A stretch of DNA of 64,000 nt from Conexibacter sp. SYSU D00693 (GTDB lineage: Bacteria; Actinomycetota; Thermoleophilia; Solirubrobacterales; Solirubrobacteraceae). Of this stretch, positions 1-64,000 are shown one piece after another (position 1 is the stretch's first letter; every line of letters starts with the position of its first letter). The position numbers and the translations under genes were made by a program. Location of the stretch: positions 1,550,001-1,614,000 of the forward strand of contig NZ_CP070950.1 in NCBI RefSeq assembly GCF_017084525.1, given 5' to 3'. The notes under the pieces were generated by a model. The model was not told the origin of the DNA. It did not search any database and saw only the letters and a program-made list of their open reading frames with translations.

Positions 1-518
1 CTGTCCCTCGACGACTTCTCGCGCGGCGCGGCGCTCGCGGCCCGCTGGACGGCCGACGTCCTCAGCCAGCTTCACCTCTCGTGGCTCGAGGGCCTCTCCC
101 CCGCCGGCGAGCGTGCCGGCGCCGGCCTGTACCACGGCAGCCCGCGCGACCCGGTCTGGGAGTACGTCGTCTCCGCGCTCCTGGCCGAGCTGTGCTTCGA
201 CGCCGCGCCCGAACGTGTCCTGCTCGTCGGCCACAGCCACGTCGCGCTGTCGTTCACCCGGCGCGAGGGCGACGCCGCGACCGGCGAGCGCCGCTACGGC
301 GGCGACGAGGCCGACCTCTCCCAGGGCCGCTGGCTCGTGAACCCCGGCAGCGTCGGCCAGCCGCGCGACGGCGACCCGCGCGCCGCCTGGCTCCTGCTCG
401 ACCTCGAGACCCGGCGCGCCACGTGGCGGCGGGTGCGCTACGACGTCGACGGCGCGGCCAAGGCGATCCGGGCGGCCCGCCTCCCGGACTCGCTCGCGGA
501 GCGCCTGGAGTACGGTCA

Positions 519-522
<4 letters not shown>
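1..522 (+). CDS. Metallophosphoesterase (calcineurin-like), C-terminal part
   Basis: The reading frame is open from the first base, so the N-terminus lies outside the window; 173 residues are visible. Two motifs identify a calcineurin-like metallophosphoesterase of the YfcE/MJ0936 type: LLVGHSHV (metal-binding GHxH) and, about 40 residues on, NPGSVGQPRDGDPRA, the family's C-terminal signature. Such cytosolic enzymes hydrolyse phosphodiester or phosphomonoester bonds using two metal ions. The physiological substrate cannot be inferred. The stop codon overlaps the GTG of the next gene (GTGA), so it probably heads or continues an operon with the lipoprotein and kinase that follow. Confidence 0.88.
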
Positions 523-1057
<535 letters not shown>

Positions 1058-1061
<4 letters not shown>

Positions 1062-2299
1062 ACCCGGGCACGATCGTCAGCGGCCGCTACGAGCTGGGCG
1101 AGCGCCTGGGCCTGGGCGGCATGTCCACCGTCCACCTGGCCTTCGACCGGCGCCTGGAGCGCTACGTCGCGGTGAAGCTCCTGGCCGAGCACCTGGCCGA
1201 CGACGCGCAGTTCGTCGCGCGCTTCCGCCGCGAGGCGCTGGCCGCCGCCCGCCTCGTGCACCCCAACGTCGTCCAGGTCTACGACTTCGGCCTCGACGAC
1301 GCCACGGGGCGCCACTACCTCGTGATGGAGCGGATCGTCGGCCCGTCGATGGCCGACGTCCTGCGCGACCGCGGCTACCTGCCGGTGCCCGAGGCGCTGG
1401 ACGTCGTCCAGCAGGCCTGCCGCGGCCTGGAGTACGCGCACCGCAACGGCGTCGTGCACCGCGACGTCAAGCCCGGCAACCTCCTGCTCTCCGAGGCCGA
1501 CGGCACCGTGAAGCTCGCCGACTTCGGCATCGCCAAGGCGGTCAGCGAGGAGTCGTCGATCACCCAGGTCGGCTCGGTCCTCGGCACCGCCGCCTACCTC
1601 GCGCCCGAGCAGGCCGCCGGCGAGGAGGTCGGGCCGCCCGCCGACCTCTACGCGCTGGGCGTCGTGACCTACCAGCTCATCTCGGGCCGCCTGCCCTACG
1701 AGGCCGCGTCGCTCACCGAGCTCGCGCTCAAGCAGCAGCGCGAGACGCCGGCGCTGCTCAGCGACGTCGTCGCCGGGGTCTCCGTCCCGCTGGCCCGCGC
1801 GGTGGACCGCGCGCTGGCCCTCGACACGCGCCACCGCTGGCCGTCGGCCGGCGCCATGCGCGAGGGCCTCGAGGAGGCCGCGCGGGGCATCGCGCCGGCC
1901 ACGAGCGCCACGTCCATCGCCGCCATCGACGAGACCGACCGCACGCAGGTGGTCCCCCGCGGCGGGACCGAGGAGTGGGACGCCCCCGCGACCGCCGGCC
2001 CCGTGCGCGCCCGCTCGCCACGTCCGCCGCGGACCGGCGCGCAGCCGACGGCGGCGCCTGCCGCGGCGGCCGCGCCCGCCCGCCGGGCGGAGGCCGCGCC
2101 GCAGCGCAGCGGCCGCGGCGGCGCGCGCCGGCTGACCGGCGCGATCCTCGTCCTCCTCCTGCTCGCGGGCGGCATCGCCATCGCCTGGGCGGCGACCTCG
2201 TCGGGCGGCGACGCCGTCGAGCTGCGGCGCGTGGTGTACGACGACGCGGCGCGGATCATCGACGAGCTCGAGGGGCTCGTGAAGGACAACACGCAGTAG
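1058..2299 (+). CDS. Membrane Ser/Thr protein kinase (PknB-like)
   Basis: A 413-residue Hanks-type kinase. The catalytic domain (about residues 11-275) carries the glycine-rich loop at 18-25, ATP-binding Lys40 in VAVK, the catalytic loop HRDVKPGN (134-141), DFG (155-157) and an APE motif. A Pro/Ala/Arg-rich linker leads to one transmembrane helix near residues 360-378, followed by only about 35 extracytoplasmic residues. There are no PASTA repeats, so it differs from PknB proper and has little room for a ligand-binding sensor. It overlaps the lipoprotein gene by 4 bp, which makes that lipoprotein a candidate sensory partner. Confidence 0.93.
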
Positions 2300-2311
2300 C
2301 GGCTCACCGAT

Positions 2312-2342
2312 CTACGGTGCCGTAGGTCTGTAGGCTCCGGCC
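2312..2342 (+). promoter_or_regulatory. Promoter with palindrome before the SDR gene
   Basis: The perfect inverted repeat CTACGG-TG-CCGTAG occupies 2312-2325. A -10-like TAGGCT (2331-2336) follows, with exactly 6 nt before the ATG at 2343, which suggests a leaderless transcript. The palindrome sits where a repressor would cover the -35/-10 gap. No adjacent regulator gene accounts for it, so the operator role is inferred. Confidence 0.45.
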
Positions 2343-3275
2343 ATGGCCCGAGAGCACTACGACGTCCGCGGCAAGGTCGTCCTCGTCACCGGCGCGGCCC
2401 GCGGCATCGGCGCCGCCGTCGCCGAGCGCCTCCACGGCAAGGGCGCCCAGGTCTCCCTCGTGGGCCTCGAGCCCGAGCGCCTCGAGCAGCGCGCCGCCGC
2501 CCTCGGCGACCGCGCCGCCTGGTTCGAGGCCGACGTCACCGACCAGGACGCCCTCGACGCCGCCGTCGCCGGCACCGTCGAGCGCTTCGGCGGCATCGAC
2601 GTCCTCGTCGCCAACGCCGGCCTCTCGTTCATCGGCACCGTCGAGACCCAGCCGGTCGAGCAGTGGATCCGCACGATCGAGGTCAACCTCCTCGGCGTCT
2701 ACCGCACGAACCGCGCCGCCGTCCGCCACGTCCGCGAGCGCCGCGGCTACGTCCTCAACGTCGCGTCGCTCTCGGCCGTCGCCCACGCGCCGATGATGAG
2801 CGCCTACACCGCCTCGAAGGCCGGCTGCGAGGCGATGACCGACGCGCTGCGCGTCGAGCTCGCCCCGAGCGGCACGAAGGTCGGCTGCGCGTACTTCGGC
2901 TTCATCGACACCGACCTCGTCCGCGGCGCCTACGAGCACCCCGCGACCCAGGCGGTCAACAAGGTGCAGCCCGGGTTCATGAAGCGCCCGATCCCGCTCT
3001 CGAAGGCCGTCGACGCCATCGACCGCGGCATCGCCCGCCGCGCCAACCGCCTGTGGGCGCCGTCGTTCGTCGGCCCCGCCATCAAGGTCCGCGGCCTGCT
3101 CCAGCCGCTCGTCGAGCTCGGCGCGCTGCGCGAGCGCGGTGCCCTCGAGGACGCCATGCGCCTCGCGGACCCTGCGAACGCGGGCGGGGCCCCGCCGGTC
3201 GACCCGAAGCTCGGGGTGGCGATCCAGGAGGGCGCCGCCGCGGGCGACAAGGGGTCGGCGCGCGAGCTGGTCTAG
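2343..3275 (+). CDS. SDR family NAD(P)-dependent oxidoreductase
   Basis: A 310-residue classical short-chain dehydrogenase. It has the nucleotide-binding TGAARGIG (16-23), the NAG structural motif (91-93), catalytic Ser142, and Tyr155/Lys159 in YTASK. The C-terminus extends about 60 residues beyond the core of about 250, with a positively charged stretch (IARRANRLWAPS) as in membrane-associated SDRs acting on lipids or sterols. The substrate is unknown. It has its own predicted leaderless promoter and ends convergently with tgt, overlapping it by 4 bp (TAG/CTA). Confidence 0.9.
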   Translation: MAREHYDVRGKVVLVTGAARGIGAAVAERLHGKGAQVSLVGLEPERLEQRAAALGDRAAWFEADVTDQDALDAAVAGTVERFGGIDVLVANAGLSFIGTVETQPVEQWIRTIEVNLLGVYRTNRAAVRHVRERRGYVLNVASLSAVAHAPMMSAYTASKAGCEAMTDALRVELAPSGTKVGCAYFGFIDTDLVRGAYEHPATQAVNKVQPGFMKRPIPLSKAVDAIDRGIARRANRLWAPSFVGPAIKVRGLLQPLVELGALRERGALEDAMRLADPANAGGAPPVDPKLGVAIQEGAAAGDKGSARELV

Positions 3276-4462
3276 GGCGCCGCGCCCTCCAGCAGCGCCC
3301 GCTGCTCCTCGGCCAGCCGCCCGTCCACGATCGCCTGGCGCAGCCGGGCCATCAGCCGTGACACGAACGCGAGGTTGTGGACGGTGATGAGCCGCATGCC
3401 CGTGAGCTCGCGGGACTTGAGGAGGTAGCGCAGGTAGCCGCGGGTGTGGCCGGCGGCGCAGGTCGGGCACGGGCAGCCCTCGAAGACGGGGCGGTCGTCG
3501 TCGGCGTACTTCGCGGCGGTGAGGTCGAAGCGCCAGCGGCGCTCGGGGTCGGGGACGAGCGCCATGCCGTGGCGGCCCAGGCGCGTCGGCATCGCGCAGT
3601 CGAAGGTGTCGATGCCCAGGCCGACGCCGACGACGAGGTCGTCGACGTCGCCGATGCCGAGGAGGTGGCGCGGGCGCGGGTCCTCGCCGAGCTCGCGGGT
3701 GGCCCAGCCGGTGACCTCGTAGATCTGCGGCTTGTCGGCGCCGAGGGAGCCGCCGATGGCGATGCCGGTGCAGCGCGAGGCGGCGATGGCCTGGGTGGAC
3801 TCCACGCGCAGGTCCTCGAAGACGCCGCCCTGGACGATGCCGTAGACGAGCTGGTGCTCGGGGCCGTGGGCGTCGTGCCAGTCCAGGCAGCGGTCCAGCC
3901 AGCGGTGCGTGCGCTCCGTCGAGCGCGCGGTGTAGTCGCGCGGCACGTTGAACGGCGTGCACTCGTCGAACACGAGGGCCAGGTCGGAGCCCAGCGCCGC
4001 CTGGACCTCCATGGAGGTCTCGGGCGCGAGGAACTTCGAGGAGCCGTCGAGGTAGGAGCGGAACGTCACGCCGTCCTCGGAGATGTCCAGGACCTTGCCG
4101 TGGCGCTCGGCCCCGTGGGAGGCGCGGCCCTTGACCTCGTCGGCGACCGTGCCGTAGCCCATCGAGAAGACCTGGAAGCCGCCGGAGTCGGTGATGATCG
4201 GCCCCTCCCACCCCATGAACCGGTGCAGGCCGCCGAAGTGCGCGATGCGCGCGTGGCCGGGGTCGAGGAAGAGGTGGAACGTGTTGCCCAGGACGATGTC
4301 GAACCCGAGGTCGCGGACCTCCTGCGGCACGAGGCCGCGGACCGTCGCCTTCGTCGCCAGCGGGACGAACCCGGGCGTGCGGACCTCGCCGTGGGCAGTG
4401 CGCAGGACCCCGGCCCGCGCCTGCGAGCCGGGGTCGCGCTTCAGGATCTCGAGGGGCGCCAC
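3272..4462 (-). CDS. tgt: tRNA-guanine(34) transglycosylase
   Basis: A 396-residue Tgt, the enzyme that exchanges guanine 34 of GUN-anticodon tRNAs for a queuosine precursor. Visible signatures are the substrate-binding DSGGFQVFSM (Asp92), the nucleophile region GIDTFDCAMPTRLGRHG, and the zinc site CPCPTC followed by a distal His. The start chosen is a GTG at 4462 that gives an N-terminus of family-typical length; an open frame continues upstream into the hsp20 region without Tgt similarity. No other queuosine genes lie nearby, so the cell may salvage queuine or make the precursor elsewhere. Confidence 0.93.
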   Translation of the reverse strand: MAPLEILKRDPGSQARAGVLRTAHGEVRTPGFVPLATKATVRGLVPQEVRDLGFDIVLGNTFHLFLDPGHARIAHFGGLHRFMGWEGPIITDSGGFQVFSMGYGTVADEVKGRASHGAERHGKVLDISEDGVTFRSYLDGSSKFLAPETSMEVQAALGSDLALVFDECTPFNVPRDYTARSTERTHRWLDRCLDWHDAHGPEHQLVYGIVQGGVFEDLRVESTQAIAASRCTGIAIGGSLGADKPQIYEVTGWATRELGEDPRPRHLLGIGDVDDLVVGVGLGIDTFDCAMPTRLGRHGMALVPDPERRWRFDLTAAKYADDDRPVFEGCPCPTCAAGHTRGYLRYLLKSRELTGMRLITVHNLAFVSRLMARLRQAIVDGRLAEEQRALLEGAAP

Positions 4463-4491
4463 GCGCCGGACCCTAGGGCCCGGCGCCCGGA

Positions 4492-5007
4492 CTACGCCGC
4501 CTCGCGGCTCTCGCCCTCGATGGCCGCGACGCCGTTGCCGTTGCCGTTGGCGCCGTGGCCGACGGTGATGGCGACCCGGCGCGGCTTGCGCGCCTTGGGC
4601 TTGGGGATGCGGACCTCGAGGACCCCGCGGTCGAACGTGGCCGAGATGGCGTCGGCGTCGACGCCCTCCGGGAGCGTCAGCGATCGCGAGAAGCGCCCCG
4701 TCGCGCGCTCGACGCGCACGTAGCCCTCGCGCCGGTCCTCGTGCTCGGCCTGGCGCTCGCCCGAGAGCGTGAGCACCCGGTCCTCGACCTCGAGGGACAC
4801 GTCGCCCTCGCTCATCCCGGGCAGGTCCGCCCGCAGGACGAGGTGGTCGGCCGTCTCCACGAGGTCCATCGCCGGGACCCACCGGCGGGCGCCGCCGCCG
4901 TCGCCGTTCCCGGTGGCGGGCGGGTCGAAGAAGGTGTTGAACAGCCGGTTCATCTCCTGCTGCAGCGAGTTGAGCTCGCGCGCCGGCTCCCAACGGACAA
5001 GTGCCAT
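4492..5007 (-). CDS. Hsp20/alpha-crystallin small heat-shock protein
   Basis: A 171-residue ATP-independent holdase chaperone that should bind unfolding proteins in large oligomers. The N-terminus (ALVRWEPARELNSLQQEMNRL) is the common Hsp18 opening. The alpha-crystallin domain spans about residues 45-140 with the LRADLPGM and GVLEVRIPK motifs, the latter holding the C-terminal IxI-type anchor. The tail contains a short Gly-Asn repeat. The ATG at 5007 is supported by a strong AGGAGG 5-6 nt upstream. A sigma70-like promoter lies just before it, so it is probably a single-gene unit. Confidence 0.93.
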   Translation of the reverse strand: MALVRWEPARELNSLQQEMNRLFNTFFDPPATGNGDGGGARRWVPAMDLVETADHLVLRADLPGMSEGDVSLEVEDRVLTLSGERQAEHEDRREGYVRVERATGRFSRSLTLPEGVDADAISATFDRGVLEVRIPKPKARKPRRVAITVGHGANGNGNGVAAIEGESREAA

Positions 5008-5056
5008 GTCGTGCCTCCTGTCGAGGGGTGATGAGACTGTGACCTACGCCCCGACA

Positions 5057-5086
5057 GCGTAGCAGATCTCAGTCCGGTGCTGTCAC
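5057..5086 (-). promoter_or_regulatory. Predicted hsp20 promoter
   Basis: On the minus strand a TGACA -35 (5081-5085) is followed about 18 nt later by TACGCT (5057-5062), giving a leader of roughly 43 nt with AGGAGG before the hsp20 ATG. The -35 overlaps the stop of the MarR gene. Short arms CTGTCG/CGACAG (near 5029 and 5052) flank the leader. No HspR (HAIR) or CIRCE site was recognised. Confidence 0.4.
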
Positions 5087-5556
5087 GTCTGTTGGACCGC
5101 GAGGATGCGGTCCCACAGCGCGCCGAGCTGGTCCTGCTCCTCGGGCGTGAGCGCGGCGAGGAACCGCTCGCGGACGCCGGCGAGGTGGGTGGCGCGGGCC
5201 TCGGCGACGAGCGCCGCGCCGTCCGGCGTGAGCCGGGCGAAGGCCCCGCGGGCGTCGTCGGCGCACGACTCGCGCACCAGCAGGCCGTCGCGCTCCAGGC
5301 GGTCCACCAAGCGGGTGAGCCCGCTGCGCGAGAGCAGCGCGGAGGCCGCGAGGTCGGACATGCGCATCTTCTGGCCCTCGGCGTGGCTGAGGACCATGAG
5401 CACCTCGTAGGAGGTCAGCGGCAGGCCGTGGCGCGCCTCGAGCTCGGCGTCGAAGGCCTTGCTGAGCGTGGCGTGGACGCGGAGCAGGCCCTTCCAGGCG
5501 CGCAGCTCGCGGTCGGAGAGGCCGCCGGCGGAGGCGGGTTTCGCGGAGGTGGCCAT
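5083..5556 (-). CDS. MarR family regulator, likely of the quinone operon
   Basis: A 157-residue winged-helix MarR protein. The core motif SYEVLMVLSHAEG, the recognition-helix region (LLSRSGLTRLVDRLERDG) and the wing (RESCADDARGAFARLTPDG) are clear. The start at ATG 5556 gives family-typical length; an in-frame reading to 5634 adds an Arg-rich stretch that would overlap the operators. It is divergent from wrbA, a VOC dioxygenase and an esterase, the combination controlled by MhqR in Bacillus. Two matching inverted repeats lie in between. It is therefore probably an autoregulated, quinone- or thiol-stress-responsive repressor. Confidence 0.9.
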   Translation of the reverse strand: MATSAKPASAGGLSDRELRAWKGLLRVHATLSKAFDAELEARHGLPLTSYEVLMVLSHAEGQKMRMSDLAASALLSRSGLTRLVDRLERDGLLVRESCADDARGAFARLTPDGAALVAEARATHLAGVRERFLAALTPEEQDQLGALWDRILAVQQT

Positions 5557-5618
5557 GGGCAGCTGACGGGCAGGGCGTCGGGGACGACGGTAGCAACGGG
5601 ATCGGCGTCGGGGCGCTG

Positions 5619-5660
5619 GTGGTTGTGTGTGCAACCACGTGATATGGTTGCTCGTGCAAC
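5619..5660. promoter_or_regulatory. Paired MarR-type operators
   Basis: Two related inverted repeats lie between the divergent MarR and wrbA genes. The first has 7-bp arms GTGGTTG/CAACCAC (5619-5625 and 5632-5638). The second is GTTGC-TCGT-GCAAC (5647-5660). Their centres are about 25 bp apart, and both share GTTG...CAAC. A TATGGT (5643-5648) abuts the second and may be the -10 for wrbA, so binding would block initiation in both directions. The assignment to the adjacent MarR protein is inferred from position. Confidence 0.65.
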
Positions 5661-5699
5661 TACTTCTCCTCCCTCGCCGACCTCTGGAGGTCCGACCCC

Positions 5700-6308
5700 A
5701 TGGCGAAGCTCGCCGTCGTCTACTACTCGTCCACCGGCCACGTCCACAAGATGGCCCAGGCCCTCGCCGCGGGCGCCGAGAGCGCCGGCGCCGAGGTGCG
5801 CCTGCGCCGCGTCGCCGAGCTGGCGCCCGAGGAGGTCATCCGCTCCCAGAACGCCTGGCACGAGCACTACGTGGCCACGAAGGACACCGTCCAGGAGGCG
5901 ACCCTCGACGACCTCGAGTGGGCCGACGGCTTCGCCCTCGGCAGCCCCACCCGCTACGGGCTCCCCGCCTCGCAGCTCAAGCAGTTCATGGACACGACCG
6001 GCCCGATCTGGGCGCAGGGCAAGCTCGCCAACAAGGTCGCCACGAGCTTCACGAGCGCGATGAACCGCCATGGCGGCCAGGAGTCGACGATCCTCGCGAT
6101 CAACAACGTGCTCTACCACTGGGGCGCGATCATCGTCCCGCCCGGCTACACCGACCCGCTGCTCTACGCCTCGGGCGGCAACCCGTACGGCACGTCGCTC
6201 GTCACGGGCCAGGAGGGCCACCAGGAGCTGCCCGCCGAGATCACCGAGTCGCTGCGCTACCAGGGCCAGCGCCTTGCGCAGTACGCCGAGAAGCTGGTGA
6301 GGTCCTAG
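5700..6308 (+). CDS. wrbA: NAD(P)H:quinone oxidoreductase, WrbA/type IV
   Basis: A 202-residue flavodoxin-fold protein that should bind FMN and reduce quinones by two electrons to hydroquinones. Signatures are the phosphate-binding loop YYSSTGHVHKMA (residues 9-20), GSPTRYGLPASQLKQFMD and the IVPPGYTD region typical of WrbA. The ATG follows GGAGG by 9 nt. It is the first gene of an operon with a ring-cleaving dioxygenase and an esterase, behind two MarR operators, so it probably serves quinone detoxification. Confidence 0.93.
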   Translation: MAKLAVVYYSSTGHVHKMAQALAAGAESAGAEVRLRRVAELAPEEVIRSQNAWHEHYVATKDTVQEATLDDLEWADGFALGSPTRYGLPASQLKQFMDTTGPIWAQGKLANKVATSFTSAMNRHGGQESTILAINNVLYHWGAIIVPPGYTDPLLYASGGNPYGTSLVTGQEGHQELPAEITESLRYQGQRLAQYAEKLVRS

Positions 6309-6310
6309 CC

Positions 6311-7234
6311 ATGGCGCTCGAGGGCCTGCACCACGTCACGGCGATCACCGCGGACGCGCCGCGCAACGTCGACTTCCACGTGCGGGTCCTCGGCCTGCGC
6401 CTGGTGAAGAAGACGGTGAACTTCGACGCGCCGGACGTCTACCACCTCTACTACGGCGACGAGCTCGGCCGGCCGGGCTCGATCATGACGTACTTCGAGT
6501 TCCCGGACGCGGCGCCGGGACGCCCCGGCGACGGGATGGTCCACACCGTCCAGTGGCGGGTCGCCTCCGACGCGTCCGTGGACTTCTGGGAGGCCCGCCT
6601 GCGCGACCACGGCGTCGCCGCGTCGCGGGCCGATGGCGCGCTGCGCTTCGCCGACCCCGACGGCCTGGCCTACGAGCTCGTCGCCGCCGGCGACCTGCCC
6701 GACGCGCCCCTGGCCGCCGACGCGCCCGACGTCCCCGAGGAGCACCGCATCCTCGGGTTCCACGGCGTGCGCGCCTACGCCGGCCGCCCCGAGGCCAGCG
6801 CCCCGCTGCTCGAGGCGCTCGGCTTCACCGGCGCGGGCAGCGCCTGGGAGGTCCGCGGCGTCGCCCGCGGCGCGGTCCTGGCCTACGAGCCGCCCCCGGC
6901 GGCCCGCGGCCTGCAGGGCGCGGGCACGGTCCACCACGTCGCGTGGTCGGCCGCCGACGACGACGAGCTCGTCGCGGTCCGCCAGGCGGCGGTGGCGGCC
7001 GGCGCGCACCCCACGGGCCTCGTCGACCGCCAGTACTTCCACTCGGTGTACTTCCGCGAGCCCAGCGGCGTGCTCTTCGAGCTGGCCAGCCGCGACATCG
7101 GCTTCGACGCCGACGAGCCGGCCGAGACGCTCGGGCAGGCGCTCAAGCTCCCGCCCCAGCACGAGCACCTCCGTCCCCTGCTCGAGCAGCGCCTGACGCC
7201 GCTGCCCGATCCCCGCGCGGAGCAGCGGGCGTGA
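6311..7234 (+). CDS. Ring-cleaving dioxygenase (VOC, MhqA/MhqO-like)
   Basis: A 307-residue protein with two vicinal-oxygen-chelate modules. The N-terminal half opens GLHHVTAIT with a metal-ligand His. The second half contains the HHVAW strand and the FREPSGVLFELAS strand, whose Glu completes the usual His/His/Glu Fe(II) site. Proteins of this layout are annotated as (hydro)quinone dioxygenases and accompany MhqR-type regulators. It starts 2 nt after wrbA, and its TGA overlaps the next GTG. It would act on the hydroquinone produced by WrbA; the exact substrate is not determined by sequence. Confidence 0.9.
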   Translation: MALEGLHHVTAITADAPRNVDFHVRVLGLRLVKKTVNFDAPDVYHLYYGDELGRPGSIMTYFEFPDAAPGRPGDGMVHTVQWRVASDASVDFWEARLRDHGVAASRADGALRFADPDGLAYELVAAGDLPDAPLAADAPDVPEEHRILGFHGVRAYAGRPEASAPLLEALGFTGAGSAWEVRGVARGAVLAYEPPPAARGLQGAGTVHHVAWSAADDDELVAVRQAAVAAGAHPTGLVDRQYFHSVYFREPSGVLFELASRDIGFDADEPAETLGQALKLPPQHEHLRPLLEQRLTPLPDPRAEQRA

Positions 7235-7878
7235 GCGGCCCCGCGGTCCAGGCCCATCCGCTCGTCGTCCTCGAGCGCGAGGTCCCCGCGGCCCAGGGCA
7301 CCATGGTGCTCCTGCACGGCCGCGGGGCCGACGAGCACGACCTCCACGGGCTCTTCGACGTCCTCGACCCCGAGCAGCGCCTGCGCGGGATCACCGTCGG
7401 GGCCCCGCTGCGCCTGCCGCCGGGCGGCAAGCACTGGTACGTCGTCCCGCGCGTCGGCTTCCCCGACGGGCCGACCTTCCACCACTCCTACGGCGAGCTC
7501 CAGCGGCTCCTCGACCATGAGCTGGGCCTCGAATGGTCGACGACGATCGTCGGCGGCTTCTCGCAGGGGACGGTCATGTCCTACGCGCTCGGGCTGGGCG
7601 AGGGCCGTCCCGCCCCCGCCGGGATCCTCGCCTTCAGCGGCTTCATCCCGACCGTCGAAGGCTGGACGCCGGACCTGGCGAGCCGTGCCGGGCTCCCGGT
7701 CTTCCTGGCCCACGGCTCCATGGACCCGGTGATCTCCGTGGAGTTCGCCCACCAGGCGCGCGAGCTCCTGGAGGCCGGCGGCGCCGCCGTCGAGGTCCAT
7801 GAGACCCCGATGCCGCACACGATCGACCCGCGGGTGCTTCCGGATGCGCAGGCGTTCGTGAGACGATTGGTGCGGTGA
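7231..7878 (+). CDS. Phospholipase/carboxylesterase family hydrolase (MhqD-like)
   Basis: A 215-residue cytosolic alpha/beta hydrolase. The triad is readable: Ser111 in GGFSQGT, Asp165 in GSMDPVI and His196 in PMPHTI; an LLHGRGADEHD oxyanion-hole segment lies near residues 27-37. The family (abhydrolase_2) cleaves short-chain esters, and MhqD of Bacillus is its member in the quinone-stress regulon. GTGA overlaps on both sides tie it to the dioxygenase before it and the TetR gene after it. Confidence 0.9.
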   Translation: MSGPAVQAHPLVVLEREVPAAQGTMVLLHGRGADEHDLHGLFDVLDPEQRLRGITVGAPLRLPPGGKHWYVVPRVGFPDGPTFHHSYGELQRLLDHELGLEWSTTIVGGFSQGTVMSYALGLGEGRPAPAGILAFSGFIPTVEGWTPDLASRAGLPVFLAHGSMDPVISVEFAHQARELLEAGGAAVEVHETPMPHTIDPRVLPDAQAFVRRLVR

Positions 7879-8474
7879 GCGACGGACCCAAGCGGCAGGC
7901 ACGGGGCCTCGAGCGGCGCGCGAGCATCCTCCAGGCCACCCTCCGGATCGTCGGCCGCGACGGGATCACCGCGGTCACGCACCGCTCCGTCGCCGACGAG
8001 GCGGGCGTCCCGTTCGCCTCCGTCGGCTACTACTTCGCCTCGAAGGAGGACCTCCTGCGCGAGGCCCTCGAGGCCTTCGTCGACGAGGAGGTCGCGCGCC
8101 TCCAGGCCGTGGCGGACGCCCTCCAGGGCGCCGGAGAGCTCACGGCCTCCCAGCTCGTCGACGGCTTCGACGCGGTCCTGAGCGGCGTCGAGAGCCGTGC
8201 GCAGTTCGAGATCTACCTCGAGGCGGCGCGCGAGCCTGAGCTCCAGCAGGTCGCCGACCGCTGCTTCCGCGCCTACGAGGACATCGCCCGCGCGGCGCTG
8301 CTGGCCGCCGGGGCCAGCGAGGAGGACGTCGAGACCGCGGCCCCGGCCGTCGTGGCCCTCACCGACGGGCTGGCCGTGCGCCACCTCGCCGCCCCCGGCA
8401 CGCTGGACCGCAACGCCCTGCGCCAGGCGTTCCTGCTCATCCTGCGCGCGGTCAACCCCGCGGTCGCGGCCTAG
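7875..8474 (+). CDS. TetR family transcriptional regulator
   Basis: A 199-residue TetR-type repressor with an N-terminal helix-turn-helix (about residues 15-60: ITAVTHRSVADEAGVPFASVGYYFASKEDL, in which the motif GYYFASKEDLL is diagnostic) and a helical ligand-binding C-terminus. The GTG start overlaps the esterase stop by 4 bp, so it is co-transcribed with the quinone operon. That operon would then carry two regulators, the upstream MarR and this TetR, perhaps for different inducers. It ends convergently with the next minus-strand gene (4-bp overlap). Confidence 0.9.
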   Translation: MSDGPKRQARGLERRASILQATLRIVGRDGITAVTHRSVADEAGVPFASVGYYFASKEDLLREALEAFVDEEVARLQAVADALQGAGELTASQLVDGFDAVLSGVESRAQFEIYLEAAREPELQQVADRCFRAYEDIARAALLAAGASEEDVETAAPAVVALTDGLAVRHLAAPGTLDRNALRQAFLLILRAVNPAVAA

Positions 8475-9202
8475 GCGTCGGGCATCCGCCGCCGGAGCTC
8501 GGGCTCCGTGCGGTCCCACGCCGTCACGACCGCGGCGCCCAGGTCGGCCAGCCGCGCCGCGCTCGCGCCGTCGCGCCCCTCGGCCTCCAGCACCGCGCAG
8601 GCCTGCGCCAGCGCCGCGGCGCCGATGGCCAGGCAGCCCCCCTTGAGCCGGTGGGAAGCGCTCGCCGCCGCAGGCCCGTCGCCGGCCGCGACCGCCGTGC
8701 GGACGAGGTCGACCTGCTCGGGCGTCGAGCGCAGGAACGTGCCGACGATCTCCGCGGCCGCCGCCGCGTCGAAGTCGCCGACCAGCGCGGTCAGCCGCGC
8801 CTCGTCGATCGTCACCTCGACGTCGCCGGGCGCCCAGCGCTCGAGCAGCGCGGCCAGCCGGTCCGCCGCCAGCGGCTTGACGACGAAGTCGTCCATGCCC
8901 GCCTCGCGCGCCCGGGTGCGCTCCTCGTCGTCGGCGTGGCCCGTGAGCGCGACGACCGGCACGTGGCTGCCGTCGCCGTAGCCCGCCTCGCGCCGGCGCA
9001 GCTGTGCCGTGGCGGCGAAGCCGTCGAGGCCCGGCATCTCGCAGTCCATGAGGACGAGGTCGACGGGCTCGTCCTCCAGGAGGGCGAGCGCCTCCTCCCC
9101 GCCCCGCGCGCCGAGGCAGCGATGGCCGAGCCGGGCCACCAGGCGTTCGAGCACGACGCGGTTGACGTCGTGGTCGTCCACGACCAGCACGAGCGCGCCC
9201 AC
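8471..9202 (-). CDS. Receiver-HPt phosphorelay protein
   Basis: A 243-residue protein with two signalling modules and no output or kinase domain. Residues 3-122 are a CheY-like receiver: acidic pair Asp9/Asp10, phosphoacceptor Asp53 in MDCEMPGLDG, Thr87 and Lys109 in VVKP. Residues 130-235 are a histidine phosphotransfer domain with His184 in SHRLKGG. This is the C-terminal layout of a hybrid kinase without the kinase, so it probably shuttles phosphate between a separate kinase and a response regulator. It begins 11 nt after gpmI and looks co-transcribed with the glycolytic operon. The start is a GTG giving an immediate receiver fold. Confidence 0.9.
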   Translation of the reverse strand: MGALVLVVDDHDVNRVVLERLVARLGHRCLGARGGEEALALLEDEPVDLVLMDCEMPGLDGFAATAQLRRREAGYGDGSHVPVVALTGHADDEERTRAREAGMDDFVVKPLAADRLAALLERWAPGDVEVTIDEARLTALVGDFDAAAAAEIVGTFLRSTPEQVDLVRTAVAAGDGPAAASASHRLKGGCLAIGAAALAQACAVLEAEGRDGASAARLADLGAAVVTAWDRTEPELRRRMPDA

Positions 9203-9213
9203 GGCGGGGGACG

Positions 9214-10722
9214 CTAGCGGCCTTCGAGCAGCAGCGACTGACCGGTCATGGCCTCGGGCTGCGCGATGCCCAGCAGCTCGAGCACCGTCGGCGCCACGTC
9301 GGCGAGCGCGCCGCCCTCGCGCAGCGCGACGTCCAGCGGCGGATCGGCCACCACGACGAGGGGCACGGGGTTGAGGGAGTGCGCCGTGTCGGGCGAGCCG
9401 TCCTCCTCCAGCATCTCGTCGGCGTTGCCGTGGTCGGCCGTCACCAGCAGCGCGCCGCCGGAGGCCAGGACCGCCTCGACGACCTGGCCCAGGCAGGCGT
9501 CGACCGTCTCGCAGGCCCGCACCGCCGCCTCGATCACGCCGGTGTGGCCGACCATGTCGGGGTTGGCGAAGTTGATGATCCCGAACCGCGGCTGGTCCTC
9601 CGTCCACGCCCCCACGAAGGCCGCGGCCGCCTCGCGAGCGCTCATCTCCGGCTTGTGGTCGTAGGTCGGGACGTCGCGCGGCGAGGGGACGAGCTCGCGA
9701 CGCTCGCCGGGCTCGGGCTCCTCCTCGCCACCACCGAAGAAGAACGTGACGTGCGGGTACTTCTCGGTCTCCGCGACGTGCAGCTGCCTGCCGCCCTGCT
9801 GGGCGATGACGTGCGGGAGCGTGACCTCGGGGCGCGCGGGAGGGAACGCGATCGGCTCGGCCTGGCCCTCGACGTACTCGGTGAGCGTCACGTACGAGGC
9901 GACCTCGGGCGCGAGCTTCGCCGTGAGCTGGCGCATGCGGTCGGGGCGGAAGTTGAAGGCGATGACGGAGTCCTGCGGGCGCACGAGCGCCTCGCGGTCG
10001 CCGACGACGGTGGGCTCGATGAACTCGTCCCCGCGCGGGTCGCGCGCGTAGGCGGCGCGCACCGCCTCGGCCGCCGTCGCGCAGGTGAACGCCGCCTCGC
10101 CCCGCTGGAGGAGGTCCAGCGCGCGCTGCGTGCGCTCCCAGCGCTGGTCGCGGTCCATGGCGAAGTAGCGGCCGACGACCGTCCCGATCCGCCCCGCCCC
10201 CGACTCGTGCATCCAGCCCTCGACCTCGGGCAGGTAGCGCTCGGCGCCGGTCGGCGAGGTGTCGCGCCCGTCGGTGAAGGCGTGCAGGACGAGGTCCCGG
10301 ACCCCGAGCTCGGCGGCCATGCCGATGAGGCCCTTGAGGTGCTCCCAGCCGGAGTGCACGCCCCCGTCGGAGACCAGCCCGACGAGGTGGACGCGGTCGA
10401 AGCCCTCCATCGCGGCGCGCAGCACGGCGTTCTCGGCGAGCGCGCCCGTGGCGACGGCCTCGTCGATGCGGGTGAGGTCCTGCTTGACCACCGCGCCGGC
10501 GCCGAGGTTCAGGTGCCCGACCTCGCTGTTGCCCATCTGCCCCTCGGGCAGCCCGACGGCCGGGCCGTGCGCGGTCAGCTGGGTGTGCGGGTGGCGCGCC
10601 CACAGGTCGTCGAAGACCGGCGTGCTCGCGAGGTCCACCGCGTTGCCCGGGCCGGGCGGCGCGAGGCCGAACCCGTCCAGGACGACGAGGCAGACCGCGG
10701 GGAACGCGTCCGGGCGCGCCAC
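9214..10722 (-). CDS. gpmI: 2,3-bisphosphoglycerate-independent phosphoglycerate mutase
   Basis: A 502-residue alkaline-phosphatase-superfamily enzyme that interconverts 3- and 2-phosphoglycerate using Mn2+ and a phosphoserine intermediate. Diagnostic features are the metal ligand Asp16 in VVLDGFG, the phosphorylated Ser66 in GNSEVGHLNLGAG, DGRDTSP in the substrate lid, and the late TADHGNADEM metal motif. Length is normal. The GTG start lies 6 nt after the tpiA stop, placing it fourth in a gap-pgk-tpiA-gpmI operon covering the triose half of glycolysis and gluconeogenesis. Confidence 0.96.
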   Translation of the reverse strand: MARPDAFPAVCLVVLDGFGLAPPGPGNAVDLASTPVFDDLWARHPHTQLTAHGPAVGLPEGQMGNSEVGHLNLGAGAVVKQDLTRIDEAVATGALAENAVLRAAMEGFDRVHLVGLVSDGGVHSGWEHLKGLIGMAAELGVRDLVLHAFTDGRDTSPTGAERYLPEVEGWMHESGAGRIGTVVGRYFAMDRDQRWERTQRALDLLQRGEAAFTCATAAEAVRAAYARDPRGDEFIEPTVVGDREALVRPQDSVIAFNFRPDRMRQLTAKLAPEVASYVTLTEYVEGQAEPIAFPPARPEVTLPHVIAQQGGRQLHVAETEKYPHVTFFFGGGEEEPEPGERRELVPSPRDVPTYDHKPEMSAREAAAAFVGAWTEDQPRFGIINFANPDMVGHTGVIEAAVRACETVDACLGQVVEAVLASGGALLVTADHGNADEMLEEDGSPDTAHSLNPVPLVVVADPPLDVALREGGALADVAPTVLELLGIAQPEAMTGQSLLLEGR

Positions 10723-10728
10723 CGTCGC

Positions 10729-11487
10729 TCAGCCCTTCGCGGCGTTGACGAGCGCCTCGAACTGCTCGACGTCGAGCGACGCACCCCCGACGAGGGCGCC
10801 GTCGACGTCCGGCAGGCCCAGCAGCTCCGCGGCGTTGTCGGGCTTGACCGAGCCGCCGTAGAGCACGCGGCCGCGGTCGGCCTCCTCCTTGGAGCGCTGG
10901 CCGACGAGCGCGCGCACGAACGCGCACGCCTCCTGGGCCTGCTCCGGGGTGGCGACCTGGCCCGTGCCGATGGCCCAGATCGGCTCGTAGGCGATCACGA
11001 CGTCGCCGAGCCGCTCCGTCGGGACCTTCTCGAGGCCCTCGTCGACCTGGTGGCGCAGCCGGCGCTCCGTGTCGCCCGCCTCGCGCTCCTCCTCGGTCTC
11101 GCCGACGCAGAGGATGACCTGCAGGCCGGCGTCCAGCGCGGCCGGGACCTTCAGCTGCAGCGCCTTGTCGGTCTCGCCGAAGAGCTGGCGGCGCTCGGAG
11201 TGGCCGAGGACGACGCCGTGGACGTCGAGCTCGGTGAGCATCGGCGCGCTGACCTCGCCGGTGAAGGCGCCCTGCGCCTCGTGGTGCATGTTCTGCGCGT
11301 AGACCTCGATGCGCGAGCCGCGCGTCGAGTCGACGACCGCCTGCAGCGCCGTGAACGGCGTGCAGAGGGCGACGTCGCAGTGGTCGGCGTCGTAGATGCG
11401 CGGCAGCAGGCCCTGGACGAAGGCCTCGGCCTCCGCCACGGTCTTGTGCATCTTCCAGTTGCCGGCGATGAACGGCTGGCGGGCCAT
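10729..11487 (-). CDS. tpiA: Triosephosphate isomerase
   Basis: A 252-residue TIM-barrel enzyme interconverting dihydroxyacetone phosphate and glyceraldehyde 3-phosphate. The catalytic residues are all visible: Lys12 in GNWKMHK, His96 in GHSERR and Glu168 in AYEPIWAIGTG; the phosphate-gripping YGGSVKP lies near the C-terminus. Its ATG overlaps the pgk stop (ATGA), so translation is coupled within the glycolytic operon. Confidence 0.97.
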   Translation of the reverse strand: MARQPFIAGNWKMHKTVAEAEAFVQGLLPRIYDADHCDVALCTPFTALQAVVDSTRGSRIEVYAQNMHHEAQGAFTGEVSAPMLTELDVHGVVLGHSERRQLFGETDKALQLKVPAALDAGLQVILCVGETEEEREAGDTERRLRHQVDEGLEKVPTERLGDVVIAYEPIWAIGTGQVATPEQAQEACAFVRALVGQRSKEEADRGRVLYGGSVKPDNAAELLGLPDVDGALVGGASLDVEQFEALVNAAKG

Positions 11488-12623
11488 CAGCTCAGGACCT
11501 CCACGCCGGGGAGGGTCTTGCCCTCGATGAGCTCCAGCGACGCGCCGCCGCCGGTCGACAGGTGGGTCACGCCGTCCTCCAGGCCGAACTGCTTCAGGGC
11601 CGCGGCGCTGTCCCCGCCGCCGACCACGGTGGTGCCGGGGGCGGCCGCGACGGCCTCCGCGACGCCCTTGGTGCCCGCCGCGAACGGGGCGAGCTCGAAG
11701 GCCCCCATGGGGCCGTTCCAGAACACGGTGCCCGCCGAGCCGATCGCCTCGGCGTAGGCCGCCACGGTCCTCGGGCCCACGTCGAGGCCCATCAGCCCCT
11801 CGGGCACGTCGACGCCGTCGAGCGCGGTCACCGGCGTCGACGCGTCGAACGCCTCGCCGCAGACGAGGTCCACCGGCAGCCTGAGCTTGTCGGCGGCGGC
11901 GTCGAGCACGCGGCGGGCGGGGTCCAGGCCCTCCTCCTCGCACAGCGACGCCCCGACCTCATGGCCCTGGGCCTTGAAGAACGGGAAGCACATGGCGCCC
12001 CCGACCAGGACGGTGTCCGCGCGGTCGAGGAACGCCTCGAGGACGCCGAGCTTGTCGGTGACCTTCGCGCCGCCGACGATGGCGACCATCGGCCGCTGCG
12101 GCGCCTCGAGGATGCCGGTGAGCGTCTCGACCTCGCGCTGGAGCAGGAGCCCGGCGGCGCTCGGCAGGAGCTTGGCGACGGCGTGCGTCGAGCTGTGCGC
12201 GCGGTGCGCGGCGCCGAACGCGTCGTCGACGTAGACGTCGCCGAGCCGCGCGTAGCGCGCGGCGAGCGCCTCGTCGTCCTTCGTCTCGCCGTCGAAGAAC
12301 CGGACGTTCTCGACCATCACGACGGCGGCCTGGGAGGTCGGCTCGGGCTCGTCGACGAGCGCGACCTCCTCACCCAGCAGCTCGCCCAGGCGGGCGGCGA
12401 CGGGCGCGAGTGACAGGGCGGGGTCCTTGCCCTTGGGGCGGCCGAGGTGGGCCAGCAGCGTCAGCTGCGCGGCCCCGCGCCGCCGAAGCTCCTCGAGCGT
12501 CGGCAGCGCGGCACGGATCCGCTGGTCGTCCGTGATCGCGCCGTCGCTGAGCGGGACGTTGAAGTCCACGCGCGCGACGACGCGCTTGCCTGCGAGGTCC
12601 CCGAGGTCGTCGAGGGTGCGCAA
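11487..12623 (-). CDS. pgk: Phosphoglycerate kinase
   Basis: A 378-residue enzyme converting 1,3-bisphosphoglycerate and ADP to 3-phosphoglycerate and ATP. It has the N-terminal substrate motif RVDFNVPL, the LLAHLGRPKG loop, and the C-terminal nucleotide segment VVGGGDSAAA. It starts at a TTG directly after the gap stop with no gap, and upstream AAGG in the end of gap can serve as ribosome-binding site. The length is slightly short for the family (about 390-400) but no domain is missing. Confidence 0.96.
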   Translation of the reverse strand: MRTLDDLGDLAGKRVVARVDFNVPLSDGAITDDQRIRAALPTLEELRRRGAAQLTLLAHLGRPKGKDPALSLAPVAARLGELLGEEVALVDEPEPTSQAAVVMVENVRFFDGETKDDEALAARYARLGDVYVDDAFGAAHRAHSSTHAVAKLLPSAAGLLLQREVETLTGILEAPQRPMVAIVGGAKVTDKLGVLEAFLDRADTVLVGGAMCFPFFKAQGHEVGASLCEEEGLDPARRVLDAAADKLRLPVDLVCGEAFDASTPVTALDGVDVPEGLMGLDVGPRTVAAYAEAIGSAGTVFWNGPMGAFELAPFAAGTKGVAEAVAAAPGTTVVGGGDSAAALKQFGLEDGVTHLSTGGGASLELIEGKTLPGVEVLS

Positions 12624-15207
<2,584 letters not shown>

Positions 15208-15228
15208 GTGCTCTGCAGTCTGCCGCAG

Positions 15229-17118
15229 CTAGCGGCCGGACTTGTGCAGGAAGTCGTGAAGGCGACGCGCCGTCTTGCCGGGGAGCCCGGGGACGGACTC
15301 GAGCTCCTCGCGCGAGGCGGCGAGCACCCGATCGGGCGAGCCGAAGTGGTTGAGCAGCGCGCGGCGGCGGGTCGGGCCGATGCCGGGGAGGTCGTCGAGG
15401 ATCGACGTGGTCATCGCCTTGTCGCGCCGCTGGCGGTGGTGGGTGATCGCGAAGCGGTGGGCCTCGTCGCGCACGCGCTGCAGCAGCTGGAGCGCCGGCG
15501 TGTCGTGGCCGAGGACGACGGGCGCGGGCCGCCCCGGGAGGAAGACCTCCTCGATGCGCTTGGCCAGCGAGACGACGGCCACGCCGCGGTCGAGGAAGCC
15601 CTGGAGCGCCGCGACGCCCTGCGACAGCTGGCCCTTGCCGCCGTCGATGACGACGAGGCTCGGCAGCGTGGCGAAGGACTCGTTGCGGTCCGGGTCGTGG
15701 GGCGAGAGGTCCTGCTGGCGCTCCCACTGGGCGAAGCGGCGCGACAGCACCTCGGACATCGCCGCGAAGTCGTCGGGCACGCCCTCCTCGAGGCTGCGGA
15801 TGGTGAAGCGCCGGTAGTCGGACTTCTTCGGCGCGCCGCCCTCGAAGACGACCATCGACGCGACGGTGTGCGTCCCCATGAGGTTGGAGATGTCGAAGCA
15901 CTCGATGCGCAGGGGCAGCGTCTCGAGCCCCAGCGCCTCCTGCAGGTCGTCGAGCGCCTCGACGCGCTGCTGGCGTCGGCGCTCGGCCTTGAGCTTCTCC
16001 TGGTCGAGCGCGAGCTGGGCGTTGCGCTCGGCGAGCTCGAGGATGCGGCGCTTGTCGCCGCGCTCGGCGGCGCGCACCTCGACGCGCCGGCCACGCTGCG
16101 TGGACAGGGCCTCGGCGAGGACGTCGAGGTCCTCGACCTCGGACTGGACGACGACCTGCGGCGGGATGACCGTCGCCCCGGCGTAGTACTGGAGGATGAA
16201 CTCGCGGGACACCTCCCCCAGCCCCTCCTCGGCGACGTTGTCGAGGTAGAAGGACTGGCGGTCGCTGAGCACGCCGTCGCGCAGCTGGAAGACCTGGGCG
16301 TTGGCCTCGGTGCCGCTCACCGCCACGGCCACGGCGTCGATCGTCCCGACAGCCTCGTTGGCCACGCGCTGGCGCTGCAGGAGCGACTTGACCGCGTTGA
16401 GGCGGTTGCGCTCGAGCGCGGCCTGCTCGTAGTCCTGGCGCTCGGCGGCCTCGCGCATCTTGGCCTCGATGTCGCGCTCGATCTCGCGGTAGCGACCGCT
16501 GAGGAAGGCGATGACGCCGTCGATGGCCTCGCGGTAGCCGGCCTGGTCGACGTGGCCCACGCAGGGCGCCCCGCAGCGCTTGATGTAGAAGTCCAGGCAG
16601 GGCGAGCCGGAGCGCCGGCCGGGCTCGACGCCCTGGCAGGAGCGGAACTGGAAGACCTTGCCGAGGACCTCGAGCGTGCCGCGCGTGCGCTTGGCGCTCG
16701 AGTAGGGCCCGAAGTACACGCGGCTCTTGCGATGGCGCTCGCGCGTGAAGTACACGCGCGGGAACGGCTCGTCCATCGAGATCGCGATGTACGGGTAGCT
16801 CTTGTCGTCGCGCAGCCGGATGTTGAACTTCGGCTGGTACTGCTTGATGAAGTTCTGCTCGACGAGGAGCGCCTCGGACTCGCTGGCGACGAGGAGGAAC
16901 TCGACGGACTCGATCTCGTCGACCATCTCCGTGGCCCCGCGGGTGACCGGGTTGGAGAAGTGGCTGGCGACGCGCTTGCGGATCGACTTCGCCTTGCCGA
17001 CGTAGATGACCTTGCCCTTGGCGTTGTGGAAGAGGTAGACGCCCGGCCCGTCGGGCAGGGTGCGGCGCTGTTCGAGCAGCCGCGAGCGACGACCTTCTGA
17101 GACGGGCGCACCGGACAC
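15229..17118 (-). CDS. uvrC: Excinuclease ABC subunit C
   Basis: A 629-residue nucleotide-excision-repair endonuclease that makes both incisions around UvrB-bound lesions. In order: a GIY-YIG nuclease (about 23-105, [18 protein letters not shown]), a Cys-containing region ([13 protein letters not shown]), a UVR motif that binds UvrB (around 205-240), an RNase H-like nuclease beginning [11 protein letters not shown], and C-terminal helix-hairpin-helix repeats. Length is normal. The start is GTG at 17118 behind a TATCCT -10, and the gene is divergent from the RecQ-type helicase gene. Confidence 0.96.
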
Positions 17119-17126
17119 CTCCAGCG

Positions 17127-17132
17127 AGGATA
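17127..17132 (-). promoter_or_regulatory. -10 element of uvrC
   Basis: The minus-strand TATCCT is close to the actinobacterial TANNNT consensus and lies 8 nt before the uvrC GTG, so the transcript would be almost leaderless. GGAG between it and the start could still act as a very close ribosome-binding site. Confidence 0.5.
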
Positions 17133-17165
17133 CGAACGCCCCCAGCGGGTACCGCGTCGGGACCG

Positions 17166-18806
17166 ATGGACCGTCCCGACGCCGACCGCATCCGCTCCGT
17201 CGCCCGCGAGCGGTTCGGCTTCGACGAGCTGCGCCCGGGACAGCTCGAGGCGGTGGCGTCCGTGCTCGACGGGCGCGACACGCTCGCGATCATGGCCACC
17301 GGGTCGGGCAAGTCGGCGATCTACCAGATCGCCGGGGCGCTCATCGACGGCCCGACGGTCGTCGTCTCGCCGCTCATCGCCCTGCAGCGCGACCAGGTCG
17401 AGTCCGCCGAGGAGACCGACAGCGGCGGTGCCGTCGAGCTCAACTCGACGCTGTCGGACGGCGCGCGCGACGCGGTGTTCGAGGCGCTGGAGGCCGGCGA
17501 GGTCGAGCACGTGCTGCTGGCGCCCGAGCAGCTGGCCCGCGAGGACACGCGCGAGCGCCTGGCGCGCGCGAAGCCGTCGCTCTTCGTCGTCGACGAGGCG
17601 CACTGCGTCTCGCAGTGGGGCCACGACTTCCGCCCGGACTACCTGCAGCTCCCGGCGGCGATCGACGCGGTCGGCCGACCCACGGTCCTGGCGCTCACCG
17701 CGACCGCGGCGCCGCCGGTTCGCGCCGAGGTCGTCGAGGCGCTGGGGATGCAGGACGCCGCGGTGGTCGTCCGCGGGTTCGACCGGCCGAACATCTGGCT
17801 CGGCGTCCACCGCTTCCACGACGACGAGGACAAGCGCCGCGCGCTGCTGGACCGCGCGGTCGAGCTGGCCGAGGACGGCGCGCTGCCGGGCATCGTCTAC
17901 GTCGCCACCCAGAAGGACACCGAGCGGGTCGCAGAGGCGCTGGGCGAGCGCGGCGTGCGGGCGGCGGCCTACCACGGCGGGTTGGGCGCCAAGCGCCGAG
18001 AGGCGGCGCAGGAGGCGTTCATGGCCGACGACGGCGAGGTCGACGTGATGGTCGCGACGATCGCCTTCGGCATGGGCGTCGACAAGCCCGACGTGCGCTT
18101 CGTCCTGCACCTCGACGTCTCGGAGTCCGTCGACGCGTACTTCCAGGAGCTCGGGCGCGCGGGCCGCGACGGGGAGCCGTCGCGGGCGGAGCTCTTCTAC
18201 CGCCCGGAGGACCTCGGCCGGCGGCGGTTCTTCGCCAGCGGCAAGGTCGACCGCGCGGCGATGGAGCGCGTGGCGACGGTGCTGCGCGCCCATCGCGACC
18301 CGGTCGACCCCAACGAGCTGCGTGAGGAGCTCGACGTGTCGCGCTCGAAGCTCGCGACGGTCGTGCACCGGCTCGAGGACGCGGGCGTGGCGGAGGTCCG
18401 GCCCGACGGCGAGGTCCAGGCCGTCCGGGGCGCCGACCTCGACGAGGGGCTCGAGGAGGCGGCGCAGGCCGAGGAGGACCGCGAGACCTTCGACCGCTCG
18501 CGCGTGGAGATGATGCGCGGGTACGCCGAGCACGACGGCTGCCGGCGCGCGTTCCTGCTCGGGTACTTCGGGGAGGACTACGACCCGCCCTGTGACGCGT
18601 GCGACGTCTGCGACGCCGGTGGCGGCGCCGAGGAGGCGTCGTCCTCGGCCTGGTCGACGGGCGACCGCGTCGAGCACCCCGAGTGGGGCGCGGGCACCGT
18701 CCAGCAGGCGGCCGACGGCAAGCTCACCGTGGTCTTCGACCGCGTGGGCTACAAGACGCTCATGGAGGAGGTCGTCACCCGCAACGACCTCCTCGACGAC
18801 GCGTGA
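17166..18806 (+). CDS. RecQ-type ATP-dependent DNA helicase
   Basis: A 546-residue superfamily 2 helicase that should unwind DNA 3' to 5' in repair and recombination. It has Walker A MATGSGKS (about 43-50), DEAH motif II followed by [13 protein letters not shown] (the RecQ aromatic-rich loop), motif [11 protein letters not shown], motif [14 protein letters not shown], and a zinc-binding four-Cys cluster (CRR...CDACDVC). There is no HRDC domain. Instead the last 60 residues ([16 protein letters not shown] onward) resemble the small tudor-like tail found at the end of PcrA/UvrD helicases. It is divergent from uvrC, which fits a repair role. Confidence 0.92.
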
Positions 18807-18859
18807 CGGGTGCCTGGCACCCGCCACGCGCCCGAGTGGTGGGTGCCAGGCACCCGTCA
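18804..18859. repeat. Long imperfect hairpin built from GGTGCC/GGCACC motifs
   Basis: Two 24-bp arms (18804-18827 and 18836-18859) are complementary except at one position and enclose an 8-nt loop. Each arm contains its own smaller palindrome, GGGTGCCTGGCACCC or GGGTGCCAGGCACCC. The left arm begins on the helicase stop codon. It could terminate the helicase transcript, but its nested palindromes look more like REP-type elements. A GGCCCTGGCACC core related to it recurs in the array at 50882-51130. Confidence 0.7.
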
Positions 18860-18865
18860 GCCCGG

Positions 18866-18871
18866 TAGCGT
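18866..18871 (+). promoter_or_regulatory. -10 element of the molybdopterin oxidoreductase gene
   Basis: TAGCGT lies 6 nt before the ATG at 18878, the same spacing as at 2331, which implies a leaderless mRNA. It directly follows the hairpin at 18804-18859. Confidence 0.45.
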
Positions 18872-18877
18872 CGGCCC

Positions 18878-21160
18878 ATGCCGACCGCGTACCGGACGTG
18901 CCCGCTGTGCGAGGCGACCTGCGGGCTGGCCATCGACGTCTCCGAGGACGGCCGTGTGGAGAAGGTCCGCGGCGACGCGGACGACGTCTTCTCGCACGGG
19001 TTCCTCTGTCCCAAGGGCGTGTCGCTCGGCGAGCTGCACCACGACCCCGACCGGCTGCGCGCGCCGCTCGTGCACGGTGAGGAGACGACGTGGGACGCGG
19101 CGTTCGCCGAGGCTGACCGGCTGCTACGGGGAGTGCTCGACGCCGGCGGACGCGACGCGGTCGCGGTGTACCTCGGCAACCCGTCGGCCCACGGGCTCAG
19201 CGCGATCCTCTACGGCCGCGTCCTGCTCAAGGCGCTGGGGTCGAAGAACGTCTTCAGCGCCTCGACGGTCGACCAGTACCCCAAGCAGGTCGCCTCCGGC
19301 CTCATGTTCGGCAGCGCGGCGGCGGTGCCGGTGCCGGACCTCGACCGCACGCGCTACCTGGTCATGCTGGGCGCGAACCCGCTGGCGTCCAACGGGTCGC
19401 TCATGACGGCGCCCGACGTGCGCGGGCGCCTGCGGGCGATCCGCGCCCGCGGCGGTCAGGTGGTGGTCGTCGACCCGCGACGGACCCGCACGGCACAGGA
19501 GGCCGACGTCCACCTGGCCATCCGGCCGGCGACGGACGCGCTGCTGCTCGCAGCGGTCGCGCGGACGCTGGCCGCCGAGCACCCGCGGCTCGCCGAGCGG
19601 CTGCGCCCGCTGCTCGCCCGCGAGGCGGAGCTGCTCGAGTTCCTCGAGCCGTTCACGCCCGAGGCGGTCGCGGACGCGGTGGGCGTCGAGGCCCGTGCGA
19701 TCCGGGCGCTGGCGGGCGGGCTGGCCGCGGCGGCCCCGGCGGCGGTCGTCTACGGGCGGATCGGGACGACGACGCAGCGCCACGGCGCGGTCGCCTCGTG
19801 GCTCGTCGACGTCGTGAACGTCCTGACGGGCGCGCTGGACCACCCGGGCGGCGCGATGTTCCCGCGGCCGGCCGCCGGCTCGTCGACGACGCGCGGGGAG
19901 CCGGGGCGCGGCCGCGGCACGCGGGTGGGCCGGTGGGCGTCGCGTGTGCGGGGGCTGCCGGAGGTCCTCGGCGAGCTGCCGGTGGCCACGCTCGCCGACG
20001 AGGTGCAGACGCCCGGCGAGGGGCAGGTCCGCGGGCTCATCACCGTCGCCGGCAACCCCGTGGTCTCGACCCCGAACACCGGGCGGCTCGACGCGGCGCT
20101 CGCGACGCTCGACGCGATGGTGAGCGTCGACCTCTACCGCAACGAGACGACCCGCCACGCCCACGTCGTCCTCCCCGCCCCGTCGCCGCTCGAGCGCCCG
20201 CACTACGACATCGCCCTCTACGGCTTCTCCGTGCGCGACGTGGCGAACTTCTCGGCGCCGGTGGTCGCGCTGCCGGAGGGCACGCCCGACGAGTGGGAGA
20301 TCCTGCTGCGGCTGACGGGCATCGTCGCGGGCCAGGGACCCGACGCCGACGTCGCCGCGCTCGACCGCTTCGTGGCGCTGCAGGCCGTCCAGCGCGAGGT
20401 CGGCGACGCGTGGTCGCCGGCGCACGGCCTGGACGCCGAGGCGGTGCTCGAGGCGCTGGCCCCGCGGGTCGGGCCCGAGCGGCTGCTCGACCTCCTGCTG
20501 CGCTGCGGTCCCGAGGGCGCGGGCTTCCCGGAGCTCTGGGCGCCCGGGCCGGGCGAGCTGTCGCTCGCCGCGCTCGAGGCGACGCCCCACGGTGTCGACC
20601 TCGGGCCGCTGCGCTCGCGGCTGCCCGAGGCGCTGCGCACGCCCGACGGCCGGATCGACCTGGCGCCGGAGCCGCTGCTCGCGGCCGGGGCGGCGCTGCA
20701 CGAGCTGCTCGACGCGGTGGTGGACGACGGCGCGCTCGTGCTCATCGGCCGCCGCCACCTGCGGTCCAACAACTCCTGGATGCACAACCTGCCGCTGCTC
20801 GCCCGGGGGCCCGAGCGCTGCACGCTGCTCGTCCACCCCGACGACGCTGCGCGGCTGGGACTGCTCGACGGCGCGCGGGCCTGCGTGCGCTCCCGTGTGG
20901 GCGAGGTCGAGGTCCCGGTCGAGGTGACCGACGAGATCCGCCAGGGCGTCGTCTCGCTCCCGCACGGCTGGGGCCACGACGCGCCGGGCTCGCGCATGCG
21001 GGTCGCCGCCGAGCGGCCCGGCGTGAGCTCGAACGTCCTGACCGACGAGCTCGACCTGGAGCCCCTGACGGGGACGGCGGTGCTCAACGGCATCCCCGTC
21101 GAGGTGCGCCCGGCGGTGCAGGCGCCCGTGGCGCCGGTGACTGCACCGGCGTCCGCGTAG
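18878..21160 (+). CDS. Molybdopterin-dependent oxidoreductase (bis-MGD family)
   Basis: A 760-residue DMSO-reductase-family protein. The N-terminus carries a 4Fe-4S site with Cys8, Cys11, Cys15 and Cys44 (CPLCEATC...CPKG). The middle has MGD-binding motifs such as MLGANPLASNGS and VVDPRRTRTAQEAD. The C-terminus is a molybdopterin dinucleotide-binding domain (LLVHPDDAARLGLLDG, SLPHGWGHD). There is no Tat signal, so it is cytoplasmic. No electron-transfer or membrane subunit and no dedicated chaperone lie beside it, so it probably uses a soluble partner. The substrate is unknown; it resembles assimilatory nitrate reductase and formate dehydrogenase-like proteins. Confidence 0.9.
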   Translation: MPTAYRTCPLCEATCGLAIDVSEDGRVEKVRGDADDVFSHGFLCPKGVSLGELHHDPDRLRAPLVHGEETTWDAAFAEADRLLRGVLDAGGRDAVAVYLGNPSAHGLSAILYGRVLLKALGSKNVFSASTVDQYPKQVASGLMFGSAAAVPVPDLDRTRYLVMLGANPLASNGSLMTAPDVRGRLRAIRARGGQVVVVDPRRTRTAQEADVHLAIRPATDALLLAAVARTLAAEHPRLAERLRPLLAREAELLEFLEPFTPEAVADAVGVEARAIRALAGGLAAAAPAAVVYGRIGTTTQRHGAVASWLVDVVNVLTGALDHPGGAMFPRPAAGSSTTRGEPGRGRGTRVGRWASRVRGLPEVLGELPVATLADEVQTPGEGQVRGLITVAGNPVVSTPNTGRLDAALATLDAMVSVDLYRNETTRHAHVVLPAPSPLERPHYDIALYGFSVRDVANFSAPVVALPEGTPDEWEILLRLTGIVAGQGPDADVAALDRFVALQAVQREVGDAWSPAHGLDAEAVLEALAPRVGPERLLDLLLRCGPEGAGFPELWAPGPGELSLAALEATPHGVDLGPLRSRLPEALRTPDGRIDLAPEPLLAAGAALHELLDAVVDDGALVLIGRRHLRSNNSWMHNLPLLARGPERCTLLVHPDDAARLGLLDGARACVRSRVGEVEVPVEVTDEIRQGVVSLPHGWGHDAPGSRMRVAAERPGVSSNVLTDELDLEPLTGTAVLNGIPVEVRPAVQAPVAPVTAPASA

Positions 21161-21172
21161 GCGTGATGCGGC

Positions 21173-21209
21173 TAGGCTGACGCCCTGTCAGACAGCGGGT
21201 CACGGGAGG
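21173..21209 (+). promoter_or_regulatory. Promoter and leader of the lipase gene
   Basis: TAGGCT (21173-21178) would start transcription near 21186, exactly within an 11-bp palindrome CTGTC-A-GACAG (21185-21195). GGGAGG near 21204 serves as ribosome-binding site for the ATG at 21218. The palindrome could be an operator or a 5' structure; no nearby regulator is implicated. Confidence 0.4.
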
Positions 21210-21217
21210 CCTCGAGG

Positions 21218-22261
21218 ATGGGCGCAGGACGCATGGTGCGACGGGCCGCGGCGCTGGCGGCGGTCGCCACGGGGTTGACCGGCGCGGCGGCGGCGCAGGC
21301 CGCGACCGAGCCGTCGGTCACGGCCGAGCAGGCCCAGCGGCTGCTGCGCTGCACCGACGACGTGCACGGCGCGACGCGCGACCCGGTCCTGCTCATCCCC
21401 GGGACGACGGTCGACACGCGCCAGGACTTCTCGTTCAGCTGGGAGCCCGCGCTGCGGGCGGCCGGCCGTCCCTACTGCACGTACGACCCGCCGGCCTCCG
21501 GGATGGCCGACATCCAGGTCTCCGGCGAGTACGTCGTGCGCCAGCTGCACCGCATCCACGCGCTCTCAGGGCGCAAGGTCGACGTCGTCGGCCACTCCCA
21601 GGGCGGGATGGTCACCCGCTGGGCGCTGCGCTTCTTCCCCGACACCCGCGCGCTCGTCGACGACGTCATCGGCCTCGCGCCGTCGAACCACGGCACCGTC
21701 GTCGCCCGCCCGCTCTGCGGCCTGCCGGGCGGCTGCGCGCCGTCGATCTGGCAGCAGCGCGACGACTCGCGCTTCATGCGCGCGCTCAACAGCGAGGCGG
21801 AGACGTGGGCCGGGATCGACTACACCGTCGTCTACTCGCACACCGACGAGGTCGTCGTCCCCAACGCCGACGCGCGGACCGGGTCCTCGGCGCTGCGCAC
21901 GGGCGAGGGTCGCATCACGAACGTCGCGATCCAGGAGCTCTGCCCGCTCGACCTCAACGAGCACCTGCTCCTCGGCGTCCTCGACCACGTCGCCTACTCG
22001 CTGGCGATCGACGCGCTCGACCACGACGGCCCGGCCGACCCCTCGCGCGTCAGCAGGGGCGTGTGCCGGAGCACGACGATGCCCTCGGTGGACCGGCCCC
22101 TCGGCGCGCTCTCGACGCTCGACTCCGCGGCGTTCCTGGCCAAGACGCTGCTCACCGCGCGGCGGGTGGGCGCGGAGCCGGCGCTGAAGGACTACGCGGC
22201 GGCGGCGGGCAAGCGCGCCAGGGCCGCACGGGCCCCGGCGCGCCGCCGGGTCAGCGGCTGA
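21218..22261 (+). CDS. Secreted lipase/esterase (alpha/beta hydrolase)
   Basis: A 347-residue protein with a Sec signal peptide (about residues 1-29, twin Arg then a hydrophobic Ala-rich core ending AQA). The mature part is an alpha/beta hydrolase of the class 2 / CALB-like lipase type: VLLIPGTTVD oxyanion segment, nucleophile Ser127 in GHSQGG, a candidate acid Asp in SHTDEVV and His in LDHVAY. Several cysteines suggest disulfides after export. It probably hydrolyses extracellular acylglycerols. It overlaps the convergent permease gene by 11 bp. Confidence 0.9.
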   Translation: MGAGRMVRRAAALAAVATGLTGAAAAQAATEPSVTAEQAQRLLRCTDDVHGATRDPVLLIPGTTVDTRQDFSFSWEPALRAAGRPYCTYDPPASGMADIQVSGEYVVRQLHRIHALSGRKVDVVGHSQGGMVTRWALRFFPDTRALVDDVIGLAPSNHGTVVARPLCGLPGGCAPSIWQQRDDSRFMRALNSEAETWAGIDYTVVYSHTDEVVVPNADARTGSSALRTGEGRITNVAIQELCPLDLNEHLLLGVLDHVAYSLAIDALDHDGPADPSRVSRGVCRSTTMPSVDRPLGALSTLDSAAFLAKTLLTARRVGAEPALKDYAAAAGKRARAARAPARRRVSG

Positions 22262-23051
22262 GCCGCTGGAAGCGCCAGACCGCCAGCGGCAGGAACACCG
22301 CGACGAGGACGACCGGCCAGACGACGGCGAGCGCCAGCGCGTGGTCGACCACCCAGGAGCCGCCCTCGGCGGGCACCCCGGGGTTGTCGAACAGCTCGCG
22401 CGTCGCGGTGATCGTCGAGCTCAGCGGGTTCCACTCGGCCAGGAACCCGAGCCAGCCCGGCATGAGCTCGGGCGCGACGAACGCGCTCGTCAGCATCGTG
22501 ATCGGGAACAGCAGCATCCACAGGGCGTTGACCGCGTCGGCGCTCGGGGCGATGAGCCCGAGGAGGATCCCGATCCACAGGAACGCGAAGCGCAGGAGCA
22601 GCAGCAGGCCGAGCGCGGCCAGCGCGTCCGCGGTCCCGCCGTGCCAGGACCAGCCGACGGCCAGCCCGACGCCGATCGTGATGGCCAGGCCCGCGATCGA
22701 GTTCAGCATGTCGGCCATCGCGCGCCCGGCGACGACGGCGACCGGCGAGATGGGCAGCGAGCGGAAGCGGTCGGTGATGCCGCGCTCGGCGTCCGAGGCG
22801 ATCTCCTGCATCGTCGCGCCGACGCCGAACGCCGTGAACTGCGCGAAGAGCCCCGGCATGAGGAACTCGAGGTAGTCGCCGCCGCCCGGGACGGTCATGC
22901 CGCTGCCGAAGACGTAGCCGAAGAGCAGGACGAAGCAGGCGGAGAACCCGAGCTCGGCGAGGACGCGCGTCGGGTTGGCGACCCAGCGCAGGACGTCCCG
23001 GCGCGCGATGTTCCACGAGTCCAGGGCGGCCCAGCGCAGCGCGACGGTCAT
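22251..23051 (-). CDS. ABC-2 type transporter permease (DrrB-like)
   Basis: A 266-residue integral membrane protein with six predicted helices and the ABC-2 family pattern: a cytosolic N-terminus with RRDVLRW, the first helix FVLLFGYVFGSG, then the conserved ERGITDRFRSLPISPVAV loop and EWNPLSSTITATRELF before the last helix. It forms the exporter with the ATPase encoded just upstream (ATGA overlap). DrrAB-type exporters remove hydrophobic drugs or lipids. The divergent TetR presumably controls the pair. Confidence 0.93.
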   Translation of the reverse strand: MTVALRWAALDSWNIARRDVLRWVANPTRVLAELGFSACFVLLFGYVFGSGMTVPGGGDYLEFLMPGLFAQFTAFGVGATMQEIASDAERGITDRFRSLPISPVAVVAGRAMADMLNSIAGLAITIGVGLAVGWSWHGGTADALAALGLLLLLRFAFLWIGILLGLIAPSADAVNALWMLLFPITMLTSAFVAPELMPGWLGFLAEWNPLSSTITATRELFDNPGVPAEGGSWVVDHALALAVVWPVVLVAVFLPLAVWRFQRLSR

Positions 23052-24010
23052 GCCGCGACCTCCTCGTGCTCGCGCCGGCCGGTCAGCCGCAGGAAGACCT
23101 CGTCGAGGGTCGGGCGCCGCACGGCGACGTCCTCGGCCTCGATGCCCGCCTCCTCCAGCGCGCGCAGCACGGCGGTGAGCGACGCGACGCGCTGGTGCAC
23201 CGGCGCGGTGATCCGGCGGTGGCTGGGGTCCACCGCGGGCGTCGTGCCGGGCGGAGCGGCCCGCGCGACCAGCGCGGCGGCCGCGGCGAGCTGCGCGCCG
23301 TCGCGGACGACGACGTCGAGCTGGTCGCCGCCGAGCCGGCTCTTCAGGGCGGCGGGCGTGCCGTCGGCGATGACGCGGCCCCGGTCGATGACCGAGATCT
23401 GGTCGGCCAGCTGGTCGGCCTCGTCGAGGTAGTGCGTGGTCAGCAGCACCGTCGTGCCGCCGGCCACGAGGCCGCGGACGACCTCCCACACCTCCTGGCG
23501 GTTGCGCGGGTCCTGGCCGGTCGTGGGCTCGTCGAGGAAGAGCACGCGCGGGGCCATCAGGAAGCTCGCGGCGAGGTCGAGCCGGCGGCGCATGCCGCCG
23601 CTGTAGCCCTTGGCCGCGCGGTCGGCGGCCTCGGCCAGGCCGAACTGCTCGAGCAGCTCGCCCGCGCGCGTGCGGGCCTCGCGCGAGGACAGGCGGTGCA
23701 GCCGGCCGAAGAGCTCCAGGTTCTGCCGGCCGGTGAGCTCCTCGTCGACCGCGTCGTGCTGGCTGGTGAGGCCGATGCGGCGGCGGACGTCGCGCGGGCG
23801 TCGCGCCACGTCGAAGCCCGCCACCTCGGCGCGGCCGGCGTCGGCGCGCAGGAGCGTCGCGAGGATCCGCACGGCCGTCGTCTTGCCCGCGCCGTTCGGG
23901 CCGAGCAGCCCGCACACGGCGCCCTCCGGCACCTCGAGGTCGAAGCCCTCGAGCGCCTGCGTCTCACCGAACCGCTTGCCCACGCCCTGCGCCAGCACCG
24001 CCGTCGCCAT
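23048..24010 (-). CDS. ABC transporter ATP-binding protein (DrrA-like)
   Basis: A 320-residue ATPase with Walker A GPNGAGKTT, signature YSGGMRRRLDLA, Walker B VLFLDEPTTG and the H-loop TTHYLDEAD, followed by a C-terminal domain with the DrrA-type ending RRPTLDEVFLRLTGR. It should energise export through the adjoining ABC-2 permease. The ATG at 24010 has a strong AAAGGAGG ribosome-binding site. The first gene of a two-gene operon, it is divergent from a TetR gene. Confidence 0.95.
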   Translation of the reverse strand: MATAVLAQGVGKRFGETQALEGFDLEVPEGAVCGLLGPNGAGKTTAVRILATLLRADAGRAEVAGFDVARRPRDVRRRIGLTSQHDAVDEELTGRQNLELFGRLHRLSSREARTRAGELLEQFGLAEAADRAAKGYSGGMRRRLDLAASFLMAPRVLFLDEPTTGQDPRNRQEVWEVVRGLVAGGTTVLLTTHYLDEADQLADQISVIDRGRVIADGTPAALKSRLGGDQLDVVVRDGAQLAAAAALVARAAPPGTTPAVDPSHRRITAPVHQRVASLTAVLRALEEAGIEAEDVAVRRPTLDEVFLRLTGRREHEEVAA

Positions 24011-24029
24011 CGTGTCCCTCCTCCTTTGA

Positions 24030-24079
24030 GTACGCCGTACGCCAAACGTTCTGCGTGCACTGTACGCACGTCGTAGGAT
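24030..24079. promoter_or_regulatory. Divergent control region of the exporter and TetR genes
   Basis: The palindrome GTACG-C-CGTAC (24030-24040) lies near the exporter's ribosome-binding site. TGCGT...ACGCA arms follow at about 24052-24068. TAGGAT (24074-24079) lies 9 nt before the TetR ATG. GTAC-containing half-sites recur through the interval, as expected for operators of an autoregulated TetR repressor. The exact boundaries are uncertain. Confidence 0.5.
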
Positions 24080-24088
24080 CTGCGCAAC

Positions 24089-24874
24089 ATGGCGGGCGAG
24101 ACGGACGTCGGACGCGGGGATCCGCAGCGCAGCCTCGAGCTCCTGTGGCGCCACCACCGGGCCGGCGACGGGCGTCCGTCGCGGGGGCCGAAGCCGGCCC
24201 TGTCGGTCGACCGGATCGTCGAGGCCGCGGTGGCGATCGCCGACGCCGACGGCCTCGAGGCGGTCTCGATGCGCCGCATCGCCGAGGAGCTCGGCGCGGG
24301 GACGATGTCGCTCTACCGCCACGTGCCGGGCAAGGCGGAGCTGCTCGAGCTCATGCTCGACCACGTCATCGGCGAGGCGCCGAACCCCGGGCCGGAGGTC
24401 GTCGGCTGGCGCGACCGGCTCGCGTTCTGCGCCCGCGCGGCGCGCGAGCACCACCGCCGCCATCCGTGGACGCTCAACGTGACGATGTCCCGCCCGCCGC
24501 TCGGCCCGAACCTCATGCGCAGCGTCGAGTCGCTCATGGACGCGGCGGCGGGCACCGGCCTGCCCGCGAAGGAGTGGATCGTCATCACGCAGCTCGTCGG
24601 CTCCTTCGTCGGCGGCTGGTCGCGCTACGAGCTCGGCGAGGTCGCCGCGACGCAGGCCACCGGCCAGGACGACGAGGCGTGGTGGGGCGCGCGGATGACG
24701 TTCTGGGAGACGTACTTCGTCCCGGAGGACCACCCCACGATCACCCGGGCCTGGGAGTCCGGTGCGATGGAGGAGGTCGTCGACGAGTTCGAGTTCGGCC
24801 TCGCGTGCCTGCTCGACGGCCTCGCCGCGCGCATCGCGGCGCACGAGGCGCGTGCCGGGACGGCAGCCGACTAG
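24089..24874 (+). CDS. TetR/AcrR family regulator, divergent from the exporter
   Basis: A 261-residue TetR protein. After a 37-residue lead comes the DNA-binding domain (about 38-90: SVDRIVEAAVAIADADG, then GTMSLYRHVPGKAEL, the hallmark of the tetracycline-repressor-like subgroup). The helical ligand domain continues to the end, with the FVGGWSRYELGE segment of that subgroup. Its position opposite a DrrAB-type exporter, with palindromes between, indicates a local repressor induced by a compound the pump exports. Confidence 0.92.
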   Translation: MAGETDVGRGDPQRSLELLWRHHRAGDGRPSRGPKPALSVDRIVEAAVAIADADGLEAVSMRRIAEELGAGTMSLYRHVPGKAELLELMLDHVIGEAPNPGPEVVGWRDRLAFCARAAREHHRRHPWTLNVTMSRPPLGPNLMRSVESLMDAAAGTGLPAKEWIVITQLVGSFVGGWSRYELGEVAATQATGQDDEAWWGARMTFWETYFVPEDHPTITRAWESGAMEEVVDEFEFGLACLLDGLAARIAAHEARAGTAAD

Positions 24875-24916
24875 CCGCTCGGCCCCCACATTCGGAGGGG
24901 TGCTCCGGTTGGGCGC

Positions 24917-24936
24917 TACAGTGGGTCCCGTACAAG
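24917..24936 (+). promoter_or_regulatory. Possible promoter of the small basic protein gene
   Basis: TACAGT (24917-24922) and TACAAG (24931-24936, 16 nt after TTGGGC at 24909) are alternative -10 candidates. A short inverted repeat AGTGG-AGCC-CCACT follows before the ATG at 24965. Which hexamer is used cannot be decided by eye. Confidence 0.3.
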
Positions 24937-24964
24937 TGGAGCCCCACTCCGGAACGGACAGACG

Positions 24965-25249
24965 ATGAGCACCATCCAGCAGCGCGCAGCAGAAGGCCTT
25001 CTCAGCACCACCCTCCGTCAGAGCGCCCGGCGCAGCCGCGAGCAGCGGCTGGCCTCCAGCGCCCGCACGGGCCGCTTCACCCGGCCGACCGACGCCCCCG
25101 GCGGACGGCTGACCGCCGCGGTCGCGGCCCGGCGGGCCCTCGCCGCCAACACGACCAAGCCCTCCCGCAAGCCGCTCTCGCAGGCGGCGCGGCGCGCGGC
25201 CGACGCCCTCGCTCGCGAGGCGCCGCCGGCCTGCGTCGCCTGCGCGTAG
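24965..25249 (+). CDS. Small basic protein of unknown function
   Basis: A 94-residue, strongly basic protein, rich in Arg, Ala and Ser with no hydrophobic segment. Only the last six residues contain cysteine, in a CVAC pair that could bind a metal or form a disulfide. I recognise no family. It has a plausible promoter and a clear ATG, but with so high a GC content a chance reading frame of this size is possible. It sits between the TetR gene and the convergent pseudopilin-hydrolase cluster. Confidence 0.45.
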   Translation: MSTIQQRAAEGLLSTTLRQSARRSREQRLASSARTGRFTRPTDAPGGRLTAAVAARRALAANTTKPSRKPLSQAARRAADALAREAPPACVACA

Positions 25250-25268
25250 CGACGTCCGCGCCCGCGGC

Positions 25269-26633
25269 TCACGCCACGAGGCGCACCTCCAGCCCGGCGG
25301 CCGGCACCAGCAGGTCGCCGGCGCCGTGCAGGAGCCCGAGGATCCGCACCACGTAGTCCTGCGTCTCGCGGAACGGCGGGATGCCGCCGAACCGCTGGAC
25401 CGCCCCGGGCCCCGCGTTGTAGGCCGCCAGGGCCAGGGGCACCGAGCCGAACTGGCGCAGCAGGTCGCGCATCAGGTGCGCCTGCGCGTCGATCGCCTGC
25501 TCGGGGTCGAACGGGTCGCGCAGGCCCAGCGACCGTGCCGTCCCTGGCATGAACTGCGCGATGCCCATCGCCCCGGCGCCGGAGCGCGCGTCCGGGTCGA
25601 AGCCGGACTCCTGGCGCAGCTGTGCCGCCAGCAGCGCCGCCGAGATCGACCACCGCATCGCCGCCCTGGCGATGGTCGCGCGAAAGCGCGCCGGCACCCA
25701 CGACGGCAGGCCCGAGCCCGGGCCCCCGCCCTCCCCTCCGCCGCCGGCGCCGTCGTCGCCGCCGCGCTCCGCGGCGCGCACCTCGGGCACCGCGCCGACG
25801 GACACCGATCCGGGGTTCCTGACGAAGCCGAAGTGCCAGGGCTCCCAGCCGTAGCGCTGGAGGAAGCCGAAGCGCTTGGCGTTCGCCGCGAGCCACCCGT
25901 ACGCCGCGCGCGGGCCGAGGTCGAGCTCCGTCCCGAGGCGGTGCAGCGACGTGCCGGGCCGTGCGACCCACTTCGGGTCCGGGTGGCGGGCCCAGAGGAC
26001 GGCCTGCTCGGCGTCGCTGCGAAACGCGCTCGTGATGAGCAGCGTGACGCCGTCGGCGCGCGCCGCTGCGGCCATCCGGTCGAACGCCAGGGCGACGTCG
26101 GGCCGCATCGGCTTGCCCTGCCTGGTCGCGAACGGCCCCCGGTACTCGCCAGGGTTGCCGCTCAGCAGCGGGGCCATCCCGGCGCCCGCGTCGGGCACGA
26201 GCTCGGCCTGCGCGCGCACGGTCACCGGCACGTCGAAGCGGCCGACCTCGATCGGGCGCGCGTCGCGCACGTCGATGCGCAGCGGCGGCAGGCCGTCCTC
26301 CGACGGCAGGTCGACCTCCACGTCGGCGACGCCGTTGCGCCGCGCGGTCGCCCGCGCCGCCGCGCGACCCAGCTCGAGGTAGCGCGGGTGGCTCAGCCAC
26401 CGCGGGTTCGCCGCGCCGCCGACCTCCGGGGGCTCGAACAGCCGCGGGTAGGCCTCGCGCATCGCCCGGGCACCGGCCAGCGCTGCGAGGTCCATCGCCC
26501 GCTGGCGGTCGCTGCGCTGCGCCAGTGCCGCTCCGAGGCCGCCGAGCAGCAGCGCGCCGAGGAGCACCGCGACGAGCAGGCCGACCAGGACGACCGTCGC
26601 CTGCCCGTCCTCGCTGCACCCGCGTGCTCGCAC
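25269..26633 (-). CDS. TadG-like / VanY carboxypeptidase / lytic transglycosylase fusion
   Basis: A 454-residue three-part protein. Residues 6-60 are a TadE/G-type pseudopilin N-terminus: G10-Q11 junction before a hydrophobic helix, then QRAMDLAALAGARAM. Residues about 165-272 are a VanY-type D-Ala-D-Ala carboxypeptidase with SAFRS, zinc ligands His231, Asp238 and His267, and catalytic Glu264 (GWEPWHF). A Gly-rich linker joins an SLT lytic transglycosylase (about 315-435) with catalytic Glu342 in RQESGFDP, MGIAQFMP and AYNAGPGAV. All catalytic residues are present. It should be membrane-anchored with both enzymes facing the cell wall. It is the last gene of the pseudopilin cluster; the start is GTG. 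Confidence 0.88.
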   Translation of the reverse strand: MRARGCSEDGQATVVLVGLLVAVLLGALLLGGLGAALAQRSDRQRAMDLAALAGARAMREAYPRLFEPPEVGGAANPRWLSHPRYLELGRAAARATARRNGVADVEVDLPSEDGLPPLRIDVRDARPIEVGRFDVPVTVRAQAELVPDAGAGMAPLLSGNPGEYRGPFATRQGKPMRPDVALAFDRMAAAARADGVTLLITSAFRSDAEQAVLWARHPDPKWVARPGTSLHRLGTELDLGPRAAYGWLAANAKRFGFLQRYGWEPWHFGFVRNPGSVSVGAVPEVRAAERGGDDGAGGGGEGGGPGSGLPSWVPARFRATIARAAMRWSISAALLAAQLRQESGFDPDARSGAGAMGIAQFMPGTARSLGLRDPFDPEQAIDAQAHLMRDLLRQFGSVPLALAAYNAGPGAVQRFGGIPPFRETQDYVVRILGLLHGAGDLLVPAAGLEVRLVA

Positions 26634-26696
26634 CCGCGCAGCGTCCCGGGAGACGCGTCACGGAACAGCACGCGAACGTCACGGGAGCACACGCGG

Positions 26697-27512
26697 TCAG
26701 CTCCAGCGGTCCCAGGCGTGGAGGTGCGGACGGGGGTCGACGAGCCGGCCACCGACGCGCAGCTCGAAGTGCAGGTGGCAGCCGGTCGTGCGGGCGTTGC
26801 CCGTGTCGCCGACGGAGCCGATGCGCTGGCCGGTGCGGACACGCTCGCCGCGACGGACCAGCGGGCGGTCGCGCAGGTGGGCGTAGCGGTAGGTGCGGCC
26901 GTCGAGCAGGCCGCGGACGACCACCTCGTGGCCGTAGAGGACCGGGTCGAAGCGGCTGCGCACGACGCGGCCGGCGCGCGCGGCGACCAGGGGCGTGCCG
27001 CACGGCGCGTTGACGTCGAAGCCCTCGTGGGTCCGGCCGCCGTTGCGCCCGGCTCCGAACTGCCCGATCGCGCCCCGGTCGGCGTGCCGCCCGCGGATGG
27101 GGAACGTCCTGCCGCGCAGCACGAACATCCCCAGGCGGCGGCGCACCGTCGTCCCCGGGACCACGACGCGCACGCGGTAGCGCCCGTCCGCGGCGGCCCG
27201 GCCGTCCCCGGTCACGCCGTCCCACGTCACGCGGCGCCGCATGCCGGGCAGCACGTCGGCGACGACCATCCGGCGTGCGATGCGGCCGGTCCGGTCGCTC
27301 GTGACCTCGACGTGCAGCAGCGGCGGCGCCGGCGCTGTCACGGCGAAGGAGACCGCGACGGGCTCCCCGCCGAAGAAGGCCGTGGACGGCGCGACGCGCG
27401 GCGCCTCGAGGGTCAGCGCGGGCGTCGCGGCGGTCGTCGAGGGCGCGGCGGCGGCCGGAGCGCCGAGGGCGCCGGTGATCGCGAGGGCGGCGACGGCGGG
27501 GCGAGCGAGCAC
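26697..27512 (-). CDS. Secreted M23 (LytM-type) endopeptidase
   Basis: A 271-residue protein with an N-terminal signal peptide (cleavage near residue 23). Residues 35-125 form a beta-rich domain with a FlgD-like ADGRYRVRVVV ending. The peptidase domain (about 140-262) has intact zinc ligands His162, Asp166 and His248 and the catalytic pair His212/His246 (HEGFD, AHL, HLHFEL). It should cut peptide cross-links in peptidoglycan. It lies between two pseudopilin-type genes and the pseudopilin-hydrolase fusion, so wall remodelling seems part of that locus's job. The start is GTG. Confidence 0.9.
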   Translation of the reverse strand: MLARPAVAALAITGALGAPAAAAPSTTAATPALTLEAPRVAPSTAFFGGEPVAVSFAVTAPAPPLLHVEVTSDRTGRIARRMVVADVLPGMRRRVTWDGVTGDGRAAADGRYRVRVVVPGTTVRRRLGMFVLRGRTFPIRGRHADRGAIGQFGAGRNGGRTHEGFDVNAPCGTPLVAARAGRVVRSRFDPVLYGHEVVVRGLLDGRTYRYAHLRDRPLVRRGERVRTGQRIGSVGDTGNARTTGCHLHFELRVGGRLVDPRPHLHAWDRWS

Positions 27513-27519
27513 GGGGGCA

Positions 27520-28314
27520 TCATCGCGAGCGCCCGTCGTGCCTCGTCGCGCCGCCCTCGTGGCCGCGCAGCGCCGCGTCGGCCGCGCGGCGCAGCGCCGG
27601 CGGGATGGTGAGACCCGAGGTGACGACGGTGCGACCCGGGCCGGGCGGCAGGACGAGGTGGCCCGTCCCCCGACCGCCCCGCGCGGCGTCCGCCACGGCC
27701 AGTGCGGTCAGCGCGTCGGAGGCGCCCGGCGGCGTGGCGACGACGATCCTGTCGGCGTGGGCGAGGAGCGGCGCGAAGGCCGGGTCGTTCGGGCCGCCGA
27801 GGGCGAGGATGAGCGGCAGGCCGAGACCTGCCGCGCGGCCCGCAGCGTCGGCGGCGGCGTCCACGTCGCCGGGCAGCGGGAGGACGGCGAGCCGCCCGCG
27901 CGCCGCCGCTGGCAGCCCCCGCGCCTCGAGCGCCTTCGCCGCGCGCCGGGCCGCGGGTGCGGCGAGCAGCGCGGGCGGTGGAGCCTCGGCGTGCGGCGTG
28001 CGGTGGTCGCGGTCGTCCGGAGCAGCGGGCAGGTCGCCGCCCTGGTCGGCGGGCGCGTCCCGGTCACCAGGTGCCCACACCGCCAGGACCGCGGCGTCCC
28101 TGCCCGAGCCCGGCAGCGCGAGGGCGATGGCGGCGCCCGCGACGGCAGCGTCCTGGGCGCGAGCGACGACCGCGACGAAGGGCGGCATCCCGGGCGGCAC
28201 GCCGTCGCCGGCCGAGGGCGGCGCGAACCGGGACGCCTCGGGCGCGTAGGGGCTCGGGGCCGGTGCCGTCGCCGGGGCGGTGAGGAAGAGGCGGACGAGG
28301 CGGTCGAAGGTCAT
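27520..28314 (-). CDS. Unknown protein in the pseudopilin cluster
   Basis: A 264-residue Ala/Pro/Gly-rich protein with no family I can name. It starts at ATG 28314, overlapping the upstream TadE-like stop (ATGA). The first 12 residues are weakly hydrophobic. Two segments look like alternating strands and helices (FVAVVARAQDAAVAGAAIALALPG and later LGLPLILALGG, ADRIVVATPPGASDALTALAVAD), reminiscent of the Rossmann-like or partner-switching proteins in Tad loci such as CpaE. No Walker motif is present. Its place between pseudopilins and hydrolases suggests an assembly or localisation role; this is inference. Confidence 0.7.
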   Translation of the reverse strand: MTFDRLVRLFLTAPATAPAPSPYAPEASRFAPPSAGDGVPPGMPPFVAVVARAQDAAVAGAAIALALPGSGRDAAVLAVWAPGDRDAPADQGGDLPAAPDDRDHRTPHAEAPPPALLAAPAARRAAKALEARGLPAAARGRLAVLPLPGDVDAAADAAGRAAGLGLPLILALGGPNDPAFAPLLAHADRIVVATPPGASDALTALAVADAARGGRGTGHLVLPPGPGRTVVTSGLTIPPALRRAADAALRGHEGGATRHDGRSR

Positions 28315-28730
28315 CCGCGCGGCCCTCCGGCAACGGCGGCCTCGGGCGAGGGCCCGGCGTCGGCGCTGCGGCGGGCGGTGAGCGTGCCGGCGAGGCCGGG
28401 GAGGAGCGCGACCGGACGCAGCTCGACCTCGACGTGGTGGCCGTCGACGCGTACTCGCGTGCGGTCCTTCGACCAGTCGGGCAGGGCGCGGCGCACCGCG
28501 GCCCGCGCATCGCCGTCGCCCTGCACGATCGCCATCGCCCCGGCCTGCGCGGCCTGGCCCGCGAGCTCGCGGGCGACGCCCGCCGCGAGGAGCTGCGCGA
28601 CGGCCAGCGCGACCGCGACGACGAGCGGGATGGCCGCGACGAGCTCGACGCTCGCCTGCCCGCGCTCGCTCCGGTGGAGCTGCGCCCGGACACCGGATGG
28701 ACGCGAGGACCGGGCAGGGGCGGGCCTCAT
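28311..28730 (-). CDS. TadE-like pseudopilin, second
   Basis: A 139-residue protein with a basic N-terminus, the junction ERGQASVELVAAIP (prepilin-type G|Q cleavage and conserved Glu) and one hydrophobic helix, then an extracytoplasmic domain of about 80 residues. This is the TadE/TadF minor-pseudopilin layout of Flp/Tad pili. The gene overlaps its neighbours on both sides by ATGA, so three genes are translationally coupled. A prepilin peptidase and motor ATPase would be needed and are not nearby. Confidence 0.85.
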   Translation of the reverse strand: MRPAPARSSRPSGVRAQLHRSERGQASVELVAAIPLVVAVALAVAQLLAAGVARELAGQAAQAGAMAIVQGDGDARAAVRRALPDWSKDRTRVRVDGHHVEVELRPVALLPGLAGTLTARRSADAGPSPEAAVAGGPRG

Positions 28731-29095
28731 CGCTGGGGCTCCATCCACGTGCGCGCGGTGTAGGTGCCGAGCCTGGCGCCGCCGACGACCGCGGGCAGGC
28801 GCACGCGCACCGCGACCTCGCCCCCGTCGTCGGTCGTGACGCGCAGGCCGTGGTCGAGCCGCGGCGGGAGAACGCCCTCGGCGGCCGCGCGCGCGTCCGC
28901 GCCGATCGCCGCGGCACGCGCCGCCGCCTTCGCCGCCGCGCCCGCCGACCACAGCGCGTGGCCGAGCACCACCGCCTGCCAGAGGAGGAGCCCGACGAGC
29001 ACGAGCAGCGGCAGCAGCGCGATCAGCTCGACGGTCGCCTGGCCGGCACAGTCGCGGGGCGCACCGGCGCAGAGGCGGCGGGATCTCGGGGACAC
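28727..29095 (-). CDS. TadE-like pseudopilin, first
   Basis: A 122-residue pseudopilin. CAGQATVELIALLP gives the prepilin-type cleavage context with the conserved Glu at +5, followed by a hydrophobic helix to about residue 45 and an Ala-rich, then beta-rich C-terminus. It is the first gene of a five-gene minus-strand cluster. The start is GTG 29095, with no clear Shine-Dalgarno; the interval upstream carries an inverted repeat and tandem repeats. Confidence 0.83.
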   Translation of the reverse strand: MSPRSRRLCAGAPRDCAGQATVELIALLPLLVLVGLLLWQAVVLGHALWSAGAAAKAAARAAAIGADARAAAEGVLPPRLDHGLRVTTDDGGEVAVRVRLPAVVGGARLGTYTARTWMEPQR

Positions 29096-29218
29096 GCGCG
29101 CATGGTCGGCGAGCGGCCGTCACGGGTCAGCACGCGGGTGTTGCAGGACTGCGCAGCGCCTGGTGCGACCGACACGCGCGGGGAGCGACGAGCCGGGCGC
29201 GGCGAGCGGCGCGCCGTA

Positions 29219-29267
29219 CGTGACCCTGGAGTTGACCGCCTCTGCGGCGGTCAACTCCAGGGTCACG
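29219..29267. repeat. Perfect 22-bp inverted repeat with 5-nt loop
   Basis: Arms at 29219-29240 and 29246-29267 are perfectly complementary around TCTGC. Each arm contains CTGGAGTTGACC, which resembles half of some MerR-family operators. The element is in the 336-bp gene-free interval between the membrane-protein gene (29432-29797) and the pseudopilin cluster. It could terminate minus-strand transcripts from the right, serve as an operator for the cluster, or be the remnant of a mobile element. Confidence 0.8.
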
Positions 29268-29314
29268 AGAGCGAGGCGGTCAACCTCAAGCTCACCGGCG
29301 GCTGCCAGTTCGTC

Positions 29315-29390
29315 GACCGCCCCGAACCCTCACGGCCGCCCCGAACCCTCACCACCGCCCCGAACCCTCACCACCGCCCCGAACCCGCAC
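29315..29390. repeat. 19-bp tandem repeat, four copies
   Basis: Four head-to-tail units of 19 bp (29315-29333, 29334-29352, 29353-29371, 29372-29390) share CCGCCCCGAACCCTCAC and differ mainly in the first two bases. The period is not a multiple of three, so it is unlikely to be coding. It lies in the same gene-free interval as the 22-bp inverted repeat; otherwise I see nothing else in 29096-29431. Confidence 0.8.
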
Positions 29391-29431
29391 GACCGCCCGA
29401 GCCGCGCCGGACCGCGTCACCGGCGTCGCCC

Positions 29432-29797
29432 CTAGATCCCGTACGCCCGCCACTGCCGGTACACCAGCACGAGCGCGTAGATCGCGCCGCCCATGAGCGC
29501 GAAGAAGACGACGATCCCGATGCTCGAGCCCTCGTCCAGCAGCTTGTCCCGCGCCGCCATCGCGACGGCGAACGCCCCGAGGGCGCCGTAGAGCATCGCC
29601 CGGTGCCGGTCGCCCAGGCCGAAGACGTCCGAGCGGTTCTCGCGGTACAGGTGCACGAGGAACCAGACGAGCGCGACGAGGATGCCGACGGACAGCAGCG
29701 CGCCGATGAAGTCGGCGGTGTCCCCCGCGCCCGGCAGGAACGCGACGAGCGCCGCGAGCGCCACGAGGATGAGGACGTTGCGGACGCCGGTCGTCAT
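29432..29797 (-). CDS. Small integral membrane protein, unknown function
   Basis: A 121-residue protein with about four predicted transmembrane segments (roughly 7-22, 30-50, 66-82 and 92-112) and short charged loops (LYRENRSD, GDRHRAM). I do not recognise a family. It starts with ATG 29797 and lies downstream of the PhoB-like gene, separated from it by a GC-rich hairpin, so it is probably not in the same transcript. Confidence 0.7.
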   Translation of the reverse strand: MTTGVRNVLILVALAALVAFLPGAGDTADFIGALLSVGILVALVWFLVHLYRENRSDVFGLGDRHRAMLYGALGAFAVAMAARDKLLDEGSSIGIVVFFALMGGAIYALVLVYRQWRAYGI

Positions 29798-29811
29798 CGA
29801 CCCTCAGGCTA

Positions 29812-29837
29812 CCCGCCGCGCACGGGCGCGCGGCGGG
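29812..29837 (-). terminator. GC-rich hairpin after the PhoB-like gene
   Basis: The 10-bp arms CCCGCCGCGC and GCGCGGCGGG (29812-29821, 29828-29837) enclose a 6-nt loop, 22 bp beyond the regulator's stop. There is no U-tract, but actinobacterial terminators often lack one. It would separate the phosphate regulator from the membrane-protein gene that follows. Confidence 0.55.
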
Positions 29838-29858
29838 GAGCGACCACCCGGCGGGCGT

Positions 29859-30704
29859 CTAGCGCGCCAGCGTCTCGAGCTCGGCGGCGAGCGACGCCTC
29901 CACGGCGTCCACCGGCGACGCCGCCGGCTCCTGCTCGCGGGCGGCGACCGTGTCGGCCGCGGCCGCCTCGGCGGCCTCGGCGGGCTCGGCCGAGAAGCGG
30001 TAGCCCACGCCGAAGTGCGTGTGGATGTAGCGCCAGCCCGGCGAGGCCTTGTCGAGCTTCTGGCGCAGCTTGCGCACGAAGACGTCGACGGAGCGGTCGC
30101 CGCGGGCCATCGCGTAGCCCCAGACGCGCTGGTAGATCTCCTCGCGCTCGAGGACGCGGCCCTCGGCGGACGCCAGCAGCTCGATGAGCTCGAACTCGCG
30201 GCGGGTGAGGTCGACGGAGCGCCCGTCGACGAACGCCTGGAAGCGGTCGGACCGGATCTCGAGCATCCCGGCCTTGATCGGGCCGGAGGTCTCGCGGGAG
30301 GCCGTGCGGCGCCGGCGGCGGACGACCGCCTCGACGCGGGCGATCAGCTCCTCCGGGTGGCACGGCTTGGACAGCCAGTCGTCGGCGCCGAGACGCAGCG
30401 CGCGGACGCGCTGGGCGACGGTCGACTGGCCCGTGCAGACGACGACGCCGAGGCCCGGCAGCTCGTCGCACACGCGCTCGAGGTAGTCCCAGCCGTGGGC
30501 CCCGAGCGTGGACAGGTCGACGACGAGCGCGCTGAGGCGCATCGCCACGACGGTCTCGACGGGGATGGCCCCGCCCACGACCCGGTGCTCCCAGCCCAGG
30601 CGCTCGAGGCGCTTGCCCAGGACCTGGAGGAAGCCGGTGTCGGTGTCGATCACCGCGATCCGGGGCGTCCCGCCCGCGAGCCCGGTGGAAGTCCGCTCGG
30701 TCAT
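29859..30704 (-). CDS. OmpR/PhoB-family response regulator
   Basis: A 281-residue regulator with a receiver (about 14-130) and a winged-helix effector (about 145-238: DLTRREFELIELLA, VFVRKLRQKLDK, HTHFGVGYRF). Phosphoacceptor Asp63 and Lys113 are present. The usual acidic pair near the N-terminus reads I-D-T-D, so one Mg2+-binding acid appears replaced by Thr21. A charged Ala/Glu tail of about 40 residues follows the DNA-binding domain. It lies downstream of phoU and the pst operon, so it is the likely phosphate regulator (PhoB/PhoP). No histidine kinase gene is adjacent. Confidence 0.9.
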   Translation of the reverse strand: MTERTSTGLAGGTPRIAVIDTDTGFLQVLGKRLERLGWEHRVVGGAIPVETVVAMRLSALVVDLSTLGAHGWDYLERVCDELPGLGVVVCTGQSTVAQRVRALRLGADDWLSKPCHPEELIARVEAVVRRRRRTASRETSGPIKAGMLEIRSDRFQAFVDGRSVDLTRREFELIELLASAEGRVLEREEIYQRVWGYAMARGDRSVDVFVRKLRQKLDKASPGWRYIHTHFGVGYRFSAEPAEAAEAAAADTVAAREQEPAASPVDAVEASLAAELETLAR

Positions 30705-30760
30705 CTACCGAGAACGATAGGGCGCGGCCGGACGCCGTCCATGCTTCGACACCCTGTTGG

Positions 30761-30776
30761 TCACCACCCCTTCACA
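30761..30776. promoter_or_regulatory. Weak PHO-box-like repeat before the response regulator
   Basis: TCAC occurs at 30761 and 30772, 11 bp apart (GTCACC-ACCC-CTTCACA). It lies about 57 bp upstream of the regulator start but in the opposite orientation to the other boxes in the window, and only two units are seen. The rest of the interval 30705-30844 shows no clear structure. Confidence 0.3.
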
Positions 30777-30844
30777 AGTCGGCGCACAACCCCCGCGAAG
30801 ACCGACCTCAGCGCCGGACAAGTTGGCGCGTAGACGCTCGCCGT

Positions 30845-31549
30845 TCAGCTGTTGCGCCAGGGTTGACCGGGGTGCGACGAGTCGCTGAACTCCCGGAACA
30901 GCCCCGTGACGACGAACGCGACCTGCTCGCCGATGTCCACGGCGTTGTCCCCGATGCGCTCGAACGCCCGGGCGACCATCGTCATGGTCATCGCCCACTC
31001 GCGCGTGTCCTCGTCGGTCCCGCACTGCACGGCCATGCGGAAGACCTCGCGGTTGAGCCGGTTGAGCTCGCGGTCCTGGCGGGCGAGGTCGTAGGCGAGC
31101 TCCACGTCGCGCGAGGCGAAGGCGATCTTCGCCTGCGAGGACTCCGACCGCGCCGCGCGGCCCATGTGCAGCAGCCGCGAGAGCATGTCCTCCTGCACCG
31201 GCGGCTCGTTGCCCGTGATGGGCAGGAGCTTGGCGATGTTCACGCACTGGTCGCCCATGCGCTCGACGTGCTTGATGACGTGCAGGAGCGCCGCGACCGT
31301 CCGCAGGTCCCCGGCCACCGGCGCCTGCAGCGCGAAGAGCGACAGGATCCGCTGGTGGACCTCGAGGTAGCGGCCGTCGACGAGGTCGTCGTTGGCGACG
31401 ACCAGCGCCGCCAGCTCGACGTCCTGGTGCTCGAGGGCCTCGACGACGCGGTCGACCTGCGCGACGACGATGTCGATCCCGCCCAGCGCCTGCTCCTCCA
31501 CGGCCGCCAGCTCCTCCGCGAAGTGCTGGCGGTTGGACACCGCGGCCAT
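30845..31549 (-). CDS. phoU: Phosphate signalling protein PhoU
   Basis: A 234-residue all-helical protein with two PhoU repeats, each containing the metal-binding pattern seen here as VIKHVERMGDQCVNIA (first repeat) and RAFERIGDNAVDIGEQ (second). PhoU links the Pst transporter to the phosphate sensor kinase and restrains the Pho response when phosphate is ample. It starts 10 nt after pstB, so it is probably the last gene of the pstS-pstC-pstA-pstB-phoU operon. Confidence 0.96.
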   Translation of the reverse strand: MAAVSNRQHFAEELAAVEEQALGGIDIVVAQVDRVVEALEHQDVELAALVVANDDLVDGRYLEVHQRILSLFALQAPVAGDLRTVAALLHVIKHVERMGDQCVNIAKLLPITGNEPPVQEDMLSRLLHMGRAARSESSQAKIAFASRDVELAYDLARQDRELNRLNREVFRMAVQCGTDEDTREWAMTMTMVARAFERIGDNAVDIGEQVAFVVTGLFREFSDSSHPGQPWRNS

Positions 31550-31559
31550 GGTGCCCGGC

Positions 31560-32462
31560 TCAGCCGAACTTGCCCGTGACGTACTCCTCGGTGCGAGGGT
31601 CGTCGGGGTTGGTGAAGACCTTCTCGGTCGGGTTGAGCTCGACGAGCCGGCCGATGCGGTTGGACTCGCCCGCGCTGAGGTCCACGATGAAGAAGGCGGT
31701 GCGGTCCGAGACGCGCGCGGCCTGCTGCATGTTGTGGGTGACGATCACGATCGAGTAGCTCTCCTTGAGCTCGAGCATGAGCTCCTCGATCTTGCCCGTC
31801 GAGATCGGGTCCAGGGCCGAGCACGGCTCGTCCATGAGGATCACGTCGGGGTTCGTCGCGATCGCGCGGGCGATGCACAGGCGCTGCTGCTGGCCGCCCG
31901 ACATGCCGAACGCGTTGGTCTTGAGGCGGTCCTTGACCTCGTCCCACAGCGCCGCCTTGCGCAGCGAGGACTCCACGACGTCGTCGATCTCGGACTTGCC
32001 GAAGCCGAGGACCTTGGGGCCGAAGGCGATGTTGTCGTAGATCGACTTCGGGAACGGGTTGGGCTTCTGGAAGACCATCCCGATGCGCTTGCGCACGTTC
32101 ACCGCGTCGACGTCCTTGGCGTACAGGTCGACGTCGTGGTAGAGGACCTTGCCGCTCACCGTCGCGCCCGGGATGAGGTCGTTCATCCGGTTCAGGCAGC
32201 GCAGGACCGTCGACTTGCCGCAGCCCGACGGGCCGATGTAGGCGGTGATGTCGTTCTTGAAGAGCTCCATCGAGACGCCCTCGACGGCGGTCTTGCCGCC
32301 GTAGGCGACGCCGAGGTCCTGGATGGAGAAGACGGACTCGCGCGGACCGGTCTCGGCGGCCGGCGCGCGCAGGCCGCTCGAGACGGCGCTGCGGCCGATC
32401 GCCGGCTCGGCGATCGGCGGCGTGACGACCGGCTCGACGCTGGACTCAGGGGTGGACGACAT
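31560..32462 (-). CDS. pstB: Phosphate ABC transporter ATP-binding protein
   Basis: A 300-residue ATPase with Walker [10 protein letters not shown], the PstB-specific [17 protein letters not shown], signature [14 protein letters not shown], Walker [14 protein letters not shown] and H-loop VTHNMQQA. The N-terminus has an extra Pro/Ala/Glu-rich extension of about 45 residues compared with typical 250-residue PstB. It powers high-affinity phosphate import with PstA and PstC. The start is ATG 32462, 38 nt after pstA. Confidence 0.96.
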
Positions 32463-32500
32463 GTCGTTCGTGCCTCGCTCGGGGTCGGGCTGGTCGGGAG

Positions 32501-33415
32501 CTACCACTTCTGCTCGTAGCGGTTGCGCAGGAAGATCGCGACGGAGTTCATCGCGAGCAGGACGGCCATCAGGACGAGGATCGCCGCCGCGGCGAGCGGC
32601 AGGAAGCTCTCCTGGTCGGCGTCCGTGGTCCACGTGAGGATCTGCACCGGCAGCGCGGTGAACGCCGAGTCCAGGCCCTCGGGGTTGAAGCGGGGGGACG
32701 CGGCCGCGCCGATCAGCAGCAGCGGCGCGGTCTCGCCGATGGCGCGCGAGAGCGCGAGGATCACGCCCGTCGCGATGCCGGGGATCGACGCCGGCAGGAC
32801 CTGCCGGGCGATCGTCTGCCACTGGGTGGCCCCCAGCGCCAGCGAGCCCTCGCGGATCGACGGCGGCACCGCCCGGATCGCCTCGCGGGAGACGATGATC
32901 ACCACGGGGAGCACCAGCAGCGCCAGCGTCATGCCGCCGGCGAGCAGGACGCTGCCCAGGTCGAGCGGCGCGCGCACGAAGAACGCGAGGCCGAGGATGC
33001 CGTAGACCACGGAGGGGACCGCCGCGAGGTTCTGGATGTTGACCTCGATCATGCGGTTCCACCAGCGGGTGCGGTCCGCGTACTCCTCGAGGTACAGCGC
33101 GGTCGCGACGCCCAGCGGGATGACGATCGCCGCGGTGATCGCCATGAGCCACAGCGTCCCGTAGATCGCCGACTGCGCGCCCGCGGTCTCGGGCCGCACC
33201 TTCGACGGCTGGTTCTGGAAGAACTGCGGGTCGACGGCCGAGGCGCCGTCCTTGATGACCTCGTACAGGAGGACGGCGAGCGCGAGGACGCTGATCGCCA
33301 CCGCCCCGTACATGAGGCCGTTGAAGACCGCGGAGGTCGTGCGCCCCTGGGCGTGGCCCTCCTCGAGGCGGGCGCGCTGCGTGGCGCGCTGGGCGATCTG
33401 GGCTCCGGTGGCCAT
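32501..33415 (-). CDS. pstA: Phosphate ABC transporter permease PstA
   Basis: A 304-residue permease with about six transmembrane helices. The cytosolic EAA-type loop reads [30 protein letters not shown], and [15 protein letters not shown] is family-typical. With PstC it forms the phosphate channel. The N-terminus has an extra charged region ([15 protein letters not shown]) before the first helix. Its ATG overlaps the pstC stop (TGATG). Confidence 0.95.
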
Positions 33416-34386
33416 CAGTCGTACACCTGCCGGTACTTGTTGACGAGGCGGATGGAGACGATGTTCAGCACCAGGGTCATGACGAACAGCGTCAGGCCCA
33501 CCGCGAACAGCGTCAGGTACTCGATCGACCCGGTGGACGCCTCGCCGCGCGAGACGAAGGCGATGTAGGCCGCCATGGACTGGAAGCCCTCGGTCGGGTC
33601 GACGCTCAGGCGGGCGACGGTGCCGCCGGCGACGAGGATGATCACCGTCTCGCCGATGGCGCGCGAGGCCCCCAGGACGAGGGCGGCGACGATCCCCGAC
33701 AGGGCGGCCGGGAAGACGACGCGCAGGGCGACCTGGCGCTTGTTGGCACCGAGCCCGAAGGCCCCCTCGCGCAGCGCCCGCGGCACGGCGGTCATGGCGT
33801 CCTCGGCGACCGACGCGATCGTCGGCAGGACGAGGAAGCCCAGGACGATGCCCGCGCCCAGCGCGTTGAAGGTCCCGATGTCGAGGCCGACGAGGCCCCG
33901 CAGGACCTCGGGCGTGAAGAAGGTCAGCGCGAAGAAGCCGAAGACGATCGTCGGCACGCCGGCCAGGAGCTCCAGGACCGGCTTGATCGTCTTGCGCACG
34001 CGCGGCGACGCGTACTCGGACAGGTAGATCGCGCACAGCAGGCCGAGCGGGACGGCGACCGCCAGGCCGATGAGCGACAGGTAGAGCGTGCCCCAGATGA
34101 GCGGCAGCACCCCGAAGGACTGCTGGTCGCCGTTGAGCAGCGGCGTCCACTTGTCGCCGAAGAGGTAGTCCCCGATGGGGACCTCGTCGAAGAAGTTGAC
34201 CGTCTCGCGGAACAGCGAGTAGACGATCGCGATGGTCGTGAGGACTGAGACGGCCGCGGCCGCGAAGAGCAGGCCCTTGACCACCGACTCGTAGCGCGAG
34301 CGGACCGTCGGGGTCCGGGCCAGTGCGGCCCGGACCCCGTCCGACGAGGAGGCGGCGTTCGCCAGCGGCTCCGCCAGGTTGCTCAC
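33415..34386 (-). CDS. pstC: Phosphate ABC transporter permease PstC
   Basis: A 323-residue permease with about six helices. Family motifs are [40 protein letters not shown] and the EAA loop [27 protein letters not shown]. An N-terminal cytosolic extension of about 30 residues precedes the first helix. It is the second gene of the pst operon, 36 nt downstream of pstS. Confidence 0.95.
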
Positions 34387-34422
34387 GTCGTCCTCCTCGT
34401 CGGGCGGTCGCGCATCAGGTGC

Positions 34423-35439
34423 CTACTGGGCGTCCGTCGTCGTGCCCGAGCCGCCGGCGGCGCCGGACTCGGCGTTCGTCAGCTCGGTGCGGGCCTCGCC
34501 GGCCTGCGCCTCGGTGAGCGCGACGATCTTGGCCGCCTCGGCGATCTGCTGCTGGTTCTCGATGACGAACTCCATGAACGCCTTGACCTCCGGGCGGGCG
34601 AGCGCCTTCGAGGACGGGTACATGAACAGCGGACGGGCCAGCGGCTTGTAGGAGCCGTCCTGGATCGTCTCGGCCGACGGCTTGACGCACTCGCCGCCCT
34701 CCTCCTGGACGCCGACCAGGTTCAGCTTGTCCTGGTTCTGGTCGTAGTAGGAGAAGCCGAAGTAGCCCAGGCCGCCGGCGTCGCTCGAGACGCCCGTGAC
34801 CAGGACGTTGTCGTCCTCGGAGGCCTCGTAGTCCTCGCGGGTGACGCCCTCCTCACCGTTGATCTCGTCGGTGAAGAAGTCGAACGTGCCCGAGTCGGTG
34901 CCGGGGCCGTAGAGCGACAGCTTGGTGTCCGGCAGGCCGCTCTTGACGTCGGCCAGCGAGGAGACCTTGGAGCCCTTGTTCCAGATCTTCTTGAGCTCGC
35001 CCGTCGTGAGGCAGTCGACCGCGAGGTCCTTGTTGGTCACCACGGCGATGCCGTCGTTGGCGACCTGGATCTCGCCGTAGGAGACGCCGCCCTTCTCGCA
35101 GGCCTCCTTCTCGTCGTCCTCGATGGCGCGCGAGGCGTCCGAGATGTCGGTCTCGCCGGCGCAGAACTTCTCGAAGCCGCCGCCGGTGCCCGACGTGCCG
35201 ACCGTCACCTGGACGTTGGGCTGCTCCTCGTTGAAGAGCTCGGCCGCCGCCTGGGCGAACGGCGCCACCGTCGACGAGCCGTCGATGTTGACCTTGCCCG
35301 AGAGCTGCTCGGTCGTCTGCTCCGTGGTGTCGCCACCGCCGGAGGCGCTGCTGGTGCTGTCGTCGTCGTCACCGCAGGCGGCGACGCCGAAGGCCAGCAC
35401 GCCCGCCGTGACCACGGCGGCGAAGGAACGGGTCCTCAC
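34423..35439 (-). CDS. pstS: Phosphate-binding lipoprotein PstS
   Basis: A 338-residue lipoprotein: signal peptide VRTRSFAAVVTAGVLAFG, lipobox VAAC, then an acidic/Ser linker and the PstS fold with phosphate-loop motifs DGSSTVAPF, GTSGTGGGFEKFCAGETDISDASR and GTDSGTFDFFTDEI. It captures phosphate outside the membrane for PstCAB. The GTG at 35439 is preferred over ATG 35463 because GAGGAG lies 7 nt upstream of it and the signal then starts normally. It is the first gene of the operon, with a PHO-box-like repeat about 90 bp upstream. Confidence 0.95.
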   Translation of the reverse strand: MRTRSFAAVVTAGVLAFGVAACGDDDDSTSSASGGGDTTEQTTEQLSGKVNIDGSSTVAPFAQAAAELFNEEQPNVQVTVGTSGTGGGFEKFCAGETDISDASRAIEDDEKEACEKGGVSYGEIQVANDGIAVVTNKDLAVDCLTTGELKKIWNKGSKVSSLADVKSGLPDTKLSLYGPGTDSGTFDFFTDEINGEEGVTREDYEASEDDNVLVTGVSSDAGGLGYFGFSYYDQNQDKLNLVGVQEEGGECVKPSAETIQDGSYKPLARPLFMYPSSKALARPEVKAFMEFVIENQQQIAEAAKIVALTEAQAGEARTELTNAESGAAGGSGTTTDAQ

Positions 35440-35446
35440 GTGTGCA

Positions 35447-35452
35447 CTCCTC
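35447..35452 (-). promoter_or_regulatory. Ribosome-binding site deciding the pstS start
   Basis: The minus-strand GAGGAG lies 7 nt before GTG 35439 and inside the coding sequence implied by the alternative ATG 35463. This favours the shorter protein. Confidence 0.6.
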
Positions 35453-35506
35453 TGTCTGCTCATCAGGGTCGCCCGGCACGGTGGCTGTCGCGCCACCGCA
35501 GTTGTG

Positions 35507-35866
35507 TCACCGAGCGGTGCCCTCGTTGTGAAAGCGCGGTGAACGTTCTGGAGCCAGCCGGTAGCCGAACCCCACGTGCGTGTGGATGCAGGTGAGGTCC
35601 GGGAGGGCTGCCTCGAGCTTCACGCGCAGCTTGTGGACGTAGACGTCGATGGAGCGGTCGCCGCGGCGAAGCTCCCCTCCCCACACGAGGCGGTGCAGGT
35701 CCTCCCGGGAGACGATCCGCCCCGCGTGGCGCATGAGCGCCACGAGCAGCTGGAACTCCCGGACGGAGAGGTTGAGGACGCGGCCGCCCGCGGACACGAG
35801 CCCGTCGGCCGGACGCACTTCGATCTCCCCCGCCTGCAGGACCTCGGCGTCGATCTCCATCGCCAT
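35507..35866 (-). CDS. Receiver-less PhoB-type winged-helix protein
   Basis: A 119-residue protein consisting almost only of an OmpR/PhoB effector domain (about 10-105): LSVREFQLLVALMRHAG, RRGDRSIDVYVHKLRVKLE and HTHVGFGYRLAP. No receiver precedes it, and the start (ATG 35866, or 35860) leaves only about 12 extra residues, so it cannot be phosphorylated in the usual way. It lies directly upstream of pstS on the same strand, and its last codons contain the PHO-box-like repeat of pstS. It may compete with or cooperate with the full-length regulator at 29859-30704. Confidence 0.85.
   Translation of the reverse strand: MAMEIDAEVLQAGEIEVRPADGLVSAGGRVLNLSVREFQLLVALMRHAGRIVSREDLHRLVWGGELRRGDRSIDVYVHKLRVKLEAALPDLTCIHTHVGFGYRLAPERSPRFHNEGTAR
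35528..35543 (-). promoter_or_regulatory. PHO-box-like direct repeat before pstS
   Basis: On the pstS coding strand the units GTTCACCGCGC and TTTCACAACGA follow one another with an 11-bp period, matching the actinobacterial PhoP box (G[G/T]TCAC direct-repeat units). The repeat lies about 90 bp upstream of the pstS start, within the 3' end of the winged-helix gene. Confidence 0.6.
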
Positions 35867-35912
35867 CGGCAGGCAGCGTGGCGGCGGGCGCTGTCCGCGC
35901 TGCTACCGGCCC

Positions 35913-35945
35913 GTGAACCGGCCGTGAAGGTCCTGTGAACAGCGG
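35913..35945. promoter_or_regulatory. Triple PHO-box-like repeat
   Basis: GTGAA occurs at 35913, 35924 and 35935, exactly 11 bp apart. On the minus strand this reads as three units GTTCACAGGAC, CTTCACGGCCG and GTTCACGGGCC, the best such match in the window. It lies in the divergent interval, 47 bp before the winged-helix gene and about 24 bp before the -10 of the DUF47 gene, so it could control both. Confidence 0.7.
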
Positions 35946-35968
35946 CCACGGACGCCCTGGGGCCTCCC

Positions 35969-35974
35969 TACGCT
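35969..35974 (+). promoter_or_regulatory. -10 element of the DUF47 gene
   Basis: TACGCT lies 7 nt before the ATG at 35982, implying a leaderless transcript. The triple PHO-box-like repeat ends 23 bp upstream, a suitable position for activation. Confidence 0.5.
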
Positions 35975-35981
35975 GCCGCCG

Positions 35982-36611
35982 ATGGGGCTGTTCACGCGCG
36001 CTGCCTACGACCCGGTGACCCTCGGGCTGCTCGAGGAGGCCGGGCGCAACATCCAGCGCGCGACGGTCCTGCTGCGCGATCTGCTGGTCGACTGGCCCGA
36101 GCGCTCCGAGCTCGCGCAGGAGCTCCGCGCGTGCGAGCAGGAGGGCGACCGCATCACCCACGACGTCATCCACCGGCTGGACGGCGGCGGCTCGGGCAAC
36201 GTCCCGTTCGAGATCGGCGACGGCCACCAGCTCGCCACGGCGCTCGACGACGTCGTCGACTACGCCGAGCAGACGGCCGACACGCTCTCGATCTACGGCA
36301 TCGAGGCGCCCATGGAGCAGGCGGGCGCCCTCGCGGAGGTCCTCGTCGGGGCCGGCGAGCAGGTCGCCCGGGCGCTCGAGAGCCTGAGCGACGGCAGCGA
36401 GCTCGGCCCGCACCTCGTCGAGATCCACCGCCTGGAGAACGAGGGCGACCGGATCAGCCGCGACGCGGTGGCGTCGCTGTTCGCGGGCGGGATCGACCCG
36501 ATGGTCGTCATCCGCTGGAAGGACGTCTTCGACCTGCTCGAGCAGAGCGTCGACGCCTGCGAGACGGTCGCGCACGTGCTCGAGGGCATCTCCCTCAAGC
36601 GCCGCCGCTGA
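35982..36611 (+). CDS. DUF47/PhoU-like phosphate transport accessory protein
   Basis: A 209-residue helical protein of the DUF47 family, distant relatives of PhoU. Paired motifs are visible: CEQEGDRITHDVIHRL with DDVVDYAEQTAD, and HRLENEGDRISRDAVASLF with KDVFDLLEQSVDACETVAHV. Family members usually accompany a Pit low-affinity phosphate transporter. No pit gene is in the window, and the PHO-box-like repeat upstream suggests induction by phosphate limitation. It is divergent from the winged-helix gene and pst operon. Confidence 0.9.
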   Translation: MGLFTRAAYDPVTLGLLEEAGRNIQRATVLLRDLLVDWPERSELAQELRACEQEGDRITHDVIHRLDGGGSGNVPFEIGDGHQLATALDDVVDYAEQTADTLSIYGIEAPMEQAGALAEVLVGAGEQVARALESLSDGSELGPHLVEIHRLENEGDRISRDAVASLFAGGIDPMVVIRWKDVFDLLEQSVDACETVAHVLEGISLKRRR

Positions 36612-36723
36612 CCGCCCGCGGACTTGCACAGCTGGACAAGGATCCGGTGCATCCGCCACACTGACGGGGTCTCGTGCCGCAGGGGCCAAGCGCGGCGCGC
36701 CGACACGTGGGGGGTTGCACCAA

Positions 36724-39153
36724 GTGGCATCGCACAAGCGAGCAGCGGGCACGCTGGCTACGGCCGGGGCGTTCCTGGCTGCCTTCGGCGGCGGCGTCCT
36801 GCCCGTCGCGGCCGACGAGCAGCCCGCGGACGACGGGCCCCAGGCGGCCGCGCCGTCCAAGGAGGCCGGACGCCAGGCGCCGGGCGCGACCACGCCGGTC
36901 CCCGCGCCCGCCGCGACCACGCCCGCCCCCACCACCGCGCCGGCCAGCACCACGCCGGCGACGACGACGCCCTCGGGCGACGACGCCCCGCGCGGCGCGA
37001 AGCCCCCCGCCGCGAAGGTCGAGGTCCAGCCCGGGCCCGAGGACGACGAGCCCGCGTCGCCCGCGAAGGGCGACGCCGGCCCGTCCCTGGAGCGCCAGCA
37101 GGACGCGCGCGAGGAGCGCCGGTCGAGCTCGCGCTCGACGAAGACCGCCGAGGAGTGCATGCCGCGGTGGTTCGTCCGGGAGCTCTCGAAGGCCGACCGC
37201 CGCAAGTACTTCCGCGAGCACCCGGAGTGCGCGCCCGACGACGCGCGCGAGCGCCGCGACCGCCGCGCGCGCATCCGCCGCCCGGACGGCACGCCGACGC
37301 CCGCCGACCCCACCTTCACCGAGGCCCTCCCGGGCCCCGCGCCGATCGGGGTGCCGAACTTCTTCATCGAGAAGTTCCGGATCCCGCCGTTCCTGCTGCC
37401 GATCTACCAGGCCGCGGGCATCCAGTACGGCATCCGCTGGGAGGTCCTGGCCGCGATCAACGAGATCGAGACCGACTACGGCCGCAACCTCAACGTCTCC
37501 TCCGCCGGCGCCCTGGGCTGGATGCAGTTCATGCCGTCGACGTGGAAGGCCTACGGCACCGACGCCAACCGCGACGGCAAGCGCGACCCGTACAACCCGG
37601 TCGACGCGATCTTCGCCGCCGCCCGCTACCTCAAGGCCGCCGGCGCCGAGACCGACCTGCGCAAGGCGGTCTTCGCCTACAACCACGCCGACTGGTACGT
37701 CGACTCCGTCCTCCTGCGCGCCCGCCTCATCGGCGGCCTGCCCGCCGACCTCGTCGGCTCGCTCACCGGCCTCACGCAGGGGCGCTTCCCCGTCCACGCC
37801 ACCGCGCGCTACGCCGACGACCTGCGCGCCGCCGACGCCCGGCGCCGCGTGGCCGAGGGCCGCAACGCCGCGATCCCGGTGGAGGCCCAGGCCGGCCGCC
37901 GGGGCATCGACGTCTTCGCCGACGCCGGCTCCCCGGTCGTCGCCGTGCAGGACGGCAAGGTCCTCGCCGTCGGGCACACGAAGCGCCTGGGCCGCTACCT
38001 CAAGCTCCAGGACGTCTACGGCAACACCTACACGTACGGGCACCTCGGCGAGGTCGTCCGGTCCTACCCGGTGCCCAAGGACCTCGGCAAGGCCAAGGGC
38101 AAGGCCGCGCCGGCGACGTCGCCGACCACCGTCCAGGCCGCGGCCGCGACGTCGACGGTCGCGCCGCCCATGGCCGTCGCGCCCGGCGAGGCCGAGCCCA
38201 AGGAGCGCCTCTTCGCCCACCCGCGGCGCCCGCGCGCCTACACCGCCGGCGGGCGCGACCAGCTCGCGCCGACCGAGGTCTACGAGCCGCTGGACGCCGA
38301 GCGCCTGGGCCTCGACCGCGACGAGGTCGAGTTCAAGCCGCTGCGCAAGGGCGCCAAGGTCGTCGCCGGCACCGTGCTGGCCCGCATCGGCGGCAAGGCC
38401 GCCGGGCGCGCGCCGCACCTGCGCTTCGAGATCCGCCCCGCCGGGCGCGGTGCCCCGCGCATCGACCCCAAGCCGATCCTCGACGGCTGGAAGCTCCTCG
38501 AGTCCACCGCGGTCTACCGCGCGGCCGGGCGCAACCCGCTGCTGGGCGAGAGCGGCGCGCCCATCGGCCAGGTCCTGCTCATGAGCAAGGAGGACCTCCA
38601 GCGCCGCGTGCTCGCCAACCCGCGCATCGACCTCTACGAGTGCGGCCGGCGCGACGTGCAGGCCGGCGTCATCGACCGCCGCGTGCTGGCGACGCTCGAG
38701 TACCTCGCCGCGGGCGGCCTGCGCCCGAGCGTCACCTCGCTGCGCTGCGGCCACGGCGTCTACACCGCGTCGGGCAACGTCTCGCACCACGTCTCGGGCA
38801 ACGCCGTCGACATCGCGCAGGTCAACGGCATCCCGATCCTCGGCCACCAGGGCCCGGGCTCGGTCACCGAGATGGCGATCCGCCGCCTGCTGACGCTGCA
38901 GGGCACGATGAAGCCCGCGCAGATCATCTCCCTGATGACCTTCGAGGGCGCGGACAACACCTTCTCGCTGCCCGACCACGCCGACCACATCCACGTCGGC
39001 TTCCAGCCCGCGGACCCGAACGCCACGCAGAAGTTCGACGCGGTGCTCAAGCCCGAGCAGTGGATCAAGCTCATCGACCGGCTCGGCGAGATCAAGAACC
39101 CCGCCGTCCCCCAGCCCGGAGACGCCCGGCTGGTCGACGGCCGCGGCGACTAG
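36724..39153 (+). CDS. Secreted three-module peptidoglycan hydrolase
   Basis: An 809-residue exported protein. After a signal peptide ending near residue 30 and a Pro/Thr/Ala-rich, then highly charged spacer, residues about 210-335 are a lytic transglycosylase of the MltB/SLT_2 type (AAINEIETDYG, GALGWMQFMPSTW, AYNHADWYV). Residues about 385-615 resemble an M23 domain but lack the canonical HxxxD (RGIDVFADAG) and end HLRFEI instead of HLHFE, so this part is probably not catalytic. Residues about 625-795 look like an M15/VanY-type peptidase (HHVSGNAVDI, DHADHIHVGF). GTG 36724 is chosen because a G-rich Shine-Dalgarno lies 9 nt upstream; TTG 36715 is the alternative. Confidence 0.87.
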   Translation: MASHKRAAGTLATAGAFLAAFGGGVLPVAADEQPADDGPQAAAPSKEAGRQAPGATTPVPAPAATTPAPTTAPASTTPATTTPSGDDAPRGAKPPAAKVEVQPGPEDDEPASPAKGDAGPSLERQQDAREERRSSSRSTKTAEECMPRWFVRELSKADRRKYFREHPECAPDDARERRDRRARIRRPDGTPTPADPTFTEALPGPAPIGVPNFFIEKFRIPPFLLPIYQAAGIQYGIRWEVLAAINEIETDYGRNLNVSSAGALGWMQFMPSTWKAYGTDANRDGKRDPYNPVDAIFAAARYLKAAGAETDLRKAVFAYNHADWYVDSVLLRARLIGGLPADLVGSLTGLTQGRFPVHATARYADDLRAADARRRVAEGRNAAIPVEAQAGRRGIDVFADAGSPVVAVQDGKVLAVGHTKRLGRYLKLQDVYGNTYTYGHLGEVVRSYPVPKDLGKAKGKAAPATSPTTVQAAAATSTVAPPMAVAPGEAEPKERLFAHPRRPRAYTAGGRDQLAPTEVYEPLDAERLGLDRDEVEFKPLRKGAKVVAGTVLARIGGKAAGRAPHLRFEIRPAGRGAPRIDPKPILDGWKLLESTAVYRAAGRNPLLGESGAPIGQVLLMSKEDLQRRVLANPRIDLYECGRRDVQAGVIDRRVLATLEYLAAGGLRPSVTSLRCGHGVYTASGNVSHHVSGNAVDIAQVNGIPILGHQGPGSVTEMAIRRLLTLQGTMKPAQIISLMTFEGADNTFSLPDHADHIHVGFQPADPNATQKFDAVLKPEQWIKLIDRLGEIKNPAVPQPGDARLVDGRGD

Positions 39154-39842
39154 GCCGTCCCGGCGGCGAGCTCGTCGTAGGTCACCGCGGCGCGCCGGCG
39201 CGCGCCGCGCAGGACGCGCTCCAGCGCCTGCACGTGGCGGCGGCGCTCGAGGTCGGCCGGATGCAGGTCGAGGCGCAGGAGCTCGCCGGCGAAGAGGCCG
39301 CCCGCCCGCACGAGCGTCGGGGAGGCCAGGCGCCTGACGGCGTCCGAGGTCCCCAGGCCGATGGCGGGTGAGCGCGTCGCGTCGCCCGCCGCCCGGTGCA
39401 CGGCGCGCAGCGAGGCCCACCAGCGAAAGCGCGCGTCGAGCGTCGCCCGCAGCGCGGGCGTGTACGCGTAGCCCGGCGCCACGAAGCCCTGGGGCTGGAC
39501 GCCGGCGAGGCGCAGGACGCGGCGGCCGGCGTCGACGGCGCGGCGCGTCTCGACCTCGTCGAGGCCCCGGAACTCGGACACGCGGTTGCCGGCCCGGCGC
39601 GCCTGGCGGTGCTCGAGGCCGTGCTGGGCGATCGCGTCGCCGCCACGGGCGCGCTCGGCGAGCCAGTCGACCATCTCGGGCCGGCGGTCGTGGAACGGGT
39701 GGAGGTCCGGCGCGGGGATGACGAGGAGCGTCACGCGGTCGACGCCGTGGTCGTCGAGCCAGTCGCGGATGAGCGCGCACCGGTCGAAGGTCCGCGGCTC
39801 GACGTCGTGCAGGGCGACCGCGATGCGCCCCGGCCCGGTCAT
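39150..39842 (-). CDS. Polysaccharide deacetylase-like protein (DUF2334 type)
   Basis: A 230-residue protein opening RIAVALHDVEPRTFDRC, with IAQHGLEHRQ in the middle and GFVAPGYAYTPAL, the usual NodB-like/DUF2334 pattern of Asp and paired His that bind a metal, followed by LRLDLHPADL. Such enzymes de-N- or de-O-acetylate sugars. It overlaps the upstream glycosyltransferase by ATGA and is the third gene of a glycosylation operon, so it may trim a sugar added by its neighbours. It has no signal peptide and should be cytosolic. It converges with the hydrolase gene (4-bp overlap). Confidence 0.82.
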   Translation of the reverse strand: MTGPGRIAVALHDVEPRTFDRCALIRDWLDDHGVDRVTLLVIPAPDLHPFHDRRPEMVDWLAERARGGDAIAQHGLEHRQARRAGNRVSEFRGLDEVETRRAVDAGRRVLRLAGVQPQGFVAPGYAYTPALRATLDARFRWWASLRAVHRAAGDATRSPAIGLGTSDAVRRLASPTLVRAGGLFAGELLRLDLHPADLERRRHVQALERVLRGARRRAAVTYDELAAGTA

Positions 39843-40996
39843 CGCACGAGGTCCCGCAGCGCGTCGACCTCGGTGGCGAAGAGCCGGTCCCACCGGTGCT
39901 CCTCGCCCAGGCGCGCCGCGCGGAGGTGGTCGACGCGGCCGTGCAGCGCGCGGTCGATCGCGACCTCCAGGCCCTCCGTGTCCCCCGGCGGGAACGTGTG
40001 GCACAGCCCCTCGAGCGCCAGGTGCGCCGGGGCGGTGTCGCAGGTCACGACGCGGGTGCCGCTGCAGCCGGCCTCGAGGGCGACGAGGCCGAACGTCTCG
40101 TGCTCGCCGGGCAGGACGACGCAGCCCGCGCCGGCGAACATGCGGGCGAGGCGCGCCCGGTCGCTGACGAAGGGCTGGATCGCGACGCGGTCGGCGATGC
40201 CCAGGCGCTCGGCGCGGGCCATGATCCGATCCTCGAGCGGCCCGCTGCCCACGAGCCGCAGCGGCCACGGCCGGCGGGCGACCGCCGCGGCGTCGAGCAG
40301 CCGGAGGATCCCCTTCTCGCGGGCCAGCCGCCCGACGTAGAGGACCCCGTCGCCGCGGCGCACCGCAGGCTGGGGCCGGAAGACCGGGTCGACGCCCAGG
40401 CCGAGCGGCAGGGTCGCGGTGCGGCCGGTGTCGTGGGAGGTGTCGACGACGCTCATCAGCGCGTCGACCGGGCGGTGCGCGTGGCGCATCCAGACGCGCA
40501 GCGGCGGGCCGTAGAGCTTCGTCGGGCCCGGCAGGCCGGCGGCCTCGAGCTCGGCTGACGCGTGGTGGACCGCCACGACCTTCGCGCCGACCGCGTGGGC
40601 GGCGGCGGTCGCGTCGACGGGGCCCCAGAACGCGTCGTGGAGGAGCACGACGTCCGGGCGCAGGGCGCCGATGGTGCGCGTGAGCGCCTTGATCGAGAGC
40701 GGGACGCGGTAGCCGTTGGTGGCCACGATCCGCAGGGAGCGCAGCTCGTGGCGGCCGTCGGGGTGGTGGCGCTCCTTGGGGCCCGGCACGATGACGTGGT
40801 GGTCGAGGACGTCGCGGTGCTGGGCCGCGAACGCGCGCTTGGCGTCGAGGTAGGTGCGGATCCCGCCCGAGCGCTCGCCGTAGAACGCGGCGACGTCGAC
40901 GACCCGCAGCGGCGGCTGGGGCACCAGCCGCAGGGCTGGGCGGGGACGCCGCTCGAGCGTCGCCGTCGCGCCGTCGGTGCGCCGCTCAAGCGGCAC
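39839..40996 (-). CDS. Glycosyltransferase family 4
   Basis: A 385-residue GT-B enzyme. The acceptor half begins VVDVAAFYGERSGGIRTYLDAK, and the nucleotide-sugar half has VLYVGRLAREKGILRLLDA and the donor-binding EHETFGLVALEA (E-x7-E pattern). It should transfer a hexose to a lipid or glycan acceptor in the cytosol. It overlaps the PHP-glycosyltransferase gene by 11 bp and the deacetylase by 4 bp, so the three work as one unit. Confidence 0.9.
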   Translation of the reverse strand: MPLERRTDGATATLERRPRPALRLVPQPPLRVVDVAAFYGERSGGIRTYLDAKRAFAAQHRDVLDHHVIVPGPKERHHPDGRHELRSLRIVATNGYRVPLSIKALTRTIGALRPDVVLLHDAFWGPVDATAAAHAVGAKVVAVHHASAELEAAGLPGPTKLYGPPLRVWMRHAHRPVDALMSVVDTSHDTGRTATLPLGLGVDPVFRPQPAVRRGDGVLYVGRLAREKGILRLLDAAAVARRPWPLRLVGSGPLEDRIMARAERLGIADRVAIQPFVSDRARLARMFAGAGCVVLPGEHETFGLVALEAGCSGTRVVTCDTAPAHLALEGLCHTFPPGDTEGLEVAIDRALHGRVDHLRAARLGEEHRWDRLFATEVDALRDLVR

Positions 40997-43268
40997 GGAG
41001 CGCCTCCTGCTCGGCGGCCGCGGCCTGCGGGGCCAGCGCCCGCCGGTAGCCCTCGGCCAGGCGGCCGAGGGCCGCTTCCCAGGTCCGGTGGGTCACCGCG
41101 TCCAGGCCGCCGCGGGCCAGGCGGGCACGCTGGTCGCCATCGCGGGCGAGGTCGGCGACCGTCGCGCCGAGGCGCTGGGCGTCGGCCGGGCACAGCCGCC
41201 CGCTGACGCCGTCGGTGACGATCGAGCACGGGCCGCCCTCGGCGACCGCCACGACCGGCAGGCCGCTGGCCTGCGCCTCGAGCAGGACCTGCCCGAAGGT
41301 GTCGGTCCGGCTGGCGAAGAGGAAGACGTCGGCGCTGGCGTAGGCCCGCGCGAGGTCGTCGCCGTCCAGCCAGCCGAGGAACGTGGCGTGCTCGCCGAGG
41401 CGCTCGCGCAGGACCGCCTCCTCGGGCCCGCCGCCGGCGAGGTTGAGGTGCAGCCGCGGGTCGTGCGCCCGGGCGGCGAGGAAGGCGTCGGCCAGGAGGT
41501 CGGCGCCCTTCTCGTGGGTCAGGCGGCCGGCGTAGAGGACGTTGACCGCGCCCTCGCGCAGCAGGCCCGGCGTGCGGTGGGCCGGCGAGAAGCGCGTGAC
41601 GTCGACGCCGCGGTCCCAGCGGCCCACGGCCTCCTCGGGGATCCCGAGCTCGCGCAGGACCTCGTCGCTGGCCGGGCTCGGCGACAGCACGACCTGGCAC
41701 TGGCCGTAGAAGGCGGCGACCGCCTGGCGGGCGAGCGCCTCGAGCCCCGGGTCGGCCGTGCGCATGGCCGTGTAGGTCGCGAGCTCCGTGTGGTAGCTGC
41801 CCAGCACCGGGACGTCCATGATCCGGGCGACGAGGCTCGCGACGATGCCGGCCGGGCCGGGCGAGCAGACGTGCACCAGGTCGTAGCGGCCCTCGGCGAG
41901 GACCTCGACGACGCCGGGCAGCGACGGGACGCCGACCTGCAGGCCGGGGTAGAAGGGCACCTCGACGTCGGCGACGGCGCCGAGGCGGCGGTCGGCCATG
42001 GCGTCGGTGGTGACGACCTCGACCTCGAAGCCCGGGACGCCGCGCTGGCGCAGCTCGTCCAGCGTGTGGGTGACGCCGTGCATCGAGCCGACGCCGTCGA
42101 CCACCAGCGCGACCCGCTGGGGCTCGCCGTCGCGGCCGGTGAGCTTGGCCTTCTCGCGGCCGAGGAAGGCCGCCGCCGGCGCGTAGGGGATCGCCGGGAT
42201 GCAGGCGTCGAACACGGCGACCGCGTCGGCCAGGCCGGTGGCGGGCGTCGGCACGGTCTGCGTGACGCGCTTGGCGACCCCGGCCAGCGCGCGCTCGTGC
42301 GCCGCGCGGGCCTTGCGGAAGAGGTCGTCGTGGCGGAAGCCGTCGTCCTGCAGGCGGGCCAGGAGCGTCGCCGTGTCGCCCTCGAGGCCGACCGCGTCCA
42401 GCCAGGCCCGCAGCAGCGCGCGGGCGTCGTCGGGGGCGAGGTCGGCGCCGATCGCCCCGCGCCGGGCGTCGCCCTCACGCATGATCCGGTCGACCATCTT
42501 GAAGATGGCCAGGGGGTTGGGCCCGCCGACGTCGCGGTCGCCGCGGCCGAGCGCCCGGACGGCGATGGCCATCGCCGCGTGCGCCCACTTCGCGGCGCTG
42601 CCCTGGTCGCCGCGGGCGGCGGCGCGACCCTCGCGGATGTGGTGCAGGAACTGCTCGGGGGTGGCGCAGCGCGGCACCTCGGTGAACGTCCGGCCGATGT
42701 CGACGCCCGCGTGGTCGTCGGAGCCCGCGACGCCCGTGCCGCCGTGGGTCTCGATGTAGACCGCGGCCGGGGCGTTGAGCTCCCGGGCGCGCGAGCCGTT
42801 GCGCGTCTCCCAGATCGGGAAGAGCTGGGCGAGGCGCCGGCGGTGGCGCGGGGTCAGGGGCGCCTCGACCGCGTAGAAGGGGTGGGCCAGCGCGCAGGTG
42901 ACGCCGCGCTCCTGGAGCTCCTCGGCGACGAGCTCGACGTCGTGGTTGTGCGCCTGGATCCACTCGTGGTCGTCGGGCGTGATGCCCAGGCAGAGCACGT
43001 GGACGGCCTGGGGCTCGCCCTTGAACCACAGCGTGGCCTCCTCCGAGAGGAAGACGCGGGGGTCGTCGGCGATCTGCAGGACCCCGTCGATCGTGTCGTG
43101 GTCGGTGATCGTGATGAAGTCCATCCCGCGCCGCTGCGCGAGCTCGAGGACCTCCTCCGGCGGCGTCGCGCACTCCGGCAGGCCGAGGGCCCGCTGGACG
43201 CCGAGCTTGCTGAGCTCCGACGCGGTCGAGTGGCAGTGCAGGTCGGCCCGGCTGGTCTGGTGGGACAT
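40986..43268 (-). CDS. PHP phosphoesterase fused to glycosyltransferase
   Basis: A 760-residue two-enzyme protein. Residues about 7-215 are a PHP-type metal-dependent phosphoesterase with DLHCHS (His11, His13), ITDHDTIDG, AHPFY and GSDDHAG, a complete set of metal ligands. A helical linker (about 215-370) leads to a GT4-type glycosyltransferase (about 375-745) with GSMHGVTHTLDELRQRG, LGSYHTELATYTA, VLYAGRLTHEKGADLL and the donor loop SRTDTFGQVLLEAQASGLP. ATG 43268 follows GAGGAG by 6-7 nt. It is the first gene of the glycosylation operon, with PHO-box-like repeats 64-108 bp upstream. The natural substrates are unknown. Confidence 0.9.
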   Translation of the reverse strand: MSHQTSRADLHCHSTASELSKLGVQRALGLPECATPPEEVLELAQRRGMDFITITDHDTIDGVLQIADDPRVFLSEEATLWFKGEPQAVHVLCLGITPDDHEWIQAHNHDVELVAEELQERGVTCALAHPFYAVEAPLTPRHRRRLAQLFPIWETRNGSRARELNAPAAVYIETHGGTGVAGSDDHAGVDIGRTFTEVPRCATPEQFLHHIREGRAAARGDQGSAAKWAHAAMAIAVRALGRGDRDVGGPNPLAIFKMVDRIMREGDARRGAIGADLAPDDARALLRAWLDAVGLEGDTATLLARLQDDGFRHDDLFRKARAAHERALAGVAKRVTQTVPTPATGLADAVAVFDACIPAIPYAPAAAFLGREKAKLTGRDGEPQRVALVVDGVGSMHGVTHTLDELRQRGVPGFEVEVVTTDAMADRRLGAVADVEVPFYPGLQVGVPSLPGVVEVLAEGRYDLVHVCSPGPAGIVASLVARIMDVPVLGSYHTELATYTAMRTADPGLEALARQAVAAFYGQCQVVLSPSPASDEVLRELGIPEEAVGRWDRGVDVTRFSPAHRTPGLLREGAVNVLYAGRLTHEKGADLLADAFLAARAHDPRLHLNLAGGGPEEAVLRERLGEHATFLGWLDGDDLARAYASADVFLFASRTDTFGQVLLEAQASGLPVVAVAEGGPCSIVTDGVSGRLCPADAQRLGATVADLARDGDQRARLARGGLDAVTHRTWEAALGRLAEGYRRALAPQAAAAEQEALRAA

Positions 43269-43331
43269 CACGCTCTCCTCTGCATCGCGTTCTCCTCGCC
43301 GCCGAAGATCGCGTGGTTGCAGGGGCTTCTC

Positions 43332-43375
43332 GTGAACAAGGCGCCACGCTGCTGTGACAGGCCCGTGAAGGTCCG
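43332..43375 (-). promoter_or_regulatory. PHO-box-like repeats before the PHP-glycosyltransferase operon
   Basis: On the coding strand of the operon the units CTTCACGGGCC, TGTCACAGCAG, a degenerate unit, and GTTCACGAGAA run with an 11-bp period (plus-strand GTGA at 43332, 43354 and 43365). Orientation matches the box before pstS. The third of four units lacks the core, so the call rests on phase and orientation. Confidence 0.5.
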
Positions 43376-43393
43376 GGGGCGAACCGGAGCGAC

Positions 43394-43472
43394 GGGGTCT
43401 GACCCCGAGCACGGAACCGCAGCGACGGGGTCTGACCCCGAGCGCGGAACGAGGACGACGGGGTCTGACCCC
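43394..43472. repeat. Three GGGGTCTGACCCC palindromes at 33-bp spacing
   Basis: The 13-bp palindrome GGGGTC-T-GACCCC occurs at 43394, 43427 and 43460, each inside a longer conserved unit (GACGGGGTCTGACCCCGAGC). The spacing is exactly 33 bp, about three helical turns, so the sites face the same side of DNA. They lie in the 229-bp divergent interval between the PHP-glycosyltransferase gene and the gene at 43498. The same motif recurs seven times at 50882-51130. Confidence 0.85.
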
Positions 43473-43485
43473 GAGCGTGGTGGGG

Positions 43486-43491
43486 CAGGCT
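43486..43491 (+). promoter_or_regulatory. Weak -10 deciding the start at 43498
   Basis: CAGGCT lies 6 nt before ATG 43498, the spacing seen at other leaderless genes here. An in-frame GTG at 43477 would place this hexamer inside the coding sequence. Confidence 0.3.
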
Positions 43492-43497
43492 GTCGCC

Positions 43498-44109
43498 ATG
43501 CGCATCGAGGTGGACGACCGGCTGGGCTTCGCGGTGACGTGGACAGTGGCCGACGAGCTCATGCAGCGCTCGTCGCACGCCCTCGTGGACGACGGGCGGG
43601 TGTGGCTCGTCGACCCCGTCGACGCGCCGGAGGCGCTGGCGGCCGTCGAGCCGCTCGGGGAGCCGGCGGGCGTCCTCCAGCTGCTGGACCGCCACAACCG
43701 CGACGGGGACGCGCTGGCCCAGCGCCTGGGCGTCCCCTTCCACCGCCTGCCGGAGACGGCACCGGCGGGTGCGCCGTTCGAGGTCCATCGCACCGTCTGG
43801 GTGCCGGGCTGGCGCGAGCTGCGCCTCTGGTGGCCGGCGCGCCGGGCGCTCGTCGTCTCGGAGGCGCTCGGCACGGCGCCGTACTTCGCGGCGGGCCGCG
43901 CCGCGGGCGTCCACCCGTTCCTGCGCGGCCTGCCGCCCAAGGGCCTGCGCCGTCACGCCGACGCGCAGGCGCTGCTCGTCGGCCACGGGCCGACGCTGGT
44001 GTCGGGCGCGGGCGCGGCGATCGACACCGCCATCGCCAAGAGCCGCGTGGACCTCCCGAAGGCGGCGCTCGCGATGGTCCGCGGCGCCGTGCGCCGCGGC
44101 GGGTCCTAG
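43498..44109 (+). CDS. Unknown protein, possibly a degenerate MBL-fold protein
   Basis: A 203-residue soluble protein. VWLVDPVD followed by VLQLLDRHNRDGDALAQRLGVPFH is laid out like the strand and loop that carry HxHxDH in metallo-beta-lactamase-fold hydrolases, but only one His and one Asp remain, so zinc catalysis is doubtful. The C-terminus (LLVGHGPTLVSGAGAAIDTAIA) resembles the closing strand of that fold. The start at ATG 43498 is preferred over GTG 43477. It overlaps the convergent isomerase gene by 4 bp. Confidence 0.6.
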   Translation: MRIEVDDRLGFAVTWTVADELMQRSSHALVDDGRVWLVDPVDAPEALAAVEPLGEPAGVLQLLDRHNRDGDALAQRLGVPFHRLPETAPAGAPFEVHRTVWVPGWRELRLWWPARRALVVSEALGTAPYFAAGRAAGVHPFLRGLPPKGLRRHADAQALLVGHGPTLVSGAGAAIDTAIAKSRVDLPKAALAMVRGAVRRGGS

Positions 44110-44987
44110 GCCTTCGCCGTCGCGGCGACGCCGCCGCGGCGCAGGAGGTCCAGGGTCGTCGCCCGCACCCGCGACGGGTCGGACACGTAGGAGCGCTCGA
44201 CCTCGAGCATGAGCGGCGCGTCGTGGTCGCGCAGGAGCCCGACGACGGCGTCCCAGGGCAGGCAGCCGGCGCCCGGTGCGAGGTGGAGGTCGAGCTTCAC
44301 CGGGTCGATGCCCGGCTGGTCGAGGTCGTTGCGCCGCGCGCCGAGGTTGTCGTGCACGTGCAGGAGGACGACCTCGCTGCGGCACGCGCGCACGACCGTC
44401 GCCAGGTCGTGGCGCTCGATCGAGCTCATGAGGTGCGCGTGGCCGAGGTCCAGCAGCATCCCGACCGCAGGGGAGTCCACCCGGCGCACGAGGTCGCGGA
44501 CGGCGAGCGCGTCGTGGCACAGGCGGTCGGTGCCCGGCCACACCGGGGCCAGGTTCTCGACGGCGAGCGTGACGCCGAGCGCCTCGGCACGACCCGCCGC
44601 GCGGCGCAGCGCGACCTCCTCGGCCGCCGCCCGCGCGGGCGCCTCGTCGCCGACCGTGACGTTCAGCCCGTGGTAGGCCACGAGCTCGGCACCCGCCTCG
44701 CGGGCGTAGTCGAGCAGCCCGTCGAGCGCGCGGTCGCCGGCCTCGGTCCCCGCCGAGAGGTCGTCGGGCCCGTGGAGCACGAGGCGCAGGCCCGTCGTCG
44801 CCAGGCCCGCGCGCAGCGCGCGAGCGTGGCGCAGCGCCGGCTCGCGCTGGGCGAGCATCTCCTTGGGCGGCGTGTGCACCTGGACCCAGGCGAAGCCCGC
44901 CGCCTCGTAGGACTTCAGCAGCGCCGGGGTCGCCCACTGGTCGCGGTGGACGTTGAGGCCGAGCCGGTCGTCGAGCGCCATCGCCAT
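44106..44987 (-). CDS. Sugar phosphate isomerase/epimerase-like TIM barrel
   Basis: A 293-residue AP-endonuclease-2/xylose-isomerase-like barrel. Metal-ligand motifs lie where expected: AVENLAP (Glu), MLLDLGHAHLM (Asp and His), LLHVHDNLGAR (His and Asp) and LMLEVERSY (Glu). Members isomerise or epimerise sugars or inositols; the substrate here is unknown. A PHO-box-like repeat lies about 30 bp upstream in the same orientation as that of pstS, suggesting phosphate control. The ATG at 44987 is used; ATG 44981 is an alternative. Confidence 0.85.
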   Translation of the reverse strand: MAMALDDRLGLNVHRDQWATPALLKSYEAAGFAWVQVHTPPKEMLAQREPALRHARALRAGLATTGLRLVLHGPDDLSAGTEAGDRALDGLLDYAREAGAELVAYHGLNVTVGDEAPARAAAEEVALRRAAGRAEALGVTLAVENLAPVWPGTDRLCHDALAVRDLVRRVDSPAVGMLLDLGHAHLMSSIERHDLATVVRACRSEVVLLHVHDNLGARRNDLDQPGIDPVKLDLHLAPGAGCLPWDAVVGLLRDHDAPLMLEVERSYVSDPSRVRATTLDLLRRGGVAATAKA

Positions 44988-45016
44988 GGACGATGCTCCT
45001 GCCCGGTCATCTGCAG

Positions 45017-45038
45017 GTGAAAGCCCTGTGAGCGGCGG
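45017..45038 (-). promoter_or_regulatory. PHO-box-like repeat before the isomerase gene
   Basis: On the coding strand, GCTCACAGGGC and TTTCACCTGCA follow with an 11-bp period, 30-50 bp upstream of the start at 44987. Only two units are present, and the box ends at the ABC-F stop codon. Confidence 0.4.
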
Positions 45039-47012
45039 TCAGGCCTCGGTGCGCTCGAGGTGCTCCTCGAGCTTGGCGTAGGCGTCCTCCACGGCGCGCT
45101 TGGCCGCCGTGTGCCTGGCCTGCGACTTCGCCGTCTCGTACTTCGTCGCCCACGCGGAGGGGTCGGCGAGCTCCTCCTCGACGCGGGCCAGCTCCGCCTC
45201 GGCGTGCTCGACGGCGCGCTCGAGCTTCTCGGTCTGCTTCACCGCGTTCTTCGACGGCGCCTTGGCCTTGGGTGCCGCGGCGCCGTTGCCGTTGCCGTTG
45301 GCGGTGGGCGCCTCGGCCTTCGCGGGAGCGGGCGTCGCGGCGGGCTTGGGCTTGGGCGCGGCCGGCACGGGCTCGCGGGCCGCCGGGTCCTCCCCCGCGG
45401 CCTTGCGCTCCTCGCGCACGCGCCAGTACTCCTGCCAGCCACCCACGTAGGAGCGCAGCTGCCCGCGCTCGACGGCGATGGTGCGCGTGCCGACGGCGTC
45501 CAGCAGCGCGCGGTCGTGGGACACCAGCAGCAGCGTGCCGGGGAACGAGCGCAGCGCGTCCTCGAGCGCCTCGCGCGACTCGATGTCGAGGTGGTTGGTC
45601 GGCTCGTCGAGGATCAGGACGTTCGCGCCGCTGGCCACGAGGACCGCGAGGCCGAGCCGCCGGCGCTCGCCGCCGCTGAGCGTCTCGAGCTGCTTCTCGG
45701 CGTCCTCGCCGCTGAACAGGAAGCGCCCGAGCAGCGCGCGCGCCTCGTTGGGCGTCAGCCCCGTGCGCTTGATCGCCGCCTCGATGACCGTCCGGGCGTT
45801 GCCGGCCGCGAGCTCCTCGGCGTGCTGGGAGAGGAAGCCGACCTGGACGTTGTGGCCGATGCGCAGGCGCCCGCCGTCCAGCGGCCGCTCGCCGGCCAGC
45901 GCGGTGATGAGCGTGGTCTTGCCCGTGCCGTTGGCGCCGACGAGCGAGACGTGCTCGCCGCGCTCGAGCCACATCTCGGCGTCGTCGAGCAGCACCCGCC
46001 GCCGCTCGCCCTCGCCGACCTCGATGCGCCCGTCCTCCAGCTCGAAGATCACGCGGCCCGAGCGCTCGGGCTTCTTGAACTCGAAGCCCATCGTGCGCTG
46101 GTCCTTGGGGTCGCGCGAGATCCGCTCGACCTTGTTGAGCGCCTTGACGCGCGACTGCGCCTGGCGGGCCTTCGTCGCCTTGGCCCGGAAGCGCTCGACG
46201 AACTTCTCCATGCGCGCGATCTCGGCCTCCTGCTTCTCGATCGCGCGGCCCAGGGCGAGCTCGCGGGCGGCCGACTCCTTGCGCCACTGCGACCACGTGC
46301 CCTTGAAGAAGCGGGTGCGGCCCGCCTCGACCTCGAGCACCGAGGTGGCGACGGCCTCGAGGAACCAGCGGTCGTGGGCGACGAGGACGATCGCGCTCTC
46401 GAGCCCGTTCAGGGTCTCCTCGAGCCACTCGAGCGACTCGATGTCGAGGTGGTTGGTGGGCTCGTCCAGGAGCAGCAGGTCGGCCTCGGCGGCGAGGGCG
46501 CGCGCGAGCGACGCACGCGTGAGCTGGCCGCCGGAGAAGGTCGACAGCTGGCGGTCGAGGTCGGCGTCGGTGAACTGCAGGCCGTGGACGTAGTGCAGGA
46601 CGCGGTCGCGCCAGCCGTAGCCGCCAACGGCCTCGAAGCGCGCGGTCGTCTCGGCGTAGGCGTCGTAGACCGTCTCGTCGCCCGACGCCATCGCCTCCTC
46701 GAGGCGCCGCAGCTCGGCCTCGAGCTCCAGCGGCTCCTGACGGCCGGACAGGACGTAGTCGCGCAGCGTGACGTCCCGCTCGCGCGGCGGGCGCTGGTCG
46801 TGCAGGGCGACCCGGACGCCCTTGGTGAAGACGAGCTCGCCGCCGTCGACCGACGTCTCGCCAGCGAGCATCCGCAGCAGCGTCGTCTTGCCCGCGCCGT
46901 TGCGCCCCGCGATCGTCATGCGGTCGCGGCGCTCGAGCTTGAACGACACGCCCCGCAGCAGCGGCGTGCCGGACATGTCCTTGGCGAGGTCGGAGGCGAT
47001 GACGACGGCCAT
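45039..47012 (-). CDS. ABC-F family ATPase
   Basis: A 657-residue soluble protein with two ABC domains: Walker A GRNGAGKTTLL and GANGTGKTTLI, signatures FSGGQLTRASLARAL and LSGGERRRLGLAVL, and both LDEPTNHLDIES Walker B segments. The linker between them is Lys/Arg-rich, as in translation-associated ABC-F proteins. The C-terminus has a Pro/Ala-rich spacer with a Gly-Asn repeat, then about 80 residues of coiled coil resembling Uup. Such proteins act at the ribosomal E site or in antibiotic resistance rather than transport. The ATG follows GGGGGAGAG closely, with TACCCT upstream. Confidence 0.93.
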   Translation of the reverse strand: MAVVIASDLAKDMSGTPLLRGVSFKLERRDRMTIAGRNGAGKTTLLRMLAGETSVDGGELVFTKGVRVALHDQRPPRERDVTLRDYVLSGRQEPLELEAELRRLEEAMASGDETVYDAYAETTARFEAVGGYGWRDRVLHYVHGLQFTDADLDRQLSTFSGGQLTRASLARALAAEADLLLLDEPTNHLDIESLEWLEETLNGLESAIVLVAHDRWFLEAVATSVLEVEAGRTRFFKGTWSQWRKESAARELALGRAIEKQEAEIARMEKFVERFRAKATKARQAQSRVKALNKVERISRDPKDQRTMGFEFKKPERSGRVIFELEDGRIEVGEGERRRVLLDDAEMWLERGEHVSLVGANGTGKTTLITALAGERPLDGGRLRIGHNVQVGFLSQHAEELAAGNARTVIEAAIKRTGLTPNEARALLGRFLFSGEDAEKQLETLSGGERRRLGLAVLVASGANVLILDEPTNHLDIESREALEDALRSFPGTLLLVSHDRALLDAVGTRTIAVERGQLRSYVGGWQEYWRVREERKAAGEDPAAREPVPAAPKPKPAATPAPAKAEAPTANGNGNGAAAPKAKAPSKNAVKQTEKLERAVEHAEAELARVEEELADPSAWATKYETAKSQARHTAAKRAVEDAYAKLEEHLERTEA

Positions 47013-47042
47013 CTCTCCCCCAGGGTAGGTCCCAGGGGCTGG

Positions 47043-47777
47043 CTACGTCGTCGGCGACGCGCCCTGGGGCAGCCCGGCCCCGTGGGTCTGCCAGTCGACG
47101 AGGATCGCGTTCTCGCGCGCGACGCGGTAGGCGGTCCCCTCGTAGTCGCGGAACAGGCCCTTCATGCGCCGCAGTCCCTCGGCGGGGAACTGGGCCATCC
47201 CGCGGGCCAGGTCGACGGCGGCGTCCTCGGCCTCGGCGGCGGGGGCGCAGCGGGCCAGGAGGCCGAGCTCGCGCGCGTCGTCCATCCCGAGGACGCGACC
47301 GGAGAAGACGAGCTCCTTCGCGCGCGCCAGCCCGACGAGCGGCACGAGCCGCGCGGGCCCGACCGGGACGCCGAGGCGCCCGCCCGGCCACGCGAGCTTG
47401 AGGTTGTCGCCGCCGACGCGCAGGTCGCAGCCCGTGGCGAGCTCGGCGCCCGCGCCGACGCAGTTGCCGACCAGCACGGCGATCGTCGGCGCGGGGAACG
47501 CCTCGACGGCCGCGTAGAGGCGGGCGAAGGCCTCCATGCGCTCGACGCCCTGCTCCTTGGTGAGCGGCTCGCGCGTGTCGGCGCCGGCGCACAGCGCGGT
47601 GACGTCCGTCGTGGAGAACACGAGGGCCCGCAGGCCGTCGTCGGCGGCGAGCCGGTCGAGCGCCTCGAGCAGCTCCGTGAGCATCCTCCGGTCCATGGCG
47701 TTGCGCGCCTTCGGGCGGTCGAGGCGCAGCACCGCGATGCCGTCGTCCGGGCGGTCCTCCTGGAGCGTCTGTCCCAC
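47043..47777 (-). CDS. Enoyl-CoA hydratase/isomerase family protein
   Basis: A 244-residue crotonase-fold protein: LRLDRPKARNAMD, the oxyanion-hole segment DVTALCAGADTRE and GNCVGAGAELATGCDLRVG. The second catalytic position reads RLGVPVGPARLVPLVG, without a clear Glu in the usual place, so it could be an isomerase or another crotonase rather than a classical hydratase. GTG 47777 follows a TATAGA -10 by 8 nt. It is divergent from a small membrane protein gene with only 26 bp between the start codons. Confidence 0.85.
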   Translation of the reverse strand: MGQTLQEDRPDDGIAVLRLDRPKARNAMDRRMLTELLEALDRLAADDGLRALVFSTTDVTALCAGADTREPLTKEQGVERMEAFARLYAAVEAFPAPTIAVLVGNCVGAGAELATGCDLRVGGDNLKLAWPGGRLGVPVGPARLVPLVGLARAKELVFSGRVLGMDDARELGLLARCAPAAEAEDAAVDLARGMAQFPAEGLRRMKGLFRDYEGTAYRVARENAILVDWQTHGAGLPQGASPTT

Positions 47778-47785
47778 GCCCGCGT

Positions 47786-47795
47786 TCTATACGAT
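47786..47795. promoter_or_regulatory. Overlapping bidirectional -10 elements
   Basis: The 26 bp between divergent start codons contain TCTATACGAT. On the plus strand TACGAT (47790-47795) lies 8 nt before ATG 47804. On the minus strand TATAGA (47791-47786) lies 8 nt before GTG 47777. The two hexamers share bases, so initiation in one direction should exclude the other; both transcripts would be near-leaderless. Confidence 0.5.
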
Positions 47796-47803
47796 GAGCC
47801 CCG

Positions 47804-48073
47804 ATGCGCCGCCTGACCTCGTCCCTGGTCCTCACCGTCTCCCTGCTCGCCCTCACGGCCCCTGCGGCGTTCGCCCAGGCCAGCGGCGAGGGGCTCTACG
47901 GCGAGACGAACGACAAGGTCGTGACGAACTTCGGGTTCATCGTCATCGCGTTCTTCCCGCTGTTCATCCTGCTGATGAGCCTGCTGCAGTGGCGCCTGGA
48001 CAAGCGCAAGGACGCCAAGAAGGCCTCGATCAAGGCCCGCGGCGGCGCCCAGCGCTGGTCCGGCGGCTGGTAG
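47804..48073 (+). CDS. Small exported membrane protein, unknown function
   Basis: An 89-residue protein with a signal-like hydrophobic N-terminus (about 5-24, AFAQA), a short polar stretch, one transmembrane helix (about 43-61, FGFIVIAFFPLFILLMSLLQ) and a Lys/Arg-rich cytosolic tail ending WSGGW. I recognise no named family, although similar small proteins occur in actinobacterial genomes. The stop TAG is in the same frame as the enoyl-CoA hydratase that begins 6 nt later. Confidence 0.75.
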   Translation: MRRLTSSLVLTVSLLALTAPAAFAQASGEGLYGETNDKVVTNFGFIVIAFFPLFILLMSLLQWRLDKRKDAKKASIKARGGAQRWSGGW

Positions 48074-48079
48074 GTCGCC

Positions 48080-48850
48080 CTGTCTGACGAGGTCCGCTAC
48101 GAGCGCCGCGGCGCGGCGGCGGTCCTCACGATCGACCGCCCCGCGCGCCGCAACGCGGTCGACGGCCCCACGGCCGAGGCGCTCGAGGCCGGCTTCCACC
48201 GCTTCGAGGCCGACGACGACGCCCGCGTCCTGGTCCTGACCGGCGCCGGCGGCGTCGCGTTCTGCGCCGGCGCGGACCTCACGGCGATCGCCACGCTGGG
48301 TCCCCGGCTCGAGTCCGAGGGCGGGCCGCTGGGCTTCACGCGGCTGACGCCGTCCAAGCCGACGATCGCCGCGATCGACGGCTGGTGCGTCGCCGGCGGC
48401 TTCGAGCTGGCGCTGTGGTGCGACCTGCGGCTCGCCAGCGAGACGTCGCGACTGGGCTGCACCGAGCGGCGCTTCGGCGTCCCGCTCGTCGACGGCGGCA
48501 CCCAGCGGCTGCCGCGGATCGTCGGGCAGGGCCGTGCGCTGGACCTCGTCCTCACCGGGCGGGTCATCGACGCGCGCGAGGCCCACGGCATGGGCCTGCT
48601 GACCGAGGTCCTCCCCGAGGGGCGCTCGGTCGTCGACCGGGCGGTCGAGCTCGCCGACGAGCTCGCGGCCTTCCCGCAGGAGACCATGCTCGCCGACCGC
48701 GCCGCGCTCCTGGCGAGCTTCGGGCACCCCCTCGAGGAGGGTCTCGCCCTCGAGGCGCGCAGCGGCCCCGCCACGTACCGCGCCGCCCAGCAGGGCGCCG
48801 CGCGGTTCGCCGATGGTCAGGGTCGCGGCGCATCGGGTGTCCGCGGGTAG
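48080..48850 (+). CDS. Enoyl-CoA hydratase family protein with CTG start
   Basis: About 256 residues of a crotonase-family enzyme: LTIDRPARRNAVDGPTAEAL, GVAFCAGADLTAIA (oxyanion hole), CVAGGFELALWCDLRLAS and RRFGVPLVDGGTQRLPRI. The frame is closed by the preceding TAG at 48071-48073, and there is no ATG, GTG or TTG before the family N-terminus, so CTG at 48080 is the best start (a GTC precedes it). GGT of the upstream stop region could assist translational coupling. Alternative starts further in would delete conserved sequence. It likely acts in fatty-acid breakdown with its neighbours. Confidence 0.82.
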   Translation: MSDEVRYERRGAAAVLTIDRPARRNAVDGPTAEALEAGFHRFEADDDARVLVLTGAGGVAFCAGADLTAIATLGPRLESEGGPLGFTRLTPSKPTIAAIDGWCVAGGFELALWCDLRLASETSRLGCTERRFGVPLVDGGTQRLPRIVGQGRALDLVLTGRVIDAREAHGMGLLTEVLPEGRSVVDRAVELADELAAFPQETMLADRAALLASFGHPLEEGLALEARSGPATYRAAQQGAARFADGQGRGASGVRG

Positions 48851-48853
48851 GAT
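48848..48853 (+). promoter_or_regulatory. -10 element before the fatty acyl reductase
   Basis: TAGGAT overlaps the enoyl-CoA hydratase stop codon and would give a leader of about 25 nt containing GAGAGGAT before ATG 48886. No strong -35 is evident. Confidence 0.4.
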
Positions 48854-48885
48854 CGCCCGCGTTCCCTGGGAGAGAGGATCTGGGC

Positions 48886-50868
48886 ATGACGTACTTCGTC
48901 ACTGGAGCCACGGGCTTCATCGGGCGGCACCTGGTCGAGGAGCTGCTGCGCAACCGCGAGGGTGAGGTCTTCGCCCTGGTCCGCGAGGGCTCGCGCCAGC
49001 GCCTGGAGGCGCTGATCGCCCAGTGGCCGGAGGGCCACCGCGTCACGCCGGTCGTGGGCGACCTGGCCGAGCCGGACCTCGGGGTCGACCCGGGCTGGAT
49101 CGACGCGCACAAGGGCAAGGTCGAGCACCTCTTCCACCTGGCGGCGATCTACGACCTCACGGCGGGCGACGAGGTCAACGAGCGCATGAACGTCACGGGG
49201 ACCAAGAACGCGGTCTCCCTGGCCAACCACCTCGACGTCGGCCACTTCCACCACACGAGCTCCGTCGCGGTCGCGGGCCACTTCAAGGGCCTGTTCCGCG
49301 AGGACTTCTTCGACGAGGGCCAGAAGCTCCCGACGCCCTACCACCGCACGAAGTTCGAGTCCGAGAAGCTCGTGCGCGACCACGCGCGGGTGCCGTGGCG
49401 CGTCTTCCGTCCCGCGATCGTCGTCGGCCACTCCCAGACCGGCGAGATGGACAAGATCGACGGGCCCTACTACCTCTTCAAGCTCATCCAGAAGCTGCGG
49501 GCGATGCTGCCCGAGTGGGCGCCGCTGATCGGCCCCGAGCTGGGCTACACGAACATCGTCCCGGTCGACTTCGTCGCCAAGGCGATGGACCACATCGCCC
49601 ACCTGCCCGACCTCGACGGCCGCGCGTTCCACCTCACGCACCCGAAGGGCCAGCGCTCGGGCGACGTGCTCAACGCGTTCTCGAAGGCCGCGCACGCGCC
49701 GCAGCTGGCGATGCGCGTCGACAAGCGCCTGATCGACGCCCTGCCCAAGGGCACGATCTCGATGCTCATGAAGCTCCCGGCGGCGCAGGGCGTGCGCAAC
49801 TCGCTGCTGGCCGACTTCGGGATCCCGCACCAGATCCTCGGCGAGGTCTCGTTCAAGTGCCAGTTCGACACGCGTGACACCGAGCGCGCGCTCGAGGGCA
49901 GCGGCATCGAGGTCCCCGAGCTCGACACCTACGCCTACCGGCTGTGGGACTTCTGGGAGCGCGAGCTCGACCCGGACCTCTTCAAGGACCGCTCGTTCGA
50001 GGGCGCCATCAACGGCAAGACCGTCGTCATCACGGGCGCGTCGTCGGGCATCGGCCAGGCGGCGGCGCACAAGATCGCGGCGGCCGGCGGCATCCCGCTG
50101 CTCGTCGCCCGTTCGATGGACAAGCTCGAGGAGACCAAGGCGGAGATCGAGGCCCGCGGCGGGACGGCGTACTGCTGCTCCGCGGACCTCACCGACCTCG
50201 ACTCGATCCAGGACCTCGTCGACCGCATGCTCGCCGACCACCCGGCGATCGACATGCTCGTCAACAACGCGGGGCGCTCCATCCGGCGGTCGATCGTCCT
50301 GAGCCTCGACCGCTTCCACGACTTCGAGCGCACGATGCAGCTCAACTACTTCGGGACGATCAAGCTCGTCATGGGGCTGCTGCCGCACATGCGCGAGCGC
50401 GGGTCGGGCCACGTGGTGAACGTCAGCTCGATCGGCGTGCAGACCTCGCCGCCGCGCTTCAGCGCCTACGTGGCGTCCAAGGCGGCGCTCGACGCGTGGA
50501 CGAAGGTCGTCTCCTCGGAGGTCGTCGGCGACGGCATCACGTTCACGACGATCCACATGCCGCTCGTGCGCACGCCGATGATCGCGCCGACGAAGATCTA
50601 CGACTCGTTCCCGACGATCACGCCCGACGAGGCGGCCGACCTCGTGTGCGAGGCGCTGCGGGCCAAGCCCAAGCAGATCAACACGCGGCTGGGGACGTTC
50701 GGCGAGGTCGCCTACGCGCTGGCGCCCAAGGCGGTCGACCAGATCCTGCACATGGCCTACAAGGTCTTCCCGGACTCGGCGGCGGCCAAGGGCAAGAAGG
50801 ACCCGAGCGAGAAGGCCTCCATGGAGCAGATCGCCATGGCCAACCTCATGAAGGGCGTGCACTGGTAG
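48886..50868 (+). CDS. Two-domain fatty acyl-CoA reductase (AcrA1-like)
   Basis: A 660-residue fusion of two NAD(P)-binding modules. The N-terminal extended-SDR domain (about 1-370) starts FVTGATGFIGRHLVEELL and has YHRTKFESEK, as in thioester reductases. The C-terminal classical SDR (about 380-610) has VVITGASSGIGQ, NNAG, VSSIG and YVASKAA. This layout matches the mycobacterial acyl-CoA reductases AcrA1/FcrA, which make fatty aldehyde and alcohol for wax esters. Two enoyl-CoA hydratases upstream support a fatty-acid context. Confidence 0.87.
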   Translation: MTYFVTGATGFIGRHLVEELLRNREGEVFALVREGSRQRLEALIAQWPEGHRVTPVVGDLAEPDLGVDPGWIDAHKGKVEHLFHLAAIYDLTAGDEVNERMNVTGTKNAVSLANHLDVGHFHHTSSVAVAGHFKGLFREDFFDEGQKLPTPYHRTKFESEKLVRDHARVPWRVFRPAIVVGHSQTGEMDKIDGPYYLFKLIQKLRAMLPEWAPLIGPELGYTNIVPVDFVAKAMDHIAHLPDLDGRAFHLTHPKGQRSGDVLNAFSKAAHAPQLAMRVDKRLIDALPKGTISMLMKLPAAQGVRNSLLADFGIPHQILGEVSFKCQFDTRDTERALEGSGIEVPELDTYAYRLWDFWERELDPDLFKDRSFEGAINGKTVVITGASSGIGQAAAHKIAAAGGIPLLVARSMDKLEETKAEIEARGGTAYCCSADLTDLDSIQDLVDRMLADHPAIDMLVNNAGRSIRRSIVLSLDRFHDFERTMQLNYFGTIKLVMGLLPHMRERGSGHVVNVSSIGVQTSPPRFSAYVASKAALDAWTKVVSSEVVGDGITFTTIHMPLVRTPMIAPTKIYDSFPTITPDEAADLVCEALRAKPKQINTRLGTFGEVAYALAPKAVDQILHMAYKVFPDSAAAKGKKDPSEKASMEQIAMANLMKGVHW

Positions 50869-50881
50869 GCGCCTGAGGCGG

Positions 50882-51130
50882 TGCGACGGGGTCTGACCCC
50901 GAGCATGCGACAAGCCCTGGCACCCATGCGACGGGGTCTGACCCCGAGCACGCGACAGGCCCTGGCACCGGTGCGACGGGCCCTGGCACCGATGCGACGG
51001 GGTCTGACCCCGAGCATGCGACAGGCCCTGGCACCGATGCGACGGGGTCTGACCCCGAGCATGCGACGGGGTCTGACCCCGAGCGTGCGACGGGGTCTGA
51101 CCCCGAGCGTGCGACGGGGTCTGACCCCGT
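50882..51130. repeat. Array of two alternating short repeats (11 units)
   Basis: Two unit types follow head to tail with no spacers. Type A is 24 bp with the palindromic core GGGGTCTGACCCC. Type B is 21 bp with the core GGCCCTGGCACC. Both begin TGCGAC or a close variant. The order is A-B-A-B-B-A-B-A-A-A-A, the last A being truncated after its core. Unit starts are 50882, 50906, 50927, 50951, 50972, 50993, 51017, 51038, 51062, 51086 and 51110. The array fills the gap between the acyl reductase stop and the deacetylase gene. Its lack of unique spacers excludes CRISPR. Confidence 0.9.
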
Positions 51131-51169
51131 CGGGGTGGGCCGGGGCGTGGAGGGGGACGTACCGCCTAC

Positions 51170-52090
51170 GTGAGGCTGTGGTCGCACGACCGGTGGACGT
51201 TCCCGCTGCCCGAGGGGCACCGGTACCCGCTGGCGAAGTACCGGCTGATCCGCGAGTGGGCGCAGGCGCGGGGGCACGAGGTCGCCGAGCCCGAGCCGAT
51301 CGCCTGGGACGCGCTGACGGCGGTGCACGACGCGGCGTTCGTGGCCCGCATGCGCGACGGGACGCTGGACCGCCGCGAGGAGAGGGTGCTCGGCCTGCCG
51401 TGGTCGCCGGAGCTCGTGCACCGCGCGCGGATCGGGACGCAGGGCACCGTCGAGGCGGCACGGGACACGCTGCGCCTGGGGGCGGGGATGGTCCTCGGCG
51501 GCGGGACCCACCACGCGGGACGCTCGTCCTCGCGCGGCTACTGCGTCTTCAACGACGTGGCGGTGGCGACCCACGCGTTGCGCTTCGAGGGCCTCGCCCG
51601 GCGGGTGCTCGTCGTCGACGTCGACGTCCACCAGGGCGACGGGACCGCCGAGCTCCTCGGACCCGACCCGGACGCCTTCACGCTCAGCGTCCAGTGCGAG
51701 CGCAACTACCCCTTCACCCGCATCCCCTCCGACCTCGACGTCGAGCTGCCGCGCGGCACCGGCGACGACCTCTACCTCGGCGCCCTCGACGGCGCCCTCA
51801 CCCAGGCGCTCGAGGCCTTCCCGCAGCCCGACCTCGCCTTCCTCCTCGCCGGCGCCGACCCGTACGAGGGCGACGCGCTCGGCCGCCTGTCGCTCACCAA
51901 GGACGGGCTGCGCGACCGCGACGCGCTCGTCGTCGGCCGCCTCCGTGCCGCCGGGATCCCCGTCTGCGCGACCCTCGCCGGCGGCTACGCGCCCGACGTC
52001 GACGACATCGTCGACATCCACGCGCAGACCGTCGACGTCGTCGCCCGGGCGCTCACAGCCGCGGCTCGACCTCCGACTTCCAGAACCTGA
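51170..52090 (+). CDS. Histone deacetylase family protein
   Basis: A 306-residue arginase-fold deacetylase. Features are PEGHRYPLAKY near the N-terminus, GGGTHHAGRSSSRGYCVFND (paired active-site His), zinc-binding VDVDVHQGDGT, LLAGADPYEGD (the second Asp ligand) and the closing LAGGYAP. Bacterial members deacetylate acetylated lysine, polyamines or acetoin-pathway proteins; the substrate is unknown. It starts with GTG 51170, about 40 bp after the repeat array, and its 3' end overlaps the convergent oxidoreductase by 38 bp. Confidence 0.92.
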   Translation: MRLWSHDRWTFPLPEGHRYPLAKYRLIREWAQARGHEVAEPEPIAWDALTAVHDAAFVARMRDGTLDRREERVLGLPWSPELVHRARIGTQGTVEAARDTLRLGAGMVLGGGTHHAGRSSSRGYCVFNDVAVATHALRFEGLARRVLVVDVDVHQGDGTAELLGPDPDAFTLSVQCERNYPFTRIPSDLDVELPRGTGDDLYLGALDGALTQALEAFPQPDLAFLLAGADPYEGDALGRLSLTKDGLRDRDALVVGRLRAAGIPVCATLAGGYAPDVDDIVDIHAQTVDVVARALTAAARPPTSRT

Positions 52091-53009
52091 AGAAGCCGTC
52101 GTCGTCGTCGCCGATCTGGCTGACGTAGACCTCGTCGAACCCGGCCTGCTCGAACTGGCGGACCTGCTCGACGTAGCGCTCCGGGTCGGGGCCGCAGACC
52201 ACCGACTCGGCGACCATCTCCTCGGTCACCGGCTCGCAGGCCTCCTCGAAGTTCGTCGGCATCGGCAGGAGCTGGGCGAGCTCGCCCGCCAGGCCCTCGT
52301 TGGGCCAGATCCGGTGGGCGATCCGTCTCGCCTCCGCCTCGTCCTCGTGGTAGACGCACTTGAACCCGCCGTGGACGGTGCCCGTGCCGCCCTCGTCGCG
52401 GAACTGGCGCACGCCGTCGGCGTCGGGCTGGACGGTCATGAACCCGTCGCCGATCTGCGCCGCCCGCGAGATCGCCTTGGGCCCGAAGCCCGAGACGTGG
52501 ATCGGGGGCGCCTCGTCCGGGATCGAGAAGAGCCGCGCGCGGTCCACGGTGTAGAAGGTCCCGTCGTGGTTGACCACCTCGCCGGTCCACAACGCGCGGA
52601 TGATCGCCACCGCCTCCTCGAGCATGTCCAGGCGCGTCGAGACGTCGGGCCACGGGTCGCCGAGGATGTGCTCGTTGAGCGCCTCGCCGGTGCCCACGCC
52701 CAGGCCGAAGCGCCCGGGGCCGAACATCGTCGCGGTCGTCGCCGCGGCCTGGGCGATGATCGCCGGGTGGATGCGGACGGTCGGCGCCGTCACGGCGGTG
52801 TGGACCCGCAGCTTCGACGTCACGGACGCGATCCCGCCGAGCACCGACCAGACGAAGGGCGACTGGCCCTGGCTGTGGGTCCAGGGGTGGAAGTGGTCGG
52901 AGATCCAGGCGCTCTCGAACCCGGCCGCCTCCGCCTTGCGCGCGGACTCGACGAGGAACGAGGCGCCGTGCTCCTCCGCGGAGAGGAAGACGCCGATCTT
53001 GGGGGCCAT
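52053..53009 (-). CDS. F420-dependent LLM-class oxidoreductase
   Basis: A 318-residue luciferase-like TIM barrel close to F420-dependent glucose-6-phosphate dehydrogenase. Recognisable parts are FLSAEEHG, WISDHFHPW, the cofactor-binding ATMFGPGRFGLGVGTGEALNE region and HVSGFGPKAI. It implies that the organism makes coenzyme F420. The substrate could be a sugar phosphate or a xenobiotic. It begins 11 nt after the SnoaL-fusion gene, so the two form an operon. Confidence 0.9.
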   Translation of the reverse strand: MAPKIGVFLSAEEHGASFLVESARKAEAAGFESAWISDHFHPWTHSQGQSPFVWSVLGGIASVTSKLRVHTAVTAPTVRIHPAIIAQAAATTATMFGPGRFGLGVGTGEALNEHILGDPWPDVSTRLDMLEEAVAIIRALWTGEVVNHDGTFYTVDRARLFSIPDEAPPIHVSGFGPKAISRAAQIGDGFMTVQPDADGVRQFRDEGGTGTVHGGFKCVYHEDEAEARRIAHRIWPNEGLAGELAQLLPMPTNFEEACEPVTEEMVAESVVCGPDPERYVEQVRQFEQAGFDEVYVSQIGDDDDGFFRFWKSEVEPRL

Positions 53010-53020
53010 GGGCCATGGCC

Positions 53021-53878
53021 CTACCCGGCGGTCGCGACGCTGACCGCCCGCGCGAGGAGCTCCTGCGCCTTGCCGGTCATGCGCACGAGCCCGTAGGCGT
53101 CGAGCGCGGCGCGCGGCAGGTCGGTCGCCCCGGCGGCGTGCAGCCGGCGCACCAGCTCGGCGAGCTCCGACGGCGGCACCTCGTCCAGGGCGCGCGGCCC
53201 GAGCTCGCGCAGGCGCACCGGCGCGGCGCCCGCCGGACGCAGCACCTCGACGCCGTCGTCGTCGACCATCTCGATCGCGCCGGCGTTGCGCAGCCGGTGC
53301 GCGGCGCCCGACAGCGGCGCGCGGGCGATCGACGTCAGCGCCTTGCCGCCGCTGGCCCGCACGACCTGGCGGTAGGCGTAGTCGGCGAGCACCGGGCCCT
53401 CCGTCGCCACGACCTCCAGCAGGACCGGCCCGAGGACCTCGCGTCCCGCCGAGCGCACGTCGGGCACGGGACGCAGTGGCCACGGCGCGTAGGGCTCGAG
53501 GTCGACGGTGACCGCGGTGCGCCCGCCGCGCCCCTGGCCCGAGGCCGACGGGAACGGCGCGGTGGTCCACCGCCAGATGCGCTCGCCCCGCAGGACGAAC
53601 GTCCCGTGGATCCGGACCTCCTGGCCGCCGAGCTCGAGCTGGGCGTGGAAGACGACCGTGTCCTGCGCCTCGTGCGCGCCGCCGAGCTCGACGAGCCGGG
53701 GCGCCTGCGCGACCCACGCCGCCAGGTGGTCGCGCACCGCGGCACGCCCCTCGCCGGCCCCGTCGAGGCGCACGAGCACGGCGTCCTCGTGGAAGAGCCC
53801 GGCCAGGCCCTCGACGTCGCCGGCCCCCGCGAGCCGGAAGAAGCGGTCCAGCACCTCTCGTGCGCCCATCGCGGGCAT
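53021..53878 (-). CDS. SnoaL-like protein with C-terminal DUF3320-like region
   Basis: A 285-residue protein. Residues 5-115 are a SnoaL/NTF2-like fold (EVLDRFFRLAGAGDVEGLAGLFHEDAV, AVRDHL, VRIHGTFVL), a cone-shaped pocket used by isomerases and many uncharacterised proteins. After a Gly-rich turn, residues about 130-245 (EPYAPW, VVATEGPVLADY, RLRNAG, PPSELAELV) resemble the winged-helix DUF3320-type tail otherwise found on large helicase/nuclease proteins. The combination is unusual. ATG 53878 is supported by a -10 exactly 6 nt upstream. It is transcribed with the F420-type oxidoreductase. Confidence 0.75.
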   Translation of the reverse strand: MPAMGAREVLDRFFRLAGAGDVEGLAGLFHEDAVLVRLDGAGEGRAAVRDHLAAWVAQAPRLVELGGAHEAQDTVVFHAQLELGGQEVRIHGTFVLRGERIWRWTTAPFPSASGQGRGGRTAVTVDLEPYAPWPLRPVPDVRSAGREVLGPVLLEVVATEGPVLADYAYRQVVRASGGKALTSIARAPLSGAAHRLRNAGAIEMVDDDGVEVLRPAGAAPVRLRELGPRALDEVPPSELAELVRRLHAAGATDLPRAALDAYGLVRMTGKAQELLARAVSVATAG

Positions 53879-53883
53879 CTTGG

Positions 53884-53890
53884 CAAGCTG
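53884..53890. promoter_or_regulatory. Overlapping divergent -10s in a 17-bp interval
   Basis: Only 17 bp separate the start codons at 53878 (minus) and 53896 (plus). CAAGCT (53884-53889) lies 6 nt before the plus-strand GTG. CAGCTT (53890-53885) lies 6 nt before the minus-strand ATG. Both would be leaderless, and the two hexamers overlap by five bases. Confidence 0.4.
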
Positions 53891-53895
53891 CAGGC

Positions 53896-54450
53896 GTGGC
53901 CCGGCTCGCCGACCCGACTCGCGATGCGGCCGCCTGCGCGGCGGCCTACGCCCCGCACGTCGCCGTGGGCGCCGCGTCGTTCGAGGAGACCCCGCCCGAC
54001 GCCGAGGCGATCGCGGGCCGGATGCGCCGCGTCCTCGAGCGCTTCCCGTGGCTGGTCGCCGAGCGCGACGGCGAGGTCGCCGGCTACGCCTACGCCGGCC
54101 CGCACCGCGACCGCGCCGCGTACCGCTGGGCGGTCGACGTCGCCGTCTACGTCCACGAGGCCCACCAGCGCCAGGGGGTCGGCCGCGAGCTCTACGGCGA
54201 CCTGCTGCCCCTCCTCGCGCGCCAGGGGTTCACCCAGGCGCTCGCCGGCATCACCGTCCCCAACGCCGCCAGCGTCGCCCTCCACGAGGCCTTCGGCTTC
54301 CAGCTCGTCGGGGTCTACCGCGACATCGGCTTCAAGGCCGGCGCCTGGCGCGACGTGGGCTGGTGGCAGCTCGCCCTGCGTCCCGGCGAGCAGGGCGACC
54401 GCCCCGCCGAGCCCGTGCCCCTGCCGCAGCTCGATCCACCGGTCTCCTGA
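53896..54450 (+). CDS. GNAT N-acetyltransferase, phosphinothricin acetyltransferase-like
   Basis: A 184-residue acetyl-CoA-dependent acetyltransferase. It has SFEETPPDAEAI near the N-terminus, GYAYAGPHRDRAAYRWAVDVAVYV, the acetyl-CoA loop QRQGVGRELYGDLL (Q/RxxGxG/A) and NAASVALHEAFGFQLVGVYRDIGFK, the order seen in phosphinothricin/methionine sulfoximine acetyltransferases. The natural substrate may be an amino acid analogue. The start is GTG 53896 with a -10 exactly 6 nt upstream; a longer frame to 53860 would overlap the divergent gene. Confidence 0.9.
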   Translation: MARLADPTRDAAACAAAYAPHVAVGAASFEETPPDAEAIAGRMRRVLERFPWLVAERDGEVAGYAYAGPHRDRAAYRWAVDVAVYVHEAHQRQGVGRELYGDLLPLLARQGFTQALAGITVPNAASVALHEAFGFQLVGVYRDIGFKAGAWRDVGWWQLALRPGEQGDRPAEPVPLPQLDPPVS

Positions 54451-54480
54451 CCCAGCGGCGCGGCCCGCCGCGCACTCCGG

Positions 54481-54520
54481 TACGGTCGCGTTCGCCCGAC
54501 TGGGGAGTCGGGCGAAGGGG
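54481..54520 (+). promoter_or_regulatory. MCE operon promoter and 5' hairpin
   Basis: TACGGT (54481-54486) predicts transcription starting near 54493. The perfect 11-bp inverted repeat TTCGCCCGACT-GGGG-AGTCGGGCGAA spans 54491-54516, so the mRNA would begin with a stem-loop. The ribosome-binding site GAAGGGGA (54514-54521) overlaps the foot of its right arm, so folding could limit translation of the first MCE gene or stabilise the message. Confidence 0.55.
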
Positions 54521-54525
54521 ACTCG

Positions 54526-55923
54526 GTGCGGCAGGAGAGCGAGCACAGCGACGGGGGTCGTGGGCGCCTGGGGGCGTCGCTGGTCGTGCTGCTCGCGGTC
54601 GCCGCGGCGGCCGTCGCGCTCCTGCGCGGCAGCGACAGCTACGAGGTCACCGCCCGCTTCGACGCCGCGACCGCGCTCGTGCCCGGCAACCTCGTCCAGG
54701 CCGGTGGCCGCAAGGTCGGCACGGTCAAGGAGATCCGGCTCTCGGACCGGGGGCAGGCCGACGTCGAGCTGCAGATCGACGAGGAGGACCTGGCGCCGCT
54801 GCCGGAGGGCACGCGCGCGAGCATCCGCCTCGCCTCCCTCTCGGGCCAGGCCAACCGCTACATCGACCTGCGCCTGCCCGTGCAGCAGGCCGGCCGCAGC
54901 CCGCCCGCCATCCCGGACGGCGGGCTCATCGACGCCGGCGCGACCTCCTCGGCCGTCGACGTCGACACGTTCTTCTCCCTGTTCGACGAGCGCACCCGCA
55001 AGGGCCTGCGCGACGTGGTCCGGGGCAACGGCCGGATCTACGCCGGCAGCGAGGAGGAGGCCAACGCGGGCTTCGAGGCGCTCAACCCCTCGCTCGTCGC
55101 CGGCCAGCGGCTCTTCGCCGAGCTCAACCGCGCCTCCGCGCTGCTCGAGCGCTTCGTCGTGTCCTCGTCGCGCCTGGTGACCGACCTGGCCGACCGTGAC
55201 GAGTCGCTCTCCGGCCTCGTCGACCGCCTCGCCACCGCCACCGGCGCCATCGCCGCCGAGGAGGGCTCGCTCTCGCGCGCCGTGGGGACGCTGCCGCCGT
55301 TCCTGCGCCGGGCCAACACGACCTTCGCGAACCTCCGCTCGACGCTCGACGACGTCGCCCCGCTGGTCGAGGAGACCAAGCCCGTCGCGCCGCGGCTGCG
55401 CAAGGTCCTCGCCGAGCTGCGCCCGTTCGCGCGCGACGCCGTCCCGACCGTCCGCGACCTCGCCGCCCTCGCGGGCCGCCCGGGCGCCGACAACGACCTG
55501 CTCGACCTCGCCAAGCGCGTGCCGGCGCTCCACGACGTCGCCGTCGAGACGCGCGAGCGCAACGGGGAGCAGCGCGCGGGCGCGCTGCCGACGGGCACGA
55601 CGTCGCTGCGCGGCCAGACGCCGCAGCTGGCGTTCCTGCGGCCCTACAGCGTCGACCTCACCGGCTGGTTCGACGACTTCGGCCACTCCGGCGCCTACGA
55701 CGCCAACGGCAACTTCAACCGCAGCGCGATCTCCGTCAGCGCCTTCTCGCTCGTCGACGGCCTGCTGCGTCCCGTGCCGCCCGAGCTGCGCCAGCAGCTC
55801 TTCGACTCCGTCGTCGCCGTCGGGCAGAACAACCGCTGCCCGGGCTCCATCGAGCGCGGCGCGCTGTGGAAGCCCTCGCCGGACTTCAACTGCGACGAGA
55901 CGCAGGGACCGGTGGGCCCGTGA
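54526..55923 (+). CDS. MCE family protein, first of six
   Basis: A 465-residue protein anchored by one N-terminal transmembrane helix (about 16-33), followed by the MlaD/MCE domain (about 37-118: YEVTARFDAATALVPGNLVQAGGRKVGTV). A long helical region follows, probably a needle or tunnel, and a C-terminal domain with two cysteines (NNRCPG, FNCDE). MCE proteins form hexameric conduits for lipids across the envelope. GTG start. This first member lacks an upstream yrbE permease pair, which heads the operon in mycobacteria. Confidence 0.9.
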   Translation: MRQESEHSDGGRGRLGASLVVLLAVAAAAVALLRGSDSYEVTARFDAATALVPGNLVQAGGRKVGTVKEIRLSDRGQADVELQIDEEDLAPLPEGTRASIRLASLSGQANRYIDLRLPVQQAGRSPPAIPDGGLIDAGATSSAVDVDTFFSLFDERTRKGLRDVVRGNGRIYAGSEEEANAGFEALNPSLVAGQRLFAELNRASALLERFVVSSSRLVTDLADRDESLSGLVDRLATATGAIAAEEGSLSRAVGTLPPFLRRANTTFANLRSTLDDVAPLVEETKPVAPRLRKVLAELRPFARDAVPTVRDLAALAGRPGADNDLLDLAKRVPALHDVAVETRERNGEQRAGALPTGTTSLRGQTPQLAFLRPYSVDLTGWFDDFGHSGAYDANGNFNRSAISVSAFSLVDGLLRPVPPELRQQLFDSVVAVGQNNRCPGSIERGALWKPSPDFNCDETQGPVGP

Positions 55924-57548
55924 GGCGCCTGGCGGGACCCCTCCTGCTCGTGGTCGCCCTCGCGGCGCTCTGGGCCGCCCTGTCGGGCGCCGGCGGCGAG
56001 GAGCGCGAGGGCCGGGTCCGCTACACGGTCGAGCTCGACAACGCCTTCGGGCTGATCGAGGGCGCCGACGTGAAGATCGCCGGCGTCCGCGCCGGGCGCA
56101 TCTCGAAGCTGCGCCTCGACCGGAGCGACATGCGCGCCCTCGTCGACGTCGAGGTCGACCGCAAGGGCTTCGGCGACCTGCGCAAGGACGCGTTCTGCCA
56201 GACGCGACCGCAGTCGCTCATCGGCGAGTACTTCGTCGACTGCCGGCCCGGCACGTCGGCCCAGCGGCTGCCCGAGGGCGGGCTCGTGCCAGTGAGCCAG
56301 ACCGGTTCGACGATCCCGGTCGACCTCGTCAACAACATCATGCGCCGCCCCTACCGCGAGCGCATGTCGATCATCCTCGGCGAGCTCGGCGCCGGCCTGG
56401 CCGCCCGCGGTGGCGACCTCAACGAGACGATCAAGCGCGCGAGCCCGGCCCTCCGGGAGACCGACCGCGTCCTGGCCGTCCTGCGCCGGCAGCGGGCGAC
56501 GATCCGCGACCTCTACCGCGACGCCGACACCGTCCTGGGCGAGCTGGCCGAGGGCCGCGAGGACGTGACGCGCTTCGTCGCCGAGGCGCGCGACACGGCA
56601 CGCGTCGGCGCCGGGCGCCCGGCCGCGCTGCGCCGCCAGCTGCGGGCGCTGCCCCGCTTCCTGGCCGAGGCGACGCAGACGATGCCGCTGCTGGAGGCCT
56701 CCGCCGACCGCCAGGGCAAGGCGCTCACGACGCTGCGCTCCAACGCGACGCTCCTGCGCGGCTTCCTCGACCGGCTCGGGCCGTTCGCGGAGGCCTCGCG
56801 CCCCGCCGTCCGGACGCTCGCCGCCGCGACGCAGCGGGGCACGCCGGCGGTCGAGGCGCTGCGCCCCCGGCTCGTCGAGCTCACGAAGCCCGCCAGGGAC
56901 CTGCCCGAGCTCGCCCAGAACGCGGCGATCGTCCTCGAGCACCTCGACGACCGGAGGTTCGCCGTCGAGCAGGACCCGGCGAGCCCGGGCGGCGCCGGCT
57001 TCACCGGCCTCGAGGCCCTCCTGCGCTACGTCTTCAACCAGAGCCAGGGCATCAACCTCACCGACGGGCGCAACTACATCCTCAAGATCGCGCTCTTCCT
57101 CGACGCGGGCTGCCTCTTCGTCAAGGACGCCGACAAGGCCAAGGCGCCGGCCAACCAGCGCTGCGCCGCGCTGCTGGGCCCGAGCCGCCCGGGGGTCAGC
57201 ACCCCCGACCCGACGAAGACCGCCACGCCGGCCATGCGGCGCGGCACGGCCGAGACGCCCGCGCGCGACGACGCCGTCGCCCCGCGCGACACCGACACCG
57301 CCGCGCCCGTCGCCCCGACGACGCCGTCCGCGCCCGGCGCCGCGCCGCAGGCCCCAGCGCCCGAGCAGCCCAAGGGCCTCATCCCGGGCGTCCAGCAGCT
57401 GCTCGACGGCCTGCTCGGCCCCGGCACCGACCAGCGCCAGCCGGGGCTCCTGCCCGGCCTGCTGGGCGGCGGCAAGGCGCAGGGCCCGAGCCGGCAGCCG
57501 TCCCAGCGGGGCACCGACGCCCTCCTCGACCTCCTCCTGGGCCCGTGA
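55920..57548 (+). CDS. MCE family protein, second of six
   Basis: 542 residues. GTG 55920 overlaps the previous stop (GTGA). A signal-anchor helix (about 4-21) precedes the MCE domain (about 34-115: YTVELDNAFGLIEGADVKIAGVRAGRI), which contains its own two cysteines (AFCQT, VDCRPG). The helical region has the repeated pattern of hydrophobic residues expected of the MCE barrel. The C-terminus adds cysteines (AGCLF, QRCAAL), then a Pro/Ala/Thr-rich tail of about 110 residues not seen in the other five, which may span or bind the cell wall. Confidence 0.88.
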   Translation: MRRLAGPLLLVVALAALWAALSGAGGEEREGRVRYTVELDNAFGLIEGADVKIAGVRAGRISKLRLDRSDMRALVDVEVDRKGFGDLRKDAFCQTRPQSLIGEYFVDCRPGTSAQRLPEGGLVPVSQTGSTIPVDLVNNIMRRPYRERMSIILGELGAGLAARGGDLNETIKRASPALRETDRVLAVLRRQRATIRDLYRDADTVLGELAEGREDVTRFVAEARDTARVGAGRPAALRRQLRALPRFLAEATQTMPLLEASADRQGKALTTLRSNATLLRGFLDRLGPFAEASRPAVRTLAAATQRGTPAVEALRPRLVELTKPARDLPELAQNAAIVLEHLDDRRFAVEQDPASPGGAGFTGLEALLRYVFNQSQGINLTDGRNYILKIALFLDAGCLFVKDADKAKAPANQRCAALLGPSRPGVSTPDPTKTATPAMRRGTAETPARDDAVAPRDTDTAAPVAPTTPSAPGAAPQAPAPEQPKGLIPGVQQLLDGLLGPGTDQRQPGLLPGLLGGGKAQGPSRQPSQRGTDALLDLLLGP

Positions 57549-59077
57549 TCCGCCGCCCCGCCAGCTCCATCGTCGCCAACCCGGTCCTCGTGGGCGCGGT
57601 GACGACGCTCGTCGTCGTCGTGGCGGTGTTCCTGAGCTACAGCGCCAACAAGGGCCTGCCGTTCGTCCCGACGACGGAGCTGCGCTTCCTCGTGGACAAC
57701 GGCGCGAACCTCCTGCCGGGCAACGAGGTCCGCGAGGGCGGCTACCGCATCGGCCTCGTCACCGAGATGGAGCCCGCGCGGCTGCCGGACGGGCAGATCG
57801 GCGCCGAGGTGCGGCTCAAGCTCGACGAGGGCTCGGGCCCGATCCCCGTCGACTCGACCTTCAGCCTGCGCCCCCGCTCCGTGCTCGGCCTGAAGTACGT
57901 CGAGCTCACCCGCGGCCGCTCGGCGCGGACGTTCGCCGACGGCGACACCGTCCCCGCCCGGCAGGCGCGCTTCCCCGTCGAGCTCGCGGACCTGTACGAG
58001 GTCTACGACGAGCGCACGCGCACCGGGTCCCGCCGCGGCCTCCAGGGCTTCGGCGACGCGCTCACGGGCCGCGGCGCCTCGCTCAACCTCGCCATCCAGG
58101 ACGCGCCCCGGCTGCTCGGCCACCTCGAGCCGGTCGCCCGCTCCCTCGCCGCCCCCGGCACGCAGCTCGGCCGCCTGTTCGAGGAGCTCGGCGACGCTGC
58201 GCGCACGGTCGCCCCGGTCGCCCGGCGCTACCGCCACCAGTTCGAGGCCGCCGGCGACGTCTTCGAGGCCTGGTCGCGCTCCCCCGAGGCGCTGGCGGCG
58301 ACGATCGACAAGTCGGGCCCGACCTACGAGGTGGCCGCGAGCTCGCTGCGCCGCCAGCGCCCGTTCCTCACGCGCTTCGCCCGCTTCTCGGGCGCCGTGC
58401 AGGAGGCCGCCGCGACCCTGCCGCGCACGCTGCCCCGGATCATCCCGGCGCTCGAGACCGGCACCCGGGTCCAGCGCCGCGCCCCGCAGCTCAACGAGCC
58501 GCTGCGCGAGACGCTCAGCGCCGTCGACCGGCTGTCCCGCGACCCGGTGACGAGCGTCGCCTTCCGCGGCCTGGCCGACACGACGCGGATCCTCAACCCG
58601 GTCCTGCGCTTCGTCGGGCCGTACATCACGGTCTGCAACTACTTCAACTACGCGTGGACGCACGCGGGCGAGCACATCTCCGAGCCCGACCCGACCGGCA
58701 CCTCGCAGCGCGTCCTGCTCATGCAGGCCTCGCGCACGGTCAACCCGACGGCGACGTCGCTGGGCTCGCTCGGCACGCTGTCCAACAACAAGCCGGCCAA
58801 CAACGAGCCGGTCCTCACGGGCGTGCCGTACGCGATCCACTCGCAGCCCTACCCCGCCGCGATCACCACCGACGGCAGGGCCGACTGCGAGGGCGGCCAG
58901 CGCGGCTACCTCGAGCGCGTCATGCGCTACGGCGCCGCGGACCGCAAGGGCGCGGTCGACCCGCGCACGCCGGGCGTCCAGGGCCCCACCTTCACCGGCC
59001 GTCCCGAGGTCCCGCAGGGCCAGACCTTCACCCGCACGCCGCAGTTCGGCCCGAAGGTCCCGGAGGAACTCGACTGA
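57545..59077 (+). CDS. MCE family protein, third of six
   Basis: 510 residues. It starts at GTG 57545 (GTGA overlap). A transmembrane helix (about 12-31) is followed by an MCE domain (about 40-125: LRFLVDNGANLLPGNEVREGGYRIGLVTEM). It has the long helical segment, and then the ITVCNYFNYAW motif, a recognisable signature of actinobacterial Mce proteins, and a second cysteine (RADCEGG) near the end. It has no lipobox. Confidence 0.9.
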   Translation: MIRRPASSIVANPVLVGAVTTLVVVVAVFLSYSANKGLPFVPTTELRFLVDNGANLLPGNEVREGGYRIGLVTEMEPARLPDGQIGAEVRLKLDEGSGPIPVDSTFSLRPRSVLGLKYVELTRGRSARTFADGDTVPARQARFPVELADLYEVYDERTRTGSRRGLQGFGDALTGRGASLNLAIQDAPRLLGHLEPVARSLAAPGTQLGRLFEELGDAARTVAPVARRYRHQFEAAGDVFEAWSRSPEALAATIDKSGPTYEVAASSLRRQRPFLTRFARFSGAVQEAAATLPRTLPRIIPALETGTRVQRRAPQLNEPLRETLSAVDRLSRDPVTSVAFRGLADTTRILNPVLRFVGPYITVCNYFNYAWTHAGEHISEPDPTGTSQRVLLMQASRTVNPTATSLGSLGTLSNNKPANNEPVLTGVPYAIHSQPYPAAITTDGRADCEGGQRGYLERVMRYGAADRKGAVDPRTPGVQGPTFTGRPEVPQGQTFTRTPQFGPKVPEELD

Positions 59078-60627
59078 TGCGGCGCGTGCGTGACCGCGGC
59101 ATGTCGCCCTTCGCAGCGGGGCTGCTGACCCTCGTCCTCGCGGCGGTCGTCGGCTACTTCGGCTACACGAAGGCCAACCCGCTGGCCAACCCCTTCGAGC
59201 TGCGCGCCGCCATGCGCGACGCCGGCGGCGTGAAGGCCGGCGCGCCGGTGCGCGTCGCGGGCGTGGACGTCGGCAAGGTGGCCTCCGTCGAGCCCGCCGG
59301 CGACGGCTCGAAGGGCGCGACGGTCGTCCTGGAGCTCCAGGACAAGGGGCTCCCGGTCCACCGCGACGCGACGCTCAAGGTCCGCCCCCGCATCTTCCTC
59401 GAGGGCAACACGTTCGTCGACCTGCGCCCCGGCTCGCCCTCGGCACCGCACCTGTCCGACGGCGCGACGCTGCCCGTCGGCCAGACCGCCGCGCCGGTGA
59501 GCTTCGGCCAGGTCCTCGACACGCTGCAGCGCGACACGCGCGAGGACCTGCGGCTGCTGCTCCAGGAGCTGGGCGACGCCTACAGCGAGGGCGGCGCCGA
59601 CGCGGCCAACCGCGCGATCCGCTGGTGGTCGCCCGCCTTCCGCGGCACCGCCGTGGTCAACGAGGCGACGCTCGGCGAGCGCCCGCGCGACCTCAGCGGC
59701 TACGTCGCCGGCGCCGGCGAGGTCGCCCGCGCGCTGGACCGCGACCCCGAGGCGCTCAAGGGCCTGGTCGACGACCTCGCGACGACCGCCGACGCGCTCG
59801 CCGACCAGGAGTCGCGGCTGCAGCGCGGCATCGGCCTGCTCGACGACACGCTCATCACCGGCCGCGACGCGCTCGGCGAGCTCAACGGCGCGCTGCCGCC
59901 GCTGCGGCGCCTCGTCGCCGAGCTGCGCCCCGCCGCCCGCGCCGCCAGGCCCGCGCTCGACGCCCAGCTGCCGCTCGTGCGCGAGCTGCGCGCGCTCACC
60001 GCGCCGAAGGAGCTGCGCGGCCTGGTGCGCGAGCTGCGCCCGGTCGTCCCGGACCTCGCCGAGCTCAACGAGGGCGGCGTGGAGCTCCAGGAGCAGGCGC
60101 GGCTGCTGGGCTCCTGCCAGAACGAGGTCGTCCTGCCCACGACGAGCTCGACGATCCAGGACCCGTTCGTCCCGGCCAAGGGCAAGGTCTTCCAGGAGGC
60201 CGTCAAGTGGCTGCCGGGCGTCGCCGGCGAGAGCCGCTCCTTCGACGGCAACGGCCAGTACATCAAGACCGTCGCGCAGACCCTGAACTACGCGTACCTG
60301 CTGGGCAACGGCCGGCTGTTCGGCACGAGCGTGCCGCTGCAGGGCGTCAACCCGCCGCCGCAGCGCATGTCGCCGCTGCGCCCCGACGTCCCCTGTGAGA
60401 CCCAGGAGGCGCCGGACCTGCGCACGGACCCCGCCGACCCGCCGACGCCGATCAAGGTCGACCACACCTCCAAGGCCGCGGTGGCCCGCGCCGAGGTCGC
60501 CACCAAGCGCACGGTGGACTGGCTGCGCAACCGCCTCAAGCTCGACGGCCTCGACCGGCGCTTCCGCGTCTCGGTCAAGCCGCTGGTCGAGCGCGACCTG
60601 CAGGGCGTCCTGCGGAGGAGGCCCTGA
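59077..60627 (+). CDS. MCE family protein, fourth of six
   Basis: 516 residues. ATG 59077 overlaps the previous TGA by one base, and GGAGGA lies 9 nt upstream. The transmembrane helix (about 9-29) is followed by the MCE domain (about 38-122: FELRAAMRDAGGVKAGAPVRVAGVDVGKV), the most canonical of the six. The helical region includes repeated LRPAARAARPALDAQLPLVREL-like heptads. C-terminal cysteines lie in LLGSCQNE and VPCETQE. A basic tail ends the protein. Confidence 0.9.
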   Translation: MRRVRDRGMSPFAAGLLTLVLAAVVGYFGYTKANPLANPFELRAAMRDAGGVKAGAPVRVAGVDVGKVASVEPAGDGSKGATVVLELQDKGLPVHRDATLKVRPRIFLEGNTFVDLRPGSPSAPHLSDGATLPVGQTAAPVSFGQVLDTLQRDTREDLRLLLQELGDAYSEGGADAANRAIRWWSPAFRGTAVVNEATLGERPRDLSGYVAGAGEVARALDRDPEALKGLVDDLATTADALADQESRLQRGIGLLDDTLITGRDALGELNGALPPLRRLVAELRPAARAARPALDAQLPLVRELRALTAPKELRGLVRELRPVVPDLAELNEGGVELQEQARLLGSCQNEVVLPTTSSTIQDPFVPAKGKVFQEAVKWLPGVAGESRSFDGNGQYIKTVAQTLNYAYLLGNGRLFGTSVPLQGVNPPPQRMSPLRPDVPCETQEAPDLRTDPADPPTPIKVDHTSKAAVARAEVATKRTVDWLRNRLKLDGLDRRFRVSVKPLVERDLQGVLRRRP

Positions 60628-61997
60628 TGGCCCGCCTGCTCGCCCGCCGCGGCAAGGACCTCGCGGCCGTCGTCGGCCTGCTGGGCGTCGCGCTGGCCAT
60701 CGGCCTGTTCATCGTCCAGGAGCAGCGCCTGCGCGTGCCGTTGCTCGAGGAGCAGCCGTTCGTCGTCAAGGCCGAGTTCCCGACCGCGCAGGCCGTCGTG
60801 CCCGGCCAGGGCCAGACCGTCCGCGTCGCGGGCGTGCGCGTCGGCGACATCCGGTCCACGAGCGTCGAGGACGGGCGCGCCGTCATCACGATGGAGCTCG
60901 ACCAGGAGTTCCGCGACCTCGTGCGCGAGGACGCGTCGGCGTTCCTGCGCCCGCGCACCGGCCTGAAGGACATGTTCGTGGAGCTCGACCCCGGCACGAA
61001 GGCCGCGAAGGTCGCCGACGAGGGCTGGACGCTGCCGATCTCCTCGACGCTGCCCGACGTCAACCCCGACGAGGTCCTCGCCGGCCTCGACGCCGACGTG
61101 CGCGACCACCTCAAGCTCCTGGTCAACGGCGCCGGCCAGGGGCTCGAGGGCCGCGCCGACGACCTGCGCGACGTCCTCAAGCGCTTCGAGCCGACCTACC
61201 GCGACCTGGCGCTCGTCACCGGCGAGGTCAGCAAGCGCCGCGCGGAGCTCAAGCGGCTCATCCGCTCGCTGAACCTCCTGAACACCGAGCTGGCCTCCAA
61301 GGACGAGGACCTCGCCGAGCTCGTCGCCTCCTCCTCGAAGGTCTTCCGCCAGTTCGCCGCGGAGCGCGACAGCGTCGAGGGCATCGCCCGGGAGCTGCCG
61401 GGGGCGCTGGAGCGCACGCGCTCCGCGATGTCGGAGGTCCGCGACCTCGCGCGCGTCCTGCGCCCGGCCGCCGACGAGCTGCGCCCCGTCGCGCGCTCGC
61501 TGCGCGGCGCCAACGAGGCGGTGCGGCCGTTCGCCAAGGAGGCCGCGCCGTTGCTGCGCGAGCAGGTCCGCCCCTTCGTGCGCGCCGCCCGGCCGACGGT
61601 CCGCACCCTGCGGCCCGTGGCCGACGGCCTGGCCAAGGGCGAACCCGGCCTCACCCGCTCGTTCAAGGTCCTCAACCACCTCTTCAACATGCTGGGCAGC
61701 AACCCGGAGGGCCGCGAGGACCCGGCCAAGCGCGGCCGCGACGAGGGGTTCCTCTTCGCGCTGGCCTGGCTCGGCCACCAGTCGGTCAACCTCTTCGCCA
61801 ACGCCGACGCGCACGGCCCGATGCGCGCCATCACGCTCGGCGGCACGTGCCAGACCATCCTCGGCACGGTCCAGGCCGTCCCGCAGATCGAGCAGCTGCT
61901 CGGGCTCTCCGGCGTCCTGACCGACACGCGCCTGTGCGGCGGGATCGACCTGGACCAGCGCGTCACGCGCACGTCCGTCTCGGGGAAGGGCCGGTAG
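60627..61997 (+). CDS. MCE family protein, fifth of six
   Basis: 456 residues. ATG 60627 overlaps the previous stop (TGATG) with GGAGGAGG 5 nt upstream. The transmembrane helix is at about 11-29, and the MCE domain at about 44-125 (VKAEFPTAQAVVPGQGQTVRVAGVRVGDI). The C-terminal segment is shorter than in its neighbours, with two cysteines (GGTCQTIL and TRLCGGID). As in the others there is no cytosolic domain beyond a few basic residues. Confidence 0.9.
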   Translation: MARLLARRGKDLAAVVGLLGVALAIGLFIVQEQRLRVPLLEEQPFVVKAEFPTAQAVVPGQGQTVRVAGVRVGDIRSTSVEDGRAVITMELDQEFRDLVREDASAFLRPRTGLKDMFVELDPGTKAAKVADEGWTLPISSTLPDVNPDEVLAGLDADVRDHLKLLVNGAGQGLEGRADDLRDVLKRFEPTYRDLALVTGEVSKRRAELKRLIRSLNLLNTELASKDEDLAELVASSSKVFRQFAAERDSVEGIARELPGALERTRSAMSEVRDLARVLRPAADELRPVARSLRGANEAVRPFAKEAAPLLREQVRPFVRAARPTVRTLRPVADGLAKGEPGLTRSFKVLNHLFNMLGSNPEGREDPAKRGRDEGFLFALAWLGHQSVNLFANADAHGPMRAITLGGTCQTILGTVQAVPQIEQLLGLSGVLTDTRLCGGIDLDQRVTRTSVSGKGR

Positions 61998-63403
61998 TGC
62001 AGAAGCAGGCTCCCACCCTCGGCCGGCTCGCCGCGATGGTCGTCTTCGCGCTGTCGTGCTTCGGCCTGCTGCTGTTCCTGTGGCTGAGCTTCGGCGGCGC
62101 GACGCCGCTCAAGCCCAAGGGCTACCGCGTGGAGGCGGCGTTCGCGGAGGCCACGCAGCTCGGCGTCGAGGCCGACGTCCGGGTGGCCGGCGTGACCGTC
62201 GGCAAGGTGCGCGAGAAGCGCCGCGACGACGTCGACCGCAACCGGACGATCGCGACGCTCGAGCTGGACCCGCGCTACGCGCCCGTGCCGCGTGACGCCC
62301 GCGCGATCCTGCGCCAGAAGACGCTGCTGGGCGAGACGTACGTCGAGCTCGCGCTCGGCGACGCCGACGGGCCGGCGCTGCCCGAGGGCGGCCGGCTCGC
62401 CGACCGCCGGGTGCAGGACACCGTCGAGCTCGACGAGATCCTCGACACCTTCGACCCCTACACGCGCCAGGCGCTGCGCACGTGGCAGCGCTCGGCCGGC
62501 GACGCGATCGACCGGCGCGGCGGCGACGTCAACGACGCGCTGGGCACGCTGCCGGGCTTCGTGGAGGACGGCGGCGACCTCCTGGGGGTGCTCGACCGCC
62601 AGCGCGCGGCGCTGCGCGGCCTGGTGCGCAACACGGGGGTCGTCTTCCAGGCGCTCACCAAGCGCGAGGGCCAGCTGCAGTCGCTCATCCGCAACGGCGA
62701 CACCGTCTTCAGCGCGATCCAGCGCCAGCGCGAGGACTGGGCGCAGACGTTCAAGGTCCTGCCGACGTTCCTCGACGAGTCGCGTGCGACGTTCCGGCGC
62801 ATGGACCGCTTCGCGCAGGACACCGACCCGCTGCTCGTCGACCTCGAGCCGGCGGTCCGCGACCTCGGGCCGACGCTCGAGTCCGTCGGCGACCTCGCGC
62901 CGGACCTGCGCCGGCTCTTCCAGCGGATGAGCCCGCTCATCACCGCCTCGCGCCGGTCGCTGCCGGACACGACCGAGGTGCTCGACGGCCTGCGCCCGTT
63001 CCTCGGCGAGCTCGGCCCGTGGCTCGGCCAGCTCAACCCGATCCTCGACTGGGTCGGCGTCCACGAGCACACGCTCACCGACATGCTCTCCCACCTCGGC
63101 GTCGCCACCGCCGCGCGGACGCAGAGCAGCGTCAAGGGCGCGCCCGGCCACTACCTGCGCCAGATCGGGCCGATCGGCACGGAGACCATCGCGATGTGGC
63201 CGCGGCGGCTACCGACGAACCGCGGCAACGCGTACCCGAACCCCCTGGCCTTCCTGGGTGACGAGTACACCGACAACGGCTCCGAGGCGTGGGACTGCAA
63301 GAACGCGTCGTCGAACTGCCGCGAGGCCAAGCCGTTCAGCTTCGACGGCCGGCTGGACAAGCTCCCGAAGGTCCAGGCGCGGCCCTACACCACCGGCGGC
63401 TGA
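61997..63403 (+). CDS. MCE family protein, sixth of six
   Basis: 468 residues. GTG 61997 overlaps the previous TAG by one base. The transmembrane helix (about 12-31) precedes the MCE domain (about 43-130: YRVEAAFAEATQLGVEADVRVAGVTVGKV). It ends with a cysteine pair (WDCKN, SSNCREA) and a polar tail. It closes a set of six that could build one hetero-hexamer, as in mycobacterial MceA-F. No Mas-like proteins and no permease or ATPase genes follow. Confidence 0.9.
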   Translation: MQKQAPTLGRLAAMVVFALSCFGLLLFLWLSFGGATPLKPKGYRVEAAFAEATQLGVEADVRVAGVTVGKVREKRRDDVDRNRTIATLELDPRYAPVPRDARAILRQKTLLGETYVELALGDADGPALPEGGRLADRRVQDTVELDEILDTFDPYTRQALRTWQRSAGDAIDRRGGDVNDALGTLPGFVEDGGDLLGVLDRQRAALRGLVRNTGVVFQALTKREGQLQSLIRNGDTVFSAIQRQREDWAQTFKVLPTFLDESRATFRRMDRFAQDTDPLLVDLEPAVRDLGPTLESVGDLAPDLRRLFQRMSPLITASRRSLPDTTEVLDGLRPFLGELGPWLGQLNPILDWVGVHEHTLTDMLSHLGVATAARTQSSVKGAPGHYLRQIGPIGTETIAMWPRRLPTNRGNAYPNPLAFLGDEYTDNGSEAWDCKNASSNCREAKPFSFDGRLDKLPKVQARPYTTGG

Positions 63404-63416
63404 GAGGCTTCCGCGC

Positions 63417-64000
63417 ATGACGACGGTCCGCGAGGCGACGTTCGACCTCCTGCGCGAGCGGGGGATCACCACGGTCTTCGGCAACCCCGGCTCGACGGAG
63501 CTGCCGATGCTCGCCGACTTCCCGGCGGACTTCCGCTACGTCCTCGGCCTCCAGGAGGCGGTCGTCGTCGGCATGGCCGACGGCTTCGCGCAGGCGTCAC
63601 GCTCGGTGGCCCACGTCAACCTCCACACCGCGCCCGGCGTGGGCAACGCCATGGGGGCGATCTTCAACGCCCAGGCCAACAAGTCCCCGCTGCTCATCAC
63701 CGCCGGCCAGCAGGTCCGCGCGCATGTGACGATGCACGCCAACCTCTCCAACCGCGACGCGACGCGGGTGCCGCACCCGTACGTCAAGTGGAGCCACGAG
63801 CCGCTGCGCGCCCAGGAGGTGCCGGCGGCGATCGCGGGCGCGATCCACCGCGCGTCGCTGCCGCCCCAGGGCCCCGCCTTCGTGTCGATCCCGATGGACG
63901 ACTGGGGCGCCGAGGTCGAGGAGGCCGACACGCGGCTCGTGCTGGCGCGGACCGTCATGGGCCGCGCGGGGGCCGACCCCGCCGTCGTCGCCGAGCTGGC
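63417..64000 (+). CDS. Benzoylformate decarboxylase-like ThDP enzyme, N-terminal part
   Basis: The frame runs off the end of the window; 194 residues are visible. It is the pyrimidine-binding domain of a thiamine-diphosphate enzyme: VFGNPGSTELPMLADFP, the catalytic Glu in LGLQEAVVVGMADGFAQ, HTAPGVGNAMGAIFNAQANKSPLLITAGQQ and FVSIPMDDW. These match benzoylformate decarboxylase (MdlC) better than acetolactate synthase. It would release CO2 from an aromatic 2-oxo acid in mandelate-type catabolism. It starts 13 nt after the last MCE gene, so it may be read from the same transcript. Confidence 0.87.
   Translation, partial: MTTVREATFDLLRERGITTVFGNPGSTELPMLADFPADFRYVLGLQEAVVVGMADGFAQASRSVAHVNLHTAPGVGNAMGAIFNAQANKSPLLITAGQQVRAHVTMHANLSNRDATRVPHPYVKWSHEPLRAQEVPAAIAGAIHRASLPPQGPAFVSIPMDDWGAEVEEADTRLVLARTVMGRAGADPAVVAEL

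Follow-up and report, generated by a model that had tools for sequence, protein, structure and literature searches.

The gene cluster examined here, from Conexibacter sp. SYSU D00693, probably encodes the half that faces the wall in a dispersed, Tad-type (type IVc) machine with its own peptidoglycan-opening module. The window, meaning the whole stretch of DNA analysed, covers 64,000 nt (NZ_CP070950.1:1,550,001-1,614,000; assembly GCF_017084525.1) of a complete genome of 4.43 Mb. A sequence-only reading of this window had singled out five closely packed minus-strand genes at 25269-29095, and these prove to be real open reading frames with the codon composition of coding DNA; ATGA overlaps of 4 bases join TadE1, TadE2, and gene 3, and the remaining two gaps measure 7 and 63 bases. 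The features of the locus, in the direction of transcription, are as follows:

29432..29797, minus strand: small membrane protein of 121 aa with 3-4 predicted transmembrane segments (hydropathy); assigned to no described family; invariably the upstream gene of the unit in both orders
28727..29095, minus strand: TadE1, a TadE-like pseudopilin; prepilin motif G|QATVE
28311..28730, minus strand: TadE2, a TadE-like pseudopilin; prepilin motif G|QASVE; ATGA overlap with both neighbours
27520..28314, minus strand: gene 3, a putative degenerate TadZ-like protein (MinD/ParA superfamily), from a chain of profile matches; Walker A lost in Conexibacter sp. SYSU D00693
26697..27512, minus strand: M23 endopeptidase with a FlgD-type Ig domain and a signal peptide; a local insertion outside the conserved unit
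25269..26633, minus strand: fusion protein of a TadG-like N-terminus, an M15B D,D-carboxypeptidase (VanY), and an SLT lytic transglycosylase (Pfam; conserved catalytic residues)

The domain content of the last gene is as first read, since Pfam places Tad PF13400 at the N-terminus of the fusion protein above cut-off (24.8 bits), in keeping with a TadG, and most of the remainder consists of two wall enzymes, VanY (PF02557) and SLT (PF01464). The reading of the two pseudopilins is likewise borne out, by weak family matches combined with their prepilin motifs: TadE PF07811 lies below cut-off for both (E 0.065 and 0.015), and the NCBIfam model TadE_Rv3655c matches both weakly. The fourth gene encodes M23 (PF01551) together with FlgD_ig, and gene 3 receives no Pfam or NCBIfam domain assignment at all. 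In TadE1, TadE2, and the fusion protein, G|Q stands ahead of a hydrophobic helix, as had been claimed for all three; however, the full prepilin motif with Glu+5 occurs only in the two TadE-like proteins (GQATVE and GQASVE), which thereby show the G|QxxxE and hydrophobic helix of TadE/TadF minor pilins, whereas the fusion protein reads GQATVV and lacks Glu+5. The same division holds across relatives, in which the motif with E/D+5 is found in 71/83 TadE-like genes, against 3/46 fusion genes and at most 54/427 other short genes, some of these last being unlabelled TadE genes. Both TadE helices therefore show pilin-like conservation rather than the character of ordinary signal peptides, and the missing Glu+5 makes the entry of the fusion protein into a filament doubtful. 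The catalytic residues of a peptidoglycan hydrolase are present in both enzyme domains of the fusion protein, with M15 residues H231, D238, E264, and H267 of the carboxypeptidase and E342 of the SLT transglycosylase invariant in 11 aligned fusion homologues. These conserved residues, like the domain fusion, agree with the earlier suggestion that a minor-pseudopilin module might open the wall.

Full-length homologues of the fusion protein are widespread in Solirubrobacterales (201 genomes of the order; 50-66% identity) and recur in family f5, which belongs to a second order of the class (about 47-53% identity). At about 45 loci the same order of genes is kept, namely a membrane protein of 116-123 aa, TadE1, TadE2, gene 3, and the fusion gene, usually followed by uvrC and rapZ; the second order keeps a reduced unit without gene 3. 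The upstream neighbours vary (PhoU with a response regulator, a phosphate transporter, or a putative threonyl-tRNA synthetase), which suggests that the unit is retained in its own right. Homologues of the small membrane protein are 28-57% identical in alignment, and a candidate assignment of 29432-29797 as a mini prepilin peptidase, from a weak A24 match and a GLGD motif, was ruled out because GLGD is not conserved. The M23 gene stands at the cluster only in Conexibacter sp. SYSU D00693 and at the corresponding position in none of the relatives examined; henceforth, it is dropped from the system, its enzymatic identity having been read correctly and its membership in the unit not. What endures of the proposed five-gene unit is thus TadE1, TadE2, gene 3, and the fusion gene, with its limit moved outward to include 29432-29797. 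A scan of named genomes with the single pattern LALAAYNAG matched many unrelated SLT proteins and does not bound the distribution outside the class; among the matches listed, full-length fusions came solely from Solirubrobacterales or one unplaced actinobacterial MAG.

The 64-kb window holds no Tad ATPase, platform gene, or prepilin peptidase, exactly as had been observed; nevertheless, the proposal of a pseudopilin and wall-enzyme system without a Tad motor is wrong for the genome as a whole. TadA, TadB, and TadC are encoded at ~1.180-1.183 Mb on the same chromosome, 392 kb from the pseudopilin cluster; an RcpC/CpaB gene and a two-component pair precede them, and mraZ lies downstream. TadA matches T2SSE PF00437 at 202 bits (G000:C1:1182104-1183291), the contiguous TadB and TadC match T2SSF PF00482 at 35.0 and 56.5 bits, and the upstream RcpC/CpaB protein matches SAF PF08666 at 37.6 bits and RcpC PF16976 at 29.1 bits (cut-off 28.8). 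TadABC are contiguous beside mraZ/dcw in Conexibacter sp. SYSU D00693 and 13 inspected relatives of its order, and the motor genes adjoin mraZ/dcw in both orders. In the second order, the motor operon contains a MinD/ParA-type TadZ, placed between RcpC and TadA, as well as a Flp-like gene after TadC (G|SxxxE/DY type, GSTTAEY); in Solirubrobacterales the motor operon is devoid of TadZ, and gene 3 is found in the pseudopilin unit. No Flp-type major pilin is found near either locus in Solirubrobacterales, so a filament may not exist there; Flp PF04964 yields no match of note in Conexibacter sp. SYSU D00693, a weak sign of absence given that the Flp-like gene of the second order escapes Pfam as well, and matches to the Flp family within Solirubrobacterales are confined to genomes with a second, complete Tad operon. 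That second operon, seen in some relatives with its own TadA, a CpaE-like protein, and sometimes Flp, is clearly a separate system. A dedicated TadV is likewise missing, the sole clear A24 peptidase in the genome being of PilD type, with an N-terminal domain, beside type IV pilus (T4P) pilins.

The alternative offered in the sequence-only reading, that the cluster serves a Tad apparatus encoded elsewhere, is supported by the near-perfect co-occurrence of the two loci. In a hand tally that placed 111/112 good Solirubrobacterales genomes, with dcw-type TadA assigned in most genomes by identity rather than by locus context, 71 carried both the fusion gene and dcw-type TadA, 31 neither, 8 the fusion gene only, and 1 TadA only (Fisher p about 6e-19). 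The fusion-only genomes might be taken as a sign of independence from the motor, which was ruled out in 7/8 (G171 left out): the contig breaks off within tadC or tadB in G113, G081, and G056 and beside rsmH in G137, and the dcw locus is missing from the assembly in G083, G160, and G029. The two loci never form one operon, either in Conexibacter sp. SYSU D00693 or in the relatives examined; the neighbourhoods of the ~45 unit loci contain no TadA, TadB, or TadC gene, and the cluster was never found embedded in a complete Tad operon. Four complete or near-complete fusion-negative genomes (G048, G063, G107, and G045) have an intact dcw cluster without TadABC. In a tree of dcw proteins these negatives form two clades with ultrafast bootstrap support of 100 and 93, the former sister to two fusion-bearing genomes (94), and a single clade of fusion-negative genomes is rejected (AU p 0.03). 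Both loci have therefore probably been lost together twice, in two separate clades, a conclusion of modest support because only four negative genomes are placed in the tree.

The link between the two loci may extend to gene 3, for which a direct profile match from the Conexibacter family to TadZ is not significant. A Walker-A-like stretch is kept in three gene 3 proteins of relatives (L227, L148, and L072), and the comparison was carried through these: the profile of the Conexibacter-family gene 3 matches that of the Walker-bearing gene 3 at 75.7% in hhalign (best control 1.2%), and the latter matches second-order TadZ at 93.8% and CpaE at 92.1% (best of 18 controls 8%). The second-order TadZ profile in turn finds FleN (E 6e-13) and MinD (7e-13) in the PDB, a search that returned nothing significant with the three Walker-bearing gene 3 sequences. 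AlphaFold models of gene 3 from Conexibacter sp. SYSU D00693 and from L148 were set aside as too poor for use (pLDDT 44 and 42). If this chain through Walker-bearing relatives is right, gene 3 would be a degraded TadZ of the MinD/ParA family; TadZ would then be encoded with the motor in the second order and with the pseudopilins in Solirubrobacterales, an arrangement that would tie the two loci into one machine. Moreover, gene 3 and the fusion gene form one open frame in G027 (f1) and G023 (f3), as read in the sequence and by Pfam, and fusion proteins of similar length in G075, G081, G068, and G106 probably have the same joining of gene 3 to the enzymes, to judge by length.

In the machine proposed here, the motor half would comprise RcpC/CpaB, the ATPase TadA, and the platform proteins TadB and TadC, all encoded at dcw. 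TadE1 and TadE2 would act as minor pseudopilins; the single A24 peptidase found in the genome probably processes them, and on the TadB/TadC platform they would either prime or make up a short pseudopilus. The TadG-like protein would anchor the D,D-carboxypeptidase and the lytic transglycosylase on the outer membrane face at the assembly site, where the transglycosylase would be expected to cleave glycan strands and the carboxypeptidase to shorten stem peptides, such that the gap is not re-crosslinked and passage through the thick wall becomes possible; at the cytoplasmic face, gene 3 as a degraded TadZ may position or tether the TadG-like part. The absence of Glu+5 from the fusion protein, taken together with the TadZ-TadG fusions, favours a base anchor over a pilus tip, and the purpose of the whole may be DNA uptake, secretion, or adhesion. 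It is conceivable, if rather unlikely, that the Solirubrobacterales machine has lost its Flp filament and is a pilin-poor pseudopilus device, in which TadABC would drive only TadE1/TadE2 and a TadZ-TadG transmembrane scaffold with a wall-cutting outer part, so that a pore opens briefly in the wall for DNA uptake or secretion.

Other arrangements of the same parts deserve consideration. The TadE- and TadG-like proteins could form the tip of a Tad pilus, with enzymes that attack other cells on contact or drill through the cell's own wall during extension; TadEFG-type minor pilins have indeed been proposed as tip complexes with variable exposed domains in the Kil pili of Myxococcus (PMC12075869), and the enzyme domains are C-terminal, as would be expected of a tip domain. 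Such a tip is nonetheless improbable, as Glu+5 is missing from the TadG-like part in nearly all relatives, the TadZ-TadG fusion proteins, with their cytoplasmic domain, would have to be cleaved before they could leave the membrane, and retention in streamlined genomes of 1.5-2 Mb suits a housekeeping role better than predation. The position of the motor genes at mraZ/dcw in both orders, and the fact that the catalytic domains are ordinary wall enzymes, could instead point to a membrane-anchored wall remodeller for growth or division, its pilin-like helix being a mere anchor and its motor locus lying by dcw through service to division too; yet whole clades are without both loci and keep an intact dcw cluster, and two TadE pseudopilins with prepilin motifs and TadABC accompany the enzyme wherever both regions can be checked, which renders this explanation very unlikely.

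A similar weighing applies to the type IV pilus, for Conexibacter sp. SYSU D00693 also possesses PilB, PilT, and PilC (near 0.39 Mb) and PilD beside T4P-type pilins. With this T4P complete, and its PilD the only clear A24 peptidase available, the cluster might be taken for an accessory of an ordinary type IV pilus. However, TadA is the only T2SSE ATPase found in seven fusion-bearing genomes (G042, G054, and the five f5 genomes G211, G216, G231, G274, and G283), so that PilB and PilT are absent there; streamlined genomes without PilB/PilT thus keep the system, which argues against a T4P accessory. In addition, T4P-bearing genomes that lack dcw-linked TadABC also lack the cluster, and this reading, already largely refuted, is scarcely credible.

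Among known systems, the NCBIfam TadE-like models for Rv3655c and Rv3654c, from the mycobacterial Rv3654c-Rv3660c locus, are the best matches of the pseudopilins and also match the fusion N-terminus, all below cut-off. That mycobacterial Tad locus is a single operon with tadZ, tadA, tadB, and tadC, and none of its TadE-like proteins is known to bear an enzyme. For competence in Micrococcus luteus, another member of the Actinobacteria, two separate tad loci are needed for one function, and actinobacterial tadV is usually encoded away from the remaining tad genes (PMC4322843). The M. luteus system resembles the present one in its TadA/TadB/TadC motor, TadE/F minor pilins, TadG-like PF13400 protein, two loci, and prepilin peptidase encoded elsewhere; there, however, both loci come with a tadA, platform genes, and TadE/G genes of their own, the system has Flp but no TadZ, and no hydrolase is described (PMC4322843), whereas in Conexibacter the motor and the pseudopilins occupy different loci and TadG bears two wall enzymes. 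Counterparts of RcpC/CpaB, TadA, TadB, TadC, TadE, TadG, and TadZ are found in the Tad system of Pseudomonas aeruginosa, where RcpC forms a conduit (PMC12307814), but that organism is a diderm with a secretin, and in the present system hydrolases are fused to TadG; the same 2025 structure paper notes that no peptidoglycan hydrolase had until then been described for a Tad pilus (PMC12307814). LytF of Streptococcus sanguinis offers a functional likeness as a wall hydrolase that promotes extrusion of the competence pilus through a monoderm wall, although it is a separate secreted CHAP-domain enzyme serving the ComGC competence pilus, without a pilin-like fusion (PMC13192262). The Kil/Tad tips of Myxococcus xanthus share sets of TadE/F/G-like minor pilins with variable extra domains, several of them in their own gene clusters, but function in predation, and the main text of that report does not mention peptidoglycan or hydrolases (PMC12075869).

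No papers on Tad or type IV pili of Conexibacter were found in the open-access literature. The components are known Tad parts; what differs, as measured against open-access literature and with a prior description in a subscription journal being possible, is that TadG is fused to two wall enzymes, that the genes are split between two loci, and that TadZ is joined to TadG. How Tad and type IV filaments pass through a thick monoderm wall is an open question, and a 2019 review regards possible roles in crossing that wall as speculative and raises the question of how TadZ and TadG keep the Tad assembly complex together (PMC6916266). Across two orders, a TadG-like part and two wall enzymes share one polypeptide chain, and in some species the TadZ-like and TadG-like parts are themselves joined; a cultured relative, Conexibacter for example, thus allows both wall crossing and TadZ/TadG cohesion to be tested. 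Built-in wall cutters would give a Gram-positive-type bacterium a dedicated route for a pilus-type machine through its own wall.

Elements carrying a large serine recombinase interrupt both loci of the split machine across two genomes, namely the TadG/VanY/SLT fusion gene of the pseudopilin unit in G144, a relative of the same genus, and tadA of the motor locus in G206, which belongs to the second order. In the locus sequence of G144 (L323), the inserted element is about 10.7 kb long and splits the gene at the codons of its catalytic motif (WEPWHY|GF), with GCACTACG common to both of its sides.

L323, 2167-2954 and from about 13693: split pieces of the TadG/VanY/SLT gene
L323, 12135-13652, minus strand: large serine recombinase of the element

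In G206 (L280, L281, L324 and L325), tadA is interrupted at EALDMLSA|MTTGH by an element of about 30 kb, at whose edge the recombinase lies. Judged by eye, this element also seems to hold genes for a DNA methyltransferase and a Vsr-like nuclease together with large multi-gene systems, and its cargo is perhaps a defence island.

L325, 8259-9308, 6918-7262 and neighbours: putative cargo genes, by eye

Separately, the intergenic stretch upstream of the pseudopilin gene TadE1 (window 29096-29431) contains repeated 'gttcggggcggtcgtgag'-like units and an apparent inverted repeat. Several relatives (L078, L084, L091, L094, L095) possess an additional Tad locus with a TadA-type ATPase, a CpaE-like protein and, in some, Flp, at a position unrelated to the split system.

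Taken together, the G144 and G206 insertions are reminiscent of elements whose integration sites lie within genes for competence or sporulation.
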